From positions 644,534 through 708,533 of the forward strand of contig NZ_CP058351.1 in assembly GCF_005860795.2 (NCBI RefSeq): a stretch of DNA of 64,000 nucleotides. The letters are read 5' to 3'. Below, one piece after another: positions 1 to 64,000 of this stretch. The stretch is from Peteryoungia desertarenae. GTDB taxonomy: Bacteria; Pseudomonadota; Alphaproteobacteria; Rhizobiales; Rhizobiaceae. The notes below the pieces were generated by a model. That model worked only from the letters and a program-made list of their open reading frames with translations. It was not told the origin of the DNA and did not search any database. How positions within the stretch are numbered: position 1 is the first letter of the stretch; each line of letters begins with the position of its first letter. A program made the position numbers and the translations under genes.

Positions 1-615
1 GGAGGAGTGAAGGCCAAGTTTTTCCTCAACCCGCACCACGTCATAGCCGGGCGTATCCGTCGGTACGATGAAGGCGGATATCCCCTTCTTGCCGGCCTCC
101 GGATCCGTCACCGCAAAGACGATGACCAGATTGCCGTTCTTGCCCGAGGTAATGAACTGCTTGGCACCGTTGATGACATAATGATCGCCGTCGCGCCGCG
201 CCCGCGTCTTGAGATTGGACGCATCCGAACCGGCATGGGGCTCGGTCAGGGCAAAGCCGCCAATCAAGGCGCCGCTGGCAAGGCCCGGCAGGAACCGGTT
301 CTTCTGCTCTTCGGTGCCGAAATTCAAAATGGGAACGCAGCCGACCGAGCTATGGACACTCATGATCGTCGAGCAGGCACCGTCACCGGCAGCAATTTCC
401 TCAAGCGCCACGGCGTAGGCGACGGCACCGGTCTCAGACCCGCCATAAGCCTCCGGCACCAGCATGCCAAGGAAGCCGAGCTCACCCATTTCGGAGAGCT
501 CCTCGCGCGGAAAGCGACTGGTTCGATCCCGTTCGGCAGCCCCGGGCGCCAGCCGCTCCATGGCAAAGTTTCGGGCCATGTCCCGGATCTGCTGCTGGGA
601 TTCATTGAGGATCAT
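1..615 (-). CDS. Acyl-CoA dehydrogenase, N-terminal part (cut by window edge)
   Basis: Translating the minus strand from the ATG at 615 gives 205 codons open to the window edge. The protein begins MILNESQQQIRDMARNFA and contains the family signatures GGFALTEPHAGSD (FAD/substrate loop) and YVINGAKQFITSG. This is the N-terminal and middle domain of an acyl-CoA dehydrogenase, a soluble FAD enzyme that introduces the alpha,beta double bond in fatty or branched-chain acyl-CoA. The C-terminal domain with the catalytic base lies outside the window. Its start overlaps the thiolase stop by ATGA, so the two are translationally coupled and probably form a beta-oxidation or branched-chain amino acid degradation operon. 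Confidence 0.9.
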   Translation of the reverse strand, partial: MILNESQQQIRDMARNFAMERLAPGAAERDRTSRFPREELSEMGELGFLGMLVPEAYGGSETGAVAYAVALEEIAAGDGACSTIMSVHSSVGCVPILNFGTEEQKNRFLPGLASGALIGGFALTEPHAGSDASNLKTRARRDGDHYVINGAKQFITSGKNGNLVIVFAVTDPEAGKKGISAFIVPTDTPGYDVVRVEEKLGLHSS

Positions 616-1814
616 GCAAAACCTCCCGGCATACGTTCGACCGCGATCGCCGTTGCCTCCCCGCCGCCAATGCAGACTGCAGCCATACCGCGCGACAGGT
701 CATAATGTTCCATCGCTGACAGAAGGGTCACGAGAATGCGCGCGCCCGATGCCCCGATCGGATGACCAAGGGCACAGGCGCCCCCATGAATATTGACCTT
801 GTCATGCGGCAGATCGAGATCGCGCATGGCAGCCATCGCGACCACGGCAAAAGCCTCGTTGATCTCGAAGAGATCGACATCGGACAGCGCCCAACCGCTC
901 TTGTCAGAAAGGATACGCAAGGCTTCGACGGGCGCGGTCGGAAATCGCGACGGTGGGCCAGCATGACCGGCATGCGCGACAATCCTTGCCAGAGGTGCGA
1001 GCCCGCGACGGGATGCTTCGGACTGGCGCATCAGGACAAGTGCTGCGGCGCCATCCGAGATCGAGCTGGAATTGGCAGCCGTGACCGTGCCAGTGCTGCG
1101 GAAGGCCGGCTTCAGTGTCGGGATCTTGTCGAGCCTTGCCTTGCCGGGCTGTTGATCGATCTCCACCGTAACGACCGACTGGCGACCCTTCACGTCCACC
1201 GGGGCGATCTCGGCCTTGAAGCGGTCATTTGCAATCGCCTCCTGCGCCCGCCTGAGCGAGCGGATGGCAAATTCGTCCTGCATGTCGCGGGTAAACTGAT
1301 AGGCCTCTGCACAGTCCTCCGCAAAGGTCCCCATCAGGCGTCCCTTGTCATAGGCGTCCTCAAGGCCGTCGAGGAACATGTGATCGGCGATCTGGCCGTG
1401 ACCGAGGCGAAACCCGGCTCTTGCCTTGTCGATGAGGTAAGGCGCATTGCTCATGCTCTCCATGCCACCGGCAAGCGCCGTATCAATGCTGCCAGCCGCA
1501 ATCAGATCATGGGCGAGCATGATCGCTTTCATCCCGGAACCGCACATCTTGTTGATGGTCGTCGCGCCGACCTTCTGCGGGATGCCGGCAGCAATGGCCG
1601 CCTGTCGTGCGGGCGCCTGGCCGAGGCCAGCGGAAAGGACGCAGCCATAGATGACCTCGTCGAGGTCGTCATCAGAAAGTGCGGAACGCTCCAAAGCAGC
1701 ACGCATGGCGACAGCACCCAGTTCCGGCGCTGTGACGGCAGCAAGCGAGCCCTGGAACCCGCCCATGGGCGTTCGCGCAGCACCGACGATCACGATGGGA
1801 TCTTCCACTGCCAT
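612..1814 (-). CDS. Acetyl-CoA acetyltransferase (thiolase)
   Basis: This is a thiolase of about 400 residues, the usual family length. It shows the nucleophile-cysteine motif NKMCGSGMKA near residue 90, the NEAFA histidine-loop motif, GGACALGHPIGASG, and the C-terminal CIGGGEATA carrying the second catalytic cysteine. Thiolases cleave 3-ketoacyl-CoA with CoA or condense two acetyl-CoA, and the coupled acyl-CoA dehydrogenase downstream favours a degradative role. The ATG at 1814 is chosen because a GGAGGAGG run lies just upstream; a GTG at 1826 is the in-frame alternative. The gene is divergent from an Lrp-type regulator, its likely controller. The exact substrate chain length cannot be told. 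Confidence 0.93.
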   Translation of the reverse strand: MAVEDPIVIVGAARTPMGGFQGSLAAVTAPELGAVAMRAALERSALSDDDLDEVIYGCVLSAGLGQAPARQAAIAAGIPQKVGATTINKMCGSGMKAIMLAHDLIAAGSIDTALAGGMESMSNAPYLIDKARAGFRLGHGQIADHMFLDGLEDAYDKGRLMGTFAEDCAEAYQFTRDMQDEFAIRSLRRAQEAIANDRFKAEIAPVDVKGRQSVVTVEIDQQPGKARLDKIPTLKPAFRSTGTVTAANSSSISDGAAALVLMRQSEASRRGLAPLARIVAHAGHAGPPSRFPTAPVEALRILSDKSGWALSDVDLFEINEAFAVVAMAAMRDLDLPHDKVNIHGGACALGHPIGASGARILVTLLSAMEHYDLSRGMAAVCIGGGEATAIAVERMPGGFA

Positions 1815-2010
1815 TACCTCCTCCACGATCCCCTCACGGCTTCAAGGATCAAACATGCCAACGCCTCCAGATGGCATGCCAGTCGGGATCACCGACCTGT
1901 TTAGATCGTATCACCACTCAAACAGGACAGCAAAAGCAATATGATTGATTCTTAACCAATTTGTGATACATATGATCTCATTTGATCGTTAATGTTAGCT
2001 TGAATGAACC

Positions 2011-2484
2011 ATGAACCAGCTGGACAGTTATGACCGGAAGATTTTGCGGGTGCTTGGCGACGAGGGCCGCATCAGCTGGCGCGATCTGGCGTCAAGGATC
2101 GGGCTTTCCTTCACGCCGACGCTGCGTCGTGTGCGCAAGCTGGAAGATGAAGGGATCATTCGTGGTTATACGGCCGTGTTCGATGAGAATCGCTTGCTGG
2201 GGACCATGGGCGTCTTCATCACCGTCACGCTTGAACGGCAGATCAAGGATGCGCTGACCACCTTCGAGCACAGCGTGGCGTCCATGCCGGAGGTCATAGG
2301 CGGCTATCAGACATCCGGCAGCTCGGATTACCTGATCCACGCCATGGTCAGGGATCTATCCCATTACCAGCAATTGCTGGACTATCTGACCACGGTGCCG
2401 GGTGTTGCCCGCATCCAGTCCAACTTCGCGATCAAGACCTTCATTCGCCGGTCGGCCGCGTTTGCCGGCGATGGAACCGCCTGA
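2011..2484 (+). CDS. Lrp/AsnC family transcriptional regulator
   Basis: The 157-aa protein has an N-terminal AsnC-type helix-turn-helix (about residues 4-60, with LDSYDRKILRVLGDEGRISW and a recognition helix around FTPTLRRVRKLE) and a C-terminal Lrp ligand-binding (RAM) domain containing GSSDYLIHAMVRDL. Members bind amino or keto acids and oligomerise on DNA. It is transcribed divergently from the thiolase/acyl-CoA dehydrogenase pair across a roughly 200-bp AT-richer spacer, suggesting it regulates them and itself. No strong Shine-Dalgarno precedes the ATG. Confidence 0.92.
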   Translation: MNQLDSYDRKILRVLGDEGRISWRDLASRIGLSFTPTLRRVRKLEDEGIIRGYTAVFDENRLLGTMGVFITVTLERQIKDALTTFEHSVASMPEVIGGYQTSGSSDYLIHAMVRDLSHYQQLLDYLTTVPGVARIQSNFAIKTFIRRSAAFAGDGTA

Positions 2485-2540
2485 CGGCACCCTCCCGGCG
2501 CAATATGCCTGGACCGGGAGGATCAAAGGACTGCCGTCTG

Positions 2541-2759
2541 TTATTCAACAGCATCCGAACGAGAAGGCTTTGTCTGCTGACCGGTAAGCGAAAGCGCTTC
2601 GGCAAGCACGGCGGTGTCACCGATATGGTTCATCAGGATCAGGATCAGCCGAGCGTTGAATGCGATGCTTTCTTCTTCAGACAAGCCCTTGTGGTGGGAA
2701 ATCAGCAGCGCATAGGCATCATCGACTGAAGCCAGATTGGGTTTGGTGACAAGGCTCAC
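2541..2759 (-). CDS. DUF2783 small protein beside FAD hydroxylase
   Basis: A roughly 72-aa protein with the pattern KPNLASVDDAYALLISHHKG followed by LSEEESIAFNARLILILMNH, which I recognise as DUF2783. The GTG at 2759 is preferred because GGAGGG sits 6 bases upstream and it overlaps the hydroxylase stop (GTGA); an upstream in-frame ATG at 2774 lacks such a site. Proteins of this kind sit next to class A flavin hydroxylases. A two-component 3-hydroxyphenylacetate 6-hydroxylase (MhaA flavoprotein plus small coupling protein MhaB) is known in Pseudomonas putida, and an analogous role here is an inference. Its partner gene is frameshifted in this sequence. Confidence 0.75.
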   Translation of the reverse strand: MSLVTKPNLASVDDAYALLISHHKGLSEEESIAFNARLILILMNHIGDTAVLAEALSLTGQQTKPSRSDAVE

Positions 2760-4311
2760 AATCGGCCCTCCCATATGGCATCATGGACGGCCTTGACCGC
2801 ATTGCCATCAACTCTCTCCCAACGGGCGGCGATGATCTGGTCCGGACGGACCAGATAGACGCCCGCTGGACAATCGCCGAGATAGCGCGATGCCATGAAC
2901 TCGTCGGGCGCAACCTCGAGCACGGCGACACCTTCAACCTTCGGCGCTTCCGCGCCAATAGCCAGCAGGGTCATGCGTCCCGCAAGCTGCGGGAGCAACC
3001 AGTCCTCGCCCAGAGGTGCATCCGGTGCAACGGCTCCTGGCCGCGAGCGCGCCGGCATGGCCGCAACATCCGGTGCATCGTGAAGCGGATAGATGCAAGG
3101 CATGGAAAGACGACCGGAATTGACCATCGGACGTGCAAATTCAGCCCTTGATGCAAGATCCAGAACCGCGTCACGGAACCAGCGTTCGGCACCGGCAGCC
3201 GGCGACATGAAACGGGTCGAGCGCGAGGAATTGCGGATGTTTTCATCCGAACCAAAGGTGCGCTCGGCATCATAACGCTCAAGCAGTTTCGCCGGTGCAT
3301 CGCCCTTGATGACGCCGCCAGTCTCCAGCCAAGCGCATCGACGTCCTGCAACCCGCCATTACCGCCGCGAGCACCGAAGGGCGATACGACATGGGCGCTG
3401 TCGCCGACAAAGATCACGCGGTCATGAACGAAGCGACGCAGCCTTCGGCACTGAAAGCTATAGATCGAGGTCCAGTCGAGCCGGAAGTTCCGGTGCCCGA
3501 CAACCTTTTCGATGCGCGGAATGATGCGCTCCGGCTTTTTCTCTTCCTCGGGATCGCTGTCCCAACCCAGCTGCAGATCGATACGATAGATATTGTCCGG
3601 CTGCTTGTGCAGGAGGGCCGACTGGCCACTGTGGAATTCGGGCTCGAACCAGAACCAGCGCTCCGACGGAAAGTCGGCTTCCATTTCGATATCGGCAATC
3701 AGAAAGCGTTCTTCAAACAACTCGCCGTCGAATTCCAGCCCCATCATCGTGCGGATCGGAGAACGTGCACCATCACAGGCCAACACATAATCCGCCTCCA
3801 GACAATAAACGCCATCTGGCGTCTCGATGGTCAGCCGGGCTTTGTCCTCATCCTGTTCCAGGCCGGTGACACGGTTCTTGAAACGCAGATCGACCAGATC
3901 GCTCTGCTGGCAACGCTCGACCAGATATTCCTCGACATAATATTGCTGCAGGTTGACGAAGGCCGGCATCTTGTGACCGGTCTCGGGCAGAAGATCGAAG
4001 CTGAAGACTTCGCGATCGCGATGATGGGTGCGCCCGACCTTCCAGGTCACACCCTTTTCAAGACAGGCATCGCCCACACCCAGACGGTCGAGGATTTCGA
4101 GTGAGCGCTTGGCCCAGCAAATCGCACGGCTGCCAACAGAGACAACATTGTTGTCATCCAGCACCACGGACGCAACACCATGATTGGCAAGCTCCAGTGC
4201 CGCCGCCAGACCAATTGGCCCCGCGCCAACAATCACGACGGGATGGCTTGGCTCACTGGCACAGAGCCCGGGCGGCGCCACATAGTCAAAGGGGGTATAG
4301 GCATAGGCCAT
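2756..4311 (-). pseudogene. FAD-dependent aromatic hydroxylase (MhpA/MhaA-like), frameshifted
   Basis: The N-terminal part (from 4311) is a class A flavin monooxygenase: Rossmann VVIVGAGPIGLAAALELA, the DG motif YVLACDGARSPIR, and the FAD ribityl motif VIFVGDSAHVVSPFGARGGN. Just after GLQDVDALGWRLAA the reading frame jumps. The expected continuation, VIKGDAPAKLLERYDAERTF, is found in another frame and runs to a stop at 2756, ending in the thioredoxin-like C-terminal domain. Joining the frames needs one extra base near 3313-3316, so this is a one-base deletion (or an assembly error). Intact, it would be about 515 aa and would hydroxylate a phenolic acid, plausibly to homogentisate given the neighbours. 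It lies 21 bp after the MBL gene, with GAGGAG before the ATG. Confidence 0.85.
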
Positions 4312-4332
4312 GATATCTCCTCCGCGGCCCGC

Positions 4333-5283
4333 TCAGCCTTGCAGCTGAGCCCACATGTCCCGATCCCGCTCGGCGGTCCATATCCTTGGCGTGTCGATGC
4401 CACGGGCCTCGTCATAGGCGCGCGCCACGTTGAAGGGCAGGCAGTGCTCATAGATGGCATAGCTTGAAAACTTGGGGTCGCAGGCCGCGCGGACGGCGTC
4501 CCAGGCTTCCTTCAGCGAGCCGCCGCGCGCAACGACCCTTTCCACGGGCTTGTAAGTCGAGCGAACAAAATCCGCCGTGGCCTCCAAAGCCTTGGCCACC
4601 ATGTCCTCACCGATCAGGGCGTCGCCCCGACCGGGTGCAATGGCCTTGGGCTCGAAGGCTGCGATATTGGCAAGCGTGTCTTCCCAGTCGGAAAAATGTC
4701 CATCACCGCAATAGCAGGCAGAGTGATATTCAACGATATCGCCGGTGAACATCACTTCTTCATCAGGAACCCAGATGACGCAGTCACCAGCGGTATGCGC
4801 GCGGCCAAGCTTCATGATGTCCACGCGACGCTTGCCGAGCCAGACAGTCATGCTTTCCGAAAAGGTCGTGGTCGGGCGGGTGAGACCCGGGATTTCCTCA
4901 TGCCCCTGGAAGAGGCGCGGGAAGCGGCCGAATTCGCTGTCCCAGTCCTCCTGCCCGCGCTCCTCGACCATGGCGGCGGCCTTGTCCGACATGATGATCT
5001 CACGCGCAGCATAGGCTGAGGCGCCGAGGACGCGCACGGCGTGATAATGGGTCAGCACGACGTGACTGATCGGCTTGTCGGTGACGGAGCGAACGCAATC
5101 GATGACCTTGCGGGCAAGCCGTGGCGTTGCCTGGGCTTCGACGATCATGACGCTTTCATCGCCGATGATGACGCCGGTATTGGGATCACCCTCGGCGGTG
5201 AAGGCATAAAGCCCCTCGCCGATCCTGGTGAAGCTCACGGTCTTTTCAGCCATGTCCCCCTGGGATGCAAATGCCTTGCTCAT
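4333..5283 (-). CDS. MBL-fold metallo-hydrolase in the homogentisate operon
   Basis: The 316-aa protein has the metallo-beta-lactamase fold. The first metal motif reads VLTHYHAVRVLGA instead of the usual HxHxDH, and a later conserved stretch is MFTGDIVEYHSACYCGDGHF. The substitution of the canonical aspartate-histidine pair may change metal binding. The gene sits between fahA and the FAD hydroxylase with short gaps, so it belongs to this operon. Its substrate is unknown; hydrolysis of an aromatic-pathway ester or lactone is a guess. An internal ATG at 5253 preceded by AGGGGGAC is an alternative start. Confidence 0.85.
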   Translation of the reverse strand: MSKAFASQGDMAEKTVSFTRIGEGLYAFTAEGDPNTGVIIGDESVMIVEAQATPRLARKVIDCVRSVTDKPISHVVLTHYHAVRVLGASAYAAREIIMSDKAAAMVEERGQEDWDSEFGRFPRLFQGHEEIPGLTRPTTTFSESMTVWLGKRRVDIMKLGRAHTAGDCVIWVPDEEVMFTGDIVEYHSACYCGDGHFSDWEDTLANIAAFEPKAIAPGRGDALIGEDMVAKALEATADFVRSTYKPVERVVARGGSLKEAWDAVRAACDPKFSSYAIYEHCLPFNVARAYDEARGIDTPRIWTAERDRDMWAQLQG

Positions 5284-5292
5284 CTCAATTCC

Positions 5293-6528
5293 TTAGTCCT
5301 TGGCCCATTCGGGCAGATCAATCGCCGGCAGAACGCGACCGGCGCAGTCGCCAAAACCGATACGGTAGCCGTCACCCATTGCCACGCCTCTCAGCGTCAG
5401 GAGATCGCCATCCTCAAGAAAGGAGCGCGTTTCGCCCGTCTCAAGCGTCAGTGGTTCCTTACCACCCCAGGAAAGCTCCAGCAGCGAGCCACGGCTTGTC
5501 TTGTCGACACCCGATATGGTGCCCGACCCCAGGAGGTCGCCGACCCGCATGCGGCAGCCGCTCGTGGTATGATGGGCAAGCTGCTGGGCAGCGGAATAGT
5601 AGAGCTCCGCTGCATTGGTGCGTGCGATCACGCTTTCCGGTTTGCCCTCGGGCGCCAAAGCCACTTCCAGCGCGATGTCATAGAGCATCGGTCCCGGCTC
5701 ACGCAGATAGGCCAGAAGCGGTCGCTCCCTCTGCGGCGTCGAAACCCGGAAGGGTTCGAGGGCCGCCCTCGTCACGATCCAGGGGGAAATGGTCGTGGCT
5801 GTCGCCTTTGCCTGAAACGGTCCAAGGGGCTGGTATTCCCAGGCCTGGATGTCACGGGCCGACCAGTCATTGAGCAGCACATAGCCAAAGATCATCTGAT
5901 CGGCGTCAGCAACCGAGACCATGCCCTCAGATGGCTGTCCGACGATTGCGCCAAGCTCGAGTTCAAGATCGAAACGCCGGGAAGGGGCAAAGCGAGGCAG
6001 CTCCTCATTCGGACCCTTCAACTGACCCCAGGGACGAACGACGTCCGTACCCGAGACCACCACGGAGGACGCGCGGCCATTATAGCCGATCGGGATGGAA
6101 AGCCAGTTCGGGGGAAGTGCATTTTCCGCGCCTCGAAACATGGTACCGACATTCACCGCGTGGTTCTTGCCGGCGTAGAAATCGGTGTATTCGGCCACCG
6201 TAAACGGCATCAGCAAGGTAGTTCCTGCCATCGGCACCAGATGCGGCTCAACGGCTGCGCGATGCACTTCGTCGGAGAGAAGTTCAGTCAGCCGCGACCT
6301 CAGCGCCGCCCAGATAGCCGGCCCCGCCGCCATGACGGCGTTCCACGACGGTTGGGCAAAGAGCGCCGGAGCAAGCCCGTGATCGACGCGCCCCACATCG
6401 AGAATGCGATCTCCGATGGCCACACCCATGCGGGCACCCTTGTCATCACGAAAAACCCCATAGGGCAGGTTCTGAATGGGAAAGTCGCTGTCGCCATTGG
6501 CCGACGACAGCCAGCTTTTGAGTGTCAT
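5293..6528 (-). CDS. fahA: Fumarylacetoacetase
   Basis: The roughly 411-aa protein hydrolyses fumarylacetoacetate to fumarate and acetoacetate, the last step of homogentisate degradation. It shows the N-terminal SH3-like part and the FAH fold with YTDFYAGKNHAVNVGTMFRG (Asp, Tyr and catalytic His), ELELGAIVG (metal-binding Glu pair) and LLNDWSARDIQAWEYQPLGP (metal Asp, substrate-binding residues). The ATG at 6528 is chosen over a TTG at 6546 that would overlap hmgA. It follows hmgA directly on the same strand. Confidence 0.96.
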   Translation of the reverse strand: MTLKSWLSSANGDSDFPIQNLPYGVFRDDKGARMGVAIGDRILDVGRVDHGLAPALFAQPSWNAVMAAGPAIWAALRSRLTELLSDEVHRAAVEPHLVPMAGTTLLMPFTVAEYTDFYAGKNHAVNVGTMFRGAENALPPNWLSIPIGYNGRASSVVVSGTDVVRPWGQLKGPNEELPRFAPSRRFDLELELGAIVGQPSEGMVSVADADQMIFGYVLLNDWSARDIQAWEYQPLGPFQAKATATTISPWIVTRAALEPFRVSTPQRERPLLAYLREPGPMLYDIALEVALAPEGKPESVIARTNAAELYYSAAQQLAHHTTSGCRMRVGDLLGSGTISGVDKTSRGSLLELSWGGKEPLTLETGETRSFLEDGDLLTLRGVAMGDGYRIGFGDCAGRVLPAIDLPEWAKD

Positions 6529-6542
6529 TTGAAATCTGGTCC

Positions 6543-7907
6543 TCAATTCTTGGTGCCGGGCTTGCCGTCAAACTTCTTCTCAAGACTGTCCCAGCAATCG
6601 ATGTAGTCGTCCTGCAGGGGCGCTTCTTTCGCGGCAAACTCCGTCAGATGCTGGGGAAAGCGCGTTTCGAACATGAAGGACATGGTTTCGGCCTGGAAGA
6701 CCGGCTTCATCGGCTCGTTTGAGGCATGCTCGAAGGCATTGCGATCAGGACCATGCGGCAGCATGCAATTGTGCAGCGACATGCCGCCGGGGATGAAACC
6801 CTTGGGCTTGGCATCGTAGATCCCGTAGATATTGCCCATCAGCTCCGACATGATGTTCTTGTGATACCAGGGCGGACGGAATGTGTTTTCCGCCACCATC
6901 CAGCGCTCGCGGAACAGGACGAAGTCAATATTGGCCGTTCCCTCCTGACCGGAAGGTGCCGTCAGCACGGTGAAGATCGATGGATCAGGATGATCGAAAA
7001 GGATCGCGCCGACGGGCGAATAGGTTCTAAGATCATATTTGTAGGCGCAGTAATTGCCATGCCAGGCAACGACATCGAGCGGGCTATGGCCGATGAAGGT
7101 CTCGTGGAACTGCCCGCACCATTTGATGACAACGCGTGAGCGCACTTCGCGATCTTCAAAAGCAGCGACCGGGCACTTGAAGTCGCGCGGATTGGCAAGG
7201 CAGTTGGCACCGATCGGCCCGCGCGATGGCAGGTCGAATTTCTGGCCATAGTTCTCGCAGACAAAACCACGACAAGGTCCTTCCAGAACCTCGACCCGGT
7301 AAACAAGGCCGCGCGGAAGAATGGCGATCTCCTTGGGCTCAAGATCGATCACGCCAAGCTCTGTGCAGAAGCGCAAACGCCCTTCCTGGGGCACGACCAG
7401 AAGCTCGCTGTCGGCAGAATAGAAATATTCATCCTGCATCGACTGGGTCACGAGATAGATATGGGAGGCCATGCCGACCTGTGTATTGACGTCGCCTGCG
7501 GTGGTGATCGTCCGCATGCCGGTGATCCAGGTCAGTTGCTCCTCGCTGTGAGGGACCGGATCCCAACGATACTGACCAAGCGAGATCACATTCGGCAGTA
7601 CATTCGGCGCCGTCTTCCAATAGGGCACATCGATGGGCGAGAAGCGACCGGTATGCTTGACCGAGGGGCGGATGCGGTAGCACCAGGTGCGCTCGTTCTG
7701 CCCGCGCGGTGCGGTGAACGCGGTTCCAGAAAGCTGCTCCGCATAAAGTCCGTAATTGCACTTTTGCGGCGAGTTCTGACCTTGCGGCAGGGCCCCTGGC
7801 AGCGCCTCGGTCTCAAAATCATTGCCGAAGCCGGGCATATAGCCTTCTTGCGTGCCGGAGGCATGCGGGGCGCGAACCATGCCGCGCGGCAGATCGTGAA
7901 TGCTCAT
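6543..7907 (-). CDS. hmgA: Homogentisate 1,2-dioxygenase
   Basis: The 454-aa protein has normal family length and opens the aromatic ring of homogentisate to maleylacetoacetate using Fe(II). The N-terminal signature is [20 protein letters not shown]. The iron ligands fall in [14 protein letters not shown] (His349, Glu355) and MLPHGPD (His385). It is the first gene of the minus-strand operon hmgA-fahA-MBL-hydroxylase-DUF2783. The start is preceded by GAGGATATCC. It is divergent from the MarR regulator and maiA, and the spacer holds two palindromes likely to be MarR operators. Confidence 0.97.
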
Positions 7908-7953
7908 GGATATCCTCCTCTGACAACCATGTCAGTTCTTGATGGATGCCATT

Positions 7954-7973
7954 TTCGTTGCATGTGCAACGAA
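7954..7973. promoter_or_regulatory. MarR-type operator 1 (hmgA/marR spacer)
   Basis: Perfect inverted repeat TTCGTTGCA-TG-TGCAACGAA, 9-bp arms with a 2-bp centre, between the divergent hmgA and marR genes. Size and symmetry fit a MarR dimer site. Confidence 0.75.
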
Positions 7974-7982
7974 GTCAAGTTA

Positions 7983-8002
7983 TTTGTTGCATATGCAACG
8001 AA
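7983..8002. promoter_or_regulatory. MarR-type operator 2 (hmgA/marR spacer)
   Basis: Second copy of the same palindrome, TTTGTTGCAT-ATGCAACGAA, one arm mismatch relative to site 1. Its start is 29 bp from that of the first site. Two closely spaced near-identical palindromes indicate cooperative control of both divergent transcripts. Confidence 0.75.
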
Positions 8003-8059
8003 TAACTGCATTCTCGAACGGACCGTTCAGCCAAGCCCGTGAAGACCAGGGGAATTCCA

Positions 8060-8512
8060 ATGCCGGACAGCGAAGCGATTGCCCTGCCTGACTTCGACCT
8101 CATGCGGTTCACCCCCTATCGACTGGCGGTGGCGGCACAGGAAACATCCGAAGAGCTTGCGCGACAATATCGATCCCGCTTCGGCATCTCGATCCCGCAA
8201 TGGCGGGTGCTCGTGCATCTCGCCCATGCAGGCGAGGTCTCCGTGCGCGAGATTGAGGCCAGGGTCGCGATGGAAAAATCCAAGGTCAGCCGCGCGGCCT
8301 CAAAACTCGAAAGTGCCGGCCTGATCGTAAAATCCGTCAATGCAGAGGACCGCAGGCTCATCAGCATGAGCCTTACTCCCAAAGGTCGAGCTCTGATGGC
8401 GGAGCTTCTGGTCATTGCCCGAAGCTACCAGCAAGAGATCGAGAAGCGCCTCGGGACGAGCTATTCCGGCTTTGAAAGCGGCCTGGACAGACTGCTGGGA
8501 GAAACACCATGA
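8060..8512 (+). CDS. MarR family transcriptional regulator of homogentisate genes
   Basis: The roughly 150-aa winged-helix MarR protein has the core SIPQWRVLVHLAHAGEVSVR, recognition-helix region MEKSKVSRAASKLESAGLIV and the wing DRRLISMSLTPKGRALM. The ATG at 8060 is preceded by AGGGGA; an upstream GTG at 8039 is less likely. It overlaps maiA by ATGA, so regulator and enzyme are co-transcribed. By position it is the likely repressor binding the two palindromes upstream, probably relieved by a pathway intermediate such as homogentisate or a related phenolic acid (inference). Confidence 0.93.
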   Translation: MPDSEAIALPDFDLMRFTPYRLAVAAQETSEELARQYRSRFGISIPQWRVLVHLAHAGEVSVREIEARVAMEKSKVSRAASKLESAGLIVKSVNAEDRRLISMSLTPKGRALMAELLVIARSYQQEIEKRLGTSYSGFESGLDRLLGETP

Positions 8513-9141
8513 CGGCCAGCACCGAGACTGTGCTTTTTGACTATTGGCGATCTTCGGCATCTTACCGCGTCCGCATCGCTCTCGGTCTGGCCGGACTTCC
8601 CTGGCAGACCGTGCCCATCGATCTCGTGGAAGGCAATCAAAGAGCGCCCGAGCATCTTGACCGCAATCCGCAGGGTCTCGTCCCGGTTCTCGAGATCGAC
8701 GGTCTGCGCCTCACTCAGTCGCTTGCCATCATCGAATATCTGGATGAGACGCGCGGGCTCGAGCTTCTTCCCGCCACGGCATCCGAGCGGGCAAGGGTTC
8801 GGGCACTTGCCGATGCCATCGCGATGGAAATCCATCCTGTCTGCAATCTGCGAGTGGCAAAGCACGCCGTTTCGGCATCAAATGGCCAATTGACGATGAA
8901 GGACTGGATGCAGGCCTTTATTGCTCCAGGGCTTGCTGCAGTGGAAGCGATGGCCGAAGGCCCTGACTTTCTTTATGCGGGCAGGCTGTCTCTGGCAGAT
9001 CTCTGCCTCGTTCCGCAGATCTACAATGCCCGTCGTTGGGAAGTTGATCTCTCTGGCTTCCCGAAACTGGTGGAGATTGATGCGCATCTCAACACAATCC
9101 CCGCATTTGCCGCCGCACATCCAGACAATTCCCCGCGCTGA
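8509..9141 (+). CDS. maiA: Maleylacetoacetate isomerase (zeta-class GST)
   Basis: The 210-aa protein has the zeta-GST N-terminal signature SSASYRVRIALGLAG (glutathione-activating Ser) and NPQGLVPVLEIDG plus TQSLAIIEYLDE of the thioredoxin-fold domain, then an all-helical C-terminal domain. It isomerises maleylacetoacetate to fumarylacetoacetate with glutathione as cofactor, linking HmgA and FahA. It is coupled to the marR stop by ATGA and followed by a terminator hairpin. Confidence 0.95.
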   Translation: MTASTETVLFDYWRSSASYRVRIALGLAGLPWQTVPIDLVEGNQRAPEHLDRNPQGLVPVLEIDGLRLTQSLAIIEYLDETRGLELLPATASERARVRALADAIAMEIHPVCNLRVAKHAVSASNGQLTMKDWMQAFIAPGLAAVEAMAEGPDFLYAGRLSLADLCLVPQIYNARRWEVDLSGFPKLVEIDAHLNTIPAFAAAHPDNSPR

Positions 9142-9152
9142 GCCTTGACCTT

Positions 9153-9205
9153 CGGCTTCCTGACATTGTCGTGATCGAAAATCCGCAGGAAGCCGCAGAT
9201 TTTTT
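9153..9205 (+). terminator. Rho-independent terminator after maiA
   Basis: CGGCTTCCTG at 9153-9162 pairs perfectly with CAGGAAGCCG at 9186-9195 (23-base loop), followed by CAGA and six T at 9200-9205. Confidence 0.7.
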
Positions 9206-9298
9206 GTCCTGGATCAATTCCTCGAACGAACGGGCTGACATTCTCGTTTGACATGACACCCATTTCATCAGGTTTTGAGAAGAGGCATAGGTTTGAGA

Positions 9299-12010
9299 AT
9301 GTCAGATTTGGATAGGCGGCGGGATTTTCATGCTCAGGCAGTCAGCGAAGTGCTGAGCGCCTTGAACACCACACAGGCTGGCCTCTCTTTAGCCGAAGTA
9401 ACGAAAAGGCGGGCGGAACATGGTCCAAATCGGCTGCCCGAACCACCCCGCCGCTCTGGGCTTGTCCGCTTTCTGCTGCAGTTCCACAATATCCTGATTT
9501 ATGTGCTGCTTGCCTCGGCGGGCGTCACGGCTCTCCTGCAACACTGGATCGATACGGGCGTGATCCTCGCTGTCGTCATCGGCAATGCGGTGATCGGTTA
9601 TCTGCAGGAAGGACGCGCCGAGGAGGCCATGAACGCGATCCGCGGCATGCTGGCTCCGCATTCGGCAGTCCTGAGGGATGGCACACGCAGAAGCGTCGAC
9701 GCTGCGGATCTGGTCCCTGGTGACATTGTTCTGTTCGAAGCGGGTGATCGTGTCCCCGCCGATGTAAGGCTTGTCGAAGCACGGGGAGTGAGGGTCGAAG
9801 AAGCGGTTCTCACAGGCGAATCCGTTCCCGTCGACAAGTCGACCGAACTGGTTCGGCCGGATGCTGCATTGGGCGACCGCAGTTCCATGCTGTTCAGCGG
9901 CACGCTGATTGCTGCAGGAGCCGGGCGCGGTATTGTGGTGCAAACCGGTTCCAACACCGAAATCGGCAAGATCAGCGGCATGCTGGCATCTGTCGAGACG
10001 CTGACGACACCGCTTGTCCACCAGATGGATATCTTTGCCCGCTGGCTGACCCTGTTCATTCTGCTGGTCGCCTTCCTGCTCTTGGTCTACGGCTACTTTG
10101 TCAGCGGTTTTGAATTCGAAGAACTGTTCATGATGGTGGTCGGGCTTTCGGTCGCCGCAATCCCGGAAGGCCTGCCTGCGGTTCTGACGATCACACTTGC
10201 GGTGGGCGTTCAGGCCATGGCGAAACGCAATGCCATCGTCCGACGTCTGCCGGCAATCGAGACCCTTGGATCCGTCTCGGTGATCTGCTCCGACAAGACC
10301 GGAACACTCACGCGCAACGAGATGAATGTGGCCGAACTCGTCACGGCAGAACACATGTATGCCGTCAGCGGAAGCGGCTATCAGCCGGAAGGCAGCGTAG
10401 CCAATGCCACTGGCGAGATGAGCCCGCAGCTGCATAGCATCCTGGGTGACTTCGCTCTTGTCGCCGGCCTTTGCAATGATGCCGGCCTTCACCAGTCGGA
10501 AAACGGCTGGCATGTTGAGGGCGATCCGATGGAAGGAGCACTCAAGGCACTGGCGGGCAAAATCACCGGTGCCGGTGCCGACCCGCATTCAGGTGTGTGG
10601 GCACGCATCAACGCCATCCCCTTTGACGCCGCCCATCGTTACATGGCCGTGCTGCATGAGGATCAAGCGGGCCAGCGGCGCATCGACGTTAAGGGAGCAC
10701 CAGAGGCAATCCTGGCGCTTTGCACGACGCAACGGCTGACTGATGGAAAAGACGTGCCGCTGGAACATGACTACTGGTCCGGCAAGGTCGAAGAACTGGC
10801 AGCCAATGGCCAGCGCGTGCTGGCGCTGGCCGCTTGCCATGCGCCCGAAGACAAAGACGATCTCGTCCATGCCGATCTGGACGGACGACTGAGCTTGATC
10901 GGTCTTGTAGGCCTGATCGATCCACCCCGCGAAGAAGCCATTGAAGCGGTGGCCGAGTGCCACTCTGCGGGCATCAGAGTAAAAATGATCACAGGGGATC
11001 ATGCCGCAACAGCAAGGGCCATAGCCGCAATGATCGGCCTCAAGAATACCGAGAAAGTTTTGACCGGACTGGACATCGACATGCTGGACGATGGGGCACT
11101 TGCGATTGCCGCCGTCGAGACCGATGTCTTCGCCAGAACGTCTCCCGCCCACAAGCTGCGGCTCGTGACAGCCCTGCAATCGCGGGGACTGACCGTTGCC
11201 ATGACGGGCGATGGGGTCAATGATGCGCCGGCGCTCAAGCGCGCCGATGCCGGCATTGCCATGGGTCAAAAAGGCAGTGAAGCCGCCAAGGAGGCTGCCG
11301 AACTCGTCCTTGCCGACGACAATTTCGCCTCGATTGCCGCAGCCGTGCGTGAAGGCCGAACCGTCTACGACAATATCCAGAAGGTGATCAGCTGGACGCT
11401 TCCGACCAATGCCGGCGAAGCCATGACGATTGTTGTGGCCCTCTTGGCCGGACTGGCGCTTCCCGTCACTGCCGTCCAGATCCTCTGGGTCAATCTTGTG
11501 ACGGCGATCACACTCGGCCTTGCGCTTGCCTTTGAGCCTTCGGAAACCGGAACCATGCACCGACCGCCTCGTCGCCGCGACGAACCGCTTCTGACCAGTG
11601 GACTGGTCTGGCGGATCGCCTTCATTTCAACCCTCTTTCTGATCGCGGTGTTCGGGATCTACTTCTACGCCCTTGACAAGGGACATCCGGTGCAACTGGC
11701 CCAGACCATGGCGATGAACACGCTCGTGGTCCTCGAAATCTTCAATCTCTTCTTCATTCGCAACATGTACGGCACGTCGCTCACCTGGGAGGCGGTGCGC
11801 GGGACCAAGGTCATCTGGATCTGCGTCATCAGCGTGACACTGGCGCAATTCGCCATCACCTATCTGCCCTTCATGCAGGCCGTCTTTGGAACACAGTCTG
11901 TCCCCTTGCTCGACGGCGTGCTGATCGTCGCTGTGGGAATGACATTCTTCGCCCTGGTGGAGACCGAAAAGCAGATGCGGCTCGCCTTCCAGACGCGCGC
12001 CAAGGCCTGA
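9299..12010 (+). CDS. P-type cation-transporting ATPase (type II, Ca2+/Na+-like)
   Basis: The 903-aa integral membrane pump starts with a cation ATPase N-terminal domain and carries the actuator motif TGES (Thr172), the membrane motif PEGLP, the phosphorylation site DKTGTLT (Asp332), MITGDHAATA, and the hinge TGDGVNDAP (near residue 638). The C-terminal six-helix domain has ILWVNLVTAITLGLALAFEP, typical of type II pumps (SERCA/PMR1/Na-ATPase-like); there is no heavy-metal-binding N-terminal domain. The ion cannot be assigned with certainty. The ATG at 9299 is preferred over an upstream TTG. It is monocistronic and convergent with the SLC13 gene. Confidence 0.93.
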   Translation: MSDLDRRRDFHAQAVSEVLSALNTTQAGLSLAEVTKRRAEHGPNRLPEPPRRSGLVRFLLQFHNILIYVLLASAGVTALLQHWIDTGVILAVVIGNAVIGYLQEGRAEEAMNAIRGMLAPHSAVLRDGTRRSVDAADLVPGDIVLFEAGDRVPADVRLVEARGVRVEEAVLTGESVPVDKSTELVRPDAALGDRSSMLFSGTLIAAGAGRGIVVQTGSNTEIGKISGMLASVETLTTPLVHQMDIFARWLTLFILLVAFLLLVYGYFVSGFEFEELFMMVVGLSVAAIPEGLPAVLTITLAVGVQAMAKRNAIVRRLPAIETLGSVSVICSDKTGTLTRNEMNVAELVTAEHMYAVSGSGYQPEGSVANATGEMSPQLHSILGDFALVAGLCNDAGLHQSENGWHVEGDPMEGALKALAGKITGAGADPHSGVWARINAIPFDAAHRYMAVLHEDQAGQRRIDVKGAPEAILALCTTQRLTDGKDVPLEHDYWSGKVEELAANGQRVLALAACHAPEDKDDLVHADLDGRLSLIGLVGLIDPPREEAIEAVAECHSAGIRVKMITGDHAATARAIAAMIGLKNTEKVLTGLDIDMLDDGALAIAAVETDVFARTSPAHKLRLVTALQSRGLTVAMTGDGVNDAPALKRADAGIAMGQKGSEAAKEAAELVLADDNFASIAAAVREGRTVYDNIQKVISWTLPTNAGEAMTIVVALLAGLALPVTAVQILWVNLVTAITLGLALAFEPSETGTMHRPPRRRDEPLLTSGLVWRIAFISTLFLIAVFGIYFYALDKGHPVQLAQTMAMNTLVVLEIFNLFFIRNMYGTSLTWEAVRGTKVIWICVISVTLAQFAITYLPFMQAVFGTQSVPLLDGVLIVAVGMTFFALVETEKQMRLAFQTRAKA

Positions 12011-12036
12011 CGCCATCCCCTGTTTGCCCGGACGGC

Positions 12037-12059
12037 CCGGCCAGCAGTGCACTGGCCGG
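12037..12059. terminator. Bidirectional hairpin between convergent genes
   Basis: CCGGCCAG at 12037-12044 pairs with CTGGCCGG at 12052-12059 around a 7-base loop, in the 49-bp gap between the convergent P-type ATPase and SLC13 genes. There is no strong T-run. Confidence 0.55.
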
Positions 12060-13835
12060 TCAGAAGGGAAAGAATATCGGGATGACGATAACGGCAACGA
12101 TCGCAAAGAGGATGTTGAGCGGCAGCCCGACCACCAGGAAGTCGTGAAACTTGTAGCCTCCCGCGCCATAGACGAATGTGTTGGTCTGATAGCCGATCGG
12201 CGTTGCAAAACTCGCCGACGCGGCGAACATGACAGCCATGATGAAGGGGCGCGGATCATAACCGAGCTCGACCGCAAGGCCGATGACGATCGGACCGATC
12301 AGCACCGCAACCGCATTGTTGCTGATCATTTCGGTCAGAAGGCTTGTGAGGATATAGACGGCCGCCAGGACCGTCAGCGGCCCGACAAAGCCGATATTAT
12401 GCACCGCGCTTTCGACAATCAGCTGCGCCGCACCCGTTTCCTCGATCCCCATGCTGAGGCCCAGCATACCGAAAATCAGGAACAGAATACGCCAGTCGAT
12501 CGAATTGAAGGCCTCTTCCGGATCAATGCAACGGGTCATCATCACGATGACGGCGCCAATCAGGGCAAGGCCTGCAATAGGCATGACATCCAGCGCGCCA
12601 AGGAGCATGACACCGAGAATGGTGGCGATTGCGATCGGGGCCTTGGTCCGGCGCGTCGGCCGATCAGTCGGGGTCGACAGATTGATGATGCCGCCATCAT
12701 CCATCAAGCGGCGAATGCCATCCGGCGGACCCTCGAGGAGCAGTGTATCGGCAAATTGCAGACGCAGATCGTTGATCCGGTCGGAAATGTTATGGTCATT
12801 GCGGTGAACGGCCATCACATAGATGCCATAGGCACGCCTGAGGTTGAGGTCGCTCAGAGCCCTGCCGCGCAAATGCGAACTTGTCCCGATACTGGCCTCC
12901 ATCAGCACCGTCTGTTCTGCCGTCACCGGCACGAAACCCGTGTCCGAGATATCGCGGAACTCGACATGACCGTCTTCCTTGAGGCCGAGGAGTTCACCCG
13001 TATCGCTTTTCAGGACAACCCGGTCACCAGCGTCGAGGACAACATCATCCAACGACTGCCGAAGAGAGGTTTCACCACGAATGACGTCGATGATCCGTGT
13101 TTCGGCCGTGTTGAACGGCAGATCGGCGAGCTTCTTGCCGCAATAGCGCGATGCTGTCGGAATGAGAAGGCGCGCCATGAACTTGCGTTTCGTTTCCTGC
13201 CCGAGAACGCTCGCCAGCGAGGCACGATCAGGCAAAAGGAAGCGCCCGGCAAAGACCATGTAGACCATGCCGACCATGGCAAAGACGAGACCCGCCCCTG
13301 TCATTTCGAACATGGAAATGGCCGGCTGGCCGGCCTCCACCGCGACGCTGCTCACCAAGATATTGGTGGAGGTTCCGACAAGTGTCAGGGTTCCACCGAA
13401 GATTGCCGCAAAGGAAAGCGGTATCAGCAGACGGGACGGGGCAACGCCCACACTTGCCGCCACGGAGATCATGATGGGCGTCAGCAGGATCACCACCGGC
13501 GTGTTGTTCATGAAGGCAGAGGCCGCGACCGTACTGGTCATCATGATCAGCATGGCTCTCAGATAGGATCCCCGCGCATGGGTTTTCATGAATTCACCGA
13601 CGATGGCGACCACGCCGGTCCGCTCCAGCGAGGCCGAGATGATGAACATCATGGCAATCGTGATGGGAGCAGAGGAACTGAAAACGCGAAGAAAATCAAC
13701 GGTATCAACAATGCCGGTGGCCAGGAGTGCTGCCGAAGCGCCGAGCGCTGTTACCTCCGGCGGATAGAATTCCCGAAGGAAACTCAGAAAAACGATAACG
13801 ACCAGTGCGAGAACGAAGACTTGTTCCAGAGACAT
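12060..13835 (-). CDS. SLC13-type permease with two TrkA-C (RCK_C) domains
   Basis: The roughly 591-aa membrane protein has hydrophobic helices at both ends (starting LEQVFVLALVVIVFLSF) and a central soluble part of about 200 residues with two RCK_C-like repeats (for example RGETSLRQSLDDVVLDAGDR). A conserved anion-symporter-like motif, AFMNNTPVVILLTPI, is present. Such proteins (YfbS/CitT/DASS superfamily) take up dicarboxylates, sulfate or other anions with sodium or protons; the substrate here is not known. The ATG at 13835 has AGAAGG at proper spacing, and a GTG two codons upstream is rejected. Confidence 0.88.
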   Translation of the reverse strand: MSLEQVFVLALVVIVFLSFLREFYPPEVTALGASAALLATGIVDTVDFLRVFSSSAPITIAMMFIISASLERTGVVAIVGEFMKTHARGSYLRAMLIMMTSTVAASAFMNNTPVVILLTPIMISVAASVGVAPSRLLIPLSFAAIFGGTLTLVGTSTNILVSSVAVEAGQPAISMFEMTGAGLVFAMVGMVYMVFAGRFLLPDRASLASVLGQETKRKFMARLLIPTASRYCGKKLADLPFNTAETRIIDVIRGETSLRQSLDDVVLDAGDRVVLKSDTGELLGLKEDGHVEFRDISDTGFVPVTAEQTVLMEASIGTSSHLRGRALSDLNLRRAYGIYVMAVHRNDHNISDRINDLRLQFADTLLLEGPPDGIRRLMDDGGIINLSTPTDRPTRRTKAPIAIATILGVMLLGALDVMPIAGLALIGAVIVMMTRCIDPEEAFNSIDWRILFLIFGMLGLSMGIEETGAAQLIVESAVHNIGFVGPLTVLAAVYILTSLLTEMISNNAVAVLIGPIVIGLAVELGYDPRPFIMAVMFAASASFATPIGYQTNTFVYGAGGYKFHDFLVVGLPLNILFAIVAVIVIPIFFPF

Positions 13836-13927
13836 GCACACCTTCTCGCAAAGAACCGGATCGCGAGCAATAGACTAACGATCCGCGTTCATTGCAACAG
13901 GTGAGTGTGTGCGAGCAATCAGAAACC

Positions 13928-14158
13928 TCAGCAGCTGCCCGTACGCGCGGAGGCCCAATGCAGAAGATTGGCCTTGTCGAGCGTGTTTCCATTCTGGGAT
14001 TCCAACTCGGCAGCCAATGCATCGCGCGCTGCATTGAGGTGCTCAAGCGCCGACGACGCTCCGACCGCTCCGGCGACACCCATCAGGTAGCCGGTCATGT
14101 TGATCAGAGCCAGAAGCTCCTGATCCCTTTCACTCGAATAGACAGTTTGGTCCGACAT
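13928..14158 (-). CDS. 76-aa protein with C-terminal Arg-Thr-Gly-Ser-Cys, downstream of tfuA
   Basis: A short ORF with AAGGGG upstream of the ATG. The protein has a helical body (SSALEHLNAARDALAAELES) preceded by a small hydrophobic segment (MTGYLMGVAGAVGAS) and ends LLHWASARTGSC, with its only cysteine as the last residue. It lies 124 bp after tfuA on the same strand. I do not recognise the family. A terminal Cys after Ser/Thr/Gly residues beside YcaO-TfuA makes it a candidate modified peptide, loosely like the RQGC end of the trifolitoxin precursor, but it could equally be an unrelated small protein. Confidence 0.6.
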   Translation of the reverse strand: MSDQTVYSSERDQELLALINMTGYLMGVAGAVGASSALEHLNAARDALAAELESQNGNTLDKANLLHWASARTGSC

Positions 14159-14212
14159 CGGCAATGCCCCTTACCCCAGGTTGCTGATTTACAGCCTTAT
14201 CGCATGCTTTGG

Positions 14213-14240
14213 GCGTTGCCACGCGTTGCAAAAGCGTTGC
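14213..14240. repeat. Three GCGTTGC direct repeats at helical spacing
   Basis: GCGTTGC occurs at 14213-14219, 14223-14229 and 14234-14240, spaced 10 and 11 bp, about one DNA turn each. They lie in the gap between tfuA and the 76-aa gene, 55-82 bases upstream of the latter's start. This arrangement is typical of activator binding arrays. Confidence 0.5.
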
Positions 14241-14282
14241 ACACGTATAGGTCACCTTACGGCAAGTCATGAGAGGAATGAT

Positions 14283-14984
14283 TCAACCTGACGCAGAGTA
14301 AAGGCGCCGCCATACGGGTGTTGTGTTGAAAGACCAATCCATAGGCGCGCAAACAGGCGCGTCATCGGACTTGAGACAGGCCAGGAGAGCGAGAGCATCC
14401 AGCCGCTTCTGGTCCCATTGATGGACATGAAGAATTGGACCTACATGCGCCCAATCGAGTCCCGCCTCGACAACAACGCGTTTCCAGCTTCTTTCCTTGT
14501 AGAATATCTGCCTTGCTGCCTGTTGCAGACGACTGACATCCTCACGCGGCATGGAATTGTGGCGGGAGATTTCGTCAAGCGTTCCATCAATATTGACGAT
14601 CGGCACAGTCAGAGCCGGATAACCCAGCTCCGCCGGTCCATGCAGCAGGGCCACATCGGCATCATCATCCCGTCTGCCGTCCCGGTAGTCCTCAAAGATC
14701 CGTCCGACACCAATCATGCCGAAGGCTGCACACTCGGCTGCACGAAGAGCACCCATGCTGGAGGCGCCATAAACGGCAACCCCTTTCGAAAGCGCGTAAA
14801 GCAGCTCTTTGTGCCAGACCGGGGCCACACCCTCGAAAAAACCGTCGATCAGGCCGATCGCTGTCGCGCCCCTGGAAAGCGCGTTCATGATGTCACCCTG
14901 GCGCGCAGGGGGATGCAGGGAGAGCCCCTCCCCGAGATGAAGATCGGCATCCGGCAGGCTCGGTCCGACAAAGACAATCTTCAT
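14283..14984 (-). CDS. tfuA: TfuA-like protein
   Basis: The 233-aa protein begins MKIVFVGPSLPDAD and contains PARQGDIMNAL, GLIDGFFEGVAPVWHKELLYA, GVAVYGASSMGALRAAE and GRIFEDYRDG, the core of the TfuA family (PF07812). TfuA proteins partner YcaO enzymes, for example in trifolitoxin production and in archaeal thioamidation of methyl-CoM reductase, where TfuA is thought to deliver sulfur or assist YcaO. The start at 14984 overlaps the ycaO stop by ATGA, indicating tight coupling. Confidence 0.93.
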   Translation of the reverse strand: MKIVFVGPSLPDADLHLGEGLSLHPPARQGDIMNALSRGATAIGLIDGFFEGVAPVWHKELLYALSKGVAVYGASSMGALRAAECAAFGMIGVGRIFEDYRDGRRDDDADVALLHGPAELGYPALTVPIVNIDGTLDEISRHNSMPREDVSRLQQAARQIFYKERSWKRVVVEAGLDWAHVGPILHVHQWDQKRLDALALLACLKSDDAPVCAPMDWSFNTTPVWRRLYSASG

Positions 14985-16162
14985 TGCAGTGCCCTCGATA
15001 TCGCCCGCATGCCGAAGCGCTGCCGCCTCTCGCCGTCCGGGTTCTCGAGCTGAGGAGCGATCACCTTTACCACTGATGCCGGCAGCCACTCGGGGGACAG
15101 ATCGACGGCATAAAGCCGGTCGATACGCCTGTTTGAAAGCCGGTCAAGCACGGCCTGCAAGGCAGAGGCCGTGTTTGCGGCATCGAAGCTTGGAAGCGAT
15201 GACAGGGCAATGGATGGAACCGCATCGAAAGCCACCAGTGTATCGCTTGACGCAGGCTGCTCGAAAATCTGCGGCAGGTGGTCATCGCGGGCACCGGCAA
15301 TGAATGTCATGCGCGACTGGACCGCCTCGCTGACAGCGCGAGAAACTGCAACCTCAGGATGCGCATGCGCCCCGCAGCCCAGCGTCACCTCCACATGACG
15401 CAACACCGGGAGGGCCTTGCGATCCCGTGGCGCGAGAAGAGCCGTAATCGCCGGGAGCGAAAGATCACTCGTCATGTCGAAGATGGCAATCTCGAGCCCC
15501 GCCTGTTCGATCCGCTCCACCATGATCCGGAGTTCGGGAAGAACGAGACTTGCCGGATCGAGGCGACGGGCATAACGGCGGTTTGGCGGAGTTATCTGCC
15601 AGAGCGTATGGGCATCGCGTTCGATGCGCTCCAGCAGACCATGCAGAATGGCCTCCTCTCGATGATTGCCCGAAGCAAGACCGTCGGAAGACTGCCAATA
15701 GCGCCTGTGATCCAGCGATCGATCAAGATGAACGGCATCATAGGGCAGCCATACTTCCTCGCCAGTAAGCAGATGTCGTGCGGCGACCCATTCAAGCGCC
15801 TCATCCATTGCAAGCGGCTGCGTTTTTGCAGCCAGCAGCTCGTCAAGCCGATCATGGCGGATGGTCTTCTCCTCGAAGACAGCGCGACTGGAGGTGATGA
15901 CACGACAACATGGCGCTGTCGCTACGGAACGTTCCACTGCTTCCATGACGGCGGAGGTCCGGGCTGCCTCGTTGTCAAGCCCCTTGCCCTGAGCAATGAC
16001 GATGGCAAGGGCATTGGGCTGAACGGCGCACCACACCGGTATGCCTATCTTGTCCAGCCCTGTCTGCCGCGCAACCCGTGTAATGCCAAGCCGATACAGA
16101 AAAGGCGAGACCCGATCAAAGGTCTCGCCTGCAGAACAGGAACGGTAAGTTACAACGTCCAT
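14981..16162 (-). CDS. ycaO: YcaO-domain ATP-dependent backbone-modifying enzyme
   Basis: The 393-aa protein has the YcaO ATP-binding signatures SAVMEAVERS, EEAILHGLLERIERDA and VSRAVSEAVQSR. YcaO enzymes phosphorylate peptide amide oxygens to make azolines, thioamides or amidines. The C terminus (MRAISRALQ) lacks the PxPxP tail of azoline-forming YcaOs with an E1-like partner, and no E1-like or dehydrogenase gene is nearby. With tfuA coupled downstream, thioamidation or TfuA-dependent cyclisation is the most likely chemistry (inference). The 71-bp gap upstream separates it from the 72-aa gene. Confidence 0.93.
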   Translation of the reverse strand: MDVVTYRSCSAGETFDRVSPFLYRLGITRVARQTGLDKIGIPVWCAVQPNALAIVIAQGKGLDNEAARTSAVMEAVERSVATAPCCRVITSSRAVFEEKTIRHDRLDELLAAKTQPLAMDEALEWVAARHLLTGEEVWLPYDAVHLDRSLDHRRYWQSSDGLASGNHREEAILHGLLERIERDAHTLWQITPPNRRYARRLDPASLVLPELRIMVERIEQAGLEIAIFDMTSDLSLPAITALLAPRDRKALPVLRHVEVTLGCGAHAHPEVAVSRAVSEAVQSRMTFIAGARDDHLPQIFEQPASSDTLVAFDAVPSIALSSLPSFDAANTASALQAVLDRLSNRRIDRLYAVDLSPEWLPASVVKVIAPQLENPDGERRQRFGMRAISRALQ

Positions 16163-16233
16163 TTGATCGTTCCAAGCCTCACTCGACTTTCAACAAAGCA
16201 TTGAAGACCAAAAGGAGTTGGACTGACATATCT

Positions 16234-16452
16234 TCAGTTTTCGTGGTGACTTTGTGCAATTTCTTCCATCGAGCCAAAGGCAAGGGCAAGATCCACACCT
16301 TTAACAATAGCCGCGCCGCTCCCGCGAAGGGAGTCAGCGGACCCCAGCGTACCAGTAAACGGTTCTTGCAACGCAGACACCGTTCCGTTCCCAAGATCAG
16401 CTACCCACAGTCCCTGTTCACCAGGAAGCCCAATTACTACTACTTTAGACAT
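16234..16452 (-). CDS. 72-aa conserved-looking protein upstream of ycaO
   Basis: A short gene with CGGAG seven bases before the ATG, starting 13 bp after the winged-helix/TPR gene stop. The protein runs MSKVVVIGLPGEQGLWVADL, then Gly/Ser-rich turns (GTLGSADSLRGSGA) and ends EEIAQSHHEN. It has no cysteine and no signal peptide. Its place directly before ycaO is where RiPP precursors often lie, and its Ser/Thr/Gly content would allow thioamide or azoline formation, but the sequence does not resemble a known precursor. I do not recognise the family. Confidence 0.75.
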   Translation of the reverse strand: MSKVVVIGLPGEQGLWVADLGNGTVSALQEPFTGTLGSADSLRGSGAAIVKGVDLALAFGSMEEIAQSHHEN

Positions 16453-16464
16453 TAGAAATCTCCG

Positions 16465-18291
16465 TTATGAGAAACCCGCCTTGACCAAAGCATCGCGGTA
16501 AAGCTCGTCTTGCCATTTTTCCTTGTGCGGAACTGCCTTTATCCACGTTTCAAGATCAAAGCTGGGATTTACCTTCAAAACTCGATCTCGACAGCGCTTT
16601 GCATTTGTTGTTTCACCAATCATGGCCCAACATGCAGCAGCCAATCTGTCGGCTGCTGCCGAATCATTCATTCGACCGATGTATTCAAGGGCCTGCGGAA
16701 ACTGGTACAGAAAGAAGCTCGCACCAGCTGCTGTCCAAAGATAAACATCTGGCATTTCGGGATTCAGATCCATCGCGAGCATTATCTTGACGAGTGCCGC
16801 CTGCGGATCAGAAGCATGCACAAGACTGTCAGCATGACTGTATAGAACATCTGCATAATTCGGACTGAGTTCCTCGGCCCGCGCCAGCGCCTCCACGCTG
16901 TCATCGATCTTGCCGAGGTAGAGCTGACTGACACCCAGCTCCTTATAGGCGCCTGCCAATTCTGGATTCTGCTCCATGGCCTTTCGCGAAAGCCGTTCGG
17001 CCTCCAGCAGCAGATCTTTGTCGCCGCGAGCGGTCAGAAGCCATTCGAAGCTCAGCGTGCGTGAAATGCCGGCCATGGCCACGCCGAAATCACGTCTGTG
17101 CTCAAGCGCCTCGCGGAAATGCCGACGGGCGCGCCGCACGGCTGGCAAGGTCAATTCAGACAGGCTCTGGACGCCGCGAAGATAGGTGAAATAGGCATCC
17201 GGATGACTGGCGAAATCCTGCGAATAGGAGGCCTGGGAGGCCATCATATGCATGATCGAACCCTTGATCGCATCGGCCATTTCGCGTCTTTGATCGCTGA
17301 CGGAGCGGGGATCGAGATGAAAACGCGTGGCCCAGATCACCTCGTCCGTCGGCATGAAGACCAGCTGCACGAAGAGCTTGTCTCCGGATCTCTGGCTATC
17401 AAGGGCATAGACAACGCGATGCCGCTGCAGCATCTCGGCCTTGTCCTTCGAGGCGCGGATCTGTTGCGATGTATAGGGGGCAACGACCGAGACGGCGCGG
17501 CTGGCGCATAGATCGATGGTCAGGTCCTCAATCAGCGCATTCGCCACGGATCCGGCCTGGCCTGCCGCATCCGTGGTTTCGGGCGGCAGGAGCGCCACAC
17601 GCGGCGGCGTCCAGGCAAGTGTCGCCTCAGCGGCGCCGCGCGCGAACTCCCACTGACCGGGGGCTGCGATGTCAAGGAGCGGCGAATGGCCTGCCATTAC
17701 CAGTGCCGGTTGCCTGCTTGGTGTCAGGAAGGCACGAACAGCCTCGTCATGCGGGTCACGTTCAAGCAGAATGACTGCCGCTCTCTGCAGTTCCGCCCTT
17801 GCCTCGTCCAGCAGCGAGGAGGGGTCGAAACCGAGAAATTCGGATCGCAAACGCGCCACATGTCGCGTTCTGACGTCCCTTACCCAGAGGTCCACCGGCC
17901 TCGACCCCTCCCCTTCGGTCGGGAGAAAGCGCTTTAGAACAGCGTCGGTTGCCAGTCTCAACCGCTCAAGCGGCGTGTGAAGCGGCGACAGGAACAGGTC
18001 GCTTGCGACCGTCTGTTTATCCGCCACCAGATGGGTCATTCCGCCCTGGGTCAGGGAGGCGACAAGGTCGGGGCTTATGGCGCCAAGACGTCTCAACAAG
18101 GATCGGAGATTGGTCGCTGCCGCTTCGCGATTTCCAGGCCACAAAAGCTCGGCAATATCGCGTCGCGTCATCGGGGCATCCCGATCCACGAGAAAGGCGA
18201 GCATGACGATTGCGAGATGGGAGACGTTTACAATCTCCCCTGCCTCGGTCTCGAGGCGACAGCTTCCCAAGGTGGTCAGCCGGTAAGTCAT
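16465..18291 (-). CDS. Winged-helix (SARP/BTAD-like) regulator with TPR repeats
   Basis: The 608-aa protein has three parts: an N-terminal winged helix of the type seen in SARP-like activators (TLGSCRLETEAGEIVNVSHL, then DIAELLWPGNREAAATNLRS); a middle region like the TolB-like domain of adenylate-cyclase-associated regulators (ANALIEDLTIDLCASRAVSV); and a C-terminal set of tetratricopeptide repeats from about residue 370 (LSRKAMEQNPELAGAYKELG and later units). It is cytoplasmic. It follows the XRE gene by 6 bp with GAGGAA before its ATG and precedes the 72-aa gene by 13 bp, so it is the probable local activator of the ycaO-tfuA genes. Confidence 0.85.
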   Translation of the reverse strand: MTYRLTTLGSCRLETEAGEIVNVSHLAIVMLAFLVDRDAPMTRRDIAELLWPGNREAAATNLRSLLRRLGAISPDLVASLTQGGMTHLVADKQTVASDLFLSPLHTPLERLRLATDAVLKRFLPTEGEGSRPVDLWVRDVRTRHVARLRSEFLGFDPSSLLDEARAELQRAAVILLERDPHDEAVRAFLTPSRQPALVMAGHSPLLDIAAPGQWEFARGAAEATLAWTPPRVALLPPETTDAAGQAGSVANALIEDLTIDLCASRAVSVVAPYTSQQIRASKDKAEMLQRHRVVYALDSQRSGDKLFVQLVFMPTDEVIWATRFHLDPRSVSDQRREMADAIKGSIMHMMASQASYSQDFASHPDAYFTYLRGVQSLSELTLPAVRRARRHFREALEHRRDFGVAMAGISRTLSFEWLLTARGDKDLLLEAERLSRKAMEQNPELAGAYKELGVSQLYLGKIDDSVEALARAEELSPNYADVLYSHADSLVHASDPQAALVKIMLAMDLNPEMPDVYLWTAAGASFFLYQFPQALEYIGRMNDSAAADRLAAACWAMIGETTNAKRCRDRVLKVNPSFDLETWIKAVPHKEKWQDELYRDALVKAGFS

Positions 18292-18297
18292 TGTTCC

Positions 18298-18726
18298 TCA
18301 ATGGGAGGCGTGAATGGCGCTATCGCTATCCGACTGGGTCGATGCGGAGGGGCCAAGAGACCGCAACAAATTCATGATGTTCTGACGTATGCGCTTGTCT
18401 TCAATCGCGAGAAATGCGCTGGCGAGCGCAATGCCTTCCTTGGAGCTCATGAAGTCGTTGAGTTCGTTTGCCCCCATGTCCATGCTTTCACCAAGCATCC
18501 CCGGGCTTTCCTCGAAGAAATAGGGGATCGGCACATTGAGGATTTCGGCAATGTTCTGCAGGCGGCTTGCGCCCACGCGGTTCATGCCCTTTTCATACTT
18601 CTGCACCTGCTGAAAGGTAATGCCAAGCCCATCGGCGAGCGTCTCCTGACTCATGCCAATCGTCCTGCGGCGCAGCCGAATTCGGGCCCCCACGTGAACG
18701 TCGATTGAGTTGGGTAGCTTTTTCAT
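18298..18726 (-). CDS. XRE-family transcriptional regulator
   Basis: The 142-aa protein has a Cro/CI-type helix-turn-helix at about residues 12-66 (GARIRLRRRTIGMSQETLAD and GITFQQVQKYEKGMNRVGAS) and an acidic C-terminal tail of unknown role, a form common in rhizobia. It is the first gene of the run leading to the winged-helix regulator, 72-aa protein, YcaO and TfuA, so it probably governs the operon and its own promoter. Confidence 0.92.
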   Translation of the reverse strand: MKKLPNSIDVHVGARIRLRRRTIGMSQETLADGLGITFQQVQKYEKGMNRVGASRLQNIAEILNVPIPYFFEESPGMLGESMDMGANELNDFMSSKEGIALASAFLAIEDKRIRQNIMNLLRSLGPSASTQSDSDSAIHASH

Positions 18727-19136
18727 GTGTCTGTCCTCGACCTATCAAGCTCGTGATGAAACGTTACCGTAAAGCCTTCGGACGATGCAACCTCCCCACG
18801 AGGGGCATGCACGATTAAATTGTTTAAGATGAATCGCCTGTGACGAAAAACACAACAAGACACCCCAAATATTGGGAGATTATTCTCGAATTGCTTTTTC
18901 GGTCTGGCAGGAAAAGGTTGAATATCCTCCACATCATACTTTCCTTGAACAGAATTGCGCATGCGTCAATCGCTTCAAGATTGAGTGGAGTGTTTCGCGC
19001 TGCAAAAGACCGTTGCTATTCCAGTTGGCGGCTGTCGCAGGTGAATTGAAGGGTCGGACTAAAAGCTCACCCTACGGCAGCTGTCACTCTTCACCCATGT
19101 GCTGCACGGCGAAAGGGATTGCCGTGATCTGCGTGT
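18727..19136. other. Intergenic region upstream of the XRE-ycaO operon
   Basis: About 410 bp without a convincing gene. It is AT-richer than its surroundings and must hold the XRE promoter. A short inverted repeat TTAAA-TTG-TTTAA at 18815-18827, some 90 bp from the XRE start, is a possible operator. Short ORFs on both strands here lack ribosome sites and domain-like sequence. Confidence 0.5.
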
Positions 19137-19811
19137 TCAACGAGGCAGAGCGAAGCTCGCGCTGGCTTCGCTGACAATCGAAACATGATCATAGGCAGCT
19201 TTGGCCGCCTCGTCCGCCTGGCCACTGATGATGGCTTCAACGATCCGGTCATGCTCGCGCCAGGACTGCGACAATCGTCCTTCCAACCGGAACTGCGCAT
19301 GGCGAAACGGCGACAGCCGAGCGCGCGTGGCAGTCACCAGCTCGAAGATGTAGTCATTGTGGGCGCCTCGATAGATCTGAGTATGGAACTCCGTGTTGTA
19401 GGCAGCGTAATCCTCACCACCCGAAGCGTCGACAAACCGCTTTGACGCCTGATGCATGTCCCGCAATTCCTTGCGCTCGACCGATGTCATCCGCTGCGCA
19501 GCCAGTCTTGCGCAAACCGCCTCCAGTTCAGCCATGGCTTCGAACATGGCATGCAGATGCTTGCCGCTCACATTGGTAACCACCGCCCGTTTGTTCGGCT
19601 GCCGGTCGACAAGGCCCATGGCGCAAAGTTGCCTCAACGCCTCGCGAACGGGTGTGCGCGACACATCAAAGCGCCCCGCCAAAGAAACCTCGTCCAGTTT
19701 TTCGCCCGGCCTCAGAGCGCCTGTCACGATCAGATCGGCGATGGCGCGCACCATCTGTTCAACCGTTGTTCCGGCTCTTGTCACCACGCGCTTGTCAGGC
19801 TTGTTCAACAT
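19137..19811 (-). CDS. GntR family regulator (FCD/FadR-like)
   Basis: The 224-aa protein has an N-terminal GntR winged helix (IVTGALRPGEKLDEVSLAGR and DVSRTPVREALRQLCAMGLV) followed by an all-helical FCD ligand domain with the metal-binding pattern of this subclass (YNTEFHTQIYRGAHNDYIFE, later HDRIVEAI). It is divergent from the BMP/ABC/ureide hydrolase operon, and the spacer contains three TGCATACA-centred sites. It is the likely repressor of that operon. Confidence 0.94.
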   Translation of the reverse strand: MLNKPDKRVVTRAGTTVEQMVRAIADLIVTGALRPGEKLDEVSLAGRFDVSRTPVREALRQLCAMGLVDRQPNKRAVVTNVSGKHLHAMFEAMAELEAVCARLAAQRMTSVERKELRDMHQASKRFVDASGGEDYAAYNTEFHTQIYRGAHNDYIFELVTATRARLSPFRHAQFRLEGRLSQSWREHDRIVEAIISGQADEAAKAAYDHVSIVSEASASFALPR

Positions 19812-19828
19812 CCAGTCCCGCCTTTTTC

Positions 19829-19840
19829 AACTGCATACAG
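19829..19840. promoter_or_regulatory. Candidate GntR operator 1
   Basis: AACTGCATACAG, the left part of the palindrome seen whole at 19986, lies 18 bp upstream of the GntR start, a position suited to autoregulation. Confidence 0.5.
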
Positions 19841-19985
19841 ATGCCAAAGCACGGTTACCGAGTCAAATTGCGGCCGGGCCGTCGGGCCTCAATCTTCCGC
19901 ACTGTCCGCCCAAGGCACCAATCGGGGCCGGACGCCCAGGGGCCTGATCGCGGCACTGCACAATTCCTGTTCAACCGCTTCTGCG

Positions 19986-20000
19986 AACTGCATACAGTTT
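19986..20000. promoter_or_regulatory. Candidate GntR operator 2
   Basis: AACTG-CATA-CAGTT is a perfect 5-bp-arm inverted repeat (plus one further T) in the divergent GntR/BMP spacer. It shares the TGCATACA core with two other sites. Confidence 0.6.
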
Positions 20001-20065
20001 GAGCGATATCAAGATCAACGCATTTTAAATCGCTGTATTTCAATGCGTTAAGGTGCTGGCACAGC

Positions 20066-20080
20066 GATTGCATACACTTT
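20066..20080. promoter_or_regulatory. Candidate GntR operator 3
   Basis: GATTGCATACACTTT, third copy of the TGCATACA core, about 45 bp before the BMP start and probably close to the promoter. Confidence 0.5.
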
Positions 20081-20125
20081 TTGCTGAACATGAAGAACGG
20101 CCAGCGCCAAACCAGGGGAACGGAT

Positions 20126-21250
20126 ATGAGCACCATCAAAACCATCACTCGCCGCAGTTTCTTGAAGACTTCCGCCGCAGGCGTCGCCGGAGCGACCTTG
20201 CTCCCTGGCGCCTTCATGGCTCCAGCAGTGGCGCAGACCGCATTGACGGTAGGCTTCATCTATGTCGGCCCCAAGGATGATTTCGGCTACAACCAGGCCC
20301 ATGCCGAAGGTGCCGCAATCCTCAAGGCCATGCCCGGCGTAACCGTGATCGAGGAGGAAAACGTTCCCGAAACCGTCGAAGTGCAGAAGTCGATGGAATC
20401 GATGATCAATCTCGACGGCGCATCCGTCCTTTTCCCGACATCCTTCGGCTATTTCGATCCCCATATGCTGGCCATGGCGGCAAAATATCCCGACGCGCAA
20501 TTCCGCCATTGCGGAGGACTGTGGAAGGAGGGGACACATCCGATGAATACCGGATCCTATTTCGGCTATATCGGCCAGGGCCAGTATCTCAACGGGATTG
20601 CGGCGGGTTATGCCTCGACCAGCAAGAAGATCGGCTTTATCGCGGCCAAGCCTATTCCTCAGGTGGTCCAGAACATCAATTCCTTCCTGCTGGGCGCGCG
20701 TTCGGTCGATCCCACCATAACCTGCCAGGTCATCTTCACCGGCGAGTGGTCCCTGGCCGTCAAGGAAGCGGAAGCGACCAATGCCCTGATCGACCAGGGT
20801 GCCGACGTCATCACCTGCCACGTCGACAGCCCGAAGGTCGTGGTCGAAACCGCTGCGGGTCGCGGGGCATTTGTCTGCGGCTATCACGCCAATCAGAGCC
20901 CGCTGGCGCCGGAAAAATATCTGACCGGCGCGGAATGGGCCTGGGGCAATGTCTATACCGATTTCATCAAGAAAGCCCAGACGGGCGAGCCCATGGGCAA
21001 TTTCGTGCGCGGCGGTCTGAAAGACGGTTTCGTCAAGATGAGCCCTCTCGGCCCGGCCGTTTCGGAGGAGGCGCGCAACAAGTTCGAAGCCACCAAGGCC
21101 GAGATGATGAAGGGCGGCTATTCGGTCTTCAAGACGGGCCTCAAGGACAATAACGGCAATGTGGTTGTGACAAGTGACCTCGTGGAAGATGCGATCGAGC
21201 TCGAAAGCATGGGCTATCTGGTCGAAGGCGTGATCGGCTCAACCTCTTGA
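20126..21250 (+). CDS. BMP-family ABC transporter substrate-binding protein (Tat-exported)
   Basis: The roughly 374-aa protein begins with a twin-arginine signal (TRRSFLKTSAAGVAGATLLP, cleavage probably after PAVAQ) followed by the BMP/PnrA fold: TVGFIYVGPKDDFGYNQAHA, GASVLFPTSFGYFDP, YLNGIAAGYAS. BMP proteins feed nucleoside-type ABC importers. The start at 20126 has AGGGGAACGG upstream. As first gene of an operon with two permeases, amide hydrolases and an ATPase, it probably captures a nitrogen-rich amide or ureide rather than a nucleoside (inference). Confidence 0.93.
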   Translation: MSTIKTITRRSFLKTSAAGVAGATLLPGAFMAPAVAQTALTVGFIYVGPKDDFGYNQAHAEGAAILKAMPGVTVIEEENVPETVEVQKSMESMINLDGASVLFPTSFGYFDPHMLAMAAKYPDAQFRHCGGLWKEGTHPMNTGSYFGYIGQGQYLNGIAAGYASTSKKIGFIAAKPIPQVVQNINSFLLGARSVDPTITCQVIFTGEWSLAVKEAEATNALIDQGADVITCHVDSPKVVVETAAGRGAFVCGYHANQSPLAPEKYLTGAEWAWGNVYTDFIKKAQTGEPMGNFVRGGLKDGFVKMSPLGPAVSEEARNKFEATKAEMMKGGYSVFKTGLKDNNGNVVVTSDLVEDAIELESMGYLVEGVIGSTS

Positions 21251-21269
21251 AGTCAGGGGAGCTGCAGCC

Positions 21270-22418
21270 ATGACGGCAGAGCTTGAAAGCCCGAGGCATG
21301 TCGGCCCATCCGTGCCGGTCGGAGATCTCCGACCGGTACTGGAATGGCTTTCAAGAAGGGCCGAACCCGTGGTCATCGGATCGATTGCCGTTCTTGCCGG
21401 GCTCACCGTCTTTGCAATATTCATTGCATTTCTCGGAAAGTCCCCTCTTCAGCTCTTCCAGCTGATGTATCAGGGCGGTTTCGGCAGCTGGTTCTCGTTT
21501 CAAAATGCGCTGAGCCGCGCTGCTCCACTTCTTCTGACAGCGCTTTGTGTGGCCCTACCCGCAAGGCTGGGGCTCACCATCATCGGCGCTGAAGGCGCCG
21601 TCGTTCTCGGCGGCCTGGCGGCAGCAGCCGTGGCACTGCCACTGGTGGGAATGTCCGGTCCATGGGCCCTATGGGCCGTGATGGCGATCGCGGGCATGGT
21701 GGTTGGTGGTGCCTGGATCGGATTGTCCGGTTTTCTGCGCCACTACCGTGGTGTCAACGAGACCATCGCCTCGCTCCTGCTCGCCTATATCGCCATCGCG
21801 CTCATGAACCATCTGATCGAGGGGCCTCTACGCGATCCTGCAAGTCTGAACAAGCCGTCGACGGCACCCCTGCCGGCTGAGGCCATGATCGGCCACATTC
21901 CCGGCATGGATGTGCATTGGGGACTGATCGTGGGCATCATCGCCTGTGTCGTGTCCTATATCATCATCGAGTGGACGACAGCCGGTTTTGCCGCCCGCGT
22001 CGCCGGCGGGAACCTGCGTGCTGCACAAATCCAGGGCCTTCCGGTGGGGCGTCTGATCGTCGGTTTCACCGCGCTCGCAGGCGCCTTTGCCGGACTTGCC
22101 GGGATGATGGAGGTTGCTGCGGTTCAGGGCAGCGCCAACGGGTCCCTGGCGGCGGGTTATGGCTATACCGGCATTCTCGTCGCCTTTCTGGCCCGTCACA
22201 ATCCGCTCGCCATCATCCCGATCGCCATCCTGCTGGGTGGCATTGATGCATCCGGCGGGTTGATCCAGAGACGAATGGATCTGCCGGACGCAACGGTCCT
22301 GTTGCTGCAGGGCACCTTGTTCATAGCCGTGCTCTTTTCGGAAACGCTCTATGGTCGCTTCCGGATGTTCAACCCCGATCTCTGGACACGAGCCGAGACC
22401 AGCAAGGGAGCCCAGTGA
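21270..22418 (+). CDS. ABC transporter permease (BMP/nucleoside type), subunit 1
   Basis: The 382-aa polytopic inner-membrane protein belongs to the branched-chain/ribose-type permease family (BPD_transp_2). Recognisable stretches are LGLTIIGAEGAVVLGGLAAA and GVNETIASLLLAYIAIALMN, then VAGGNLRAAQIQGLPVGRL near the coupling loop. It has a longer N-terminal region than its partner, as expected for the first of a permease pair. Its stop overlaps the next start (TGATG). Confidence 0.92.
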   Translation: MTAELESPRHVGPSVPVGDLRPVLEWLSRRAEPVVIGSIAVLAGLTVFAIFIAFLGKSPLQLFQLMYQGGFGSWFSFQNALSRAAPLLLTALCVALPARLGLTIIGAEGAVVLGGLAAAAVALPLVGMSGPWALWAVMAIAGMVVGGAWIGLSGFLRHYRGVNETIASLLLAYIAIALMNHLIEGPLRDPASLNKPSTAPLPAEAMIGHIPGMDVHWGLIVGIIACVVSYIIIEWTTAGFAARVAGGNLRAAQIQGLPVGRLIVGFTALAGAFAGLAGMMEVAAVQGSANGSLAAGYGYTGILVAFLARHNPLAIIPIAILLGGIDASGGLIQRRMDLPDATVLLLQGTLFIAVLFSETLYGRFRMFNPDLWTRAETSKGAQ

Positions 22419-23344
22419 TGGAAGGCAGCGATATCGGCCTATGGGGTGTTCCTCTGGCAATCCTGGCCGGGGCAATCCGCGTCTCGACGCCCTTCATTTT
22501 TGTCAGCCTCGGCGAAATGCTGACCGAGCGTTCCGGACGTATCAATCTCGGTCTTGAAGGCACGCTTGTCTTTGGTGCGATGGCTGCCTATGGCACCGCT
22601 GTCCTGACCGGTTCGCCCTGGCTTGGCGTGCTTGCCGCAATGGTTGGCGGCGCAGCCTTCGGTCTCGTGCACGGCTTCATCTGCAAGTTTCCGAAGGTCA
22701 ATGACATCGCCATCGGCATTGCGATGATGCAATTCGGTCTGGGTCTTGCCTTCTTTCTCGGGAAGCCTTTCATCCAGCCGTCTGCCCCCAAGCTCCCGTC
22801 CATCTCCTTCGGGGCCTGGTCAAGCTATCCGCAGGTCCAGGCCGCACTGAACATCAATATCCTGTTCCTGATCGGGATCATGCTCGCCCTCTTTCTCTCC
22901 TGGGCCCTGCGCAACACGAGGATCGGCCTTGTGCTGCGTGTGGTCGGAGACAGTTCGGATGCAGCGCGCGCCATGGGCATCAGTCCGGACCTCGTCCGTT
23001 TGGCAGCGACGACTGCCGGCGGGGCACTGGCCGCGATTGGCGGTGCCTATCTGTCGCTGTTCTATCCCGGTTCCTGGAACGAAGGAATTTCCTCCGGCCA
23101 GGGCCTGATGGCAGTTGCTCTCGTCATCTTTGCACGCTGGAACCCCTTGGGATGTCTCGCCGCCTCGATGCTGTTCGGTGGAGCCGGCGCCCTCGGCCCC
23201 GCCCTGCAATCCGTCGGCATCACGTCCGGCTACTATCTCTTCTACGCCGCACCCTATGTGCTCACCCTGATCATCATGATCGCCACATCGTCACCGACGC
23301 GATCACTGACCGGAGCGCCGGGCGCATTGTCTCTGACCAAGTAA
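22418..23344 (+). CDS. ABC transporter permease (BMP/nucleoside type), subunit 2
   Basis: The 308-aa polytopic permease, second of the pair, has FVSLGEMLTERSGRINLGLE near the N terminus, a signature of this family, and VVGDSSDAARAMGISPDLVR in the cytoplasmic coupling region. Translation is coupled to the preceding permease by TGATG. Together with the ATPase at 25.1 kb it forms the membrane channel for the BMP-bound substrate. Confidence 0.92.
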   Translation: MEGSDIGLWGVPLAILAGAIRVSTPFIFVSLGEMLTERSGRINLGLEGTLVFGAMAAYGTAVLTGSPWLGVLAAMVGGAAFGLVHGFICKFPKVNDIAIGIAMMQFGLGLAFFLGKPFIQPSAPKLPSISFGAWSSYPQVQAALNINILFLIGIMLALFLSWALRNTRIGLVLRVVGDSSDAARAMGISPDLVRLAATTAGGALAAIGGAYLSLFYPGSWNEGISSGQGLMAVALVIFARWNPLGCLAASMLFGGAGALGPALQSVGITSGYYLFYAAPYVLTLIIMIATSSPTRSLTGAPGALSLTK

Positions 23345-23366
23345 CGCTTTCCGATTGGAGAACCAC

Positions 23367-24383
23367 ATGAATGGTCTAGGTGGACTGAACAAATCCGAAC
23401 ACGGGGTCGGGATTGGCCTGGTACAGCTGCAGTTGCCGAATACCGTGACCAAGGCCGACCTCGCGCACCAGACGAACGTCATTGTCGACCTTGTGGGCAA
23501 GGCACGGCGAAACCAGCCCGGAATGGATCTGGTGATCTTCCCGGAATATGCACTTCACGGCCTGTCCATGGATATCAATCCCGAGATCATGTGCTCGCTC
23601 GATGGTCCGGAAGTGGCGGCTTTCAAGGCCGCCTGCAAGGCCAACCATATCTGGGGCTGCTTCTCGATCATGGAGCTGAACCCGGGCGGCATGCCTTTCA
23701 ACTCCGGCATCATCATCGACGACCAGGGCGAACTGAAACTCTATTATCGCAAGATGCACCCGTGGGTGCCTGTGGAACCATGGGAACCGGGAGATCTGGG
23801 CATCCCGGTGATCGAAGGTCCCAAGGGGGCCAGGATTGCGCTGATCATCTGCCATGATGGCATGTTCCCGGAAATGGCGCGGGAATGCGCCTACAAGGGT
23901 GCCGAGATCATGATCCGCACGGCAGGGTATACCGCTCCCATTCGCGAGAGCTGGAAATTCACCAATCAGTCCAACGCCTTCTGTAACCTGATGGTGACTG
24001 CCAGCGTCTGCATGTGCGGGACAGACGGGACCTTCGATTCCATGGGCGAAGGCATGATCTGCAATTTCGATGGCACGATCATCGCGCATGGCACCAGCGG
24101 TCGCGTGAACGAGATCATCACGGCGGAGGTGAGACCCGATCTCATACGTGAGGCACGTCTGGGCTGGGGCGTCGAAAACAACATCTACCAATTCGGTCAT
24201 CGCGGCTATGTCGCCGTCGATGGCGGGGCTCAGGACGCACCCTACACCTACATGCATGACCTGATCGCGGGCAAATACCGGCTTCCCTGGGAAGACGAGA
24301 TCAAGGTGAAGGACGGGACGTCCTGCGGCTTCGACAAACCTCACCGTCGCTTCGGTGAAACCTACAAGCTTGCCGGTGAATAG
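23367..24383 (+). CDS. amiF: Formamidase (nitrilase superfamily)
   Basis: The 338-aa protein shows the nitrilase-fold Glu-Lys-Cys triad: VIFPEYALHG (Glu60), YYRKMHPW (Lys129) and LIICHDGMFPE (Cys162). Long identical-looking blocks such as VPVEPWEPGDLGIPVIEGPK and KGAEIMIRTAGYTAPIRESW match the AmiF/AmiE aliphatic amidase branch, and the MNGLGGLNKS start and overall length favour AmiF, which converts formamide to formate and ammonia. GGAG precedes the ATG at 23367. In this operon it may act on formamide or another small amide released from the imported compound. Confidence 0.88.
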   Translation: MNGLGGLNKSEHGVGIGLVQLQLPNTVTKADLAHQTNVIVDLVGKARRNQPGMDLVIFPEYALHGLSMDINPEIMCSLDGPEVAAFKAACKANHIWGCFSIMELNPGGMPFNSGIIIDDQGELKLYYRKMHPWVPVEPWEPGDLGIPVIEGPKGARIALIICHDGMFPEMARECAYKGAEIMIRTAGYTAPIRESWKFTNQSNAFCNLMVTASVCMCGTDGTFDSMGEGMICNFDGTIIAHGTSGRVNEIITAEVRPDLIREARLGWGVENNIYQFGHRGYVAVDGGAQDAPYTYMHDLIAGKYRLPWEDEIKVKDGTSCGFDKPHRRFGETYKLAGE

Positions 24384-24392
24384 GAGCATAGC

Positions 24393-25094
24393 ATGGACAA
24401 GATGATCGATCGGAAGACCCATTACATTGAAGGTGACCCCTACAACTGGCCCTATAATGGCGAGCTTCGACCCGACAACACCGCTCTGATCATCATCGAC
24501 ATGCAGACGGATTTCTGCGGCAAGGGCGGTTATGTCGACCACATGGGCTATGACCTATCGCTGGTGCAGGCGCCGATCGAACCGATCAAATCGGTGTTGG
24601 CCGCCATGCGCGCCAAGGGCTATCACATCATTCATACCCGTGAAGGTCATCGCCCGGATCTTGCCGACCTGCCTGCCAACAAAAGGTGGCGCTCCCAACG
24701 CATAGGTGCCGGAATTGGCGATACTGGCCCATGCGGTCGCATCCTTGTCCGCGGTGAACCCGGCTGGGACATCATCCCCGAGCTTTACCCCCTTCCCGGT
24801 GAGACAATCATCGACAAGCCTGGCAAAGGATCTTTTTGTGCAACCGATCTGGAACTCATTCTGAACCAGAAGCGGATCGAAAACATCATCCTGACGGGCA
24901 TCACCACGGATGTCTGTGTATCGACCACCATGCGCGAGGCCAATGACCGCGGTTTCGAATGCCTCCTGCTGGAAGACTGCTGCGGCGCGACGGACTACGG
25001 CAACCATCTGGCGGCGATCAAGATGGTCAAGATGCAGGGCGGGGTCTTCGGCTCCGTCTCGAATTCGACAACACTTGTGAGCCAGTTGCCATGA
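24393..25094 (+). CDS. biuH: Biuret hydrolase (isochorismatase-like cysteine hydrolase)
   Basis: The 233-aa isochorismatase-fold enzyme has the triad Asp36 (IIIDMQTDF), Lys142 (DKPGKGSF) and Cys175 ([10 protein letters not shown]), with Gln215 in KMQGGVFGS. These positions coincide exactly with those I recall for the Rhizobium leguminosarum biuret hydrolase BiuH, and the N-terminal extension [20 protein letters not shown] also fits. BiuH hydrolyses biuret to allophanate and ammonia. GGAG precedes the ATG, and the stop overlaps the ATPase start by ATGA. No allophanate hydrolase is present in the window. Confidence 0.82.
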
Positions 25095-26638
25095 GTGGAG
25101 AGATTGCCCTGCCTGGAAAAACGGACAAGGCCCTGGGCATCGAGACCGCATCCATGACCATGCGGTTCGGGAGCTTTACCGCGCTCGACCAGGTGTCGAT
25201 CAAGGTTCAGCCTGGCTCGTTCCACGCTCTGCTTGGCGAAAACGGAGCCGGCAAATCGACACTCGTCAAGTGTATCATGGGGTTCTATCGACCGACTTCC
25301 GGGCAGCTTCTGATACAAAACCGGGAGGTGGAGATCGCCTCGCCTCGGGACGCCGCCGCCCACGGCCTGGGAATGGTCTACCAGCATTTCACGCTGGTTC
25401 CCTCGCTGACTGGTGCGGAAAATCTTGTGATCAGTCGAAATGAAGTGCCCGCTGTCATCGACTGGACGATTGAGAAGAAGGCCCTTTCGGCCTTTATGGA
25501 CAGGATGCCCTTCCAGATTCCGCTTGACCGGCCGGTTCGCGAACTCGCTGCCGGAGAGAAGCAGAAGCTTGAAATCATCAAGCAACTCTATCTCGGACGC
25601 CGCTTTCTGATCCTTGACGAACCGACATCGGTTCTCACTCCGGCAGAGGCCGATGACATGCTGGGTCTGGTGCGTGGCATGACAGAACGTGGTGAACTGA
25701 CGGCGCTGATGATCAGCCACAAGTTTCACGAAGTGACGAAATTTGCCGATCATGTATCGGTTTTGCGGAAGGGCAAACTGGCAGGGTCTGGCGCAACGTC
25801 AGAGCTGACAACGCATGACATGGCCCAGATGATGATCGGCGATGTCCGTCTTGTCGAGCTTGATAGCCGGAAAACCGTTCACGACGAGGGGAGAAGCGTT
25901 CTGGACATCAGGAAGGTCCGGGCCGCAGACCGCAGCGGACTGAAGGAAATCGTCATCGACGAGCTGAGTGTGCGCGCCGGGGAAATCGTGGGGATCGCCG
26001 GAATTTCGGGCAATGGCCAAAAGGAACTGCTGGAGATCCTGGCGGGTCAGCGACCCGTTGAAGCAGGCGAGATACGGGTTAAGGATACAGCCTATCGCGC
26101 TACCCGGGCCGAAAGCCGGAGCCATAATGTTCGCTTCATTCCCGAAGAACCGCTGCAGAATGCCTGTGCGCCCAGAATGAGTGTCGCGGAAAACCTTGCC
26201 TTTCGCAGTTTCGACTTGAGACTTGACGGAAGCCTGGCGCGCTTCATCAATCCCAAGGAAATCCGCCGTCGGGCCGAAGGGTTGATTTCAGAGTTCAAGG
26301 TCAAGACAGCCTCGCCGGCCTCGCCGATCGCCTCACTTTCCGGCGGCAATGTCCAGCGCGCGGTTCTGGCACGGGAGCTTACCGGCGAGGTCGATCTGCT
26401 GATCGTGTCGAACCCCTGTTTCGGTCTGGACTTTTCCGCCGTTGCCGAAATCCGGGCACGCATCATGAAGGCGCGCAATAGCGGTGCAGCAGTGCTTCTG
26501 GTTTCGGAAGACCTCGATGAACTTCTGGAAATGTGTGATCGGATTCTGGTGATGTCTGACGGAAGATTGGTTTTCGAAACAGCGGCACGCGATGCCGAGG
26601 TCGGCGTCATCGGCGCCCATATGGCGGGGCATCACTGA
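25091..26638 (+). CDS. ABC transporter ATPase, two nucleotide-binding domains
   Basis: The 515-aa protein has two fused ATPase domains as in nucleoside/sugar importers. The first has Walker [10 protein letters not shown] and Walker [14 protein letters not shown]. The second has a degenerate Walker [10 protein letters not shown] and the signature [16 protein letters not shown]. It also carries the family ending ALIEDLDEL-like stretch ([18 protein letters not shown]). It energises the two permeases at 21.3-23.3 kb although it is separated from them by the amidase and biuH genes, and it overlaps both neighbours (ATGA, TGATG). Confidence 0.94.
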
Positions 26639-27303
26639 TGTTGGAAATCAAGGCTCTCCCCTTCCCCTTCCCGCTCGACCCCAGGTCTGTTGCGCTCATT
26701 GTCATCGATATGCAGCGTGACTTTACGGAGCCCGGCGGCTTTGGTGAGACACTGGGCAATGATGTCAGCCGCGTTTCAGTGATCATCCCGGCAGTGAAGA
26801 GGCTGCTCGAAGCCTTCCGAAATGCCGGGCTACCCGTCATTCACACCCAGGAATGTCACAAGCCGGACCTGTCTGACCTGCCGGACGCCAAACGCAACCG
26901 CGGCAACCCGACCCTGCGTATCGGCGATCACGGCCCCATGGGCCGCATTCTGATTGCGGGGGAACCCGGCACTGCGATCCTGCCTGAACTGGCCCCGATC
27001 GAAGGGGAACTCGTCATCGAAAAGCCGGGCAAAGGCGCTTTCTATGCCACAAGGCTTGGTGACATCTTGCAGGAGCGAGGCATCCGTCAGCTGGTGTTTG
27101 CGGGTGTGACGACGGAAGTCTGCGTGCAAACGACGATGCGCGAGGCCAATGACCGTGGTTATGACTGTTTGCTCGTGGAGGAGGCGACGGCGAGCTACTT
27201 CCCCGAGTTCAAGCAGGCTGCACTCGAGATGATCCGGGCCCAGGGCGGGATCGTGGGCTGGACGGCTCATCTCACGGACGTTCTGGAGGGGATCAATGCC
27301 TGA
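26638..27303 (+). CDS. Isochorismatase-like cysteine hydrolase, possible triuret hydrolase
   Basis: The 221-aa enzyme has the fold and triad of BiuH (Asp24 in VIDMQRDF, Lys129 in EKPGKGAF, Cys162 in [10 protein letters not shown]; Gln202 in AQGGIVGW) but differs in the lid region and lacks the N-terminal extension. A triuret hydrolase (TrtA) related to BiuH has been described with its gene near biuH, so this paralog may be TrtA; that is an inference from context. Other amide substrates remain possible. The start is coupled to the ATPase stop by TGATG. Confidence 0.72.
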
Positions 27304-27643
27304 AACGACGCGTGAGAGCTTGTTGAACGGCGGTTGGAAGACGCTGGAATTCGAATGGTTCAGGGAGGGCGTGACCGTCCATTGGATCAAACCTTTCGAG
27401 CTCGACCAGCCGGGCGTCGCATTGCTGAATTATGAGGCCGGCGCATCCGTACCCCGCCACCGGCATGAAGGCCTTGAGACGATTTTCGTCCTGCACGGCG
27501 TTCAGTCAGACGAATTTGGCGATTACGGTGTCGGTTCTTACGTCGTCAACGAGATGGGGAGCGAGCATTCGGTATGGAGCGATACCGGATGCGTTGTCCT
27601 GATCCAGTGGGATCGTCCCGTCACGATCCTTTCCGAACAATAA
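27296..27643 (+). CDS. Cupin-domain protein
   Basis: The 115-aa single-domain beta-barrel protein has the cupin metal motif in [19 protein letters not shown] and a C-terminal half ending [13 protein letters not shown]. The pattern resembles ChrR-like cupins. It overlaps the preceding hydrolase by 8 bases and is the last gene of the operon, before a strong hairpin. Its role in ureide use (binding, isomerisation or sensing) is unknown. Confidence 0.85.
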
Positions 27644-27672
27644 CCCCTTGCGGCAATCAATCCGTATCGGGC

Positions 27673-27711
27673 GAGGTATGGCAGACCTCGTGGAATGATC
27701 TGCCATACCTC
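27673..27711. terminator. Strong 13-bp hairpin between convergent operons
   Basis: GAGGTATGGCAGA at 27673-27685 pairs perfectly with TCTGCCATACCTC at 27699-27711, with a 13-base loop. It lies 30 bp after the cupin stop and just after the end of the opposing small membrane gene, so it probably terminates both transcripts. There is no long T-run. Confidence 0.65.
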
Positions 27712-27717
27712 TCATCG

Positions 27718-28071
27718 TCAGCCCCTTGCCGGGGGATTGAGCAGGGACTGAACCGTGTAGACGAGGACTGCCAAACCCACGGCACCCATGGCCGCAACGC
27801 CGAGCAGCACAATCACGTCAATTGGCCCTCCTATGTCGGCAAAACCCGAGCGCGTGATGGCCTGAACGAACCAGACAGCCGCCACGGCACCAAAGGGCAT
27901 GGCAACCTGCGCCCATAGGAATTTGCGCCAGGAAACCTGCCGGTCGCGGATCAGCACATAAAGATAGGCGAGGGTGATGACGGCAGCCGTTGCCGCCATG
28001 ACCCAGAAGAGGGTCGAACCAAAGATTTCCTCGAATACGGCAAGGAGCATGCCGAGCGTCATTTCCTTCAT
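27718..28071 (-). CDS. Small membrane protein (DUF5368-like) downstream of sqr
   Basis: The 117-aa protein has three predicted transmembrane stretches: TLFWVMAATAAVITLAYLYV, MPFGAVAAVWFV and VIVLLGVAAMGAVGLAVLVY. A short cytoplasmic link RDRQVSWRKF is conserved-looking. I believe this is the DUF5368 family, found next to sulfide dehydrogenase-type flavoproteins, but I cannot confirm the family number. It starts 10 bp after sqr with GGAGG before the ATG, so it is co-transcribed and may anchor or serve the oxidoreductase. Confidence 0.75.
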   Translation of the reverse strand: MKEMTLGMLLAVFEEIFGSTLFWVMAATAAVITLAYLYVLIRDRQVSWRKFLWAQVAMPFGAVAAVWFVQAITRSGFADIGGPIDVIVLLGVAAMGAVGLAVLVYTVQSLLNPPARG

Positions 28072-28081
28072 GATGTCCTCC

Positions 28082-29383
28082 TCAGGCGCGACCGCGCAGC
28101 ATGGCGTTGTAGGTTGGTTTCAATGCGATTTCCTTCATCAGCCATGAAATCCAGAGCTCTTCCAGCGGGGCGATCAAGCCTGGGAAGGAAGGCACCAGAT
28201 TGTTCTTGTAGTCGAACTCAATGAGCATGGCGCTGCCGATGCGGGTTATCAGCGGGCAGGACGTGTAGCCGTCATAGACCTCTTTGCTTTCGCGCCCGTC
28301 GATCTGTGCCACAAGGTGATCAACAGCAACCGGGACCTGCCATTTGACGCTGGCTGCAGTCTTGCCTTTTGGAACGCCGGCAATGTCACCGACAGCAAAG
28401 ACCTCCGGATAGCGCAGATGGCGAAGCGTCTTCTGATCGACCTCGACCCAGCCCTGATCCACCCATTTATCCGTCCAGGGCAGCGGGCTGTTTCGGATCA
28501 CATCCGGGGCACGCATGGGCGGAATGACATTGGTGAAGTCATAGCCTATTTCCTTCTCACCCTCTGGCGTGGCGAAAGTGGCAATCTTGCGCACCGGATC
28601 AATCTTCGTCATCACATGATCATAGACCGTATCAATGCCACGCTCCTCGAACAGCATGCGGACCTTTTCGCTGACAATCGGTACACCGAAAAGCGACTTG
28701 TTGTTTGCCGCATAGATGAGCTTGGTCTTGCTGCGGGTGCCTTTCCGCGTCGCATAGTCCTCGGTCAGGAAGGTGTATTTCAGCGGCGCACCAGCGCATT
28801 TCATTTCCGTGGCCGGCCTGGAGAAGAGGCCGACGCCACCCCTTTCGGTGAAGCGTCGCATCTCCTCCCAGGTTTTCTGTGCATAATCCGGGCCCGCATA
28901 GACGGAACCGATGCCGTCCCTGCCGATCAGATCGACCGACATGCCTTCAATCGCGTCATAATCGAGCTTCAGACCCGTCGTGACGAACAGGAAGTCATAC
29001 TCAACCGTCTTGCCGCTTGTCGTCACAACGCGTTTGGCCTCCGGATCGATTTCGGCGGCAGCTTCTTCGATCCATTCTGTTCCGCGCGGCAACCATTCAG
29101 CCGTAGTGGAGACCGAATAGTCAGCGGGCTTCAGGCCCGCCGCAATCAGGGTGAAACCTGGCTGGTAATAATGCTGCTTGCGGGCATCCATGATGGTGAT
29201 CCGGGCACCCTCAAGCCTGTCCGAGAGCTGGTTGGCCAGTGCAGCACCGGCAGCACCAGCACCGAGGATCAAGATCCGCGCATTGGTCTTCACCGATTGC
29301 GCCCGCACCGTGGCAAGCGGCACTGCACCGAGTGCCACGCCACCTGCCGCCAGTCCCAGGAATTGCCTTCTGTTCGTATTCAC
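28082..29383 (-). CDS. sqr: Sulfide:quinone oxidoreductase-like flavoprotein with Tat signal
   Basis: The 433-aa protein has a twin-arginine signal (NRRQFLGLAAGGVALG, cleavage probably after TVRAQ), the FAD-binding ILILGAGAAGAALANQL, and two cysteines in the SQR pattern: MKCAGAPLKYTF and YTSCPLITRIGS. The C-terminal amphipathic region (WISWLMKEIALKP) suits membrane binding. SQR oxidises sulfide to polysulfide or persulfide and reduces quinone. The Tat signal implies a periplasmic enzyme, as in flavocytochrome-type or SQR-like periplasmic forms. It heads a two-gene operon; the Blh and TauE genes at 48.8 kb complete the sulfide route. Confidence 0.88.
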   Translation of the reverse strand: MNTNRRQFLGLAAGGVALGAVPLATVRAQSVKTNARILILGAGAAGAALANQLSDRLEGARITIMDARKQHYYQPGFTLIAAGLKPADYSVSTTAEWLPRGTEWIEEAAAEIDPEAKRVVTTSGKTVEYDFLFVTTGLKLDYDAIEGMSVDLIGRDGIGSVYAGPDYAQKTWEEMRRFTERGGVGLFSRPATEMKCAGAPLKYTFLTEDYATRKGTRSKTKLIYAANNKSLFGVPIVSEKVRMLFEERGIDTVYDHVMTKIDPVRKIATFATPEGEKEIGYDFTNVIPPMRAPDVIRNSPLPWTDKWVDQGWVEVDQKTLRHLRYPEVFAVGDIAGVPKGKTAASVKWQVPVAVDHLVAQIDGRESKEVYDGYTSCPLITRIGSAMLIEFDYKNNLVPSFPGLIAPLEELWISWLMKEIALKPTYNAMLRGRA

Positions 29384-29927
29384 ACTTCACCTCCCCCTGA
29401 AACCACGTTTCAGTTTGCTTGCCGATCGATTTCGCTGCGCACCCAACCTGTTCGGGCATCCAAATCGATCGCACTTGAGGCAGCGAAGACTGGAGCGTCT
29501 AGCAGAACCGAAATCCATGCATGCGAAAATATATATGACTTTTTATATTTATCAAAGCATACTTTGGTTTGATTGAAGCGCTGCAGCATGTGCCACTTTT
29601 CCGGGAATATCAATCACCCTATGTTCTGGCCCTTCGTATGGCCAAAAAGCTGAAAACGGCTTCGAGGCTCTGTGGATCAAGACGATAGAACAGCCGATCT
29701 TGCGATTGGCTGCGCCAGAGGTCGATGAAGATCTGATGAAATACCCGGGTAAAGACCCTGCCGGATATGGCGCTGACCTTGCCGGCCATGAAGCATATGG
29801 ATGATGCGGTCGGTATCAACCTCGCGACACTGACCCCAGTCCAAAGCAACAGAACCGATCATGCTCGACGTCGCTGGCTTCAAGAAGTGTCGGCGACGTC
29901 TTCGCCCTGACCGACCAGGAACGGGTC
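29384..29927. other. Intergenic region between sqr and the Lrp-type regulator
   Basis: About 540 bp with no convincing gene. It contains the sqr promoter region with an AT-rich inverted repeat (AAATATA at 29527-29533, TATATTT at 29544-29550). Positions 29640-29900 carry broken ORFs on both strands that may be gene debris, but I cannot identify a parent. Confidence 0.45.
29527..29550. promoter_or_regulatory. AT-rich inverted repeat upstream of sqr
   Basis: AAATATA and TATATTT, perfect 7-bp arms 10 bp apart, about 145 bp upstream of the sqr start. BigR-type sulfide sensors bind AT-rich palindromes; assignment here is tentative. Confidence 0.35.
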
Positions 29928-30398
29928 CTATGCCGTGAGGCCATAGCCCTCGAAGCCCTTGAGCTCATCCAGCACAATCGATGTCTTGACGTGCATGACC
30001 GATTCATGCGGCAGGAGCACGTCATTGACGAAGCGCGAGAGATCCTGCAGGCCCCGAACGGCCACCTTCAGATGATAGTCCATTTCCCCCGTCAGCGCAT
30101 AGGCTTCAAGAACTTCAGGAAGGCTGCGCACCAGTCTTGCAAACTTCTGCGCATTGTCCCGGTTATGCGTCGAAAGGGTCACCGAAATGACGATCAGAAG
30201 ATCCAGCCCGAGTTTCTGCCGATCCAGTTTTGCCTGATAGCCCCGAATGAAACCATCCTCTTCCAGGCGTGAGCGGCGCCGCGAACATTGGGACGGCGAA
30301 AGCGCAATCCGCTCGCTCAATTCATTATTGGTAAGCCGCGCGTCCTTTTGCAGTTCGTCAAGAATTCGGAGATCATAGCGGTCAAGATGCGCATTCAT
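29928..30398 (-). CDS. Lrp/AsnC family regulator divergent from hpd
   Basis: The 156-aa protein has an AsnC helix-turn-helix (LDRYDLRILDELQKDARLTN, recognition region SPSQCSRRRSRLEEDGFIRG) and an Lrp sensing domain (YALTGEMDYHLKVAVRGLQD). It is divergent from 4-hydroxyphenylpyruvate dioxygenase with a 120-bp spacer holding inverted ATTTGC repeats, so it most likely controls tyrosine catabolism in response to an aromatic amino or keto acid. Confidence 0.94.
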   Translation of the reverse strand: MNAHLDRYDLRILDELQKDARLTNNELSERIALSPSQCSRRRSRLEEDGFIRGYQAKLDRQKLGLDLLIVISVTLSTHNRDNAQKFARLVRSLPEVLEAYALTGEMDYHLKVAVRGLQDLSRFVNDVLLPHESVMHVKTSIVLDELKGFEGYGLTA

Positions 30399-30415
30399 TG
30401 CATGAATTCCGTAAT

Positions 30416-30462
30416 ATTTGCACAGACTATGCGCAAATTTCTCCTAATCTGCTAAATTTGCA
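30416..30462. promoter_or_regulatory. Lrp-type binding sites in the lrp/hpd spacer
   Basis: ATTTGC at 30416-30421 and GCAAAT at 30433-30438 form an inverted repeat with 11-bp spacing. A further copy AAATTTGCA follows at 30454-30462. Repeated half-sites between divergent lrp and target genes are typical of AsnC/Lrp regulators. Confidence 0.5.
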
Positions 30463-30518
30463 AGAACTTTTCGCCAGAAAAGGCTCACAATCACCTCACC
30501 TGAAAAGAGGAGGAATTT

Positions 30519-31631
30519 ATGGGTCCCTTTCCGCACGATGCCGCACCGTCCATGATCACGCCGGACAATCCCGCCGGCACTGACGGTTTCGAATTTGTCG
30601 AATTCGCTCACCCGGAGCCCGAAAAGCTGGAGACCCTGTTCAGCCAGATGGGCTACGCACCCGTTGCCCGGCACAAGACGAAGAAGATCACCGTCTGGCG
30701 CCAGGGCGATATCAATTATCTGGTCAATGCCGAGCCGGACAGCCATGCCATGCGCTTCGTTGGCGACCATGGCCCATGCGCGCCCTCCATGGCCTGGCGG
30801 GTGGTGGATGCACAGCATGCTTTCGAGCATGCGGTTAAAAATGGCGCTGTCCCCTATGAAGGTAATGACAAGGCGCTTGATGTCCCGGCCATTGTCGGGA
30901 TCGGCGGGTCGCTTCTCTATTTCGTTGATCTCTATGGTGAAAAGGGCTCAGCCTATGACGCGGATTTCGACTGGATCGGAGCTCGAGACCCGAAGCCGGA
31001 GGGCATTGGCTTCTATTACCTCGATCATCTGACGCATAATGTCTATCGGGGCAATATGGACACCTGGTGGGACTTCTATCGCAATCTCTTCAACTTCCGT
31101 CAGATTCACTATTTCGACATTGACGGTCGCATCACGGGGCTTGTCAGCCGCGCGATAACCTCGCCCTGCGGCAAGATCCGTATTCCGCTCAACGAATCCA
31201 AGGACGATGTCAGCCAGATCGAGGAGTATCTGAAGAAATACAAGGGCGAAGGTATTCAGCATATCGCTGTCGGAACCGAAGACATCTATGACGCGACCGA
31301 TCGTCTGGCAGCCAATCAGCTCCGCTTCATGCCGGGTCCCCCGGATGTCTATTACGACATGTCATTCGAACGGGTGAACGGTCACAGCGAGCCGATCGAG
31401 CGGATGAAACAGCATGGCATCCTGATCGATGGCGAGGGTGTCGTAAACGGCGGCATGACAAAGATCCTGCTGCAGATCTTCTCCAAGACGGTGATTGGGC
31501 CGATCTTCTTCGAATTCATCCAGCGCAAGGGTGACGAGGGCTTTGGAGAGGGTAATTTCAGGGCACTCTTCGAGTCCATCGAGGCAGACCAGCTTGCGCG
31601 TGGCGTGATCGGCAAGGAAGCCGCCGAATAA
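30519..31631 (+). CDS. hpd: 4-hydroxyphenylpyruvate dioxygenase
   Basis: The 370-aa Fe(II) enzyme converts 4-hydroxyphenylpyruvate to homogentisate. It has two vicinal-oxygen-chelate domains. Iron ligands are His170 (YYLDHLTHNV), His248 (GIQHIAVG) and Glu332 (PIFFEFIQRKG), and the C-terminal GEGNFRALFESIEADQ helix that caps the active site is present. AGGAGG lies at ideal distance from the ATG. It supplies the substrate for hmgA at 7.9 kb, but is placed 22 kb away under a separate Lrp-type regulator. A terminator follows. Confidence 0.97.
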   Translation: MGPFPHDAAPSMITPDNPAGTDGFEFVEFAHPEPEKLETLFSQMGYAPVARHKTKKITVWRQGDINYLVNAEPDSHAMRFVGDHGPCAPSMAWRVVDAQHAFEHAVKNGAVPYEGNDKALDVPAIVGIGGSLLYFVDLYGEKGSAYDADFDWIGARDPKPEGIGFYYLDHLTHNVYRGNMDTWWDFYRNLFNFRQIHYFDIDGRITGLVSRAITSPCGKIRIPLNESKDDVSQIEEYLKKYKGEGIQHIAVGTEDIYDATDRLAANQLRFMPGPPDVYYDMSFERVNGHSEPIERMKQHGILIDGEGVVNGGMTKILLQIFSKTVIGPIFFEFIQRKGDEGFGEGNFRALFESIEADQLARGVIGKEAAE

Positions 31632-31652
31632 GGCTTGTTGAGCCATGACTTC

Positions 31653-31692
31653 GCCATCCGGCTGCGACAAGCCAGCAGCCGGATGGCCTTTT
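31653..31692 (+). terminator. Rho-independent terminator after hpd
   Basis: GCCATCCGGCTGC at 31653-31665 pairs perfectly with GCAGCCGGATGGC at 31675-31687 over a 9-base loop, followed by C and four T. Confidence 0.8.
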
Positions 31693-31937
31693 GAAGGTCC
31701 AAAGGCCCTGCGTCGCCAGACAAGGCTATCCGCCTTCTTTGGGATTAAATCCGCTTCTTGCTGCCGGTTGATCGTCAAATCGCATGTTGAGTTTCAAGCA
31801 CTTAGACTTGACTTGTCGAAGGCGTTTTGGCCCTCTTCAACCGGGACTGTCAATGTAAGTCTGAGCTCAAAGCGAGGAGGTTGCCTGACGGACTCCGGTG
31901 CGGCGGCAGAAGGGGATCGTCGGACTGGGGGGCAGCC

Positions 31938-32201
31938 ATGACATCGCCTCGTCCATTCCGGGATGTGAAGCTGCAATGGCTTCGGCAGTTGAGCTGCGAC
32001 AAGGATCTGAGCGACAACGCGCGATCGTTGGGGCTCTATATCGTCACCACGCATTTGAACGGCCACACCGAAAAGGCGTGGCCGTCCTATCAAACGATTG
32101 CCGACGCGACCGGCAAGAGCGTCAGAACCAATCAGCGCGCCGTCCGTGACCTAGGTTCTGTTGACAAAGTATGGCAGCCATATTTTGTCAACAGGACCTA
32201 G
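31938..32201 (+). pseudogene. Truncated helix-turn-helix (replication/plasmid-type) gene
   Basis: From the ATG at 31938 (GGGGGG upstream) a normal coding frame runs for about 71 codons: MTSPRPFRDVKLQWLRQLSC, then YIVTTHLNGHTEKAWPSYQT and a helix-turn-helix IADATGKSVRTNQRAVRDL. This is the N-terminal DNA-binding part of a rhizobial plasmid or phage replication-type HTH protein. At 32151 the gene is cut by a 51-bp palindrome through which the frame reads to a chance stop. The remainder of the gene is absent, so it is a remnant. Confidence 0.65.
32151..32201. repeat. 51-bp near-perfect palindrome, probably two abutted IS ends
   Basis: The segment starts CTAGGTTCTGTTGACAAA and ends TTTGTCAACAGGACCTAG. 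The outer 25 bases of each side match as inverted repeats with only two mismatches, with a short ATGGC-A-GCCAT centre. It looks like the left and right terminal repeats of an insertion sequence joined directly without an interior, or a very small MITE. The flanking CTAG suggests insertion into a CTAG target. It truncates the HTH gene. Confidence 0.65.
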
Positions 32202-32216
32202 TAGTCGGCAAAAAGA

Positions 32217-33548
32217 TCAATAAGTATCATTGGAGCGGGCAGACTTCGAGGAAAGCAGCCCATATCGACGCATCTTGTCATTCAGGGTGCGTCGCGGAAT
32301 TTCAAGTGTTTCGGCAGCACGTTGTGTATTGCCCCGGTGGCGATCCAGAACCGCGGCGATTTCCCTTGCCTCAAACTGAGCGACGCGCTCGGCCAATGCC
32401 CCAGAGGATTGTACAAACATACCCACCGGGCTCGGCGTGGAAATCCCAAGTGCGTGCGCTTCTGCGACGGCCTTTAACTCCCGAACATTTCCAGGCCAGG
32501 CTCGCCGTTTGAGATATTGCTCCAATCGCCAATCGACAGCCTGGGCAACACGACCATAGCGTCGTGCAGCCAGTTCAGCATAATGGGAGAACAAAAGCGG
32601 AATATCTTCGCCCATCTCCTTGAGACAAGGCGTTCTCAACTCCACGCCAGCGAGGCGATAGTAAAGGTCGGCCCTGAACCCATCGACAAGACGCAAATCT
32701 CTCTTGCTCGTCGCGATCACCCGAATGTCCAGGGGCCTGAGACAGGTCTCCCCCAACCGCTCGACCTGGCGCTCTTCAAGCACGCGCAAAAGCTTTGCCT
32801 GAACGCTCGCCGACATGGCTTCAACTTCATCGAGGAGCAAAGTGCCACCAGATGCCGCCTCCAGTTTCCCGTGTCGAGCCCCTCCGACACCCGAGAAAGC
32901 GTTGGCTGCTTGTCCGAAGAGGATCACTTCCGCCATCGCTTCAGGCAGTGCAGCACAATTGATGGCAATGAAAGGTCCTTCAGCTCTGTTGCTGCTCGCA
33001 TGAAGGGCTCGCGCGGCCAACTCCTTGCCAGTTCCGGTCTCACCGATGATCACCACATCAACATCCAATGATGCTATCGCTGATATTCGTTGCCTCAATT
33101 CAAGAATAGCGCGTGATCGGCCAAGTAGAGTAGCGTCAGCCTGCGCACCGATCACGCTCTGTAGCCGAAGGACCTCCAGCCGAGCAGCGCGGGCAGCAAG
33201 AGTGCGCTCTACAACCTGGACAAGGTGCTCAGCGTCGTAGGGTTTTTCCAGGAAATCCTCGGCTCCGGCCTTCATTGCCTCAACGGCATGCCCGACATCA
33301 CCATGACCCGTCAGCAAGACAACCGGGAGGTCTATGTCCCTTTGCTTGACAGCATGCATGAGCTCAAGACCGGTCATTCCCGGCATCCTCAAATCCGTCA
33401 GAATCAGGTCTGCGCGAGAGGTCTGGAGGAAAGCAAGGACATCGCTTGCGTTTTCAAAGCCCGTCACAGTGTGGCCAGACGCGTTCATGAGGTCACATAA
33501 TGCCGTCAGGTGATCCCTGTCATCGTCAACTATCAGCAGGCAACCCAT
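32217..33548 (-). CDS. DctD-like response regulator with AAA+ and Fis domains
   Basis: The 443-aa protein has a receiver domain (phosphoacceptor Asp52 in LILTDLRMPG; Lys in LEKPYD), an AAA+ domain with Walker A GETGTGKE (about 169-176) and Walker B GGTLLLDEVEAM, and a C-terminal Fis-type helix-turn-helix (QRAAETLEIPRRTLNDKMRR). It is organised like the sigma-54 activator DctD. However the GAFTGA loop that contacts sigma-54 reads NAFSGV (216-221), so sigma-54 dependence is doubtful. The ATG immediately follows the kinase stop (TAGATG). It probably regulates the adjacent TAXI-TRAP transporter. Confidence 0.9.
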   Translation of the reverse strand: MGCLLIVDDDRDHLTALCDLMNASGHTVTGFENASDVLAFLQTSRADLILTDLRMPGMTGLELMHAVKQRDIDLPVVLLTGHGDVGHAVEAMKAGAEDFLEKPYDAEHLVQVVERTLAARAARLEVLRLQSVIGAQADATLLGRSRAILELRQRISAIASLDVDVVIIGETGTGKELAARALHASSNRAEGPFIAINCAALPEAMAEVILFGQAANAFSGVGGARHGKLEAASGGTLLLDEVEAMSASVQAKLLRVLEERQVERLGETCLRPLDIRVIATSKRDLRLVDGFRADLYYRLAGVELRTPCLKEMGEDIPLLFSHYAELAARRYGRVAQAVDWRLEQYLKRRAWPGNVRELKAVAEAHALGISTPSPVGMFVQSSGALAERVAQFEAREIAAVLDRHRGNTQRAAETLEIPRRTLNDKMRRYGLLSSKSARSNDTY

Positions 33549-35300
33549 CTAGTTCTCTCCTCCACTGGCGAGATGCGCGAGAGGCATTTCAACGATGATT
33601 TCTGTCCACGATCCCTCAACGGAGGAAATCGAGAGACGGCCACCAAATTCTGTCAGGATCGCTTTGCAAATGGAGAGGCCCAGACCCAGGCCATCACTTT
33701 GCGTCTTTGAAGAATAAAAAGGTTCCGTCACTTTATGGATCATGTCGGGTGCAATACCTATTCCTGTATCTCGAACGCGGATTTCGGCATTTCCATCCAC
33801 GACCGCAAGGCTGACAACCACGCTCGAATTAGATTTCCCTTCCGTGGCGTCCAGAGCGTTCAGCATCAGGTTCACTGCGACCTGTTCCATGCGGACGGAG
33901 CCCGCCAATACCAGAACCGGTTCCGGCGGAAGCAGCAGTTGCGGCTCGACCCCGGCAAGACGACTGCGTGGATGAACAAGATCTGCTGCAGACTTCAGCA
34001 CTTCTCGCAGATCAACATGACAACGTTCACCACTCTCCTTGCGACCGAAGCTCTTGAGGTGCTTGGTGGTGCGTTGCATGCGTCGAACGAGAGCTTTTGC
34101 GGAATCGATCCGGCCAACATTCGCCTGGTCGGCTGGCTGGAGAGATAGTTGTGCAGCCGTCAATGTCGCTTCCATGGCAGCGAGCGGCTGACTGATCTCG
34201 TGAACAATTGCTGTCGACATCCGACCCAACGCTGCCATCTTTTCCGAATGAACCAGATTGTCCTGTGCCGCCCGCAGCTCAATCTCGGCCTGCTGTCGTG
34301 CTTCGACTTCTGTTGCCAGGTCGCGGGTTCTTTCCTCGACCATAGTTTCAAGCTTGTCTGACTGCTGCAACTTCAACTGAAGGATCTGTCTGCGCTGATC
34401 AACGACTTTCCACAGCAGGGCCATGCCAAACGTGGCAAGTGCCGCAAATGCAGCCCATCCTATCGATTGAGCGGCAATCCAGGAAGACGACCGTGTCGCA
34501 ACGATCCGCCAGTTTGTCTCGGGCATCACCATCAGTCTGCCGATTGCACCCGATCCCCGGATGTCAGGAGAATGGGAAGACAGTTCAAAGAGCGGCTGTG
34601 CCCGACTGAGATTCACGCCGTCATAGGCACGGCTTTCCTCAAGTCGCAGAATGCTGTCAGTCGATAAAGGCCACAACGGACGATAAATCCAGCGCGGCTT
34701 GCCAGAAAGAAAGACGACCCCGTCGGCATCGGCTAGCGCAATATCTGCCCCGGCATTCTGCCAGGTGGTTTGAAGCGGTTTCAGATCGACCTTAACAACC
34801 AGGACACCTGGGACATCGCCGTTCAAAATCCTCGTGGACAAGAAGTAGCCTGGTACTCCAGTTGTCACACCGATAGCGTAAAACTCGCCATGGCCATCGA
34901 TCATCGCACGGCTGAAATACGGACGGAAACTATAGTCCTGGCCGATAAAGCTGCCCGCCCTGTTCCAATTTGATGCCGCGATGGTCGTTCCCCACTTATT
35001 GATGAGAAACAATTCCGCAGCACCCGCGTGGCGGGCAATCGTTTCAAGGTAGCGGTTGGCATCGTCTAAATAGGCGGGATCTATCAACGCCGCGCGGATG
35101 CGTCCATCTTCGCCTGCGACGTCCGGAAGAGATCTGAAGCGATCGATTTCGGCCCTTACCGCTCTTGAGGTCAACAGCAGGGATTGATCAAGTTCCGATC
35201 TGGCGGCTGAGACTATGAGCCGATCAGACAGGAACCATCCGATAAAGGCGGCAAGAAGAGCAGCAACGGTCGGGACGAATGCGCTACGCCTGGTGGTCAT
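33549..35300 (-). CDS. DctB-like membrane sensor histidine kinase
   Basis: The roughly 583-aa protein has an N-terminal transmembrane helix (FVPTVAALLAAFIGWFLSDR), a periplasmic double-Cache sensor region (about 20-270, with GQDYSFRPYFSRAM and GVTTGVPGYFLSTRI), a second membrane helix, a coiled coil, HisKA (IVHEISQPLAAME, phosphoryl His367) and HATPase (VNLMLNALDA, DTGIGIAP, DGLGLGLSICK). This is the architecture of the C4-dicarboxylate sensor DctB. The ATG at 35300 is chosen; an upstream in-frame TTG adds a non-helical leader. It is paired with the response regulator and sits downstream of a TRAP transporter. Confidence 0.92.
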   Translation of the reverse strand: MTTRRSAFVPTVAALLAAFIGWFLSDRLIVSAARSELDQSLLLTSRAVRAEIDRFRSLPDVAGEDGRIRAALIDPAYLDDANRYLETIARHAGAAELFLINKWGTTIAASNWNRAGSFIGQDYSFRPYFSRAMIDGHGEFYAIGVTTGVPGYFLSTRILNGDVPGVLVVKVDLKPLQTTWQNAGADIALADADGVVFLSGKPRWIYRPLWPLSTDSILRLEESRAYDGVNLSRAQPLFELSSHSPDIRGSGAIGRLMVMPETNWRIVATRSSSWIAAQSIGWAAFAALATFGMALLWKVVDQRRQILQLKLQQSDKLETMVEERTRDLATEVEARQQAEIELRAAQDNLVHSEKMAALGRMSTAIVHEISQPLAAMEATLTAAQLSLQPADQANVGRIDSAKALVRRMQRTTKHLKSFGRKESGERCHVDLREVLKSAADLVHPRSRLAGVEPQLLLPPEPVLVLAGSVRMEQVAVNLMLNALDATEGKSNSSVVVSLAVVDGNAEIRVRDTGIGIAPDMIHKVTEPFYSSKTQSDGLGLGLSICKAILTEFGGRLSISSVEGSWTEIIVEMPLAHLASGGEN

Positions 35301-35417
35301 CTCAAATATACCAGATCCATCGCAAATGTCTCCGGCGGACAATATATGCAAACCGAAACAGGCTTTCTTTCTATCATTTTAATGGCTCGCCTTTGAGACA
35401 ATCATCCAACGCCCCGC

Positions 35418-35449
35418 CCAGCACCCGACGTGCAACGACCGGGTGCTGG
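35418..35449. terminator. Hairpin between TRAP permease and sensor kinase genes
   Basis: CCAGCACCCG at 35418-35427 pairs with CGGGTGCTGG at 35440-35449. It follows the TRAP permease on the minus strand with no T-run and may attenuate read-through into the two-component genes. Confidence 0.5.
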
Positions 35450-35484
35450 ATGTTGCAATAGCAGATTTTCACTTTTCAGAAGCT

Positions 35485-37557
35485 TTAAGCCAGCGAGCGC
35501 CGGCGTACGAAAAGCGAGGCGAAAAAGCCAAATAGTAGTACGAAGCCCAATGCATCAGTGCCGGGAAGAGCGACAATCATCGATGCTGCTGCCGAAAGGG
35601 CCAGAGCCCTTTGCCAAAGCTTCAAACGGCGTCCCATCCATCCTACGACAGCCGCCCCCCAAAGGCCAATCGCAATCAGTGCCTTCATGACAATATAGGC
35701 AACCGCGGGTGCATATCCGATTGCATTTGCAAGTTGCCCACCCTCCTGCAACATCAGGGCTGGCGTGTAGACTGCCATGAACGGGATGACGAAACCGGCC
35801 GCGGCGATCTTGACTGCATTCAGACTAATCGTCAGCCCACGTTCTTTTGCGATAGGAGCAGCGGCAAAGCAGGCAAGTGCGACGGGAGGTGTCAGGTCAG
35901 CTAGGATCCCGAAATAGAACACGAACATATGGCTGACGATGAGGGGCACGCCCAGTTCCAGCAACGCAGGGCCCGCAATCGACGATGTGATGATGTAGTT
36001 GGGGATCGTCGGAATACCCATCCCAAGAATGATACACGTCATCATGGTGAGGACGAGGCTGAGGAAAAGGCTTTCCTTGCCTATTCCAACGATGAACTGG
36101 CCAAAGGTATTGGCGGCGCCGGTCAGTGTCATGGTTCCGATGATAATCCCGACCAAGGCGCAGGCGATACCAACAGGCAGGGCGGTCTTTGCCCCGTCTG
36201 CCAGCGCGTCACGACATGCGCCAAGTGTTTCCATCCCGCCTTTGACGAAGATGGAGGCAACGACAAGCAGCAAGACCACCGACGCAACGACCCAGATGCC
36301 CCATTGCAGGAAAGCCCCGGCTCCGAGACCCAGGAGCACCCAGAACATCACGCGAATGGTCCCGCTCGGAAGACCAAGTGCCACGCTGCCACCCAAAATA
36401 AGCATGATCGTGAGCCCTAGCCCAACCGTCCCCGCAAACAGCGGGGTATAGCCCGAAAACAACAACCATACGAGGATCGCGAGCGGCAGAAGAAGATGCC
36501 AGCTCCTTTTGATCGCCTGTATCGGAGAGGGCAACTCTTCCTTGGAAAAACCTCTGAGACCCATCCGACCAGCTTCGAGATGCACCATCCAGAAAGCGGA
36601 AGCGAAATAGAGAATTGCCGGGATGAGCGCTGCCTTTACAACCTCGATATAATCCACTCCCAGCGTCTCGGCCATGATGAAAGCAACAGCCCCCATGACC
36701 GGCGGCATGATTTGGCCACCCATGGATGCAGTCGCCTCTACGCCGCCGGCAAAAGCAGGTCGGTAGCCAAAGCGCTTCATGAGGGGAATGGTAAACTGGC
36801 CAGTTGTGACAACATTGGCGACGCCAGAACCGGAGATCGTACCCATAAGTCCGGATGCAAGGACCGACACCTTTGCAGCACCCCCGGTCTTATGACCAAC
36901 CAATCCAAGGGAGACGTCTGTGAACAGCTTGACCATGCCAGCTTTTTCCAGAAATGCCCCGAACAGGATGAACAGGAAGATGAACGTCGACGAAACATAT
37001 GTCGGGATGCCGTAAATCCCTTCTGTACCGAAAGCCATGTGATCGATGACCTGTGCAAAGTCATAGCCCCGATGATCGAATGGCGGGGGCAGGTATTCTC
37101 CAAACAGGCAATAAGCGAGGAACAGGCCAGCGATGACGGGCAAAGCTGGGCCCATCAGGACCCAGGCTGCTGCGAAGATCAGTGCGATTGTCAGGACCCC
37201 GACCATGATGTCCCGATCCAGCGGGTCTCCGGCGCGCAGAAGCAAAGGCTCGTATTCGACCCATTGATAGCCAGCCAGGAAAACAGCAAGTGCTGCAAGC
37301 GCCCATGCCACCAGCTTGGTGCCCAAGCTGTTTGTCCGCTGGAGCGCGAGCAGTGGGAATACCAGAAGCAGCAAGAAGCCAACATGGACGGCGCGCGTGA
37401 TCTGGCTCGCGAAATCGACCAGATGGGCGGCAGTCATGATTTGAAATACAGAAAAGGTAACTGCGATCCAGAACAGCAATCGACCCTCGCGCGTTGCCGC
37501 AAACCCTGCAGCAAGGGGATCATGAGCAGACGAGGCACCATCGTCAGTCTTAGTCAT
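35485..37557 (-). CDS. TRAP transporter fused permease (DctQ-DctM fusion)
   Basis: The 690-aa protein has about 16-18 hydrophobic segments: an N-terminal four-helix DctQ-like part followed by a large DctM-like permease. Family stretches include GGAAKVSVLASGLMGTISGS, EATASMGGQIMPPVMGAVAF, GMGIPTIPNYIITSSIAGPA and LTPPVALACFAAAPIAKERG. Such 4TM/12TM fusions work with TAXI-type binding proteins to import organic acids using the sodium gradient. It is preceded by its binding protein on the same strand and followed by the sensor kinase and response regulator. Confidence 0.94.
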   Translation of the reverse strand: MTKTDDGASSAHDPLAAGFAATREGRLLFWIAVTFSVFQIMTAAHLVDFASQITRAVHVGFLLLLVFPLLALQRTNSLGTKLVAWALAALAVFLAGYQWVEYEPLLLRAGDPLDRDIMVGVLTIALIFAAAWVLMGPALPVIAGLFLAYCLFGEYLPPPFDHRGYDFAQVIDHMAFGTEGIYGIPTYVSSTFIFLFILFGAFLEKAGMVKLFTDVSLGLVGHKTGGAAKVSVLASGLMGTISGSGVANVVTTGQFTIPLMKRFGYRPAFAGGVEATASMGGQIMPPVMGAVAFIMAETLGVDYIEVVKAALIPAILYFASAFWMVHLEAGRMGLRGFSKEELPSPIQAIKRSWHLLLPLAILVWLLFSGYTPLFAGTVGLGLTIMLILGGSVALGLPSGTIRVMFWVLLGLGAGAFLQWGIWVVASVVLLLVVASIFVKGGMETLGACRDALADGAKTALPVGIACALVGIIIGTMTLTGAANTFGQFIVGIGKESLFLSLVLTMMTCIILGMGIPTIPNYIITSSIAGPALLELGVPLIVSHMFVFYFGILADLTPPVALACFAAAPIAKERGLTISLNAVKIAAAGFVIPFMAVYTPALMLQEGGQLANAIGYAPAVAYIVMKALIAIGLWGAAVVGWMGRRLKLWQRALALSAAASMIVALPGTDALGFVLLFGFFASLFVRRRSLA

Positions 37558-37621
37558 TCGTTTCTCCCGAAAAGAAAAAGGGAGGGGTCAACGACACCCA
37601 CCCAATTCGCCCTTGGCCTGG

Positions 37622-38581
37622 TTACTTGATCAGGCCGACTTCGCGGTAGTAGCGCTCTGCACCCGGATGAAGCGGTACAGGCATCCCCTGCAAGGCACCT
37701 TCGAGAGTGATCGCCTCTGCGGCTTTATGGGCTGCGGACAATTCCGAGAGGTTGTCGAACAGCAACTTGGTCATATGATAGACTGTCTCTTCGCTGACAT
37801 CTGCATGGGTCAGGAAGTAGTTGCCTACTGCCAAAGTCTGCACGTCCTTCGTCTGACCTTCATATGTACCGGCAGGAATGACTGCGGCCACATAGGGCGC
37901 TCCGAGCTTGTCAGCGACGTCCGGCGGTATGGACACAATCGTCGTTGCAACCGATGTGGAAAGATCCTTCAGCGAAGCCACACCCAGACCTGCAGATTGC
38001 AGAGTGGCGTCCAACTGGCGGTTCTTCATGAGTTCAATTGATTCAGCGAAGGGCAGATACTCCGTTTTGCTCAAATCATCGTAGCTCATCCCCAGGGCAC
38101 CCAAAATCGCACGCGCATTGAGCTCAGTTCCGGATTTTGCGGCCCCTACAGACATGGACTTGCCCATGATGTCGGTAATGGAAACGACACCGCTCTCTGC
38201 ACTTGCCGCGATCTGAATGAAGTTTGGGTAAGCGGCGGCTATGCCGCGAAGCTTGTCAAGCGGAGCCTTGAAACCAGCGTCCGCATCGCCTTCCCAGCCC
38301 AGTTTCACCGTGTCACCGAGAGCAATGGCAAATTCGCCTTTGCCCTGCTGAAGAAGGTTGATGTTTTCAACCGAGGCCTTGGTCGCCTGGACCTGTGTCC
38401 GAGCACCTTCGATGCCTTCTCCATAAACCTTGGAAAGGGCAACTCCGATAGGATAATACACACCCGAGGTGCCACCGGTCAGAATGTTGATAAACTGGTC
38501 AGCTTGGGCGGCTACAGGCATGAGCGCCATAGCTGCAACAGAAATCATCACGCGCGAAACGCGTATCACTTTCTTCGTCAT
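37622..38581 (-). CDS. TAXI-family TRAP transporter solute-binding protein
   Basis: The roughly 319-aa periplasmic protein has a Sec signal peptide (VSRVMISVAAMALMPVAAQA, cleavage after AQA) and TAXI-family features: ILTGGTSGVYYPIGVALSKV, LQQGKGEFAIALGDTV and VGAAKSGTELNARAIL. It delivers solute to the fused TRAP permease downstream. The ATG at 38581 has GGAGGG upstream, and an in-frame TTG four codons earlier is rejected. The ligand is unknown; TAXI proteins are reported to bind glutamate, ketoacids or similar acids. Confidence 0.94.
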   Translation of the reverse strand: MTKKVIRVSRVMISVAAMALMPVAAQADQFINILTGGTSGVYYPIGVALSKVYGEGIEGARTQVQATKASVENINLLQQGKGEFAIALGDTVKLGWEGDADAGFKAPLDKLRGIAAAYPNFIQIAASAESGVVSITDIMGKSMSVGAAKSGTELNARAILGALGMSYDDLSKTEYLPFAESIELMKNRQLDATLQSAGLGVASLKDLSTSVATTIVSIPPDVADKLGAPYVAAVIPAGTYEGQTKDVQTLAVGNYFLTHADVSEETVYHMTKLLFDNLSELSAAHKAAEAITLEGALQGMPVPLHPGAERYYREVGLIK

Positions 38582-39254
38582 GTATCCCTCCAACGCGCTT
38601 CGGGCAACCCGATCGTCGTCCCGCTTCCTCTGCGCGCAGGGACCTAATCACGCGGTGCATCAGCTGGAAATACCGAGAGGACGTGGCCAACCAAAGTTCG
38701 TGGCAAAAGGCCACCACGGATCTGGCAGCTTCCTGCCTTTGACATGGATCGGCTTGATGAATCTCTTTTATCAACCTGTTTTACAACACAAAAAAGCAAG
38801 ATCGCTCCAATTGATGTCAGCAATTTCTTGCGCGTTGATTGCTCCATACAAGCGCAAGATCTCCGCTATACCCTCTGAGGGGCAGGGATTTGATGGCTTT
38901 AAGTGCGATGTCAGGTTTACGGGCTCTTCTCCACAGTGTGTCCTTCATCGGCTGGTAGCGGCAATGTCGCTATGGTCAGGCATGCGAAAGAAATCGAAAC
39001 GGTCGCCCGGCGCAGGGGTGACGTTCCCGCATGTCACGCCCACTGTTGACGACAGGGGGGGTGTTTCCGCTGCTGGATCCGCGATCGGCATCTGCCCCGA
39101 TGGTCTTGCCTTGCGCCTTAACAGCGCGACAACCTGACAAGGATTGACTCAGTCGGGCAACATCTGGCCAGTTTGCGATATACAGGGGCGCGAGGATCTA
39201 TGAGTGAGTTAGCGTCAATCTCTCCCGCCACTGTCCAAGTTGAGTTTTGAAACT
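38582..39254. other. Intergenic region upstream of the TAXI-TRAP operon
   Basis: About 670 bp without an identifiable gene. The part next to 38581 must hold the TRAP promoter. I looked for a sigma-54 -24/-12 element on the minus strand and found no good match. The rest is probably decayed sequence continuous with the pseudogene to the right. Confidence 0.5.
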
Positions 39255-40107
39255 TTATTGGATTCCCCACGCCCGAAACCTCCCCGTCATCTCCCTGAGG
39301 CCCAGCTCAAAACAATCCGCCGCGCCGCCTGCGGCGTCACGCCGAGCGTCTTGACGACCATGCCGGTGGACACCAGCGGTCTCGCCATCACCAACTCGAC
39401 CAACTCCGGCAGTTTTGAAGAGGTGCGTCGCCCCTCCAGCTTTCGGTCCATCATCGTCCTGGCCAGCGTTAGCCGGTCATGCTCTTTCATGCCGATGTCG
39501 GCGGCCGCCAAAAGCCCGAGGGCGATCCCGAGCAACCGCGTTTCCCGGTGGCGATGCCGGTGCCGACCGAGCCAGGGGGCGTGCTGAAGCACGGACACCT
39601 CGTTCCAGGCATCGAGGGCGATGATCGCCTGCAGCACTGCCGGCAGGTTTTCGGCCTGACGCAGAACGTTGCGCGATTCGTCGAGCCGGGCAGATCTTTG
39701 ACATCGTCACCATGATCCCCCTCCCCTTCCGCGTCGTTAGCGACCGCCGCCCGAATAACGCCGGCTGTCGTCGCCTCGTCCCCGCCGCCTGACCCGATCT
39801 CCGACGTTTTCCGCAGCGCACGGATGCCATCGGCAGAAAGCGCCCAATCCAGGGATTGGCCGACGATCCGTCGACGAGTGAACAGGACGTCGCGGGCGAT
39901 GGTCAGCTCAAGTGTGGGTTTGCGAATTTCCTTCGTGCCGTCATGGAGGATGATGTGTTCGAGATGGACGAGTTCGCCGTCGATCCACAGCGAGGCGCGG
40001 GCATCGGTTAAGCGGGTGCGCTCGATCCACTCCTGTTCGACCGGCGAACGCGCAATCCGCTCGACCAGACGCGCCAATTCGATCCCGGCGCGGAATGCCA
40101 GCTCCAT
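39255..40107 (-). pseudogene. RHE_PE00001-type rhizobial plasmid protein (DUF1612/HTH), multiply broken
   Basis: Pieces in different frames match one family in order: RARLTDARASLWIDGELVHLEH-like N-terminal sequence (near 40020-39930), LDWALSADGIRALRKTSE, then after a missing base near 39695 LDESRNVLRQAENLPAVLQA and EHDRLTLARTMMDRKLEGRR with KLPELVELVMARPLVSTGM, then after another missing base near 39290 LGLREMTGRFRAWGIQ and a stop at 39255. The middle of the protein is also shortened (WLGRHRHRHRETRLLG). Upstream, ATG-GCT-TAA suggests a nonsense codon at codon 3 of the original start. Members of this family are typical of rhizobial plasmids. Confidence 0.75.
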
Positions 40108-40172
40108 CAGGGCTACTATGCCAATCTTTGCGAGATCTTAAGCCATTGAAATCATAATAGATGATTGCATAG

Positions 40173-40201
40173 GGGAACTCTATAGAAATATTGTAGTTCC
40201 C
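40173..40201. repeat. Inverted repeat upstream of the plasmid-type pseudogene
   Basis: GGGAACT at 40173-40179 and AGTTCCC at 40195-40201 around a 15-base AT-rich spacer. It lies about 65 bp before the pseudogene start and may have been its operator. Confidence 0.45.
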
Positions 40202-40266
40202 TACATGTTGTCCTAGCCGGTTAGCGCTTTAACCACCGACAAGTAACCCGTTATCAAATTTCAAAC

Positions 40267-40283
40267 GTACATGAAGATTGTAC
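40267..40283. promoter_or_regulatory. Candidate operator of the Phd/PIN toxin-antitoxin operon
   Basis: GTACA-N7-TGTAC, a perfect inverted repeat 54 bp before the antitoxin start, suited to autoregulation by the antitoxin. Confidence 0.45.
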
Positions 40284-40336
40284 ATAGTCGAATTCCCTGC
40301 TATCGTCCCCGCAAAATCCGAATGCGGAGGCCAAAA

Positions 40337-40630
40337 ATGCCCCAGACCAGCTACAACGTAAGCGAAGCGCGCAAGAAATTCGCCCAAGTCCTTGAACGCG
40401 CCAATCAGGGCGAAGAGATCGTGATCATGCGCGGCAACGAAATCTACGCCAAAATCGGCCCGGCCTCCGATGGCAGCAAACGGCCCTTCGGCCTCCTCTG
40501 CCATCGTCGCTTGCCCGATGATCTGTTCGATCAACCAGATCCCGTACAGTCCGCCATCGATGCAGGCGACTGGAATGACGATACCGGCATATGGCAGGGC
40601 GACGTCCAGCGTGCCGAACCCAGCAAATGA
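40337..40630 (+). CDS. Phd/YefM-type antitoxin
   Basis: The 97-aa protein starts MPQTSYNVSEARKKFAQVLE followed by RANQGEEIVIMRGNEIYAKI, the N-terminal Phd/YefM fold that binds DNA, then a longer acidic tail (QSAIDAGDWNDDTGIW) that would wrap the toxin. GGAGG sits at good distance before the ATG at 40337. The stop overlaps the toxin start by ATGA. Confidence 0.9.
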   Translation: MPQTSYNVSEARKKFAQVLERANQGEEIVIMRGNEIYAKIGPASDGSKRPFGLLCHRRLPDDLFDQPDPVQSAIDAGDWNDDTGIWQGDVQRAEPSK

Positions 40631-41004
40631 AAGCACTACTTGATAGCCATACCGTCTATTGGTGGCTGATTGGTAGCAATCGTTTGTCTGCAACGGCACG
40701 ATCACTCGTTGAGAACAAAGCCAATGTCATCCTTGTCAGCGCCGTTTCCTTTTATGAACTGGACAACAAGATGCGACTGAACAAGCTCGACCTCAGACCG
40801 CAGGAGCTTAGGGCAGCCGTGGCGGAAAGTGGCCTCAAAACATTGGCCATCACCGATCTGCATGCAGAGCTTGCAGCTAGTTTCGACTGGGACCACCGCG
40901 ATCCCTGGGACCGAATCCTTGCTGCTCAGGCCCGGTTGGAGCACTGCGCGTTGATTTCGACGGATCTTGTGTTCGACACACTGCTCAACGAACGCATATG
41001 GTGA
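40627..41004 (+). CDS. PIN-domain toxin (VapC-like)
   Basis: The 125-aa PIN-domain protein has the acidic residues of the nuclease site: LLDSHTVYWWL (Asp at residue 6), SAVSFYELDNKMRLNKL (Glu), and DHRDPWDRILAAQARLE (Asp pair). PIN toxins cleave tRNA or rRNA. It is translationally coupled to the Phd-type antitoxin, the partner usual for this PIN subgroup. Confidence 0.93.
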   Translation: MKALLDSHTVYWWLIGSNRLSATARSLVENKANVILVSAVSFYELDNKMRLNKLDLRPQELRAAVAESGLKTLAITDLHAELAASFDWDHRDPWDRILAAQARLEHCALISTDLVFDTLLNERIW

Positions 41005-41014
41005 GGATGGCTCG

Positions 41015-41143
41015 TTGAAGATTCTCGTAGAGATCGAAGAAGCAACCTAACGGTTTAAGGAGCTCGTCGACCTGGCAGAGCGCGGCGATGAGATCCTATT
41101 CTGTCGTGCGGAAAAACCTGTGGGAAGGATGATCAGGATGTAA
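41015..41143 (+). pseudogene. Remnant of a second Phd-type antitoxin
   Basis: Reading from TTG at 41015 gives KILVEIEEAT, an in-frame TAA, then RFKELVDLAERGDEILFCRA and EKPVGRMIRM before a stop at 41143. The halves match a short Phd/YefM antitoxin core in one frame, interrupted by one nonsense codon and lacking an ATG. It lies 11 bp after the PIN toxin; its own toxin is missing, perhaps removed by the IS element next to it. Confidence 0.65.
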
Positions 41144-41298
41144 GTGCAGGGCGGTCCCCTGAGAAACCGGTGGAAACTGGCAGAGGAAGGCCGGAAACAT
41201 GTACCGCCCGTCACAGAGGTGGCTCGGGAAATCTGAACAGGTGAGATCAGTGTAATTTCTGTCTGAAATCGGCATTATGCCGGGTGACAGGAGAGAGC

Positions 41299-41553
41299 AT
41301 GCCCAGACGACCAAGACGTAATCATACACCTGCTTTGAAGGCCAAAGTGGCGCTTGTCGCCGTGAAAGGCGAGAAGACCATGTTGGAGCTTTCACAGGAA
41401 TTTGACGTTCACGCTAACCAGATCAAGCAGTGGAAAGACCAATTGCTTGAGGGGGCGACCGGGATTTTTGGCGCGGAAACCCGTGTTGAAGATCATGCTC
41501 CTGTAGTGGATATCAAAACGCTCCATGCCAAGATCGGCCAGCTGAAGCTATAA
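41299..41553 (+). pseudogene. IS3-family transposase OrfA
   Basis: An 84-aa HTH_Tnp_1-type protein: HTPALKAKVALVAVKGEKTM, then LSQEFDVHANQIKQWKDQLL and the leucine-zipper start TLHAKIGQLKL. The TAA at the end looks like a mutated Glu codon, since sequence after it (NDF, then SGALTKAG one base out of frame) continues the expected LENDFL-GALTKAG text. Functional transposition is not expected without OrfB. Confidence 0.75.
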
Positions 41554-42116
41554 AATGATTTTTATCCGGAGCGCTCACCAAAGCCGGAGTTCTGGATTGA
41601 GGCGATTTATCGCCGTCCCAACACGTCGAAGCCTGAGCCGGGTCACAAGGTATTCCCGTATCTGCTGCGCAACGTGGCGGTCACAAAACCCAATCAGGTC
41701 TGGGCAATGGACATAATTTAAATTCCGATGGCCAAGGGTTTTGTTTATCTGGCAGCCATCGTCGACTGTTTCACGCGGCGGGTCTTGTCCTGGCGGCTGT
41801 CGAGGAGGCTCTGGCCAAATTCGGAAAACCGGAAATATTCAATACGGACCAAGGCAGCCAGTTCACGTCTACGGCCTTTACCGACGTGCTGAAACAGGCA
41901 GGCATCCAGATCAGCATGGACGGAAAAGGCGCATGGCGCGACAATGTTTTTGTCGAGCGGTTGTGGGGGACGATCAAGTATGAAGAAGTTTATCGCAAAG
42001 CCTATGACAGCGTCAGCACTGCACGAAAATCCCTTGGCCGCTATCTGAGCTTTTACAATCACCTGCGCCCACATCAGGCCCTGGCCATGAAAAGACCCGC
42101 TCAGACATTCGCATGA
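41554..42116 (+). pseudogene. IS3-family transposase OrfB, fragments
   Basis: Fragments of the DDE integrase domain are visible: YLLRNVAVTKPNQVWAMDI then a TAA where a Tyr codon is expected, PMAKGFVYLAAIVDCFTRRV, a deletion and frame change, then VEEALAKFGKPEIFNTDQGS, DGKGAWRDNVFVERLWGTIK and YLSFYNHLRPHQALAMKRPA. The N-terminal third is missing. The element is dead. Confidence 0.85.
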
Positions 42117-42549
42117 GCGGCATAAACTGTGCAGATTCAGCTGGGTCAATACAGATTTTCAATCCGCAGCCCCACTGGTTCACAATCGACCGGTTCGCCT
42201 GAAGGGGCATCATGGCTGCGCCAGCAACGGATGTTTCTGGGCTTAATGCATGGCCTTATCTTTTTCCATAGGGCTATGCGAGCAGCCGCATTTCCTGTTT
42301 CGCGCTTCCCGCAAAATCTGCAATTCGCTCACCCATGGCTGGTAAGCAGTGCGTCGTTCGCACACTTTTTAGTCAATATTGCAAGTGCGAAAAAAATATG
42401 CAAGCCTCCATAAAGCTGAGGGCGTCATTCAGCACGCCCGAGGTTCAGAACGACGCGGATCGAGTCATGAAGGATGTCCATGCCTTGTAGGACGTGCTGC
42501 CAGTTTTTCCGCTATCATTCCGGCCAGTCTCTCGGCGTCGGAGTGGTGC
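42117..42549. other. Intergenic region before the amidohydrolase operon
   Basis: About 430 bp between the IS remnant and the amidohydrolase. No gene or strong repeat was recognised. It should contain the promoter of the second BMP/ABC operon. Confidence 0.45.
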
Positions 42550-43929
42550 ATGGCTGACTACCTCCTGACGGATTGCGAAGCCGTCATCATAAACGAGGGA
42601 AAAGGTCCGAGCGTTCTCAGACATGTCGATATCCTGACTTCTGGAGCGAGGATCGAGGCAATCGGACCGGGGCTTTCACGTCTCGCCAATGCCGCGAACG
42701 CGCAGAGGCTCGACGCAAGCGGCTGGTTTGTCTATCCCGGACTGATCAATACCCATCACCATTTCTTCCAGACATTTGTTCGCAATCGCGCCGATCTCGA
42801 CTGGACCAAACTCTCCGTCATCGACTGGCTCGACAGGATCTATCCGGTCTTCTCCCGATTGACCGAAGACTGTTTCTATCATTCGTCGCTGACCGCCATG
42901 GCCGAGCTGATCAAGCATGGCTGCACGACGGCCTTCGACCACCAGTATTGCTTTCCCCGTCACGCCGGAAAACGGTTGATCGACCGTCAGTTCGAGGCGG
43001 CGGAACGGATCGGGATGCGTTTCCATGCTGGGCGAGGTGGCAATACTCTGCCAAAGTCCGAAGGATCGACCATTCCTGATGAAATGCTGGAGACGACGGA
43101 CGAGTTCATCGCCGATTGCGAGAGGTTGATCGAGACCTATCACGATGCATCGCCCTTCAGCATGCGACAGATGGTGGTCGCCCCCTGCCAGCCGGTCAAT
43201 TGCTATCGCGAGACCTTCGAGCAATCGGTGGCGCTGGCGCGTGACAAGGGGGTGCGGATGCATACCCATGTCGGCGAAGGCGAAAGTCGGGTCATCGAAG
43301 CACGCCATGGCCGGCGCACGGTCGATTACTGTGCCGAGATCGGTTTTGCGGGCGCAGATGCGTTCTATGCCCATTGCTGGGAGTTGAGCCACACGGAACT
43401 TGCACGCATGGCATCTGATGGAACGGGCGTCTCCCATTGCCCCGAACCCGTCTATCTGGTCGGGGCGGAAGTCACCGATATTCCCGCGATGCAGGCGCTG
43501 GGTCTGACGATTGGACTAGGTTGCGACGGCGCCGCCTCCAATGACAATTCCAATCTCATGCACTGCATCCATTCCGCATATATGCTCCAATGCCTGATGG
43601 CCTCACAACGCCAGCATCCGGTACCCGCACCGGTCGACTTCCTCGGCTATGCGACAACCGGAGGCGCAGATCTTCTGGGCCGCGCCGACATCGGGCGGCT
43701 CGCACCCGGCATGGCGGCGGATCTTTTTGCCATCGATACCCGACGCATGGATTATGTCGGAACGCGCCACGACCCCTTGAGCCTGCTGGCGAAGCTGGGC
43801 ATCGGCATGCCGACCGATCTGACCATGATCAACGGCCGGATCGTCTGGGCCAAGGGAGAATTTCCGGGGTTCGACGAGGCAGAACTTGCCGCCCGGGCCG
43901 AAGAAGCGCTTGCGACCATTCAATTCTGA
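42550..43929 (+). CDS. Amidohydrolase, 8-oxoguanine deaminase-like
   Basis: The roughly 459-aa metal-dependent hydrolase of the ATZ/TRZ subgroup has the beta-strand-1 metal motif GLINTHHHFFQT, a strand-5 His in HTHVGEGESR, strand-6 His (FYAHCWELSH) and the strand-8 Asp motif GLGCDGAASNDNSN. It most resembles 8-oxoguanine and hydroxytriazine deaminases, so a purine or pterin-like base is the probable substrate. The ATG at 42550 is chosen because the protein fold begins there (MADYLLTDCEAVI). It is first in an operon with a BMP-type nucleobase importer. Confidence 0.85.
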   Translation: MADYLLTDCEAVIINEGKGPSVLRHVDILTSGARIEAIGPGLSRLANAANAQRLDASGWFVYPGLINTHHHFFQTFVRNRADLDWTKLSVIDWLDRIYPVFSRLTEDCFYHSSLTAMAELIKHGCTTAFDHQYCFPRHAGKRLIDRQFEAAERIGMRFHAGRGGNTLPKSEGSTIPDEMLETTDEFIADCERLIETYHDASPFSMRQMVVAPCQPVNCYRETFEQSVALARDKGVRMHTHVGEGESRVIEARHGRRTVDYCAEIGFAGADAFYAHCWELSHTELARMASDGTGVSHCPEPVYLVGAEVTDIPAMQALGLTIGLGCDGAASNDNSNLMHCIHSAYMLQCLMASQRQHPVPAPVDFLGYATTGGADLLGRADIGRLAPGMAADLFAIDTRRMDYVGTRHDPLSLLAKLGIGMPTDLTMINGRIVWAKGEFPGFDEAELAARAEEALATIQF

Positions 43930-43952
43930 AACATCAAAAACAGGGGAACAGA

Positions 43953-45050
43953 ATGAAGACCAGCATTACACGCAGAACACTGATGAAAACGGTTGCCGCA
44001 ACGGGTGCGGCAGCGGCAATCGGCACCCGTTTCGCGACCGCCTCCGAGCCTCTTGGGATCACGCTTGTCGTCCCCTCGCCGGTCGGCGATGTCGGCTGGG
44101 GCCATGCCCTCAAGGCCGGACTGGATCCGGTTATCGCCGCCTATGGCGACGGGGTGAAGGTCACGGTCCTTGAGAACATTGTCGAGGGCCCGGATGCCGA
44201 TCGCATCATGAACAAGGCTGTTGCCGACGGAAACAATTTCCTGATCGCGGGCTCATTCGGCTATCAGAATGGCGCTCTGCAGATTGCACGGCGCAATCCG
44301 AAGGTCTCGGTCCTGCATGCATCGGGCTTTCAGGTGGCGCCGAACTTCTCGCCCTTTGCGGCGCAGTATTTCCAGGGGACCTATCTGATGGGCATGGCAG
44401 CCGCTGCTCTGTCCAAGACCGGCAAGCTCGGCTCTGTCTCCGCCTTCGCAATTCCCGAACTGATTACCTCGATCAACGCCTTCACCCTGGGTGCCCAGAC
44501 CGTCAATCCGGATATCGAGGTCTCCGTTGTCTGGGTCAATACATGGTTTGATCCGGCAAAGGAGCAGGAAGCAGCCAAGGCATTGATGTCCCAGGGCTGT
44601 GACGTGATCTTCTCCAATGCGCAGGATACGCCCTCGGTCATTTCGCTGTGCGAAGAGGCCGGCGTCTATGCCTTCAACCTGAATTCCTCGATGAAGAGCT
44701 ACGCGCCCAAGACCTATCTGGGCTGCGTTGCAACCGACTGGTCACCCTTCTTCAAGGCATCCGTTGACGCGCATCTGGCCGGTACGTTCCAGGGAGCCAA
44801 TGCCTTCCTTGGGGTTGCCGACAATGTGGTCAAGGTCGTGGACTGGAACCCGGATATTCCCGCCGAGACGGTCGCAAAGATCTCCGAAATCGAAGCCAAG
44901 ATTGCCGATGGAAGCTTCTCGCCCTTCACCGGCCCGATCACGAAGGCCGATGGCAGTGTTGGCGTTGCCGAAGGCGCAACGCTGACCACTGGCGAAATCG
45001 TCGGCATGGACTGGCATGTGAAAGGTGTCACAACGCCGCTTCCGACGTGA
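43953..45050 (+). CDS. BMP-family ABC transporter substrate-binding protein (Tat-exported)
   Basis: The 365-aa protein begins with a twin-arginine signal (TRRTLMKTVAATGAAAAIGT) and continues with the BMP fold: LVVPSPVGDVGWGHALKAGL, FLIAGSFGYQNGALQIAR, YLMGMAAAALSKTGKLGSVS. AGGGGA precedes the ATG at 43953. It differs clearly from the BMP protein at 20.1 kb. With the deaminase upstream it is likely to bind a purine-type nucleoside or base. Confidence 0.94.
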   Translation: MKTSITRRTLMKTVAATGAAAAIGTRFATASEPLGITLVVPSPVGDVGWGHALKAGLDPVIAAYGDGVKVTVLENIVEGPDADRIMNKAVADGNNFLIAGSFGYQNGALQIARRNPKVSVLHASGFQVAPNFSPFAAQYFQGTYLMGMAAAALSKTGKLGSVSAFAIPELITSINAFTLGAQTVNPDIEVSVVWVNTWFDPAKEQEAAKALMSQGCDVIFSNAQDTPSVISLCEEAGVYAFNLNSSMKSYAPKTYLGCVATDWSPFFKASVDAHLAGTFQGANAFLGVADNVVKVVDWNPDIPAETVAKISEIEAKIADGSFSPFTGPITKADGSVGVAEGATLTTGEIVGMDWHVKGVTTPLPT

Positions 45051-45053
45051 CCC

Positions 45054-46571
45054 ATGGCAAACCTCCTTTCTCTGAGAAAGGTATCCAAGAGCTACGGACA
45101 GGTCAGGGCCAATCAAGCCATTGACCTGGACGTGGCGCATGGATCGATTCATGCCATTCTGGGTGAGAATGGCGCCGGCAAATCGACGCTCATGAAGCTG
45201 ATCTATGGTGTCGAGGCGCCTGATGAAGGCGACATGTCCTGGGAAGGAGCGCCGTTGAGCCTTGCCTCACCGGCCGCTGCCCGCCGCCAGGGCATCGGCA
45301 TGGTCTTCCAGCATTTCTCCCTTTTTGAAACCTTGACCGTGGTCGAGAACATCCGGCTGGTCGTATCCGGCAGCACAAGTCATCTGGTCGAACGGATCCG
45401 GACGCTTGGTGAGGATTTCGGCCTTTCTGTTGATCCCCATGCCCATGTGCATGCCCTGTCCGTCGGCGAACGCCAGAGGGTGGAGATCATTCGATGCCTG
45501 ATGACCGACCCCAAGCTTCTGATCCTTGATGAGCCGACCTCCGTTCTGCCACCGCAGTCGGTGGAAAAACTGTTCGAGACTCTTCGAAAACTGCGCGATC
45601 GCGGTGTCTCCATTCTCTTTATCTCCCACAAGCTGGAAGAAATCAGGGCCATCTGTGATCGCGCAACAATCCTGCGGGGCGGCGTCGTGACAGGCAATGT
45701 CGATCCGCGCGATCACGATGCGCATGATCTGGCACGGATGATGATCGGGCGCGACATGCCCGAAACGCTGCCGGCCAAACCCATGCCACCGGGAGAAGTG
45801 AAGCTCGAGCTGATCGGACTGAGTTACAAGCCGGATGATCCTTTTGCGATGCCACTGACAAACCTGTCGCTGTCGGTCAAATCCGGTGAGATCGTGGGCA
45901 TTGCTGGCGTCTCGGGCAATGGTCAGGCAGAGCTCTCCGCACTGATATCGGGAGAGATCCTTTTGCCTGAGCTGGACCGCGAACAGGTTCAGATGATGGG
46001 TGAACCCGTCGGAGATCTTTCTCCATCGCGACGTCGACATTTGGGCTTTGCCTTTGTTCCGGAGGATCGGCTGGGACGCGGTGCCGTCCCGGAATTGTCG
46101 CTGACCCGCAACAGCCTGCTGACAGCTCATTCTCTTGGCCTGTTGAACCGTGGCCTGATTGACGAGGAAAGAACCGCCGCCTTCACCAGGAACTGCATTC
46201 GCGACTATGACGTTCGCACGCCCGGAAGCGAGGCGGAAGCTGGAAGCCTGTCCGGTGGCAATCTCCAGAAATTCATCGTCGGCCGCGAGATCATGTTGCG
46301 CCCCACTTTGCTCTTCCTCGCACAGCCGACCTGGGGCGTCGATATTGGCGCGGCCACCGCGATACGCCAGAAACTGATCGCGCTTCGCAATGACGGGCTG
46401 GCCATCCTTGTCATCTCCGAAGAGATCGAGGAGCTCTTCGAACTGTGCGATCGCATCCACGTGCTGCGCAACGGGCAGCTCTCGCCATCGCTTGAGACGA
46501 GTGTGACCAGGCTGGAAGACATTGGTCGCTACATGATCGGCGCCGAGGATCGCGGGGTCGCTGCCGAATGA
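45054..46571 (+). CDS. ABC transporter ATPase, two nucleotide-binding domains
   Basis: The 505-aa fused double ATPase has the first-domain Walker [10 protein letters not shown] and [12 protein letters not shown], and second-domain GVSGNGQAELSALI with signature SLSGGNLQKFIVGREI. In the second domain the usual Walker B glutamate context is altered (LFLAQPTWGVDIGA), as common in this importer class. It starts 3 bp after the BMP stop and overlaps the following permease by ATGA. Confidence 0.95.
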   Translation: MANLLSLRKVSKSYGQVRANQAIDLDVAHGSIHAILGENGAGKSTLMKLIYGVEAPDEGDMSWEGAPLSLASPAAARRQGIGMVFQHFSLFETLTVVENIRLVVSGSTSHLVERIRTLGEDFGLSVDPHAHVHALSVGERQRVEIIRCLMTDPKLLILDEPTSVLPPQSVEKLFETLRKLRDRGVSILFISHKLEEIRAICDRATILRGGVVTGNVDPRDHDAHDLARMMIGRDMPETLPAKPMPPGEVKLELIGLSYKPDDPFAMPLTNLSLSVKSGEIVGIAGVSGNGQAELSALISGEILLPELDREQVQMMGEPVGDLSPSRRRHLGFAFVPEDRLGRGAVPELSLTRNSLLTAHSLGLLNRGLIDEERTAAFTRNCIRDYDVRTPGSEAEAGSLSGGNLQKFIVGREIMLRPTLLFLAQPTWGVDIGAATAIRQKLIALRNDGLAILVISEEIEELFELCDRIHVLRNGQLSPSLETSVTRLEDIGRYMIGAEDRGVAAE

Positions 46572-47668
46572 CACAATTCTTCGGATTTACCCTGCCCCGT
46601 CTTGTCCGTCGTGAGCGCGCCTCGCTTCCAATGCAGATCGCTGCACCATTGATCGCCCTTTCCGGGGCGACGGTTGCAAACCTCCTGCTGTATATGGTGA
46701 TGGGGAAGAGCCCGATTGCCGTGTTCAACGCCATGCTGCTTGAACCCTTCCTCTCGTGGGCATCCTTCTCCGAGGTCCTGCTGAAATGGGGACCCCTCCT
46801 CCTGATTGCACAAGGTCTGGCCATCGGTTTTCGCGCAAAGGTCTTCAATATTGGAGCCGAAGGCCAGTTCATACTTGGCGCCATCTTCGCCTCGGCCATT
46901 CCGGTCTGGTATCCGCAGGCGACAGGGCAATGGATCTGGCCGAGCATGTTGCTGATGGGCGCGCTTGGTGGCCTTGCTTGGGCAGCGATCACAGCCTTCT
47001 GGCGTGTGCGTCTCAATGCCAACGAGATCCTTGTTTCGTTGATGCTGAGCTTCGTCGCGGTCCAGATCTTGAACTACCTGCTGCTCGGACCATGGAAGGA
47101 TCCCAACGGCTTCAATTTCCCGCAATCGGTCATGTTTCAATATGATGCGATGATCCCGCTTCTGTTTGAAGGTACGCGTGTCAATGTCTCCCTGCTGATT
47201 GCCCTTTTCCTGTCAGGCTGCGCCTTCATCTTCATGCAGCGCAGCTTCATCGGTTACACGCTTCAGGTGGGTGGGCTTGCGCCAAGGGCAGCCACTTATG
47301 CCGGATTTTCCGAAGGTCGTGCGATCTGGCTGTCGCTGCTGATCGGCGGCTTTGCGGCAGGCCTTGCCGGGGCCGCCGAGGTCGCCGGGCCAATCGGGCA
47401 ATTGCAGCGCTCCATCTCGACCGGTTACGGCTATGCGGCGATCATCGTGGCCTATCTTGGTGCGCTGCATCCGATCGGCATCGTATTCTCGTCCCTGCTG
47501 ATGGCTGCGCTTTATATCGGTGGCGACAATGCCATGGTCTCGGCCGATCTGCCGATCGCCGCCGTACGCGTATTCCAGGGAAGTCTGCTGCTTGCCTATC
47601 TGATGGCACTGACCTTCGTCCGTTATCGCCTGGTCTGGCCGGATCCAGCCAAGGGGAGCATGCCATGA
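46568..47668 (+). CDS. ABC transporter permease (BMP/nucleoside type), subunit 1
   Basis: The 366-aa polytopic permease shows FRAKVFNIGAEGQFILGAIF and LNANEILVSLMLSFVAVQIL, which are family marks of the larger permease in nucleoside importers. The stop overlaps the next start by ATGA. It forms a channel with the following gene. Confidence 0.94.
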   Translation: MTQFFGFTLPRLVRRERASLPMQIAAPLIALSGATVANLLLYMVMGKSPIAVFNAMLLEPFLSWASFSEVLLKWGPLLLIAQGLAIGFRAKVFNIGAEGQFILGAIFASAIPVWYPQATGQWIWPSMLLMGALGGLAWAAITAFWRVRLNANEILVSLMLSFVAVQILNYLLLGPWKDPNGFNFPQSVMFQYDAMIPLLFEGTRVNVSLLIALFLSGCAFIFMQRSFIGYTLQVGGLAPRAATYAGFSEGRAIWLSLLIGGFAAGLAGAAEVAGPIGQLQRSISTGYGYAAIIVAYLGALHPIGIVFSSLLMAALYIGGDNAMVSADLPIAAVRVFQGSLLLAYLMALTFVRYRLVWPDPAKGSMP

Positions 47669-48579
47669 GTGCGATCGAGTTCATCCTCGCCGGCATGCTG
47701 GCGGCAGCAACCCCGTTTCTTCTGGCAGCACTTGGTGAGCTCGTTGTCGAGCGAACCGGTGTCATCAATCTCGGGATCGAAGGGATGATGGCGCTGGGGG
47801 CCGCGATCGGTTTCATCATCGTCTATCACGGCGGCGGGCATCTGATGGCCTTCGTCGCTGCAGGGCTCGTCGCCTCAATGCTGGCTCTGGTCTTTGCCTT
47901 CGTCTCGCTTGGTCTGCATGCAAACCAGATTGCGGCGGGACTTGCGATCGGCATTCTGGGCCAGGGTCTTTCTGCCCTCTTTGGCAAGACCTATGAAAGC
48001 CTGACGATCAAGGGATTGCCGCAGCTGGCCGTTCCATTTCTGTCGGATCTTCCCCTTGTCGGAAGGCTCTTTGTCCAGGATATCATCGTCTGGTTGTCTC
48101 TCCTCGCGACATTCGCCATCTGGGCCTGCTTTGCCCATTCCAAGCTGGGATTGATCCTGCGGGCGGTCGGGGAAAACCCGAAGGCTGCCCATTCGATCGG
48201 TTATCCGGTAACCGCAATCCGCACGGCGGCCGTTGCCTTCGGCGGGGCCATGGCAGGCTTTGCAGGGGCGTATGCCTCAACCGTCTATACACCGCTCTGG
48301 GCAGACGGCATGATCGCCGGGCGCGGCTGGATTGCCGTTGCCCTTGTCGTCTTTGGAACATGGCTGACAGGCCGCATCTTTGTCGGTGCCTGCCTCTTCG
48401 GTGCCGTCTCGCTTGCCGGACTGGCTGCCCAGGCAAGCGGGGTTGCCCTGCCTTCACAATTTCTCGCGAGCCTTCCCTATCTTGCAACGATCATCGTGCT
48501 TGGCGTCATTGCGTCTAACCGGCGACTGCTCAAGCTCAATGGCGTGGCATCTCTTGGTGAGCCCTTCAAGCCAAGCTGA
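47665..48579 (+). CDS. ABC transporter permease (BMP/nucleoside type), subunit 2
   Basis: The 304-aa polytopic permease has LGELVVERTGVINLGIEGMM at the N terminus and LILRAVGENPKAAHSIGYPV in the coupling loop, typical of the smaller partner. Last gene of the amidohydrolase-BMP-ATPase-permease operon. The family includes purine/guanosine importers, agreeing with the deaminase. Confidence 0.94.
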   Translation: MSAIEFILAGMLAAATPFLLAALGELVVERTGVINLGIEGMMALGAAIGFIIVYHGGGHLMAFVAAGLVASMLALVFAFVSLGLHANQIAAGLAIGILGQGLSALFGKTYESLTIKGLPQLAVPFLSDLPLVGRLFVQDIIVWLSLLATFAIWACFAHSKLGLILRAVGENPKAAHSIGYPVTAIRTAAVAFGGAMAGFAGAYASTVYTPLWADGMIAGRGWIAVALVVFGTWLTGRIFVGACLFGAVSLAGLAAQASGVALPSQFLASLPYLATIIVLGVIASNRRLLKLNGVASLGEPFKPS

Positions 48580-48719
48580 TAAAGACTTCCAGCACTCCCT
48601 TCGATCAGACATTGCCGTCAGCTCTGTGAGCCCCATCAGGTTCACAGCAGCAGATCACGCAAGTGTTGGCAGCGAAAGATCCCAAGGGGTCTGGTTGCGT
48701 CGATAGCCACTTTCAATAA

Positions 48720-48739
48720 ACATATATATAACTATATGT
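48720..48739. promoter_or_regulatory. AT-rich inverted repeat upstream of blh
   Basis: ACATATA-TATAAC-TATATGT, perfect 7-bp arms and 6-bp spacer, about 90 bp before the blh start. In Agrobacterium the blh operon is repressed by BigR through an AT-rich palindrome at the promoter. No bigR gene is present in this window. Confidence 0.5.
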
Positions 48740-48827
48740 ATCTGGAACAGGAGCCTGACAGTGCCGTTTCAGCAGTCAAGGCAGCCTGTCCCGATCGTGA
48801 CATCAGCCTATGAAGAAAGGACGCATG

Positions 48828-49706
48828 ATGAACCACAAACCAGAGGTCAAGGGATTCTTCGACGAACGCACATCCAGCGTGCAATATGTCGTCAGTGACC
48901 CCGCGACCGGTTCTTGCGCCATCATTGATCCGGTGCTCGACTATGACGAAAAGTCAGGGGCGACAGCCACGCTGAATGCCGACCGGATACTCGATTACAT
49001 TTCCGAAAAGGGCCTTAAGGTCGAATGGATCCTCGACACACACCCCCATGCCGACCATTTTTCGGCTGCCAGCTATCTGAAGCAGAAGACCGGCGCACCC
49101 ACCGCGATTGGTCAGCATGTTGTCGAGGTGCAGTCTCTTTGGAAGGAGATTTACAACTGGCCGGACTTTCCCGTCGGCGGCGCGTTCTGGGACCGTCTCT
49201 TCAAGGTCGGTGATCGTTTCAAGGTCGGCTCGTTCGAGGTACAGGTGTTGTTTTCACCCGGTCACACACTCGCCTCCATCACCTATCTTATCGGGGATGC
49301 AGCCTTCATCCATGATACGCTGTTCATGCCTGACAGCGGTACGGCGCGCGCCGATTTTCCAGGTGGCAGCTCCAAACGGCTCTGGGCCTCCATCCAGGAA
49401 ATCCTCTCTCTACCCGATGAGACCCGTCTGTTTACAGGGCATGACTACCAACCGGGTGGACGGGAACCACTTTGGGAAAGCACCGTTGCCGAGCAGAAGG
49501 CGAAGAACCCGCACATTGTTGGTAAGACCGAAGCCGAGTTTGTCAGTCTGCGGGATGCCCGCGACAAGACCCTGCCGATGCCGAAGTTGATCCTTCATGC
49601 TCTGCAGGTGAATATTCGTGGCGGCCGCTTGCCGGAACCCGAGAGCAATGGACAGCGCTATATCAAGATCCCGATGAATGCCCTGTCAGGAGCCGCATGG
49701 GAATGA
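48828..49706 (+). CDS. blh: Blh/ETHE1-like persulfide dioxygenase (MBL fold)
   Basis: The 292-aa metallo-beta-lactamase-fold enzyme has the full metal motif DTHPHADHFSAASYL, SPGHTLASITYLIGDAAFIH, and FTGHDYQPGGREPLWES. Together with an N-terminal beta strand FDERTSSVQYVVSDPATGSC this is the ETHE1/Blh group, non-heme iron enzymes oxidising glutathione or protein persulfide to sulfite. The ATG at 48828 is preceded by AAAGGA; ATGs at 48825 and 48810 are alternatives. It overlaps the TauE/SafE gene, as in the Agrobacterium bigR operon. Confidence 0.92.
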   Translation: MNHKPEVKGFFDERTSSVQYVVSDPATGSCAIIDPVLDYDEKSGATATLNADRILDYISEKGLKVEWILDTHPHADHFSAASYLKQKTGAPTAIGQHVVEVQSLWKEIYNWPDFPVGGAFWDRLFKVGDRFKVGSFEVQVLFSPGHTLASITYLIGDAAFIHDTLFMPDSGTARADFPGGSSKRLWASIQEILSLPDETRLFTGHDYQPGGREPLWESTVAEQKAKNPHIVGKTEAEFVSLRDARDKTLPMPKLILHALQVNIRGGRLPEPESNGQRYIKIPMNALSGAAWE

Positions 49707-50494
49707 TTGACCTTGTTCCCCAATGGATGGCGGCAATCGGCTCGGGCGGGCTGGTCGGCTTCGCCCTCGGCCTGATCGGTGGTGGTGGCTCGATCCTTGC
49801 CACGCCGCTCTTGCTCTACGTCGTTGGCGTCAGCCAGCCGCATATTGCCATCGGGACAAGTGCGCTGGCGGTATCGATCAATGCCTATGTCAACCTGATC
49901 AGCCACGCGCGCAAGGGGCATGTCTGGTGGCGTTGCGCATTTGTCTTTGCTGGCGCCGGTACACTTGGTGCACTGGGTGGGTCCACGCTTGGCAAATCCT
50001 TCGATGGGGAAAGCCTCCTGTTCCTGTTCAGCCTTCTGATGCTGATCGTTGCGGCCTTCATGATGAAGCCACGCAAACTCGTCCTCGAAGGTGGCGGCAA
50101 GATTGACCGCGTGACATGCATGAAGACGGGGGCCATTGCCGTTCTGGCGGGTGCTGCCTCCGGCTTCTTCGGGATTGGGGGTGGTTTCCTCATTGTTCCG
50201 GCGCTGATCTTTGCAACGGGCATGCCGATGATCAATGCCGTGGGCAGTTCCCTCTTCGCGGTGGGTACTTTCGGCCTGGCAACCGCCCTGAACTATGCCG
50301 CCTCGGGTCTGGTCGACTGGCAGATCGCTGCGGAATTCATCGGCGGCGGCATCATTGGCGGGATCGGCGGCATGCTGCTTGCAACCCGTTTTGCGAAGAC
50401 CCGCAATCTGCTCAATCGGATCTTCGCCGGCGTGATTGTGGTGGTGGCAATGTATATGCTCTACCGGAGCGGGCTTTCGTTCGGTTGGTTTTGA
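49697..50494 (+). CDS. TauE/SafE family sulfite/sulfur exporter
   Basis: The 265-aa membrane protein has about eight helices in two halves, each with the family glycine motif: FALGLIGGGGSILATPLLLY and GAASGFFGIGGGFLIVPALI. TauE/SafE proteins export sulfite, sulfoacetate or related anions. The start overlaps blh by 10 bases. By context it would expel sulfite formed by the persulfide dioxygenase. Confidence 0.94.
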   Translation: MGMIDLVPQWMAAIGSGGLVGFALGLIGGGGSILATPLLLYVVGVSQPHIAIGTSALAVSINAYVNLISHARKGHVWWRCAFVFAGAGTLGALGGSTLGKSFDGESLLFLFSLLMLIVAAFMMKPRKLVLEGGGKIDRVTCMKTGAIAVLAGAASGFFGIGGGFLIVPALIFATGMPMINAVGSSLFAVGTFGLATALNYAASGLVDWQIAAEFIGGGIIGGIGGMLLATRFAKTRNLLNRIFAGVIVVVAMYMLYRSGLSFGWF

Positions 50495-50590
50495 AAAATG
50501 TGCCCTGTTGGCGGCAGTCCCACTTGGACTTGAGGCGGTTGGCAAGGGCCTAATGAAAGGCAACCTTGCCACGACGCATCGGGTTCCCGC

Positions 50591-51178
50591 TCAAATCGTC
50601 AGGTCATCCGCATAGAGTGACAAGACCCATTTCGGCAGATAGGGAGCCGCCTGGACAAGCCGGCCATTCGCAAAGACAAGGACCTGATCAGGCGGAGCAT
50701 TCAATCTGGAATTATCGAAGACCATGCCTCGATCGGCCTTCAGGATCGCCTGGCGGATCAATGGCTGTGACCGGTCATAGCGCTCACGGATCTTGGCTTC
50801 GGGAACATCGTGACCACCTTCGACGACACGACCCTTTACGCGCGCGACGGAAAGATCGGAGCCTTCGATGCCGACATGCATGACAATCACGACATAGCCA
50901 TGCTTTCGCGCATCCTGAATGAAGTCAAGTTTCGACGGATGGGAAAAGACGGTCTCTGTCGCAAAGCTCCTGCCCGTTGCAAGATGCTCCATCCGCCTTT
51001 GCTGAGCAATCTCTGCCGCCTTGTAGGCAGCGCCCAAGGACGGATCTCTCAGCTCGTCGCGCTGGATAAGGTCGGCATTGATGAAGGGACCCGCGAAGCT
51101 GGGCGCAACGCGGGTCTGGTAGAGCGTTGATTTGCCGGCACCATTGGGGCCGGCCAGCAGCACGAGGCTTGGCCTCAT
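50591..51178 (-). CDS. Zeta-type toxin (AAA/kinase fold)
   Basis: The 195-aa protein has a Walker [19 protein letters not shown] (about residues 8-18), FINADLIQRDEL and ATETVFSHPSKLDFI, which are the nucleotide- and substrate-binding blocks of the zeta toxin family, kinases that phosphorylate UDP-GlcNAc-type sugars or other substrates. Its start overlaps the stop of the upstream small gene by ATGA. This branch (starting MRPSLVLLAGPNGAGKST) is common in proteobacteria and may act on other targets. Confidence 0.9.
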   Translation of the reverse strand: MRPSLVLLAGPNGAGKSTLYQTRVAPSFAGPFINADLIQRDELRDPSLGAAYKAAEIAQQRRMEHLATGRSFATETVFSHPSKLDFIQDARKHGYVVIVMHVGIEGSDLSVARVKGRVVEGGHDVPEAKIRERYDRSQPLIRQAILKADRGMVFDNSRLNAPPDQVLVFANGRLVQAAPYLPKWVLSLYADDLTI

Positions 51179-51531
51179 CTGCCTGGATGACTCTCGCCAT
51201 GAATGAGATTGCCGCCGGCATCCAGACCGACACCAAGCCCTAGCTTCTGCCGTTTGGCAAAGAAGGCCTTCTCATCCGGCCCCGCTTCGGCCATCTTGTT
51301 TGTAAATGCGTCAAGCCAGGACGCCTCTTCTTCTGCCGTCAGCTCGACAGTATCGAGCTTCGCCTCGAGTGCCGACAGGATCCGCTTGTGATCCAAGGCA
51401 CCCGAATGCTCGATGGCACGCCCGATCTTCAGCCAATGGGTGATCTGTCCGGCGACGGAACGGCTCTGAAGTTCAGCTTCACGACGCACCAGCGCCATGA
51501 CATCCTCCGACAGTTTGACGGACTGCGCCAT
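51175..51531 (-). CDS. Antitoxin-like protein paired with zeta toxin (ParD-like N terminus)
   Basis: The 118-aa protein starts MAQSVKLSEDVMALVRREAE followed by LQSRSVAGQITHWLKIGRAI, which resembles a ribbon-helix-helix ParD/TraY-type DNA-binding region, and ends with a loosely structured tail. GGAGGT lies 4 bases before the ATG at 51531. Position before a zeta toxin and a palindrome upstream make it the antitoxin and autorepressor. It is unlike the epsilon antitoxin. Confidence 0.8.
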   Translation of the reverse strand: MAQSVKLSEDVMALVRREAELQSRSVAGQITHWLKIGRAIEHSGALDHKRILSALEAKLDTVELTAEEEASWLDAFTNKMAEAGPDEKAFFAKRQKLGLGVGLDAGGNLIHGESHPGR

Positions 51532-51554
51532 TTTGACCTCCATATCTGATCAAA

Positions 51555-51573
51555 AGGTAGCAAAATGCTACCT
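51555..51573. promoter_or_regulatory. Operator palindrome of the zeta toxin operon
   Basis: AGGTAGCA-AAA-TGCTACCT, perfect 8-bp arms with 3-bp spacer, 24 bp upstream of the antitoxin ATG on the minus strand. Suits binding by a ribbon-helix-helix dimer. Confidence 0.7.
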
Positions 51574-51726
51574 CGGTTTCAAGTTGCCTGGTTTGGAAGG
51601 ACGAGGAACCGTCGGGGTTGAAACCTCCGACCGATGCTCCATGGATTTGCTGAAAGTCGAATCATGGTCCAGCAATACCTCTTCTGCTACCGATTGCCTT
51701 GGTCTGCACCAATACAGGGTCCTGCC

Positions 51727-52440
51727 GTGAATACCCCATCAGATATCATCGCCCACCGAGGCTACTCCGCCCGCTATCGCGAGAACTCCTTGCCTGCCTG
51801 GCTGGCGGCAATCAAGGCGGGTGCCGACATGATCGAGGTCGATGTGCGGCGCACACGCGATGGTGTCTTTGTCTGCGCCCATGATCCGGATCTGCGGCTG
51901 GCCGCTGATGCAAGGTTGATCATGGAGACGGATCATGAAGAGATAGACCGAATTCAGGTCCACGGTGAACCTGTGGCACCAAAACTGTTCAGCGCCATCC
52001 ACGCATTGCCAGACAACATCCCGCTTCTCCTCGATATCAAGGACGAAAGGCCGGAAAGCCTGGAAGCCCTTCTCGAAATTTGTCTGGCCAACGAGGACCG
52101 CTTCGTTTTCGGCCTTCACAGTCTGGAATCGTTGAAACTTGTCCGCCGCCGGAGCTCGGTCAGGATACTCGGGCTTCTGAACGGTGAGCCGAAAGAGGAT
52201 GATGCCTTCTTTGCTCTGGGCGGTACAATCCTGCGGCTGTGGGAAAGCATGGCTGATGCAGACAGGATCCGGCGGCTCCGCGAGGCTCGTCATCCCATAT
52301 GGATGACAACCGGAGGATGGGGTACCGGTCGCGATGTCGGAGACTTCGAGCCGGCCAGGCTCCGCGCCCATGTTGTTGCCGGGATTTCAGGCTTTCTGGT
52401 CAATGATCCCGTTCTGGCGAGGAAAGCGCTACATGCATGA
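51727..52440 (+). CDS. Glycerophosphodiester phosphodiesterase
   Basis: A roughly 237-aa TIM-barrel GDPD: IIAHRGYSARYRENSLPAWL (catalytic His and Arg-Glu), then GADMIEVDVRRTRDGVFVCA with the metal-binding Glu-x-Asp and His at HDPDLRL. It hydrolyses glycerophosphodiesters to glycerol-3-phosphate and alcohols; no signal peptide, so cytoplasmic (UgpQ-like). The GTG at 51727 has AGGG eight bases upstream; longer ATG starts at 51664 and 51634 add sequence foreign to the family. Confidence 0.87.
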   Translation: MNTPSDIIAHRGYSARYRENSLPAWLAAIKAGADMIEVDVRRTRDGVFVCAHDPDLRLAADARLIMETDHEEIDRIQVHGEPVAPKLFSAIHALPDNIPLLLDIKDERPESLEALLEICLANEDRFVFGLHSLESLKLVRRRSSVRILGLLNGEPKEDDAFFALGGTILRLWESMADADRIRRLREARHPIWMTTGGWGTGRDVGDFEPARLRAHVVAGISGFLVNDPVLARKALHA

Positions 52441-52497
52441 TCGGAAAATGAAGCAGTGCTTTCAAAAACCTTTCAACTGCATCTTTGCTGGCTGAAT

Positions 52498-53244
52498 TCA
52501 GACAGCGTCCAGCGCGGCCTTCATCACTCTGACAGTCTCCTCATCGGTCTGGCGCACTTGCGCTGGAGAGAAACCGAAATCCACCATCCGGGGATCGCTG
52601 ATCCGCAGCTGGCTGCAAGAGGCGTGGAGCTCGGCGATGCCGGGTATCGCGAGGAAACGAGAGGCATTCTCCGGCCTGACCCCGCCTCCCGGCATGATCG
52701 AGATACGACCCCGTGCCCGGGATGCCAGCGCGGCGATCTGCGCAAGGCCTGCTTCGGCATGACGGGCTCCGCCAGAGGTCAACACGCGTGAAAAGCCAAG
52801 CGCGATGGCAAGATCAAGGGCCTTGTCGACGTCCGCAACCATGTCGACGGCACGGTGGAGGGTAAGATCGAGACCTGCCGCGGCTTCGACAAGTCGGGTG
52901 AGGGCCGCCTCGTCGAGGGCGCCATCCGGTGTTGTTGCGCCGATGACGACACCCGCCAATCCGGCTTCACGCACCTGATGGATGTCGGCGATCATCAGGT
53001 CGACCTCATTCGCGCGATAGCAGAAGTCACCGATGCGCGGTCGGATCAGGGCATGGACCGGGACCGGGGCGCCGGCAGCCATCTGCATGAAGCCACAGGA
53101 GGGCGTCAGGCCTCCCGAACCGAGCGCAGAGCAAAGCTCGATCCGGTCAGCGCCGCCCCTGACTGCAGCTTCCAGTCCCTCTGCATCGTCCACGCAGACC
53201 TCAAGCAGAAAAGCACGCCGTACTGGCCCTTCATCAATCGTCAT
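52498..53244 (-). CDS. cutC: CutC-family protein
   Basis: The 248-aa TIM-barrel protein has LLEVCVDDAEGLEAAVRGGA, DRIELCSALGSGGLTPSCGF and GRISIMPGGGVRPENASRFL, characteristic of CutC. Originally linked to copper homeostasis, its true activity remains unclear. It overlaps the MFS carrier stop by ATGA, so the two form an operon; the context suggests sugar or small-molecule handling rather than copper. Confidence 0.93.
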   Translation of the reverse strand: MTIDEGPVRRAFLLEVCVDDAEGLEAAVRGGADRIELCSALGSGGLTPSCGFMQMAAGAPVPVHALIRPRIGDFCYRANEVDLMIADIHQVREAGLAGVVIGATTPDGALDEAALTRLVEAAAGLDLTLHRAVDMVADVDKALDLAIALGFSRVLTSGGARHAEAGLAQIAALASRARGRISIMPGGGVRPENASRFLAIPGIAELHASCSQLRISDPRMVDFGFSPAQVRQTDEETVRVMKAALDAV

Positions 53245-54464
53245 GCTGCCCCCTGATCTTGCGCGGCTTTGCTCCATGGTCGATCCAGAAACCACAGGAG
53301 ACCAACGCCGCAAAAGCCCGCCAGAGCCGAAATCATGGCTGTTCCGGCATAGTCGCTGAGGCTGGTCCCAAGTGCAAAGAGAAGCGAAGCCAGACCGCCG
53401 CTGATAAAGATGTTCACGGCGATCAGGGAACTGCCAAGGCCTGCACGATCTGCGATCAGGTTTTGCAGGTAGGTGATCGGAATGGCAATGATGCCGGCCG
53501 CGCCCAGTGCACTGATCAGCGTCAGCATGTAGACGTCCAGAGGACTGTCTGCCAGTCCCAGAAACACAAGATAGGCGCAATAGATCAAGGCGGCCACGCC
53601 CATGGTGATAACCGTTGACGTTCGCACTTCGACCCAGCCCCAGAACAGAATGAAGATGATTTCGAGAAATGCAACGATTCCGACGATCACGCCGACATCC
53701 GCCGGTGTTCCGCCAGCCTTGCCGGTGACGATGAGCGGCAGGATCGTGCCATTGGCATGCAGCATAGACGAGATCAACGATATTGCCAGAAGCCGGGGCA
53801 AGACATGCCTCGAGCCGATATCACGCACCGAGCGAAAGAAAGAGTGATGCACCCTGCCGGGATCGAGAGCTGGGGGCTTGCGATCGATCCCGAACCAGAA
53901 CAGCATCAGGCAGACGAAACAGGCAAGGCTTGCTGCGAGGAAGGCCGGCAACATGCTGGGGCCGCCGGCAAGGGCAAAGCCGACAAGGCCCGGCACAAGG
54001 ACCCATGAGGCAGACAGCACTGCGCGTATCGCCGAGTTGACGGCAATCAGGTCCCGTGCGGACATGCCGCTTGCAACGGCGCGGACATTGGCAAAGATGA
54101 GCGAATTGGTTGCGCCGAACACGGGAATGAACAGGAGCGTCGCCACGGCGAAGACCAAGGCTGTCGGCATCAGATAAACCATGCCGAAACCGACAATGCC
54201 AAACAAGGCCGCGAGAAGCATGGGAGCGCGGAAGTTGCCAAGACGGTCAGCCACAATGCCAGCCGTCACGCTGGCACTGACATTGATGACCGCAGCCGCA
54301 AAGATCAGCAGGGAATAGAGCGCGTCGGACAGGCCCAGTTCCTGGATGCCGATCAGGGACATATAGGGTGACGTTGCGGCTCCGGTGAACCCGAAAAAGA
54401 AGATGGCGAGCGCGCTGATCCGGATAGGCTTTTGTTGGTAGACGACCGAAAAGGACGACAACAT
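53241..54464 (-). CDS. MFS transporter (SetA-like)
   Basis: The 407-aa protein has twelve hydrophobic segments and the MFS loop motif GIVADRLGNFRAPM between helices 2 and 3, with the N-terminal FFFGFTGAATSPYMSLIGIQ resembling sugar efflux transporters of the SetA group. It precedes and overlaps cutC. The transported compound is unknown. It is the first gene in this short operon. Confidence 0.9.
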   Translation of the reverse strand: MLSSFSVVYQQKPIRISALAIFFFGFTGAATSPYMSLIGIQELGLSDALYSLLIFAAAVINVSASVTAGIVADRLGNFRAPMLLAALFGIVGFGMVYLMPTALVFAVATLLFIPVFGATNSLIFANVRAVASGMSARDLIAVNSAIRAVLSASWVLVPGLVGFALAGGPSMLPAFLAASLACFVCLMLFWFGIDRKPPALDPGRVHHSFFRSVRDIGSRHVLPRLLAISLISSMLHANGTILPLIVTGKAGGTPADVGVIVGIVAFLEIIFILFWGWVEVRTSTVITMGVAALIYCAYLVFLGLADSPLDVYMLTLISALGAAGIIAIPITYLQNLIADRAGLGSSLIAVNIFISGGLASLLFALGTSLSDYAGTAMISALAGFCGVGLLWFLDRPWSKAAQDQGAA

Positions 54465-54520
54465 GGTGCGGCAATCAGGGTTGGGTCATGCAAGCCGGAG
54501 CCTGCAGGACCGCATGGCCT

Positions 54521-55960
54521 TCAGGGGAAGCGACGTGAATAGAGGACGTGTGGTCTATAGCTGAAATCCTTGACAAAGGGATAGCTCGGCTGATGGCGGC
54601 GATGGCTCGGCAGGTTCTCGATGTCCTGGTTGATCACGCCATCCGTCAGCGCCATCAGGTTGGGGTTGGCGAGTGGCGCAAGCTCGGGCGAGAGATAGCC
54701 GGACTTGACGACAAGCAGCCGCACCCTGGTCGGATCGAGCCCGAGCCGGGTGAAATCCGAAATGTTGTGATAGGGCCGGCGTCGGGCGGCGAGCACCAGC
54801 GTGATGCCGCCAATCCTGACGACCGCCTGTTGCTCGGCAGCCGGGCCCGGATCATCGAGGAAGACGACATCCGCCTCCACCTCGACGCAACGGCTTGCCG
54901 GATCGAGCGAACCGCCGACCTTGAGCGACACCCGCGCGCCGGCACCGGCTGCGAAACAGCGTTCGACGGCCGGACGATCGGTGATGCCGGCAATCAGGAC
55001 GTCATCGATCGAGCGGGCCAGAAGCGCTTTGAGCACATCTGCCCGATCACCCACCCCTCCACCGGTCGGATTGTCGCCGGAATCCGCCAGAATGACCGGC
55101 CGCGTCTCGGTGCGCTCGGCCATGTCGAGCATGTCCTCAAGCGGTCCCGTAACGGGGCCGAAGCGGAAATCCTCCCGCGCGTCCCAATAGGATTGGGCGA
55201 TGGCAGCAGCGACCTTTTCCGCCGCCGCCTTGTCCACTGCCGTGACGACGGCGCAGGCCGTGGTGCGCGGCTCGTCGGCCCAGACATAGCCCACCATCAG
55301 GTTGGCATCCCAGATGCCGGGGACGGCGTCATGCTCCGGCAGCTTCAGATAGAGGCTTTTCGCAGGCTCGTCCTCGGTCGAGGTTCGCTCGCCGGGCAAA
55401 AGAAGCGGCACCTTCGCCCAGGCAATGCCCGGCTTTTCGCCGGTCTTCAGCGCCCGCACCAGCATCGACCAGGCCCGCACCATGGTTTCGCGCACATCGA
55501 TATGCGGGGCCGTGCGATACCCGGCGAAGATATCCAGCTGGTCAACGATCTTCTGGGTGACATTGCCATGCAGGTCGTAGCTCGCCGCGACGGAGACATC
55601 GGGCCCGACAACTGCGCGCGCCGCCGAAATCCAGTCGCCCTCGGCATCATCCATGCCCTCGACATTCATCGCGCCATGCATGGCGAGATAGAGCCCGTCG
55701 ATCGGCAGTGTAGCCTTCAAGCGCTCAAGGAACTCCGCCTTGAACCCTTCATAGGTGGCGCGTGCCAGCGGCCCACCGGGAACCGCACGTGCATGCAGCA
55801 GCGGGAGGTGTTCGACGCCCTCGGCCTCGAGGAAGTCGAAATACTCATGTGCCAGCAGGTCCGGCCCGCGCAGCACACGGAAATCGTCGGGTTGCATCAG
55901 CACGGGAGAGGAAGTCGAGCATTCGGTGTGGATACCGCCGACGGCGATGCGGAAACTCAT
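54521..55960 (-). CDS. M81 family metallopeptidase (MlrC-like), copy 1
   Basis: The 479-aa protein has the M81/MlrC signatures: FRIAVGGIHTECSTSSPV at the N terminus, AMHGAMNVEGMDDAEGDWIS, the zinc pair in VAASYDLHGNVTQK, and DSGDNPTGGGVGDRADVLKA in the second half. MlrC completes microcystin degradation; most M81 members have unknown targets, presumably unusual peptides or amides. It is last in the minus-strand run RidA-RpiR-SDR-GH20-M81. A second M81 gene lies divergently at 60.6 kb. Confidence 0.92.
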   Translation of the reverse strand: MSFRIAVGGIHTECSTSSPVLMQPDDFRVLRGPDLLAHEYFDFLEAEGVEHLPLLHARAVPGGPLARATYEGFKAEFLERLKATLPIDGLYLAMHGAMNVEGMDDAEGDWISAARAVVGPDVSVAASYDLHGNVTQKIVDQLDIFAGYRTAPHIDVRETMVRAWSMLVRALKTGEKPGIAWAKVPLLLPGERTSTEDEPAKSLYLKLPEHDAVPGIWDANLMVGYVWADEPRTTACAVVTAVDKAAAEKVAAAIAQSYWDAREDFRFGPVTGPLEDMLDMAERTETRPVILADSGDNPTGGGVGDRADVLKALLARSIDDVLIAGITDRPAVERCFAAGAGARVSLKVGGSLDPASRCVEVEADVVFLDDPGPAAEQQAVVRIGGITLVLAARRRPYHNISDFTRLGLDPTRVRLLVVKSGYLSPELAPLANPNLMALTDGVINQDIENLPSHRRHQPSYPFVKDFSYRPHVLYSRRFP

Positions 55961-55972
55961 GGCGCTTAGTCC

Positions 55973-57904
55973 TCAGTAACGCGGGCTCAGGCGGACGATT
56001 GCCGCAAAGCGCAGCCAGTCCTTGTTTTCCTTCGGCGTCCAGGCGGCTTCGGCAATGGCCGGAAGCCGCGGGAAGACGAGGTGGTTGAAGTAGTCGCGGC
56101 TGAGGAAATGCTCCGACCAGATGCAGGCCTGGACACCGCGCATGCGCGGCGCGAGTTCGGCCGGAAACTCGGCGACCGCCTCGTAGGTATAGGTGCGCTT
56201 GGGCGGCACGGTCCCGGCCCAGCTGCCACCCGGTTCCTGGAAGGACTCGTCCTGCACCATGTCGAGATAATAGGCCTGTCCCGGGGTCATCACGACGTCA
56301 TAGCCCTGCCGCGCCAGTTCCAGCCCGACCTCCGGCTTCTGCCAGGCCATCAGCAGCGTGCCGTCGGGATCGACACCGCCGCCATGGCTGACCTCGTCCC
56401 AACCGGCAAGCTTGCGACCGCGCTCGGCCAGCATCTTCTGGATGCGCTTCATGAAATAGCTCTGCAGCCCGAAGGTCCCCTCGATCCCCTCCTGCTCCAT
56501 CAGCTTTCGAGCGAGCGGAGACGCCATCCAGGTATTGGCCGCCACTTCGTCGCCGCCGACATGGATGAGCTTTGACGGGAAGAGCGCGACCATCTCGTCA
56601 AAGACCTTGCCCAGCACCTCATAGGTATATTCGATCGCCGGGTTCAGCGCATTGTTCGGATAGCCCTGCACCGAGCGATAGCTGTCCGGTGCTTCCTGGC
56701 CATCGACCAGCTCCGGCAGGGCCACCAGCATCGCCGTGCTATGGCCGGGGATGTCGATCTCTGGCACCACCTCAACCTGAAGAGCTGCCGCATGGGCAAC
56801 GATGTCGCGCACCTCGTCCTGGGCATAGAAACCACCGACCGGCTCGGCACCATTGCCGAGCTGCGGCAGGAGCGGTTCGTCGGGACCGCGCAACACGCCA
56901 ATCGTGGTGAGCTGCGGGAAGGCCTTGATCTCGAGACGCCACGCTTCGTCGTCGGACAAATGCCAGTGGAAAGTGTTCATCCGGAACCAGGCCATGATGT
57001 CGATCAGCCGCTTGACGTCAGCGACCGGATAGAACTGGCGGGAGACATCGAGATGGCAACCGCGCCAGCCGTAACGCGGCTTGTCGGTGATCGTGCCCGA
57101 GACCGGAAAGCGGAACCTACCCGGCTGCGTGCGGGCGCCATGCAGCATCTGGGCAAGCAGGGTGAGCGCATATTGCAGGCCGGCGACATCGCCATAGGCG
57201 AGTGCGATACCGTCAGCGGCAAAGTTGAGCGTGTAGGCGGAGGCGCCCAGGGCCTCGTCGGCACGGAAGGTGATCGACCGCCCCTGGTGCACCGGCGCAA
57301 GAGACAGAGGCGCATGACCGGCGGCAAAGAGGCGGCAGAAGAGCCGCAAGACGTTTTCGACTTCCCGCAGCTCGAGGAGAGACGAACCGCTGGCGGGATA
57401 GAGCGCGACGGGCAAGCCTTCGCCTGCCACGAGCTCGGCGGAAACCGGCCAGGGCAGCATGGCGAAAGGCTGCGTGACCTGCCCCTCCGGCAGAAGCGGT
57501 GGCGGAGGGGCGCTGTCACCGCCGCCGAGCATCAGGTCAGCCACTGCAACGGCGGCATGCTGACCGGTCGAGAGCGTGAGATAGGCGGATTTCGCCCCGT
57601 CTGTGCGGTGTTTGGCCGCGCGCCACAAGCCGCCGACGCGGAAGGTCCATGAAGCACCCGGCTGCAGCACAAAGCCCGCCGGCGGCACGAACTGGTGGAA
57701 ATTGGCGTTGCGCTTCAGGAAGACGGCATTCTCGAGGATCGGCTCTTCCAGGTCCTTCACGCGGGTGAGCGACGTATAGGCAAGCTTGAAATCGGCAAGC
57801 GCCACATCGGAGAGATTGACCAGCGTGAAGACGAAGGCGCCACAGGCGTCGCCTTCCACCGGATGCCACGCGTTTTCGAGGCGAAACTGAACGTCTGTTG
57901 CCAT
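55973..57904 (-). CDS. Beta-N-acetylhexosaminidase (GH20)
   Basis: The 643-aa protein has an N-terminal domain of about 240 residues, including a GH20b-like domain, then the GH20 barrel: GWRGCHLDVSRQFYPVADVK, MNTFHWHLSDDEAWRLEIKA, VPEIDIPGHSTAMLVALPEL and the catalytic Asp-Glu pair in LIHVGGDEVAANTW. No signal peptide is evident, so it acts in the cytoplasm on imported GlcNAc- or GalNAc-containing oligosaccharides. It sits 12 bp from the M81 gene and 25 bp from the SDR gene. Confidence 0.94.
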   Translation of the reverse strand: MATDVQFRLENAWHPVEGDACGAFVFTLVNLSDVALADFKLAYTSLTRVKDLEEPILENAVFLKRNANFHQFVPPAGFVLQPGASWTFRVGGLWRAAKHRTDGAKSAYLTLSTGQHAAVAVADLMLGGGDSAPPPPLLPEGQVTQPFAMLPWPVSAELVAGEGLPVALYPASGSSLLELREVENVLRLFCRLFAAGHAPLSLAPVHQGRSITFRADEALGASAYTLNFAADGIALAYGDVAGLQYALTLLAQMLHGARTQPGRFRFPVSGTITDKPRYGWRGCHLDVSRQFYPVADVKRLIDIMAWFRMNTFHWHLSDDEAWRLEIKAFPQLTTIGVLRGPDEPLLPQLGNGAEPVGGFYAQDEVRDIVAHAAALQVEVVPEIDIPGHSTAMLVALPELVDGQEAPDSYRSVQGYPNNALNPAIEYTYEVLGKVFDEMVALFPSKLIHVGGDEVAANTWMASPLARKLMEQEGIEGTFGLQSYFMKRIQKMLAERGRKLAGWDEVSHGGGVDPDGTLLMAWQKPEVGLELARQGYDVVMTPGQAYYLDMVQDESFQEPGGSWAGTVPPKRTYTYEAVAEFPAELAPRMRGVQACIWSEHFLSRDYFNHLVFPRLPAIAEAAWTPKENKDWLRFAAIVRLSPRY

Positions 57905-57929
57905 GGGGAATGCTCCGGGCTTTTCGGTA

Positions 57930-58706
57930 TCAATAATTGTCGGATTGCGAGAAGGTTCGGGCGAGCTCGGCCTGACCGGCTGTCAGCCCGCAGTCGACGG
58001 GCAGGCACACGCCGGTAATGGCCGCCGCCTGATCGCTCGACAGGAAGAACACGGCATTGGCGATGTCCTCGGCCGTCGCGATCCGGCGCAGCGCATACCA
58101 GCGCTTGGCTTCCTCGAAGACTAGAGGATTGGCAGCAGCGCGCGCCTCCCAGGCCTGGGTGCGCACGGTGCCGGGCGCGACCGCATTCGAGCGGATGCCG
58201 TATTTGCCGTATTCGACGGCAATCAGCCTGGTCAGATGGATGAGCCCGGCCTTCGCCGCGCTATAGGCCGGATGACCGAAGACGGCCATGCCATTGACCG
58301 AGGAAATGTTGACGAGCGCGCCCCTGGACGCCTTCAGCGCCTCCTCAAAAGCGCGGAAGCAGAGGAAGGGCGCTTCGAGATTGAGGGCATTGTCTTTTCG
58401 CCAGATCTCGCCATCGGTGTCGCCGAGGCTGACGGCCCTTGCCGCGCCGGCATTGTTGACGAGCGTATGGACCAGCCCATGGCCGGCCACGCGATTGGCG
58501 GTCTCGGCCAGATCCGTCTCGTTCGTCACGTCGCAGGTGAGCGGCACGAAACGCGGATCACTCCCAAGCTCCGCAATCGCGCGATCCAGTGCCGCGGAAT
58601 CCAGATCCAGCAGAACCACAAGATCATGGCTGTCAGCCAGACGCCTGGCGATCGCCCGCCCGATATCGCCGGCAGCACCGGTCACGACGGCAACCTTAGG
58701 CGTCAC
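57930..58706 (-). CDS. SDR-family oxidoreductase
   Basis: The 258-aa classical short-chain dehydrogenase has the NAD(P) motif VVTGAAGDIGRAIARRL, LVNNAGAARAV, and the catalytic Ser...Tyr-x3-Lys in VNISSVNGMAVFGHPAYSAA followed by KAGLIHLTRLIAVEYGKYGI. An Asp after strand 2 (VVLLDLDSAALD) favours NAD. Its substrate is likely a hydroxy sugar or hydroxy acid made in this pathway. Confidence 0.93.
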   Translation of the reverse strand: MTPKVAVVTGAAGDIGRAIARRLADSHDLVVLLDLDSAALDRAIAELGSDPRFVPLTCDVTNETDLAETANRVAGHGLVHTLVNNAGAARAVSLGDTDGEIWRKDNALNLEAPFLCFRAFEEALKASRGALVNISSVNGMAVFGHPAYSAAKAGLIHLTRLIAVEYGKYGIRSNAVAPGTVRTQAWEARAAANPLVFEEAKRWYALRRIATAEDIANAVFFLSSDQAAAITGVCLPVDCGLTAGQAELARTFSQSDNY

Positions 58707-58738
58707 GGCAGGTCTCCGATATCGATGCGGGCATGGGA

Positions 58739-59602
58739 TCAGTCTCCGAGAAGTTGCCGGTCGTCACCATCGCGGTGTTCGACCAGCTGTTGTTTGATAT
58801 GGCGCAGCGTCACCTGCGACTGCTTGCGATTGCGATAGGCAACCAGGCTCGCGATCACATCGACGACCGCGAGATAGGCGAAACGCGTCGAGGTCGGCCG
58901 GAAGATGTTTTCGCCTTCCGGCAGATCGATGCCGATGACGAGTTCGGACGCCTCGGCAACGAGGCTCTGGCTCTGGGTGAGCGCGATCGTGGTGATGCCG
59001 TTCTCGCGGGCAAGCTTGAAGCATTTGACCAGCTCGGCATTGCGCCCCGAAAACGAGGAACCGATCAGCACATCGTTGGAACGTGCGGCGGCCGTCAGCA
59101 TCAGCTGCATGTTATGATCGGCAGAGGCCGTGACCCGCGAGCCCAGACGAAAGAGGCGGTTCTGGATCTCGCCCGCAATCATCGAGGAATTGCCGCCGGA
59201 GCCGAAGGCATAGACCATCTCGGCGCGCGCCAGCCGATCCGCCACCTTGTCCAGAATGGCGGGGTCCAGCGCCCGATGCACCATGAACATGGCGTTCTGC
59301 GCCTTGGTGATCACATCACTCGCAACATCGGCCGGCTCCGTGCTCTGGGCCTCCGGGTTGAGATAGCGCACCCCGACATAGGCCGTGCGGGCGAGATTGA
59401 CCTTGAAGTCGGCAAAGCTGTTGCAGCCGAGACGACGGCAGAAGCGCGTCACCGTCGGCGGAGAGACCTCCGCCTTCTCGGCGAGCTCGATGATCGAGGC
59501 ATTGACCGCGAAGTCGAAAGAATTGAGCAGGATATCCGCGATGCGTTGCTCGGAGGCCGAAAACTGCCCTGCCTCTTCCTGGATGCGCGCGAAAATGTCC
59601 AA
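58739..59602 (-). CDS. MurR/RpiR family regulator
   Basis: The 287-aa protein has the HTH_6 domain (LNSFDFAVNASIIELAEKAE, then SPPTVTRFCRRLGCNSFADF) and a SIS sugar-phosphate-binding domain (VYAFGSGGNSSMIAGEIQNR, DVLIGSSFSGRNAELVKCFK). RpiR/MurR regulators sense phosphosugars such as MurNAc-6-P or GlcN-6-P. It lies inside the minus-strand operon, 16 bp after the RidA gene, and probably binds the palindrome in the divergent spacer at 60.06 kb. Confidence 0.94.
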   Translation of the reverse strand: MDIFARIQEEAGQFSASEQRIADILLNSFDFAVNASIIELAEKAEVSPPTVTRFCRRLGCNSFADFKVNLARTAYVGVRYLNPEAQSTEPADVASDVITKAQNAMFMVHRALDPAILDKVADRLARAEMVYAFGSGGNSSMIAGEIQNRLFRLGSRVTASADHNMQLMLTAAARSNDVLIGSSFSGRNAELVKCFKLARENGITTIALTQSQSLVAEASELVIGIDLPEGENIFRPTSTRFAYLAVVDVIASLVAYRNRKQSQVTLRHIKQQLVEHRDGDDRQLLGD

Positions 59603-59618
59603 TGCCCTGCCCTCTCTC

Positions 59619-60005
59619 TTATTTCGAAGGCTTGAAGGCTACGCAGTCGATCTCGACCTTGCAATCGACCATCATCGAGGCCTGGACGCAGGCCCGCGCT
59701 GGCGGGTGCTCGCCGAAATACTGCTGGTAGATCTTGTTGAAACTCCAGAAGTCGCGCGGGTCATCCAGCCACACGCCGCAGCGCACGACATGCTCGAGCC
59801 CATAGCCCGCCTCGTCCAGAATGGCGATGACATTGGCGATCGTCTTGTGGGTCTGTTCGATGATGCCGCCCGCGATGATCTCACCGTCTTCCATGGCCAC
59901 CTGGCCGGAGACATAGAGCCAGCCATCGGCCTCGACAGCCCGGGCAAAGGGCAGTCGCTGGCCACCCGCACCCGCCTTCTCGGCCCCGTAACGCTTGATC
60001 GTCAT
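59619..60005 (-). CDS. RidA family enamine/imine deaminase
   Basis: The roughly 128-aa protein of YjgF/RidA type has WLYVSGQVAMEDGEIIAGGI, IEQTHKTIANVIAILDEAGY and the Arg-containing end PARACVQASMMVDCKVEIDC. RidA proteins hydrolyse reactive enamines from PLP enzymes. The presence of a PLP-dependent D-threonine-aldolase-like gene in the divergent operon fits this job. The ATG at 60005 is preceded by GAGAGG; an upstream GTG is rejected. Confidence 0.93.
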   Translation of the reverse strand: MTIKRYGAEKAGAGGQRLPFARAVEADGWLYVSGQVAMEDGEIIAGGIIEQTHKTIANVIAILDEAGYGLEHVVRCGVWLDDPRDFWSFNKIYQQYFGEHPPARACVQASMMVDCKVEIDCVAFKPSK

Positions 60006-60061
60006 GGACACCTCTCATGCAAATTATTTTCTTCGATCGTTGACAAGCGACCACAAAAAAC

Positions 60062-60083
60062 CGATTTTGACCAGACAAAATCG
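60062..60083. promoter_or_regulatory. Candidate RpiR operator in the divergent spacer
   Basis: CGATTTTG-ACCAGA-CAAAATCG, perfect 8-bp arms and 6-bp spacer, between the divergent RidA and NTF2-like genes. It is placed to control both operons. Confidence 0.6.
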
Positions 60084-60117
60084 ACATTCATGAAAAGAAT
60101 TTAAAAGCGGGGAAGAA

Positions 60118-60609
60118 ATGCGCAACCCATTCCAGAATCCGTTTCCAGCAACGGACGAAGCCCGCCACGCCATCTGGGAGATGCTCGTCCCCCGCGACAT
60201 CGATGCCTTCCTCGCCGCCGACTGGGCGATGGTCGCCCATGACTTCATCGAGGACGGCTTCATCGGCATCAGCGGCAATCGCGAGGACAATCCGGACAAG
60301 TGGACGCTCGCCTTCCCCAATCTTGAGGCTTACCGCGACGAGTGGCTGAAACAGGCCCATGACTTCGCCGGCCAGACCTACGGCGAGGACCCGCGCACTG
60401 CGATCTTCACCACGACGACACTCGAAGAAATCGAGATCGCAGGTGAAACCGCGCTCGTGCGCAAGAAGTTCGAGGGCGGCATCAAGAAGGCGGATGGCAC
60501 AATCGACGTCATGCGCTGGCAGACGCTCTATTACTGCCGCCTGCATGAAGGCCGCTGGAAAATTTCCGGCTTCACCGGTTATCTGCCCAATCCGATGGGC
60601 CAGCGCTGA
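60118..60609 (+). CDS. Hypothetical protein, NTF2/SnoaL-like fold suggested
   Basis: The 163-aa protein has an N-terminal helix region (WEMLVPRDIDAFLAADWAMV), acidic loop and C-terminal strands (RWQTLYYCRLHEGRWKISGF), a pattern reminiscent of SnoaL/NTF2-like proteins. No known motif identifies a function. GGGGAAGAA precedes the ATG. It is first in the operon with M81 copy 2 and the D-threonine-aldolase-like gene. Confidence 0.75.
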   Translation: MRNPFQNPFPATDEARHAIWEMLVPRDIDAFLAADWAMVAHDFIEDGFIGISGNREDNPDKWTLAFPNLEAYRDEWLKQAHDFAGQTYGEDPRTAIFTTTTLEEIEIAGETALVRKKFEGGIKKADGTIDVMRWQTLYYCRLHEGRWKISGFTGYLPNPMGQR

Positions 60610-60645
60610 AACCGCCCCCAACCCTTGAGACCTGGAGGTCGGCTT

Positions 60646-62127
60646 TTGCGCATCTTCACCGCCGCGCTTGCAACGGAAACCAACACCTTCTCCCCGATCT
60701 GCATCGACCGGCGCGCCTTCGAGGATTCGCTCTATGCGCCTCCGGGCAAGCATCCCCCGACCCCAACGCTCTGCACCGCGCCGATCACCGTCGGTCGCAA
60801 GGTCTGCAGTGACAAGGGCTGGACGCTGATCGAGGGCACGGCGACCTGGGCGGATCCGGCGGGCCTCGTCAACCGACAGACCTTTGAGAGCCTGCGCGAC
60901 GAAATCCTGGACCAGCTGCGCGCGGCCATGCCCGTCGACGCCGTCGTGCTCGGCCTGCATGGCGCCATGGTGGCCGACGGCTATCTTGACCCGGAAGGCG
61001 ATCTCCTGACCCGCATCCGCGAGATCCTCGGCCCGGATAGTCTTCTTTGCGCAGAACTCGATCCGCACAGCCACCTGACGGCAAAACGCGTCGCAGCCGC
61101 CGATTTCTTCGTCGTCTTCAAGGAGTTTCCGCATACCGATTTCGTCGATCGCGCCGAAGATCTCTGGCGGATCGCCGTCGATACGCTGGAAGGCCGGGTC
61201 AAGCCGGTGATGTCGGTCTTCGATTGCCGGATGATCGATGTCTTCCCGACCTCGCGCGAACCCATGCGCAGCTTTGTTGACAGACTTATGGCCATAGAGA
61301 GGGCGGATCCGGAGGTTCTGTCGCTCTCCGTCATCCATGGTTTCATGGCCGGCGACGTGCCGGAGATGGGCACCAAGACAATCGCGGTGACCAACGGCAA
61401 TCCCGACAAGGGCGCGATGCTCGCACGCGACCTCGGCCTTGAGCTCTTTTCCAAGCGCGGTACCTTCATGATGCCGCAGATCGACGAAAAGGCGGCCCTT
61501 GATCAGGCACTGGCTTACCCAAAAGGCCCTGTCGTCATCGCCGACATGTGGGACAATCCCGGCGGCGGCACGGCGGGCGACGCCACCGTGATCCTTCAGG
61601 AAATGCTGGCGCGTGGCGTCACCAACGCTGCCGTCGGTATGATCTGGGATCCGATCGCGGTGCAGATCTGCATGGCGGCAGGCGAAGGCGCCGAGATACC
61701 GCTGCGTTTCGGCGCAAAATCGGCCCCCGGTACCGGTCAGCCGATCGATGGCCTGGTAAGGGTGGTCAAGGTGGTGCCGAATGCCGAGATGCGCTTCGGC
61801 GACAGCATCGCCCCCTTTGGCGATGCCGCCCATATCCGGCTTGAGGGTATCGACATCATCCTGAGCTCTGTCCGCGTCCAGAGCTACGATCCGTCGCTCT
61901 TCACCGCGCTCGGCATCGACCCGAGGACGAAGCATCTGCTGGTCATCAAGTCGACCAACCACTTCTATGCCGCCTTCTCGCAGATCGCCTCGGAGATCCT
62001 CTACTGCGCCGCTGGCACGCCCTATCCGAACGATCCGGTCAAGACCGCCTATCGCCATGTGCGCCGTGACATCTGGCCGATCATGGCCAATCCGCACAAG
62101 ACACCCGAAGGCAGCGAGGCCGCATGA
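60646..62127 (+). CDS. M81 family metallopeptidase (MlrC-like), copy 2, TTG start
   Basis: The roughly 493-aa M81 protein begins LRIFTAALATETNTFSPICI (TTG at 60646, with GGAGG seven bases upstream), then LGLHGAMVADGYLDPEGDLL, zinc motif LCAELDPHSHLTAKRV and VVIADMWDNPGGGTAGDATV. Several residues differ from copy 1 in the metal region (DPHSH versus DLHGN), so the two probably act on different substrates. The stop overlaps the aldolase-like gene by ATGA. Confidence 0.92.
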   Translation: MRIFTAALATETNTFSPICIDRRAFEDSLYAPPGKHPPTPTLCTAPITVGRKVCSDKGWTLIEGTATWADPAGLVNRQTFESLRDEILDQLRAAMPVDAVVLGLHGAMVADGYLDPEGDLLTRIREILGPDSLLCAELDPHSHLTAKRVAAADFFVVFKEFPHTDFVDRAEDLWRIAVDTLEGRVKPVMSVFDCRMIDVFPTSREPMRSFVDRLMAIERADPEVLSLSVIHGFMAGDVPEMGTKTIAVTNGNPDKGAMLARDLGLELFSKRGTFMMPQIDEKAALDQALAYPKGPVVIADMWDNPGGGTAGDATVILQEMLARGVTNAAVGMIWDPIAVQICMAAGEGAEIPLRFGAKSAPGTGQPIDGLVRVVKVVPNAEMRFGDSIAPFGDAAHIRLEGIDIILSSVRVQSYDPSLFTALGIDPRTKHLLVIKSTNHFYAAFSQIASEILYCAAGTPYPNDPVKTAYRHVRRDIWPIMANPHKTPEGSEAA

Positions 62128-63215
62128 TGGAACTCCCCCGCCCCAGGATCGGCCAGAGGATTGCCGAACTCTCCACGCCGCTGCCACTGATCGACGAAGA
62201 GAAGCTCGCCGCGAACATCGCCCGCGTGCAGGCCTATATGGACAGAAACGGCCTCGCCTTCCGTCCCCATATCAAGACCCACAAGATCCCGGCGATCGCC
62301 AGCCAGCAGGTGAAGGCCGGCGCGCAGGGCATCAATTGCCAGAAGATCACCGAGGCCGAGATCTTCGCCACTGCCGGCTTCGAGGACCTCTTGATCACCT
62401 TCAACATCCTGGGCGCGGAGAAGCTGGAGCGGCTGGCGGCGCTGAACGCCCGCATTTCCGGCCTGAAGGTCGTTGCCGACAGCGAAATGACGGTGCGCGG
62501 CCTCTCATGCGCGTTCTCCCAGACCCGGCCACTCACCGTTCTCGTCGAATGCGACACGGGCGGCGGACGCTGCGGCGTCCAGACCCCCGAAGAAGCCATA
62601 GCACTCGCAGACACGATCACGGCTGCCCCCGGCCTTACCTTCGGCGGCATCCTGACCTACCCAAAGGCCGATACAGAAGAGGCGGTGGAAGCCTTCTTCG
62701 CGGCCACCCTCGCCGGCCTCGCTGCCCGAGGCATCCCCTGCCCCATCGTCTCCAATGGCGGCACGCCCAGCCTCTTTTCCGCGCACAAGGTGACCTCAGC
62801 GACCGAGCACCGTGCCGGCACCTATGTCTACAACGATCGGGCCATGGCCCGCTCCGGCCACTGCAGCCTAGACGACTGCGCCATGCACATCCTGGCGACC
62901 GTCGTCTCTCGCCCGACAGAGGGTCGCGCCATCCTCGACGCCGGCTCCAAGGCCCTGACCTCTGACCTCCTCGGCTTCGCCGACTACGGCATGATCGTCG
63001 AGTACCCGGATGCGGTCATCACAGGTCTTTCCGAGGAGCACGGCACTGTCGATCTGTCGAAGGTTCAGGGGCGACGCCCGGAGATCGGCGAAAAGGTCAG
63101 GATCATCCCGAACCACACCTGCGTCGTCTCGAACCTCTTCGACGCCATGACCTTCCACCGCGACGGGATCGTCACCCGTGTGGAAGAGGTCGCAGCCCGC
63201 GGTTTGGTCTGGTAG
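62124..63215 (+). CDS. D-threonine aldolase/D-serine dehydratase-like PLP enzyme
   Basis: The 363-aa fold-III PLP protein has the Schiff-base lysine in FRPHIKTHKIPAIA (Lys51), a barrel end VSNGGTPSL binding phosphate, and a C-terminal metal pair His-x-Cys in IIPNHTCVVSN. These mark the D-threonine aldolase/DSD1 family, which acts on D-3-hydroxy amino acids. It is coupled to the M81 gene. Cleavage or dehydration of a D-hydroxyamino acid released by the peptidases is plausible. Confidence 0.92.
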   Translation: MMELPRPRIGQRIAELSTPLPLIDEEKLAANIARVQAYMDRNGLAFRPHIKTHKIPAIASQQVKAGAQGINCQKITEAEIFATAGFEDLLITFNILGAEKLERLAALNARISGLKVVADSEMTVRGLSCAFSQTRPLTVLVECDTGGGRCGVQTPEEAIALADTITAAPGLTFGGILTYPKADTEEAVEAFFAATLAGLAARGIPCPIVSNGGTPSLFSAHKVTSATEHRAGTYVYNDRAMARSGHCSLDDCAMHILATVVSRPTEGRAILDAGSKALTSDLLGFADYGMIVEYPDAVITGLSEEHGTVDLSKVQGRRPEIGEKVRIIPNHTCVVSNLFDAMTFHRDGIVTRVEEVAARGLVW

Positions 63216-63336
63216 GATCGCTCCAATAAGAAGAGCCTGACCGGAAAGGCGGTTTCGTAACACACCCAGTTGCACTCCGTTCTGACGCGTAACTGAAAGC
63301 TTGTTGCATGTAGCCTTCAAAACAGCCGCACAGTTT

Positions 63337-63371
63337 GGTAGAATGGTAGAATTCTGGACGGACGGGTAGAA
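63337..63371. repeat. GGTAGAA direct repeats at the vapB promoter
   Basis: GGTAGAA occurs at 63337-63343, 63345-63351 and 63365-63371, 13 to 47 bp before the VapB start. Probably the VapB/VapBC autoregulatory site. Confidence 0.5.
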
Positions 63372-63383
63372 CTGGATAACGCG

Positions 63384-63632
63384 ATGAGTCTCAACATCAA
63401 AGATCCCGAAGCGCATCGCCTCGCTCACGCCATCGCCCGTGCGACAGGGCAAAGCATGAGCCGCGTTGTCACCGATGCTCTGCGCGAGCGCTATGCACAA
63501 CTTGAAAAGCAGAAAGGCAAGGCGTCAGTCGACGAGCTTTTGACGATCGCGAACAGAGCTGCAATGCATTTGAAACGGCCATATGCCGATCACGCCGAGC
63601 TGCTCTATGACGAGGATGGCCTGCCGAAATGA
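63384..63632 (+). CDS. vapB: VapB-type antitoxin
   Basis: The 82-aa protein of the PSK/VapB type starts MSLNIKDPEAHRLAHAIARA with SMSRVVTDALRERYAQLE, a DNA-binding ribbon-helix-helix, and ends in an acidic tail (YADHAELLYDEDGLPK) that binds the toxin. The stop overlaps vapC by ATGA. Confidence 0.93.
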   Translation: MSLNIKDPEAHRLAHAIARATGQSMSRVVTDALRERYAQLEKQKGKASVDELLTIANRAAMHLKRPYADHAELLYDEDGLPK

Positions 63633-64000
63633 TTGTCGACACCTCCGCCATGGTTGCGATCTTGTATGGTGAACCGGAGGCTACCGATTTCACAAGGCTG
63701 ATCCATGGCGCGCCCAAAACGCGGATCAGCGTTGCAAACTTTGTCGAGTTATCCATGGTCATCGAAAAGCAGCTCGGCCCCGAGGGGATGAGGCAGGTCG
63801 ACGCCTTCTTCCGCCGAGCAGCAATCACCATCGAACCAGTGACAGTCGAGCAAGGCAATCTCGCCCGACAGGCATTCCTCGATTTCGGCAAGGGCAGGCA
63901 CAAGGCCGGACTGAACTTTGGCGACTGTTTTGCCTACGCTCTCGCCAGGGATCTCGATGAACCGCTGCTGTTCAAGGGCAAAGACTTCGCAGAAACGGAC
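63629..64000 (+). CDS. vapC: VapC PIN-domain toxin (cut by window edge)
   Basis: Starting at ATG 63629, 124 codons run to the window edge: MIVDTSAMVAILYGEPEATD (Asp4), ANFVELSMVIEK (Glu), and GLNFGDCFAYALARDLDEPL followed by FKGKDF, all VapC PIN-domain landmarks. Few residues are missing from the C terminus. It is an ion-dependent RNase probably directed at tRNA. Confidence 0.93.
   Translation, partial: MIVDTSAMVAILYGEPEATDFTRLIHGAPKTRISVANFVELSMVIEKQLGPEGMRQVDAFFRRAAITIEPVTVEQGNLARQAFLDFGKGRHKAGLNFGDCFAYALARDLDEPLLFKGKDFAETD

Follow-up and report, generated by a model that had tools for sequence, protein, structure and literature searches.

The locus and its parts

The window analysed here is a stretch of 64,000 nucleotides from Peteryoungia desertarenae (contig NZ_CP058351.1, positions 644,534 to 708,533). 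Six genes lie on its minus strand from 18726 down to 13928, in the order XRE-TPR-n72-YcaO-TfuA-c76; all coordinates given below for these genes refer to that strand. The six ORFs on one strand described by the first-pass annotation are all where it had placed them, and the ATGA overlap that it reported between YcaO and TfuA is present (14984 versus 14981). The first gene (18298..18726) encodes an XRE-family transcriptional regulator of 142 aa that matches HTH_3 at 48.2 bits (cut-off 23). It is followed by a protein of 608 aa (16465..18291), previously described as a winged-helix/TPR regulator. The TPR part of that description stands weakly, with matches under the Pfam cut-offs, and the winged helix was not detected with Pfam; the cut-off for the BTAD activator domain is passed by three of six homologues, and the protein is treated here as a BTAD/SARP-like regulator with TPR repeats.

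The two enzymes are readily recognized. YcaO (14981..16162; 393 aa), which is predicted to carry out ATP-dependent activation of a backbone amide, matches PF02624 at 230.2 bits (cut-off 25.7), and TfuA (14283..14984; 233 aa), its predicted partner in sulfur delivery, matches PF07812 at 146.5 bits (cut-off 30). The genome encodes a single YcaO, a single TfuA, and two ThiS/MoaD-family genes. The small proteins n72 (16234..16452; 72 aa) and c76 (13928..14158; 76 aa from the ATG, or 78 aa from a TTG start) have no match to a Pfam family (c76 having been queried without its first residue). A search of protein databases, by a method that needs shared 5-residue words, returned for each of them only itself and one relative. 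Neither resembles a ThiS-like sulfur carrier, since inspection by eye finds no C-terminal Gly-Gly. Two neighbouring genes were considered as further parts of the operon and rejected: the CitMHS transporter (12060-13841) has zero matches within 7 kb on each side in 80 named loci, and the GntR gene (19137-19811) has only scattered weak matches in the same loci.

Conservation of the gene set across rhizobia and the order

A comparison of gene order, which had been proposed as a check, was made with the 80 best-matching named rhizobial loci of 147 relatives, and 68 of these 80 hold the full set of six genes. Absence of the two small ORFs beside YcaO-TfuA homologues had been fixed beforehand as the genomic part of the condition under which the idea of a modification locus would fall; the outcome favours the idea, since n72 is present in 76 of the best 80 loci, and the c76 family in 80/80 (with a model built partly from those same loci). 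The conservation of n72 is more than chance, because tblastn with the window sequence alone recovers it in 75 of the 80 named loci. Both regulators also belong to the set, as had been claimed, with XRE present in 75/80 loci and the TPR regulator likewise in 75/80. No seventh gene on the same strand is conserved in more than 19 of the 80 loci, and no protease or exporter gene is conserved among them. In a search of 397 genomes of the order, the n72 HMM finds matches in 30; a TPR homologue lies beside n72 in all 30 of these loci, and YcaO is found at a distance of no more than about 1.5 kb in 27. (There are also cases of n72 without YcaO nearby, namely L088, L089, L146, and L159.)

TfuA adjoins YcaO in 71 of the 80 loci. 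The other nine lack a local TfuA, but a loss of the gene was rejected, as all nine genomes encode a TfuA elsewhere. In five of the nine there is an XRE-TfuA pair without YcaO (the surroundings were read for 12 of the 20 TfuA places in these genomes). Because TfuA is present elsewhere in 9/9 genomes, parts of the operon probably act in trans, as judged from gene content.

n72 as the candidate substrate

The n72 protein has a conserved leader of about 50 aa, which is followed by a short C-terminal core. In the window the predicted core comprises residues 66-72 (AQSHHEN; 16237..16257) in one copy, as delimited by alignment with the C-termini of relatives and with their repeat units. The short core reads SHHEN in this genome, and SGHVDG, SGLYEG, or AGLFDA in relatives; a motif [SG]x[HYFVLMI][EDV] occurs within the last 12 residues in all 76 n72 rows of the alignment (75 named loci plus the window). 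Four of the 76 rows have three core units. Relatives in other genomes have a related leader and then two to eight tandem cores, such as GGFFE four times or ASHHYFP eight times; among the order-wide relatives there are 2 units in L103, 4 in L091 and L092, 5 in L110, 6 in L111, 7 in L093, and 8 in L109. When the tails of these seven proteins are shuffled, the longest repeat is matched in 0/500 cases for each, as compared with 1/500 for L024 and L040 and 16/500 for L094. In addition, L002, L006, and L162 carry tandem n72 genes with unlike cores. The pN/pS ratio of n72 is 0.23 among 18 rows of equal length, which argues that it evolves as a protein, and in the same rows the core is its most constrained part (0.11, versus 0.22 for residues 1-46). 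The leader was compared with known leaders, RRE domains, and folds, and no match was seen.

A conserved leader, variable or repeated cores, and gene duplication are the look of a RiPP precursor, that of the thiovarsolins included. Where the first-pass annotation had called the modified target unknown, these features (a leader, cores that vary and recur in tandem, and duplication of the gene) make n72 the most likely target, and by its sequence n72 is very probably the substrate of YcaO and TfuA. The comparisons of n72, YcaO, and TfuA across loci thus lend support to the earlier proposal of a candidate new RiPP or thioamidation locus.

As to the chemistry, thioamidation is likely, rather than azole formation, because there is no gene for an E1 partner and Cys occurs in only 1/76 rows. 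Searches of the six proteins against Pfam and NCBIfam found no E1-like/ThiF or RRE partner, and together with the lack of any further conserved gene this agrees with the earlier view that the locus is not a standard azole RiPP cluster. Among solved structures YcaO is closest to the archaeal MJ1094, and azoline enzymes align with YcaO only partially. It should be noted that azoline chemistry is conceivable for the 69 of 76 rows whose last eight residues include at least one Ser, Thr, or Cys. These residues, and the nine loci without a local TfuA, would fit a system in which n72 is the substrate but YcaO performs azoline formation, amidine formation, or peptide cleavage, with TfuA not acting as a sulfur donor. 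This is unlikely, however, given the near absence of Cys, the seven rows whose last eight residues contain none of these three amino acids, the missing E1/ThiF and RRE partners, the lack of any further same-strand gene in more than 19/80 loci, and the TfuA found elsewhere in each of the nine genomes.

Still less probable is a system in which YcaO-TfuA modifies a housekeeping protein, as with McrA or uL16, and n72 serves as a small regulator or escort. In its favour, the best solved relative of YcaO is MJ1094 (1e-37, residues 4-390), which carries the PDB label uncharacterized and which we take to be an McrA-type thioamidating YcaO; structure prediction gives n72 a partial fold (mean pLDDT 77); and four of the 80 loci (L046, L052, L060, L075) have YcaO while n72 and the TPR regulator are both missing. 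Against this, tandem C-terminal repeats and duplicated n72 genes are hard to fit with a regulator, and presence is patchy, in 49/297 genomes of the family. The YcaO scores only 24.2 bits, with a cut-off of 700, against NF040716 (YcaO_for_S12), an NCBIfam model read here as that of the uL16 group. The NCBIfam equivalogs for the YcaO and TfuA proteins of McrA-glycine thioamidation score below their cut-offs as well (TIGR03266, 211.1/365 bits; NF033432, 165.7/235.2 bits).

A third arrangement, in which c76 is a second precursor and the product is made of two peptides, is hardly credible: c76 is most variable at its C-terminus (GHC, RSH, LQ), stays where TfuA is missing, and accompanies n72 in L146, which has no YcaO, but its tails have no repeats or duplicates (by eye) and no motif common to clades, and its conserved part is modelled with confidence as a helical hairpin. 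The model (mean pLDDT above 90 per block over residues 11-50) has no Foldseek match at E below 1.7, and a known fold was therefore set aside; by its model c76 looks like a folded helical accessory and no second substrate.

A proposed pathway and its relation to known systems

Taken together, these comparisons point, with good confidence, to a small ribosomal peptide that would be made from n72 as its precursor, with a backbone thioamide placed in the C-terminal core by YcaO and TfuA. Several observations weigh against this reading: YcaO without n72 in four loci, the missing local TfuA in nine, n72 with no YcaO nearby in four others, a leader unlike any known one, scores under the cut-offs for McrA thioamidation, the lack of a conserved protease or exporter gene, and the Ser, Thr, or Cys near the C-terminus in 69 rows. 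The XRE and BTAD/TPR regulators, which are co-conserved with the set, would turn the operon on. Once n72 is translated, its conserved leader may bind YcaO directly, as no E1 or RRE partner is encoded. From what the literature describes for these families, YcaO with ATP would then activate a backbone amide in the core, and TfuA would provide sulfide, probably from a ThiS-type carrier. Housekeeping peptidases could release the short modified peptide, as has been proposed for the thiovarsolins. Our guess for c76, which accompanies n72, is that it is probably a chaperone, an escort, or an immunity or regulatory partner. More speculatively, a peptide in which His, aromatic, and acidic residues recur next to a thioamide would be suited to metal binding. 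To a wider picture, in which the precursors are thioamidated to short, possibly metal-binding peptides, TfuA, extra precursors, and regulators are mobile and act in trans, and c76 is a new, near-constant partner, we would give an even chance.

The closest parallel is the thiovarsolin system of Streptomyces varsoviensis, for which the portions of PMC6511847 used here report that varA, varY, and varT are enough for thiovarsolin B, that the cluster has no specific protease, and that precursors range from non-repeating to five repeats. The n72 locus is like it in having a predicted precursor, YcaO, and TfuA, no specific protease in the cluster, and cores that are single to repeated. However, it comes from another phylum, and its core motif, [SG]x[HYFVLMI][EDV], differs from the APR/GPR of thiovarsolin, which is the C-terminus of none of the 76 n72 rows. 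It also has the BTAD and XRE regulators and c76, where the thiovarsolin cluster, as described there, has varO/varL/varP/varS instead. (Heme-oxygenase-like genes of the varO type are reported in several Sinorhizobium clusters in the parts of PMC8120280 drawn on here.) Unlike MJ1094 and the TfuA-domain protein 6xp8 (5.4e-26 to TfuA), the closest solved relatives, YcaO and TfuA here belong to a bacterial accessory operon with a predicted dedicated small substrate, and the McrA equivalog cut-offs are not reached. With the tfuA of trifolitoxin producers (Breil et al. 1996) the locus has in common the gene family name and a rhizobial host; trifolitoxin itself is made from its own tfx cluster, by the account excerpted from PMC9670871.

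In 2015, what TfuA-associated YcaOs act on was described as unknown (in the text used from PMC4603692), and a 2026 preprint, in its corresponding part, names as characterised YcaO-TfuA RiPPs the thioviridamide-like compounds, thiovarsolins, thiopeptides, and chimeric lanthipeptides, to which it adds the std peptide (PMC13174530). In the sections of Malit et al. (2021, PMC8120280) considered here, more than 500 TfuA-related RiPP clusters are counted in Rhizobium, the dominant proteobacterial gene cluster families are those of Rhizobium, Agrobacterium, and Corallococcus, the peptide list holds 7,799 peptides, and the precursor types are CCRG-2, albusnodin-like, berninamycin-like (some in Rhizobium), and Nif11-like (Rhizobium among others). 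That tally very probably includes n72-type loci. The rhizobial TfuA-related clusters had thus already been counted; what is new, relative to those sections, is n72 as the likely substrate.

A named candidate precursor with readable cores provides a concrete, testable substrate for YcaO/TfuA enzymes that are common in rhizobia, and the host genera matter in the rhizosphere and in symbiosis with legumes. Genomes in which TfuA and YcaO are naturally separated offer, in addition, a clean way into the question of whether TfuA works in trans.

The six-gene operon and its host genome

The six ORFs that the first-pass annotation had proposed as a candidate new RiPP or thioamidation locus were all recovered, and all lie on the minus strand: an XRE regulator (18726-18298), a 608-aa BTAD/SARP-like regulator with TPR repeats (TPR protein; 18291-16465), a 72-aa ORF (n72; 16452-16234), YcaO (16162-14981), TfuA (14984-14283) and a 76-aa ORF (c76; 14158-13928). 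YcaO and TfuA, which are joined by an ATGA overlap, score far above their Pfam cut-offs; n72 and c76 have no family match. The host genome (4.34 Mb in three contigs, with the window at C2:644534-708533) encodes one YcaO, one TfuA and two ThiS/MoaD-family genes. Neither Rfam matches at gathering cut-offs nor tRNAs were found in the window. On the plus strand at 20081-26638, a substrate-binding protein, two permeases and an ATPase flank amidase- and isochorismatase-like ORFs (translations judged by eye), a group that looks like a system that imports a small amide and hydrolyzes it.

The predicted substrate

The likely precursor, identified here from sequence, is n72, because of its leader-core anatomy, its repeats, its duplication with different cores, and selection. 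The N-terminal ~50 residues are conserved across families (consensus MAKVVVIGIxGExGLWLADLxxGTV...), but the C-terminal core differs between clades, being SHHEN in the window and SGHVDG, SGLYEG, AGLFDA, SSHHEG or GIHEG elsewhere. The motif [SG]x[HYFVLMI][EDV] lies within the last 12 residues of all 76 n72 rows (75 named loci and the window). Three core units are present in 4/76 rows (comparison loci L024, L032, L033 and L040), and 17 of 30 order-wide loci have at least two core copies by eye; the units counted were 4 in L091, 4 in L092, 7 in L093, 8 in L109, 5 in L110, 6 in L111, and 2 each in L103 and L094. When 10 rows were compared with 500 shuffles each, the repeat test gave 0/500 for seven rows, 1/500 for L024 and L040, and a weak 16/500 for L094. 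Such multiplication of the last residues makes sense for a precursor, whereas a regulator or structural protein would have no obvious reason for it. Duplicated n72 genes with differing cores occur in L002 (GHYE; GGFLER), L006 (SGVYE; GGHHER) and L162, and in Rhizobium rhizogenes pC5.7c (L140) a second precursor of three units stands ahead of a second YcaO-TfuA pair. Among 18 n72 rows, each of 70 aa, pN/pS is 0.23 for the whole gene, 0.22 for residues 1-46, 0.29 for residues 47-62 and 0.11 for the last 8. No relation of n72 to any leader, RRE or fold could be demonstrated.

Other arrangements were seen in related loci. L121:7061-7774 and L123:7110-7613 encode precursors with 8 and 6 cores (ASHHYFP; ASHIFYG), and in the former two types of spacer alternate between the cores. 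L140:4769-10371 contains two consecutive YcaO genes, the n72 operon being followed by an n72-like three-unit precursor, YcaO and TfuA; in the first operon the TfuA frame is apparently interrupted (three-frame translation).

Probable thioamidation and related systems

A TfuA adjoining YcaO is an accepted sign of thioamidation, and we infer a thioamide in the product. The closest solved structure to the window YcaO is MJ1094 (1e-37, residues 4-390); the azoline enzymes MusD, LynD and TruD align with it only partially. Azole formation instead of thioamidation would fit the presence of at least one Ser, Thr or Cys among the last 8 residues in 69/76 n72 rows, but it is weakened by the absence of an E1/RRE partner from the operon, by a Cys-free core in 75/76 rows, and by 7/76 rows in which all three residues are missing from the last 8. 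For thioamidation, passages of PMC13063428 and PMC13174530 describe ATP-dependent amide activation by YcaO and sulfur delivery by TfuA, with a ThiS-like carrier as the sulfur route to TfuA in organisms without high sulfide.

The thiovarsolins are the closest working model for the n72 operon, which differs from theirs in core, regulators and accessory gene. Leader removal and export are not accounted for by the operon genes; the thiovarsolin cluster likewise has no specific protease (PMC6511847). Modeling confidently predicts c76 to be a helical hairpin, for which a fold search gave no informative match; any role for it is a guess. Passages of PMC8120280 count more than 500 TfuA-related clusters in Rhizobium and name berninamycin-like and Nif11-like precursors for some; clusters of the n72 operon type have almost certainly been counted before. 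A paralogous set in R. johnstonii 3841 pRL11 (L139:2668-7258) comprises a BTAD regulator, a 47-aa ORF, YcaO, TfuA and an 88-aa ORF; the 47-aa protein, with two LRF segments and unlike n72 by eye, may be another precursor type. In Azospirillum sp. B510 pAB510d (L138:4635-6961), YcaO-TfuA occurs in a different order with an upstream 65-aa hypothetical protein, not recognizable by eye as n72.

Conservation, split loci and distribution

Named genomes were scanned with a YcaO alignment of 23 rows, and the best 80 of 147 relatives were kept, all named as Rhizobiaceae genera or 'Rhizobiales bacterium'. In these loci, phmmer from the window found XRE in 75/80, TPR in 75/80, YcaO in 80/80 and TfuA in 71/80, and family models found n72 in 76/80 and c76 in 80/80, the last two counts not being independent, since 39/41 rows of the n72 model and 62 loci behind the c76 model came from the same 80. 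By these searches the complete set is present in 68/80; tblastn from the window alone found n72 in 75/80 and c76 in 22/80. No seventh same-strand family occurs in more than 19/80 loci, and the other ORFs that recur often are either antisense or overlapping frames. Four loci (L046, L052, L060, L075) keep YcaO and lack TPR and n72, which may reflect decay or supply in trans.

TfuA is missing after YcaO in 9/80 loci, where c76 is retained. All nine genomes have TfuA elsewhere, in two or three places each (20 in total, 12 of them read). In five of them (L126-L130) an XRE homologue immediately precedes it, and the ~3.4 kb seen contains no YcaO; these XRE-TfuA pairs belong to the genomes of L039, L057, L068, L070 and L081. 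Their TfuAs nest inside the operon-TfuA clade (78 rows, made up of 71 from operons, 2 from other families and these 5) with support of 98/92, the exact sister not being settled by the tree. An operator common to the regions upstream of both XRE copies, if present, could point to shared regulation. In the other four genomes, the best TfuA adjoins its own YcaO in one (L131) and has no YcaO in the stretch seen in three (L132-L134). TPR-n72 without YcaO is found in L088 and L089, and the ~15-kb stretches L124 and L125 show no YcaO either; in L124 a transposase-like ORF immediately follows n72 (by eye). TPR-n72 also stands without YcaO in L146 and L159, which belong to a set of 20 regions chosen from 54 family-sample places for weak, double or long-frame n72 matches; YcaO is present in the other 18. 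L146 retains c76, and n72-YcaO-TfuA lies elsewhere in its genome (L147). YcaO is absent from L105 because the contig ends there. The parts of split loci presumably act in trans.

The same operon is found on named plasmid records, such as R. rhizogenes pC5.7c and Sinorhizobium meliloti pSymB, the latter with no TfuA adjoining YcaO. In the order sample n72 is present in 30/397 genomes (12/142 genera, eight family codes); in the family sample it is present in 49/297 and in none of the three same-genus genomes listed there. The class sample yields only the host genome itself (1/385), and the phylum sample 6/398, all from the host's own family. Given this distribution over the four samples, the n72 system seems to belong to the accessory gene complement of a single order.
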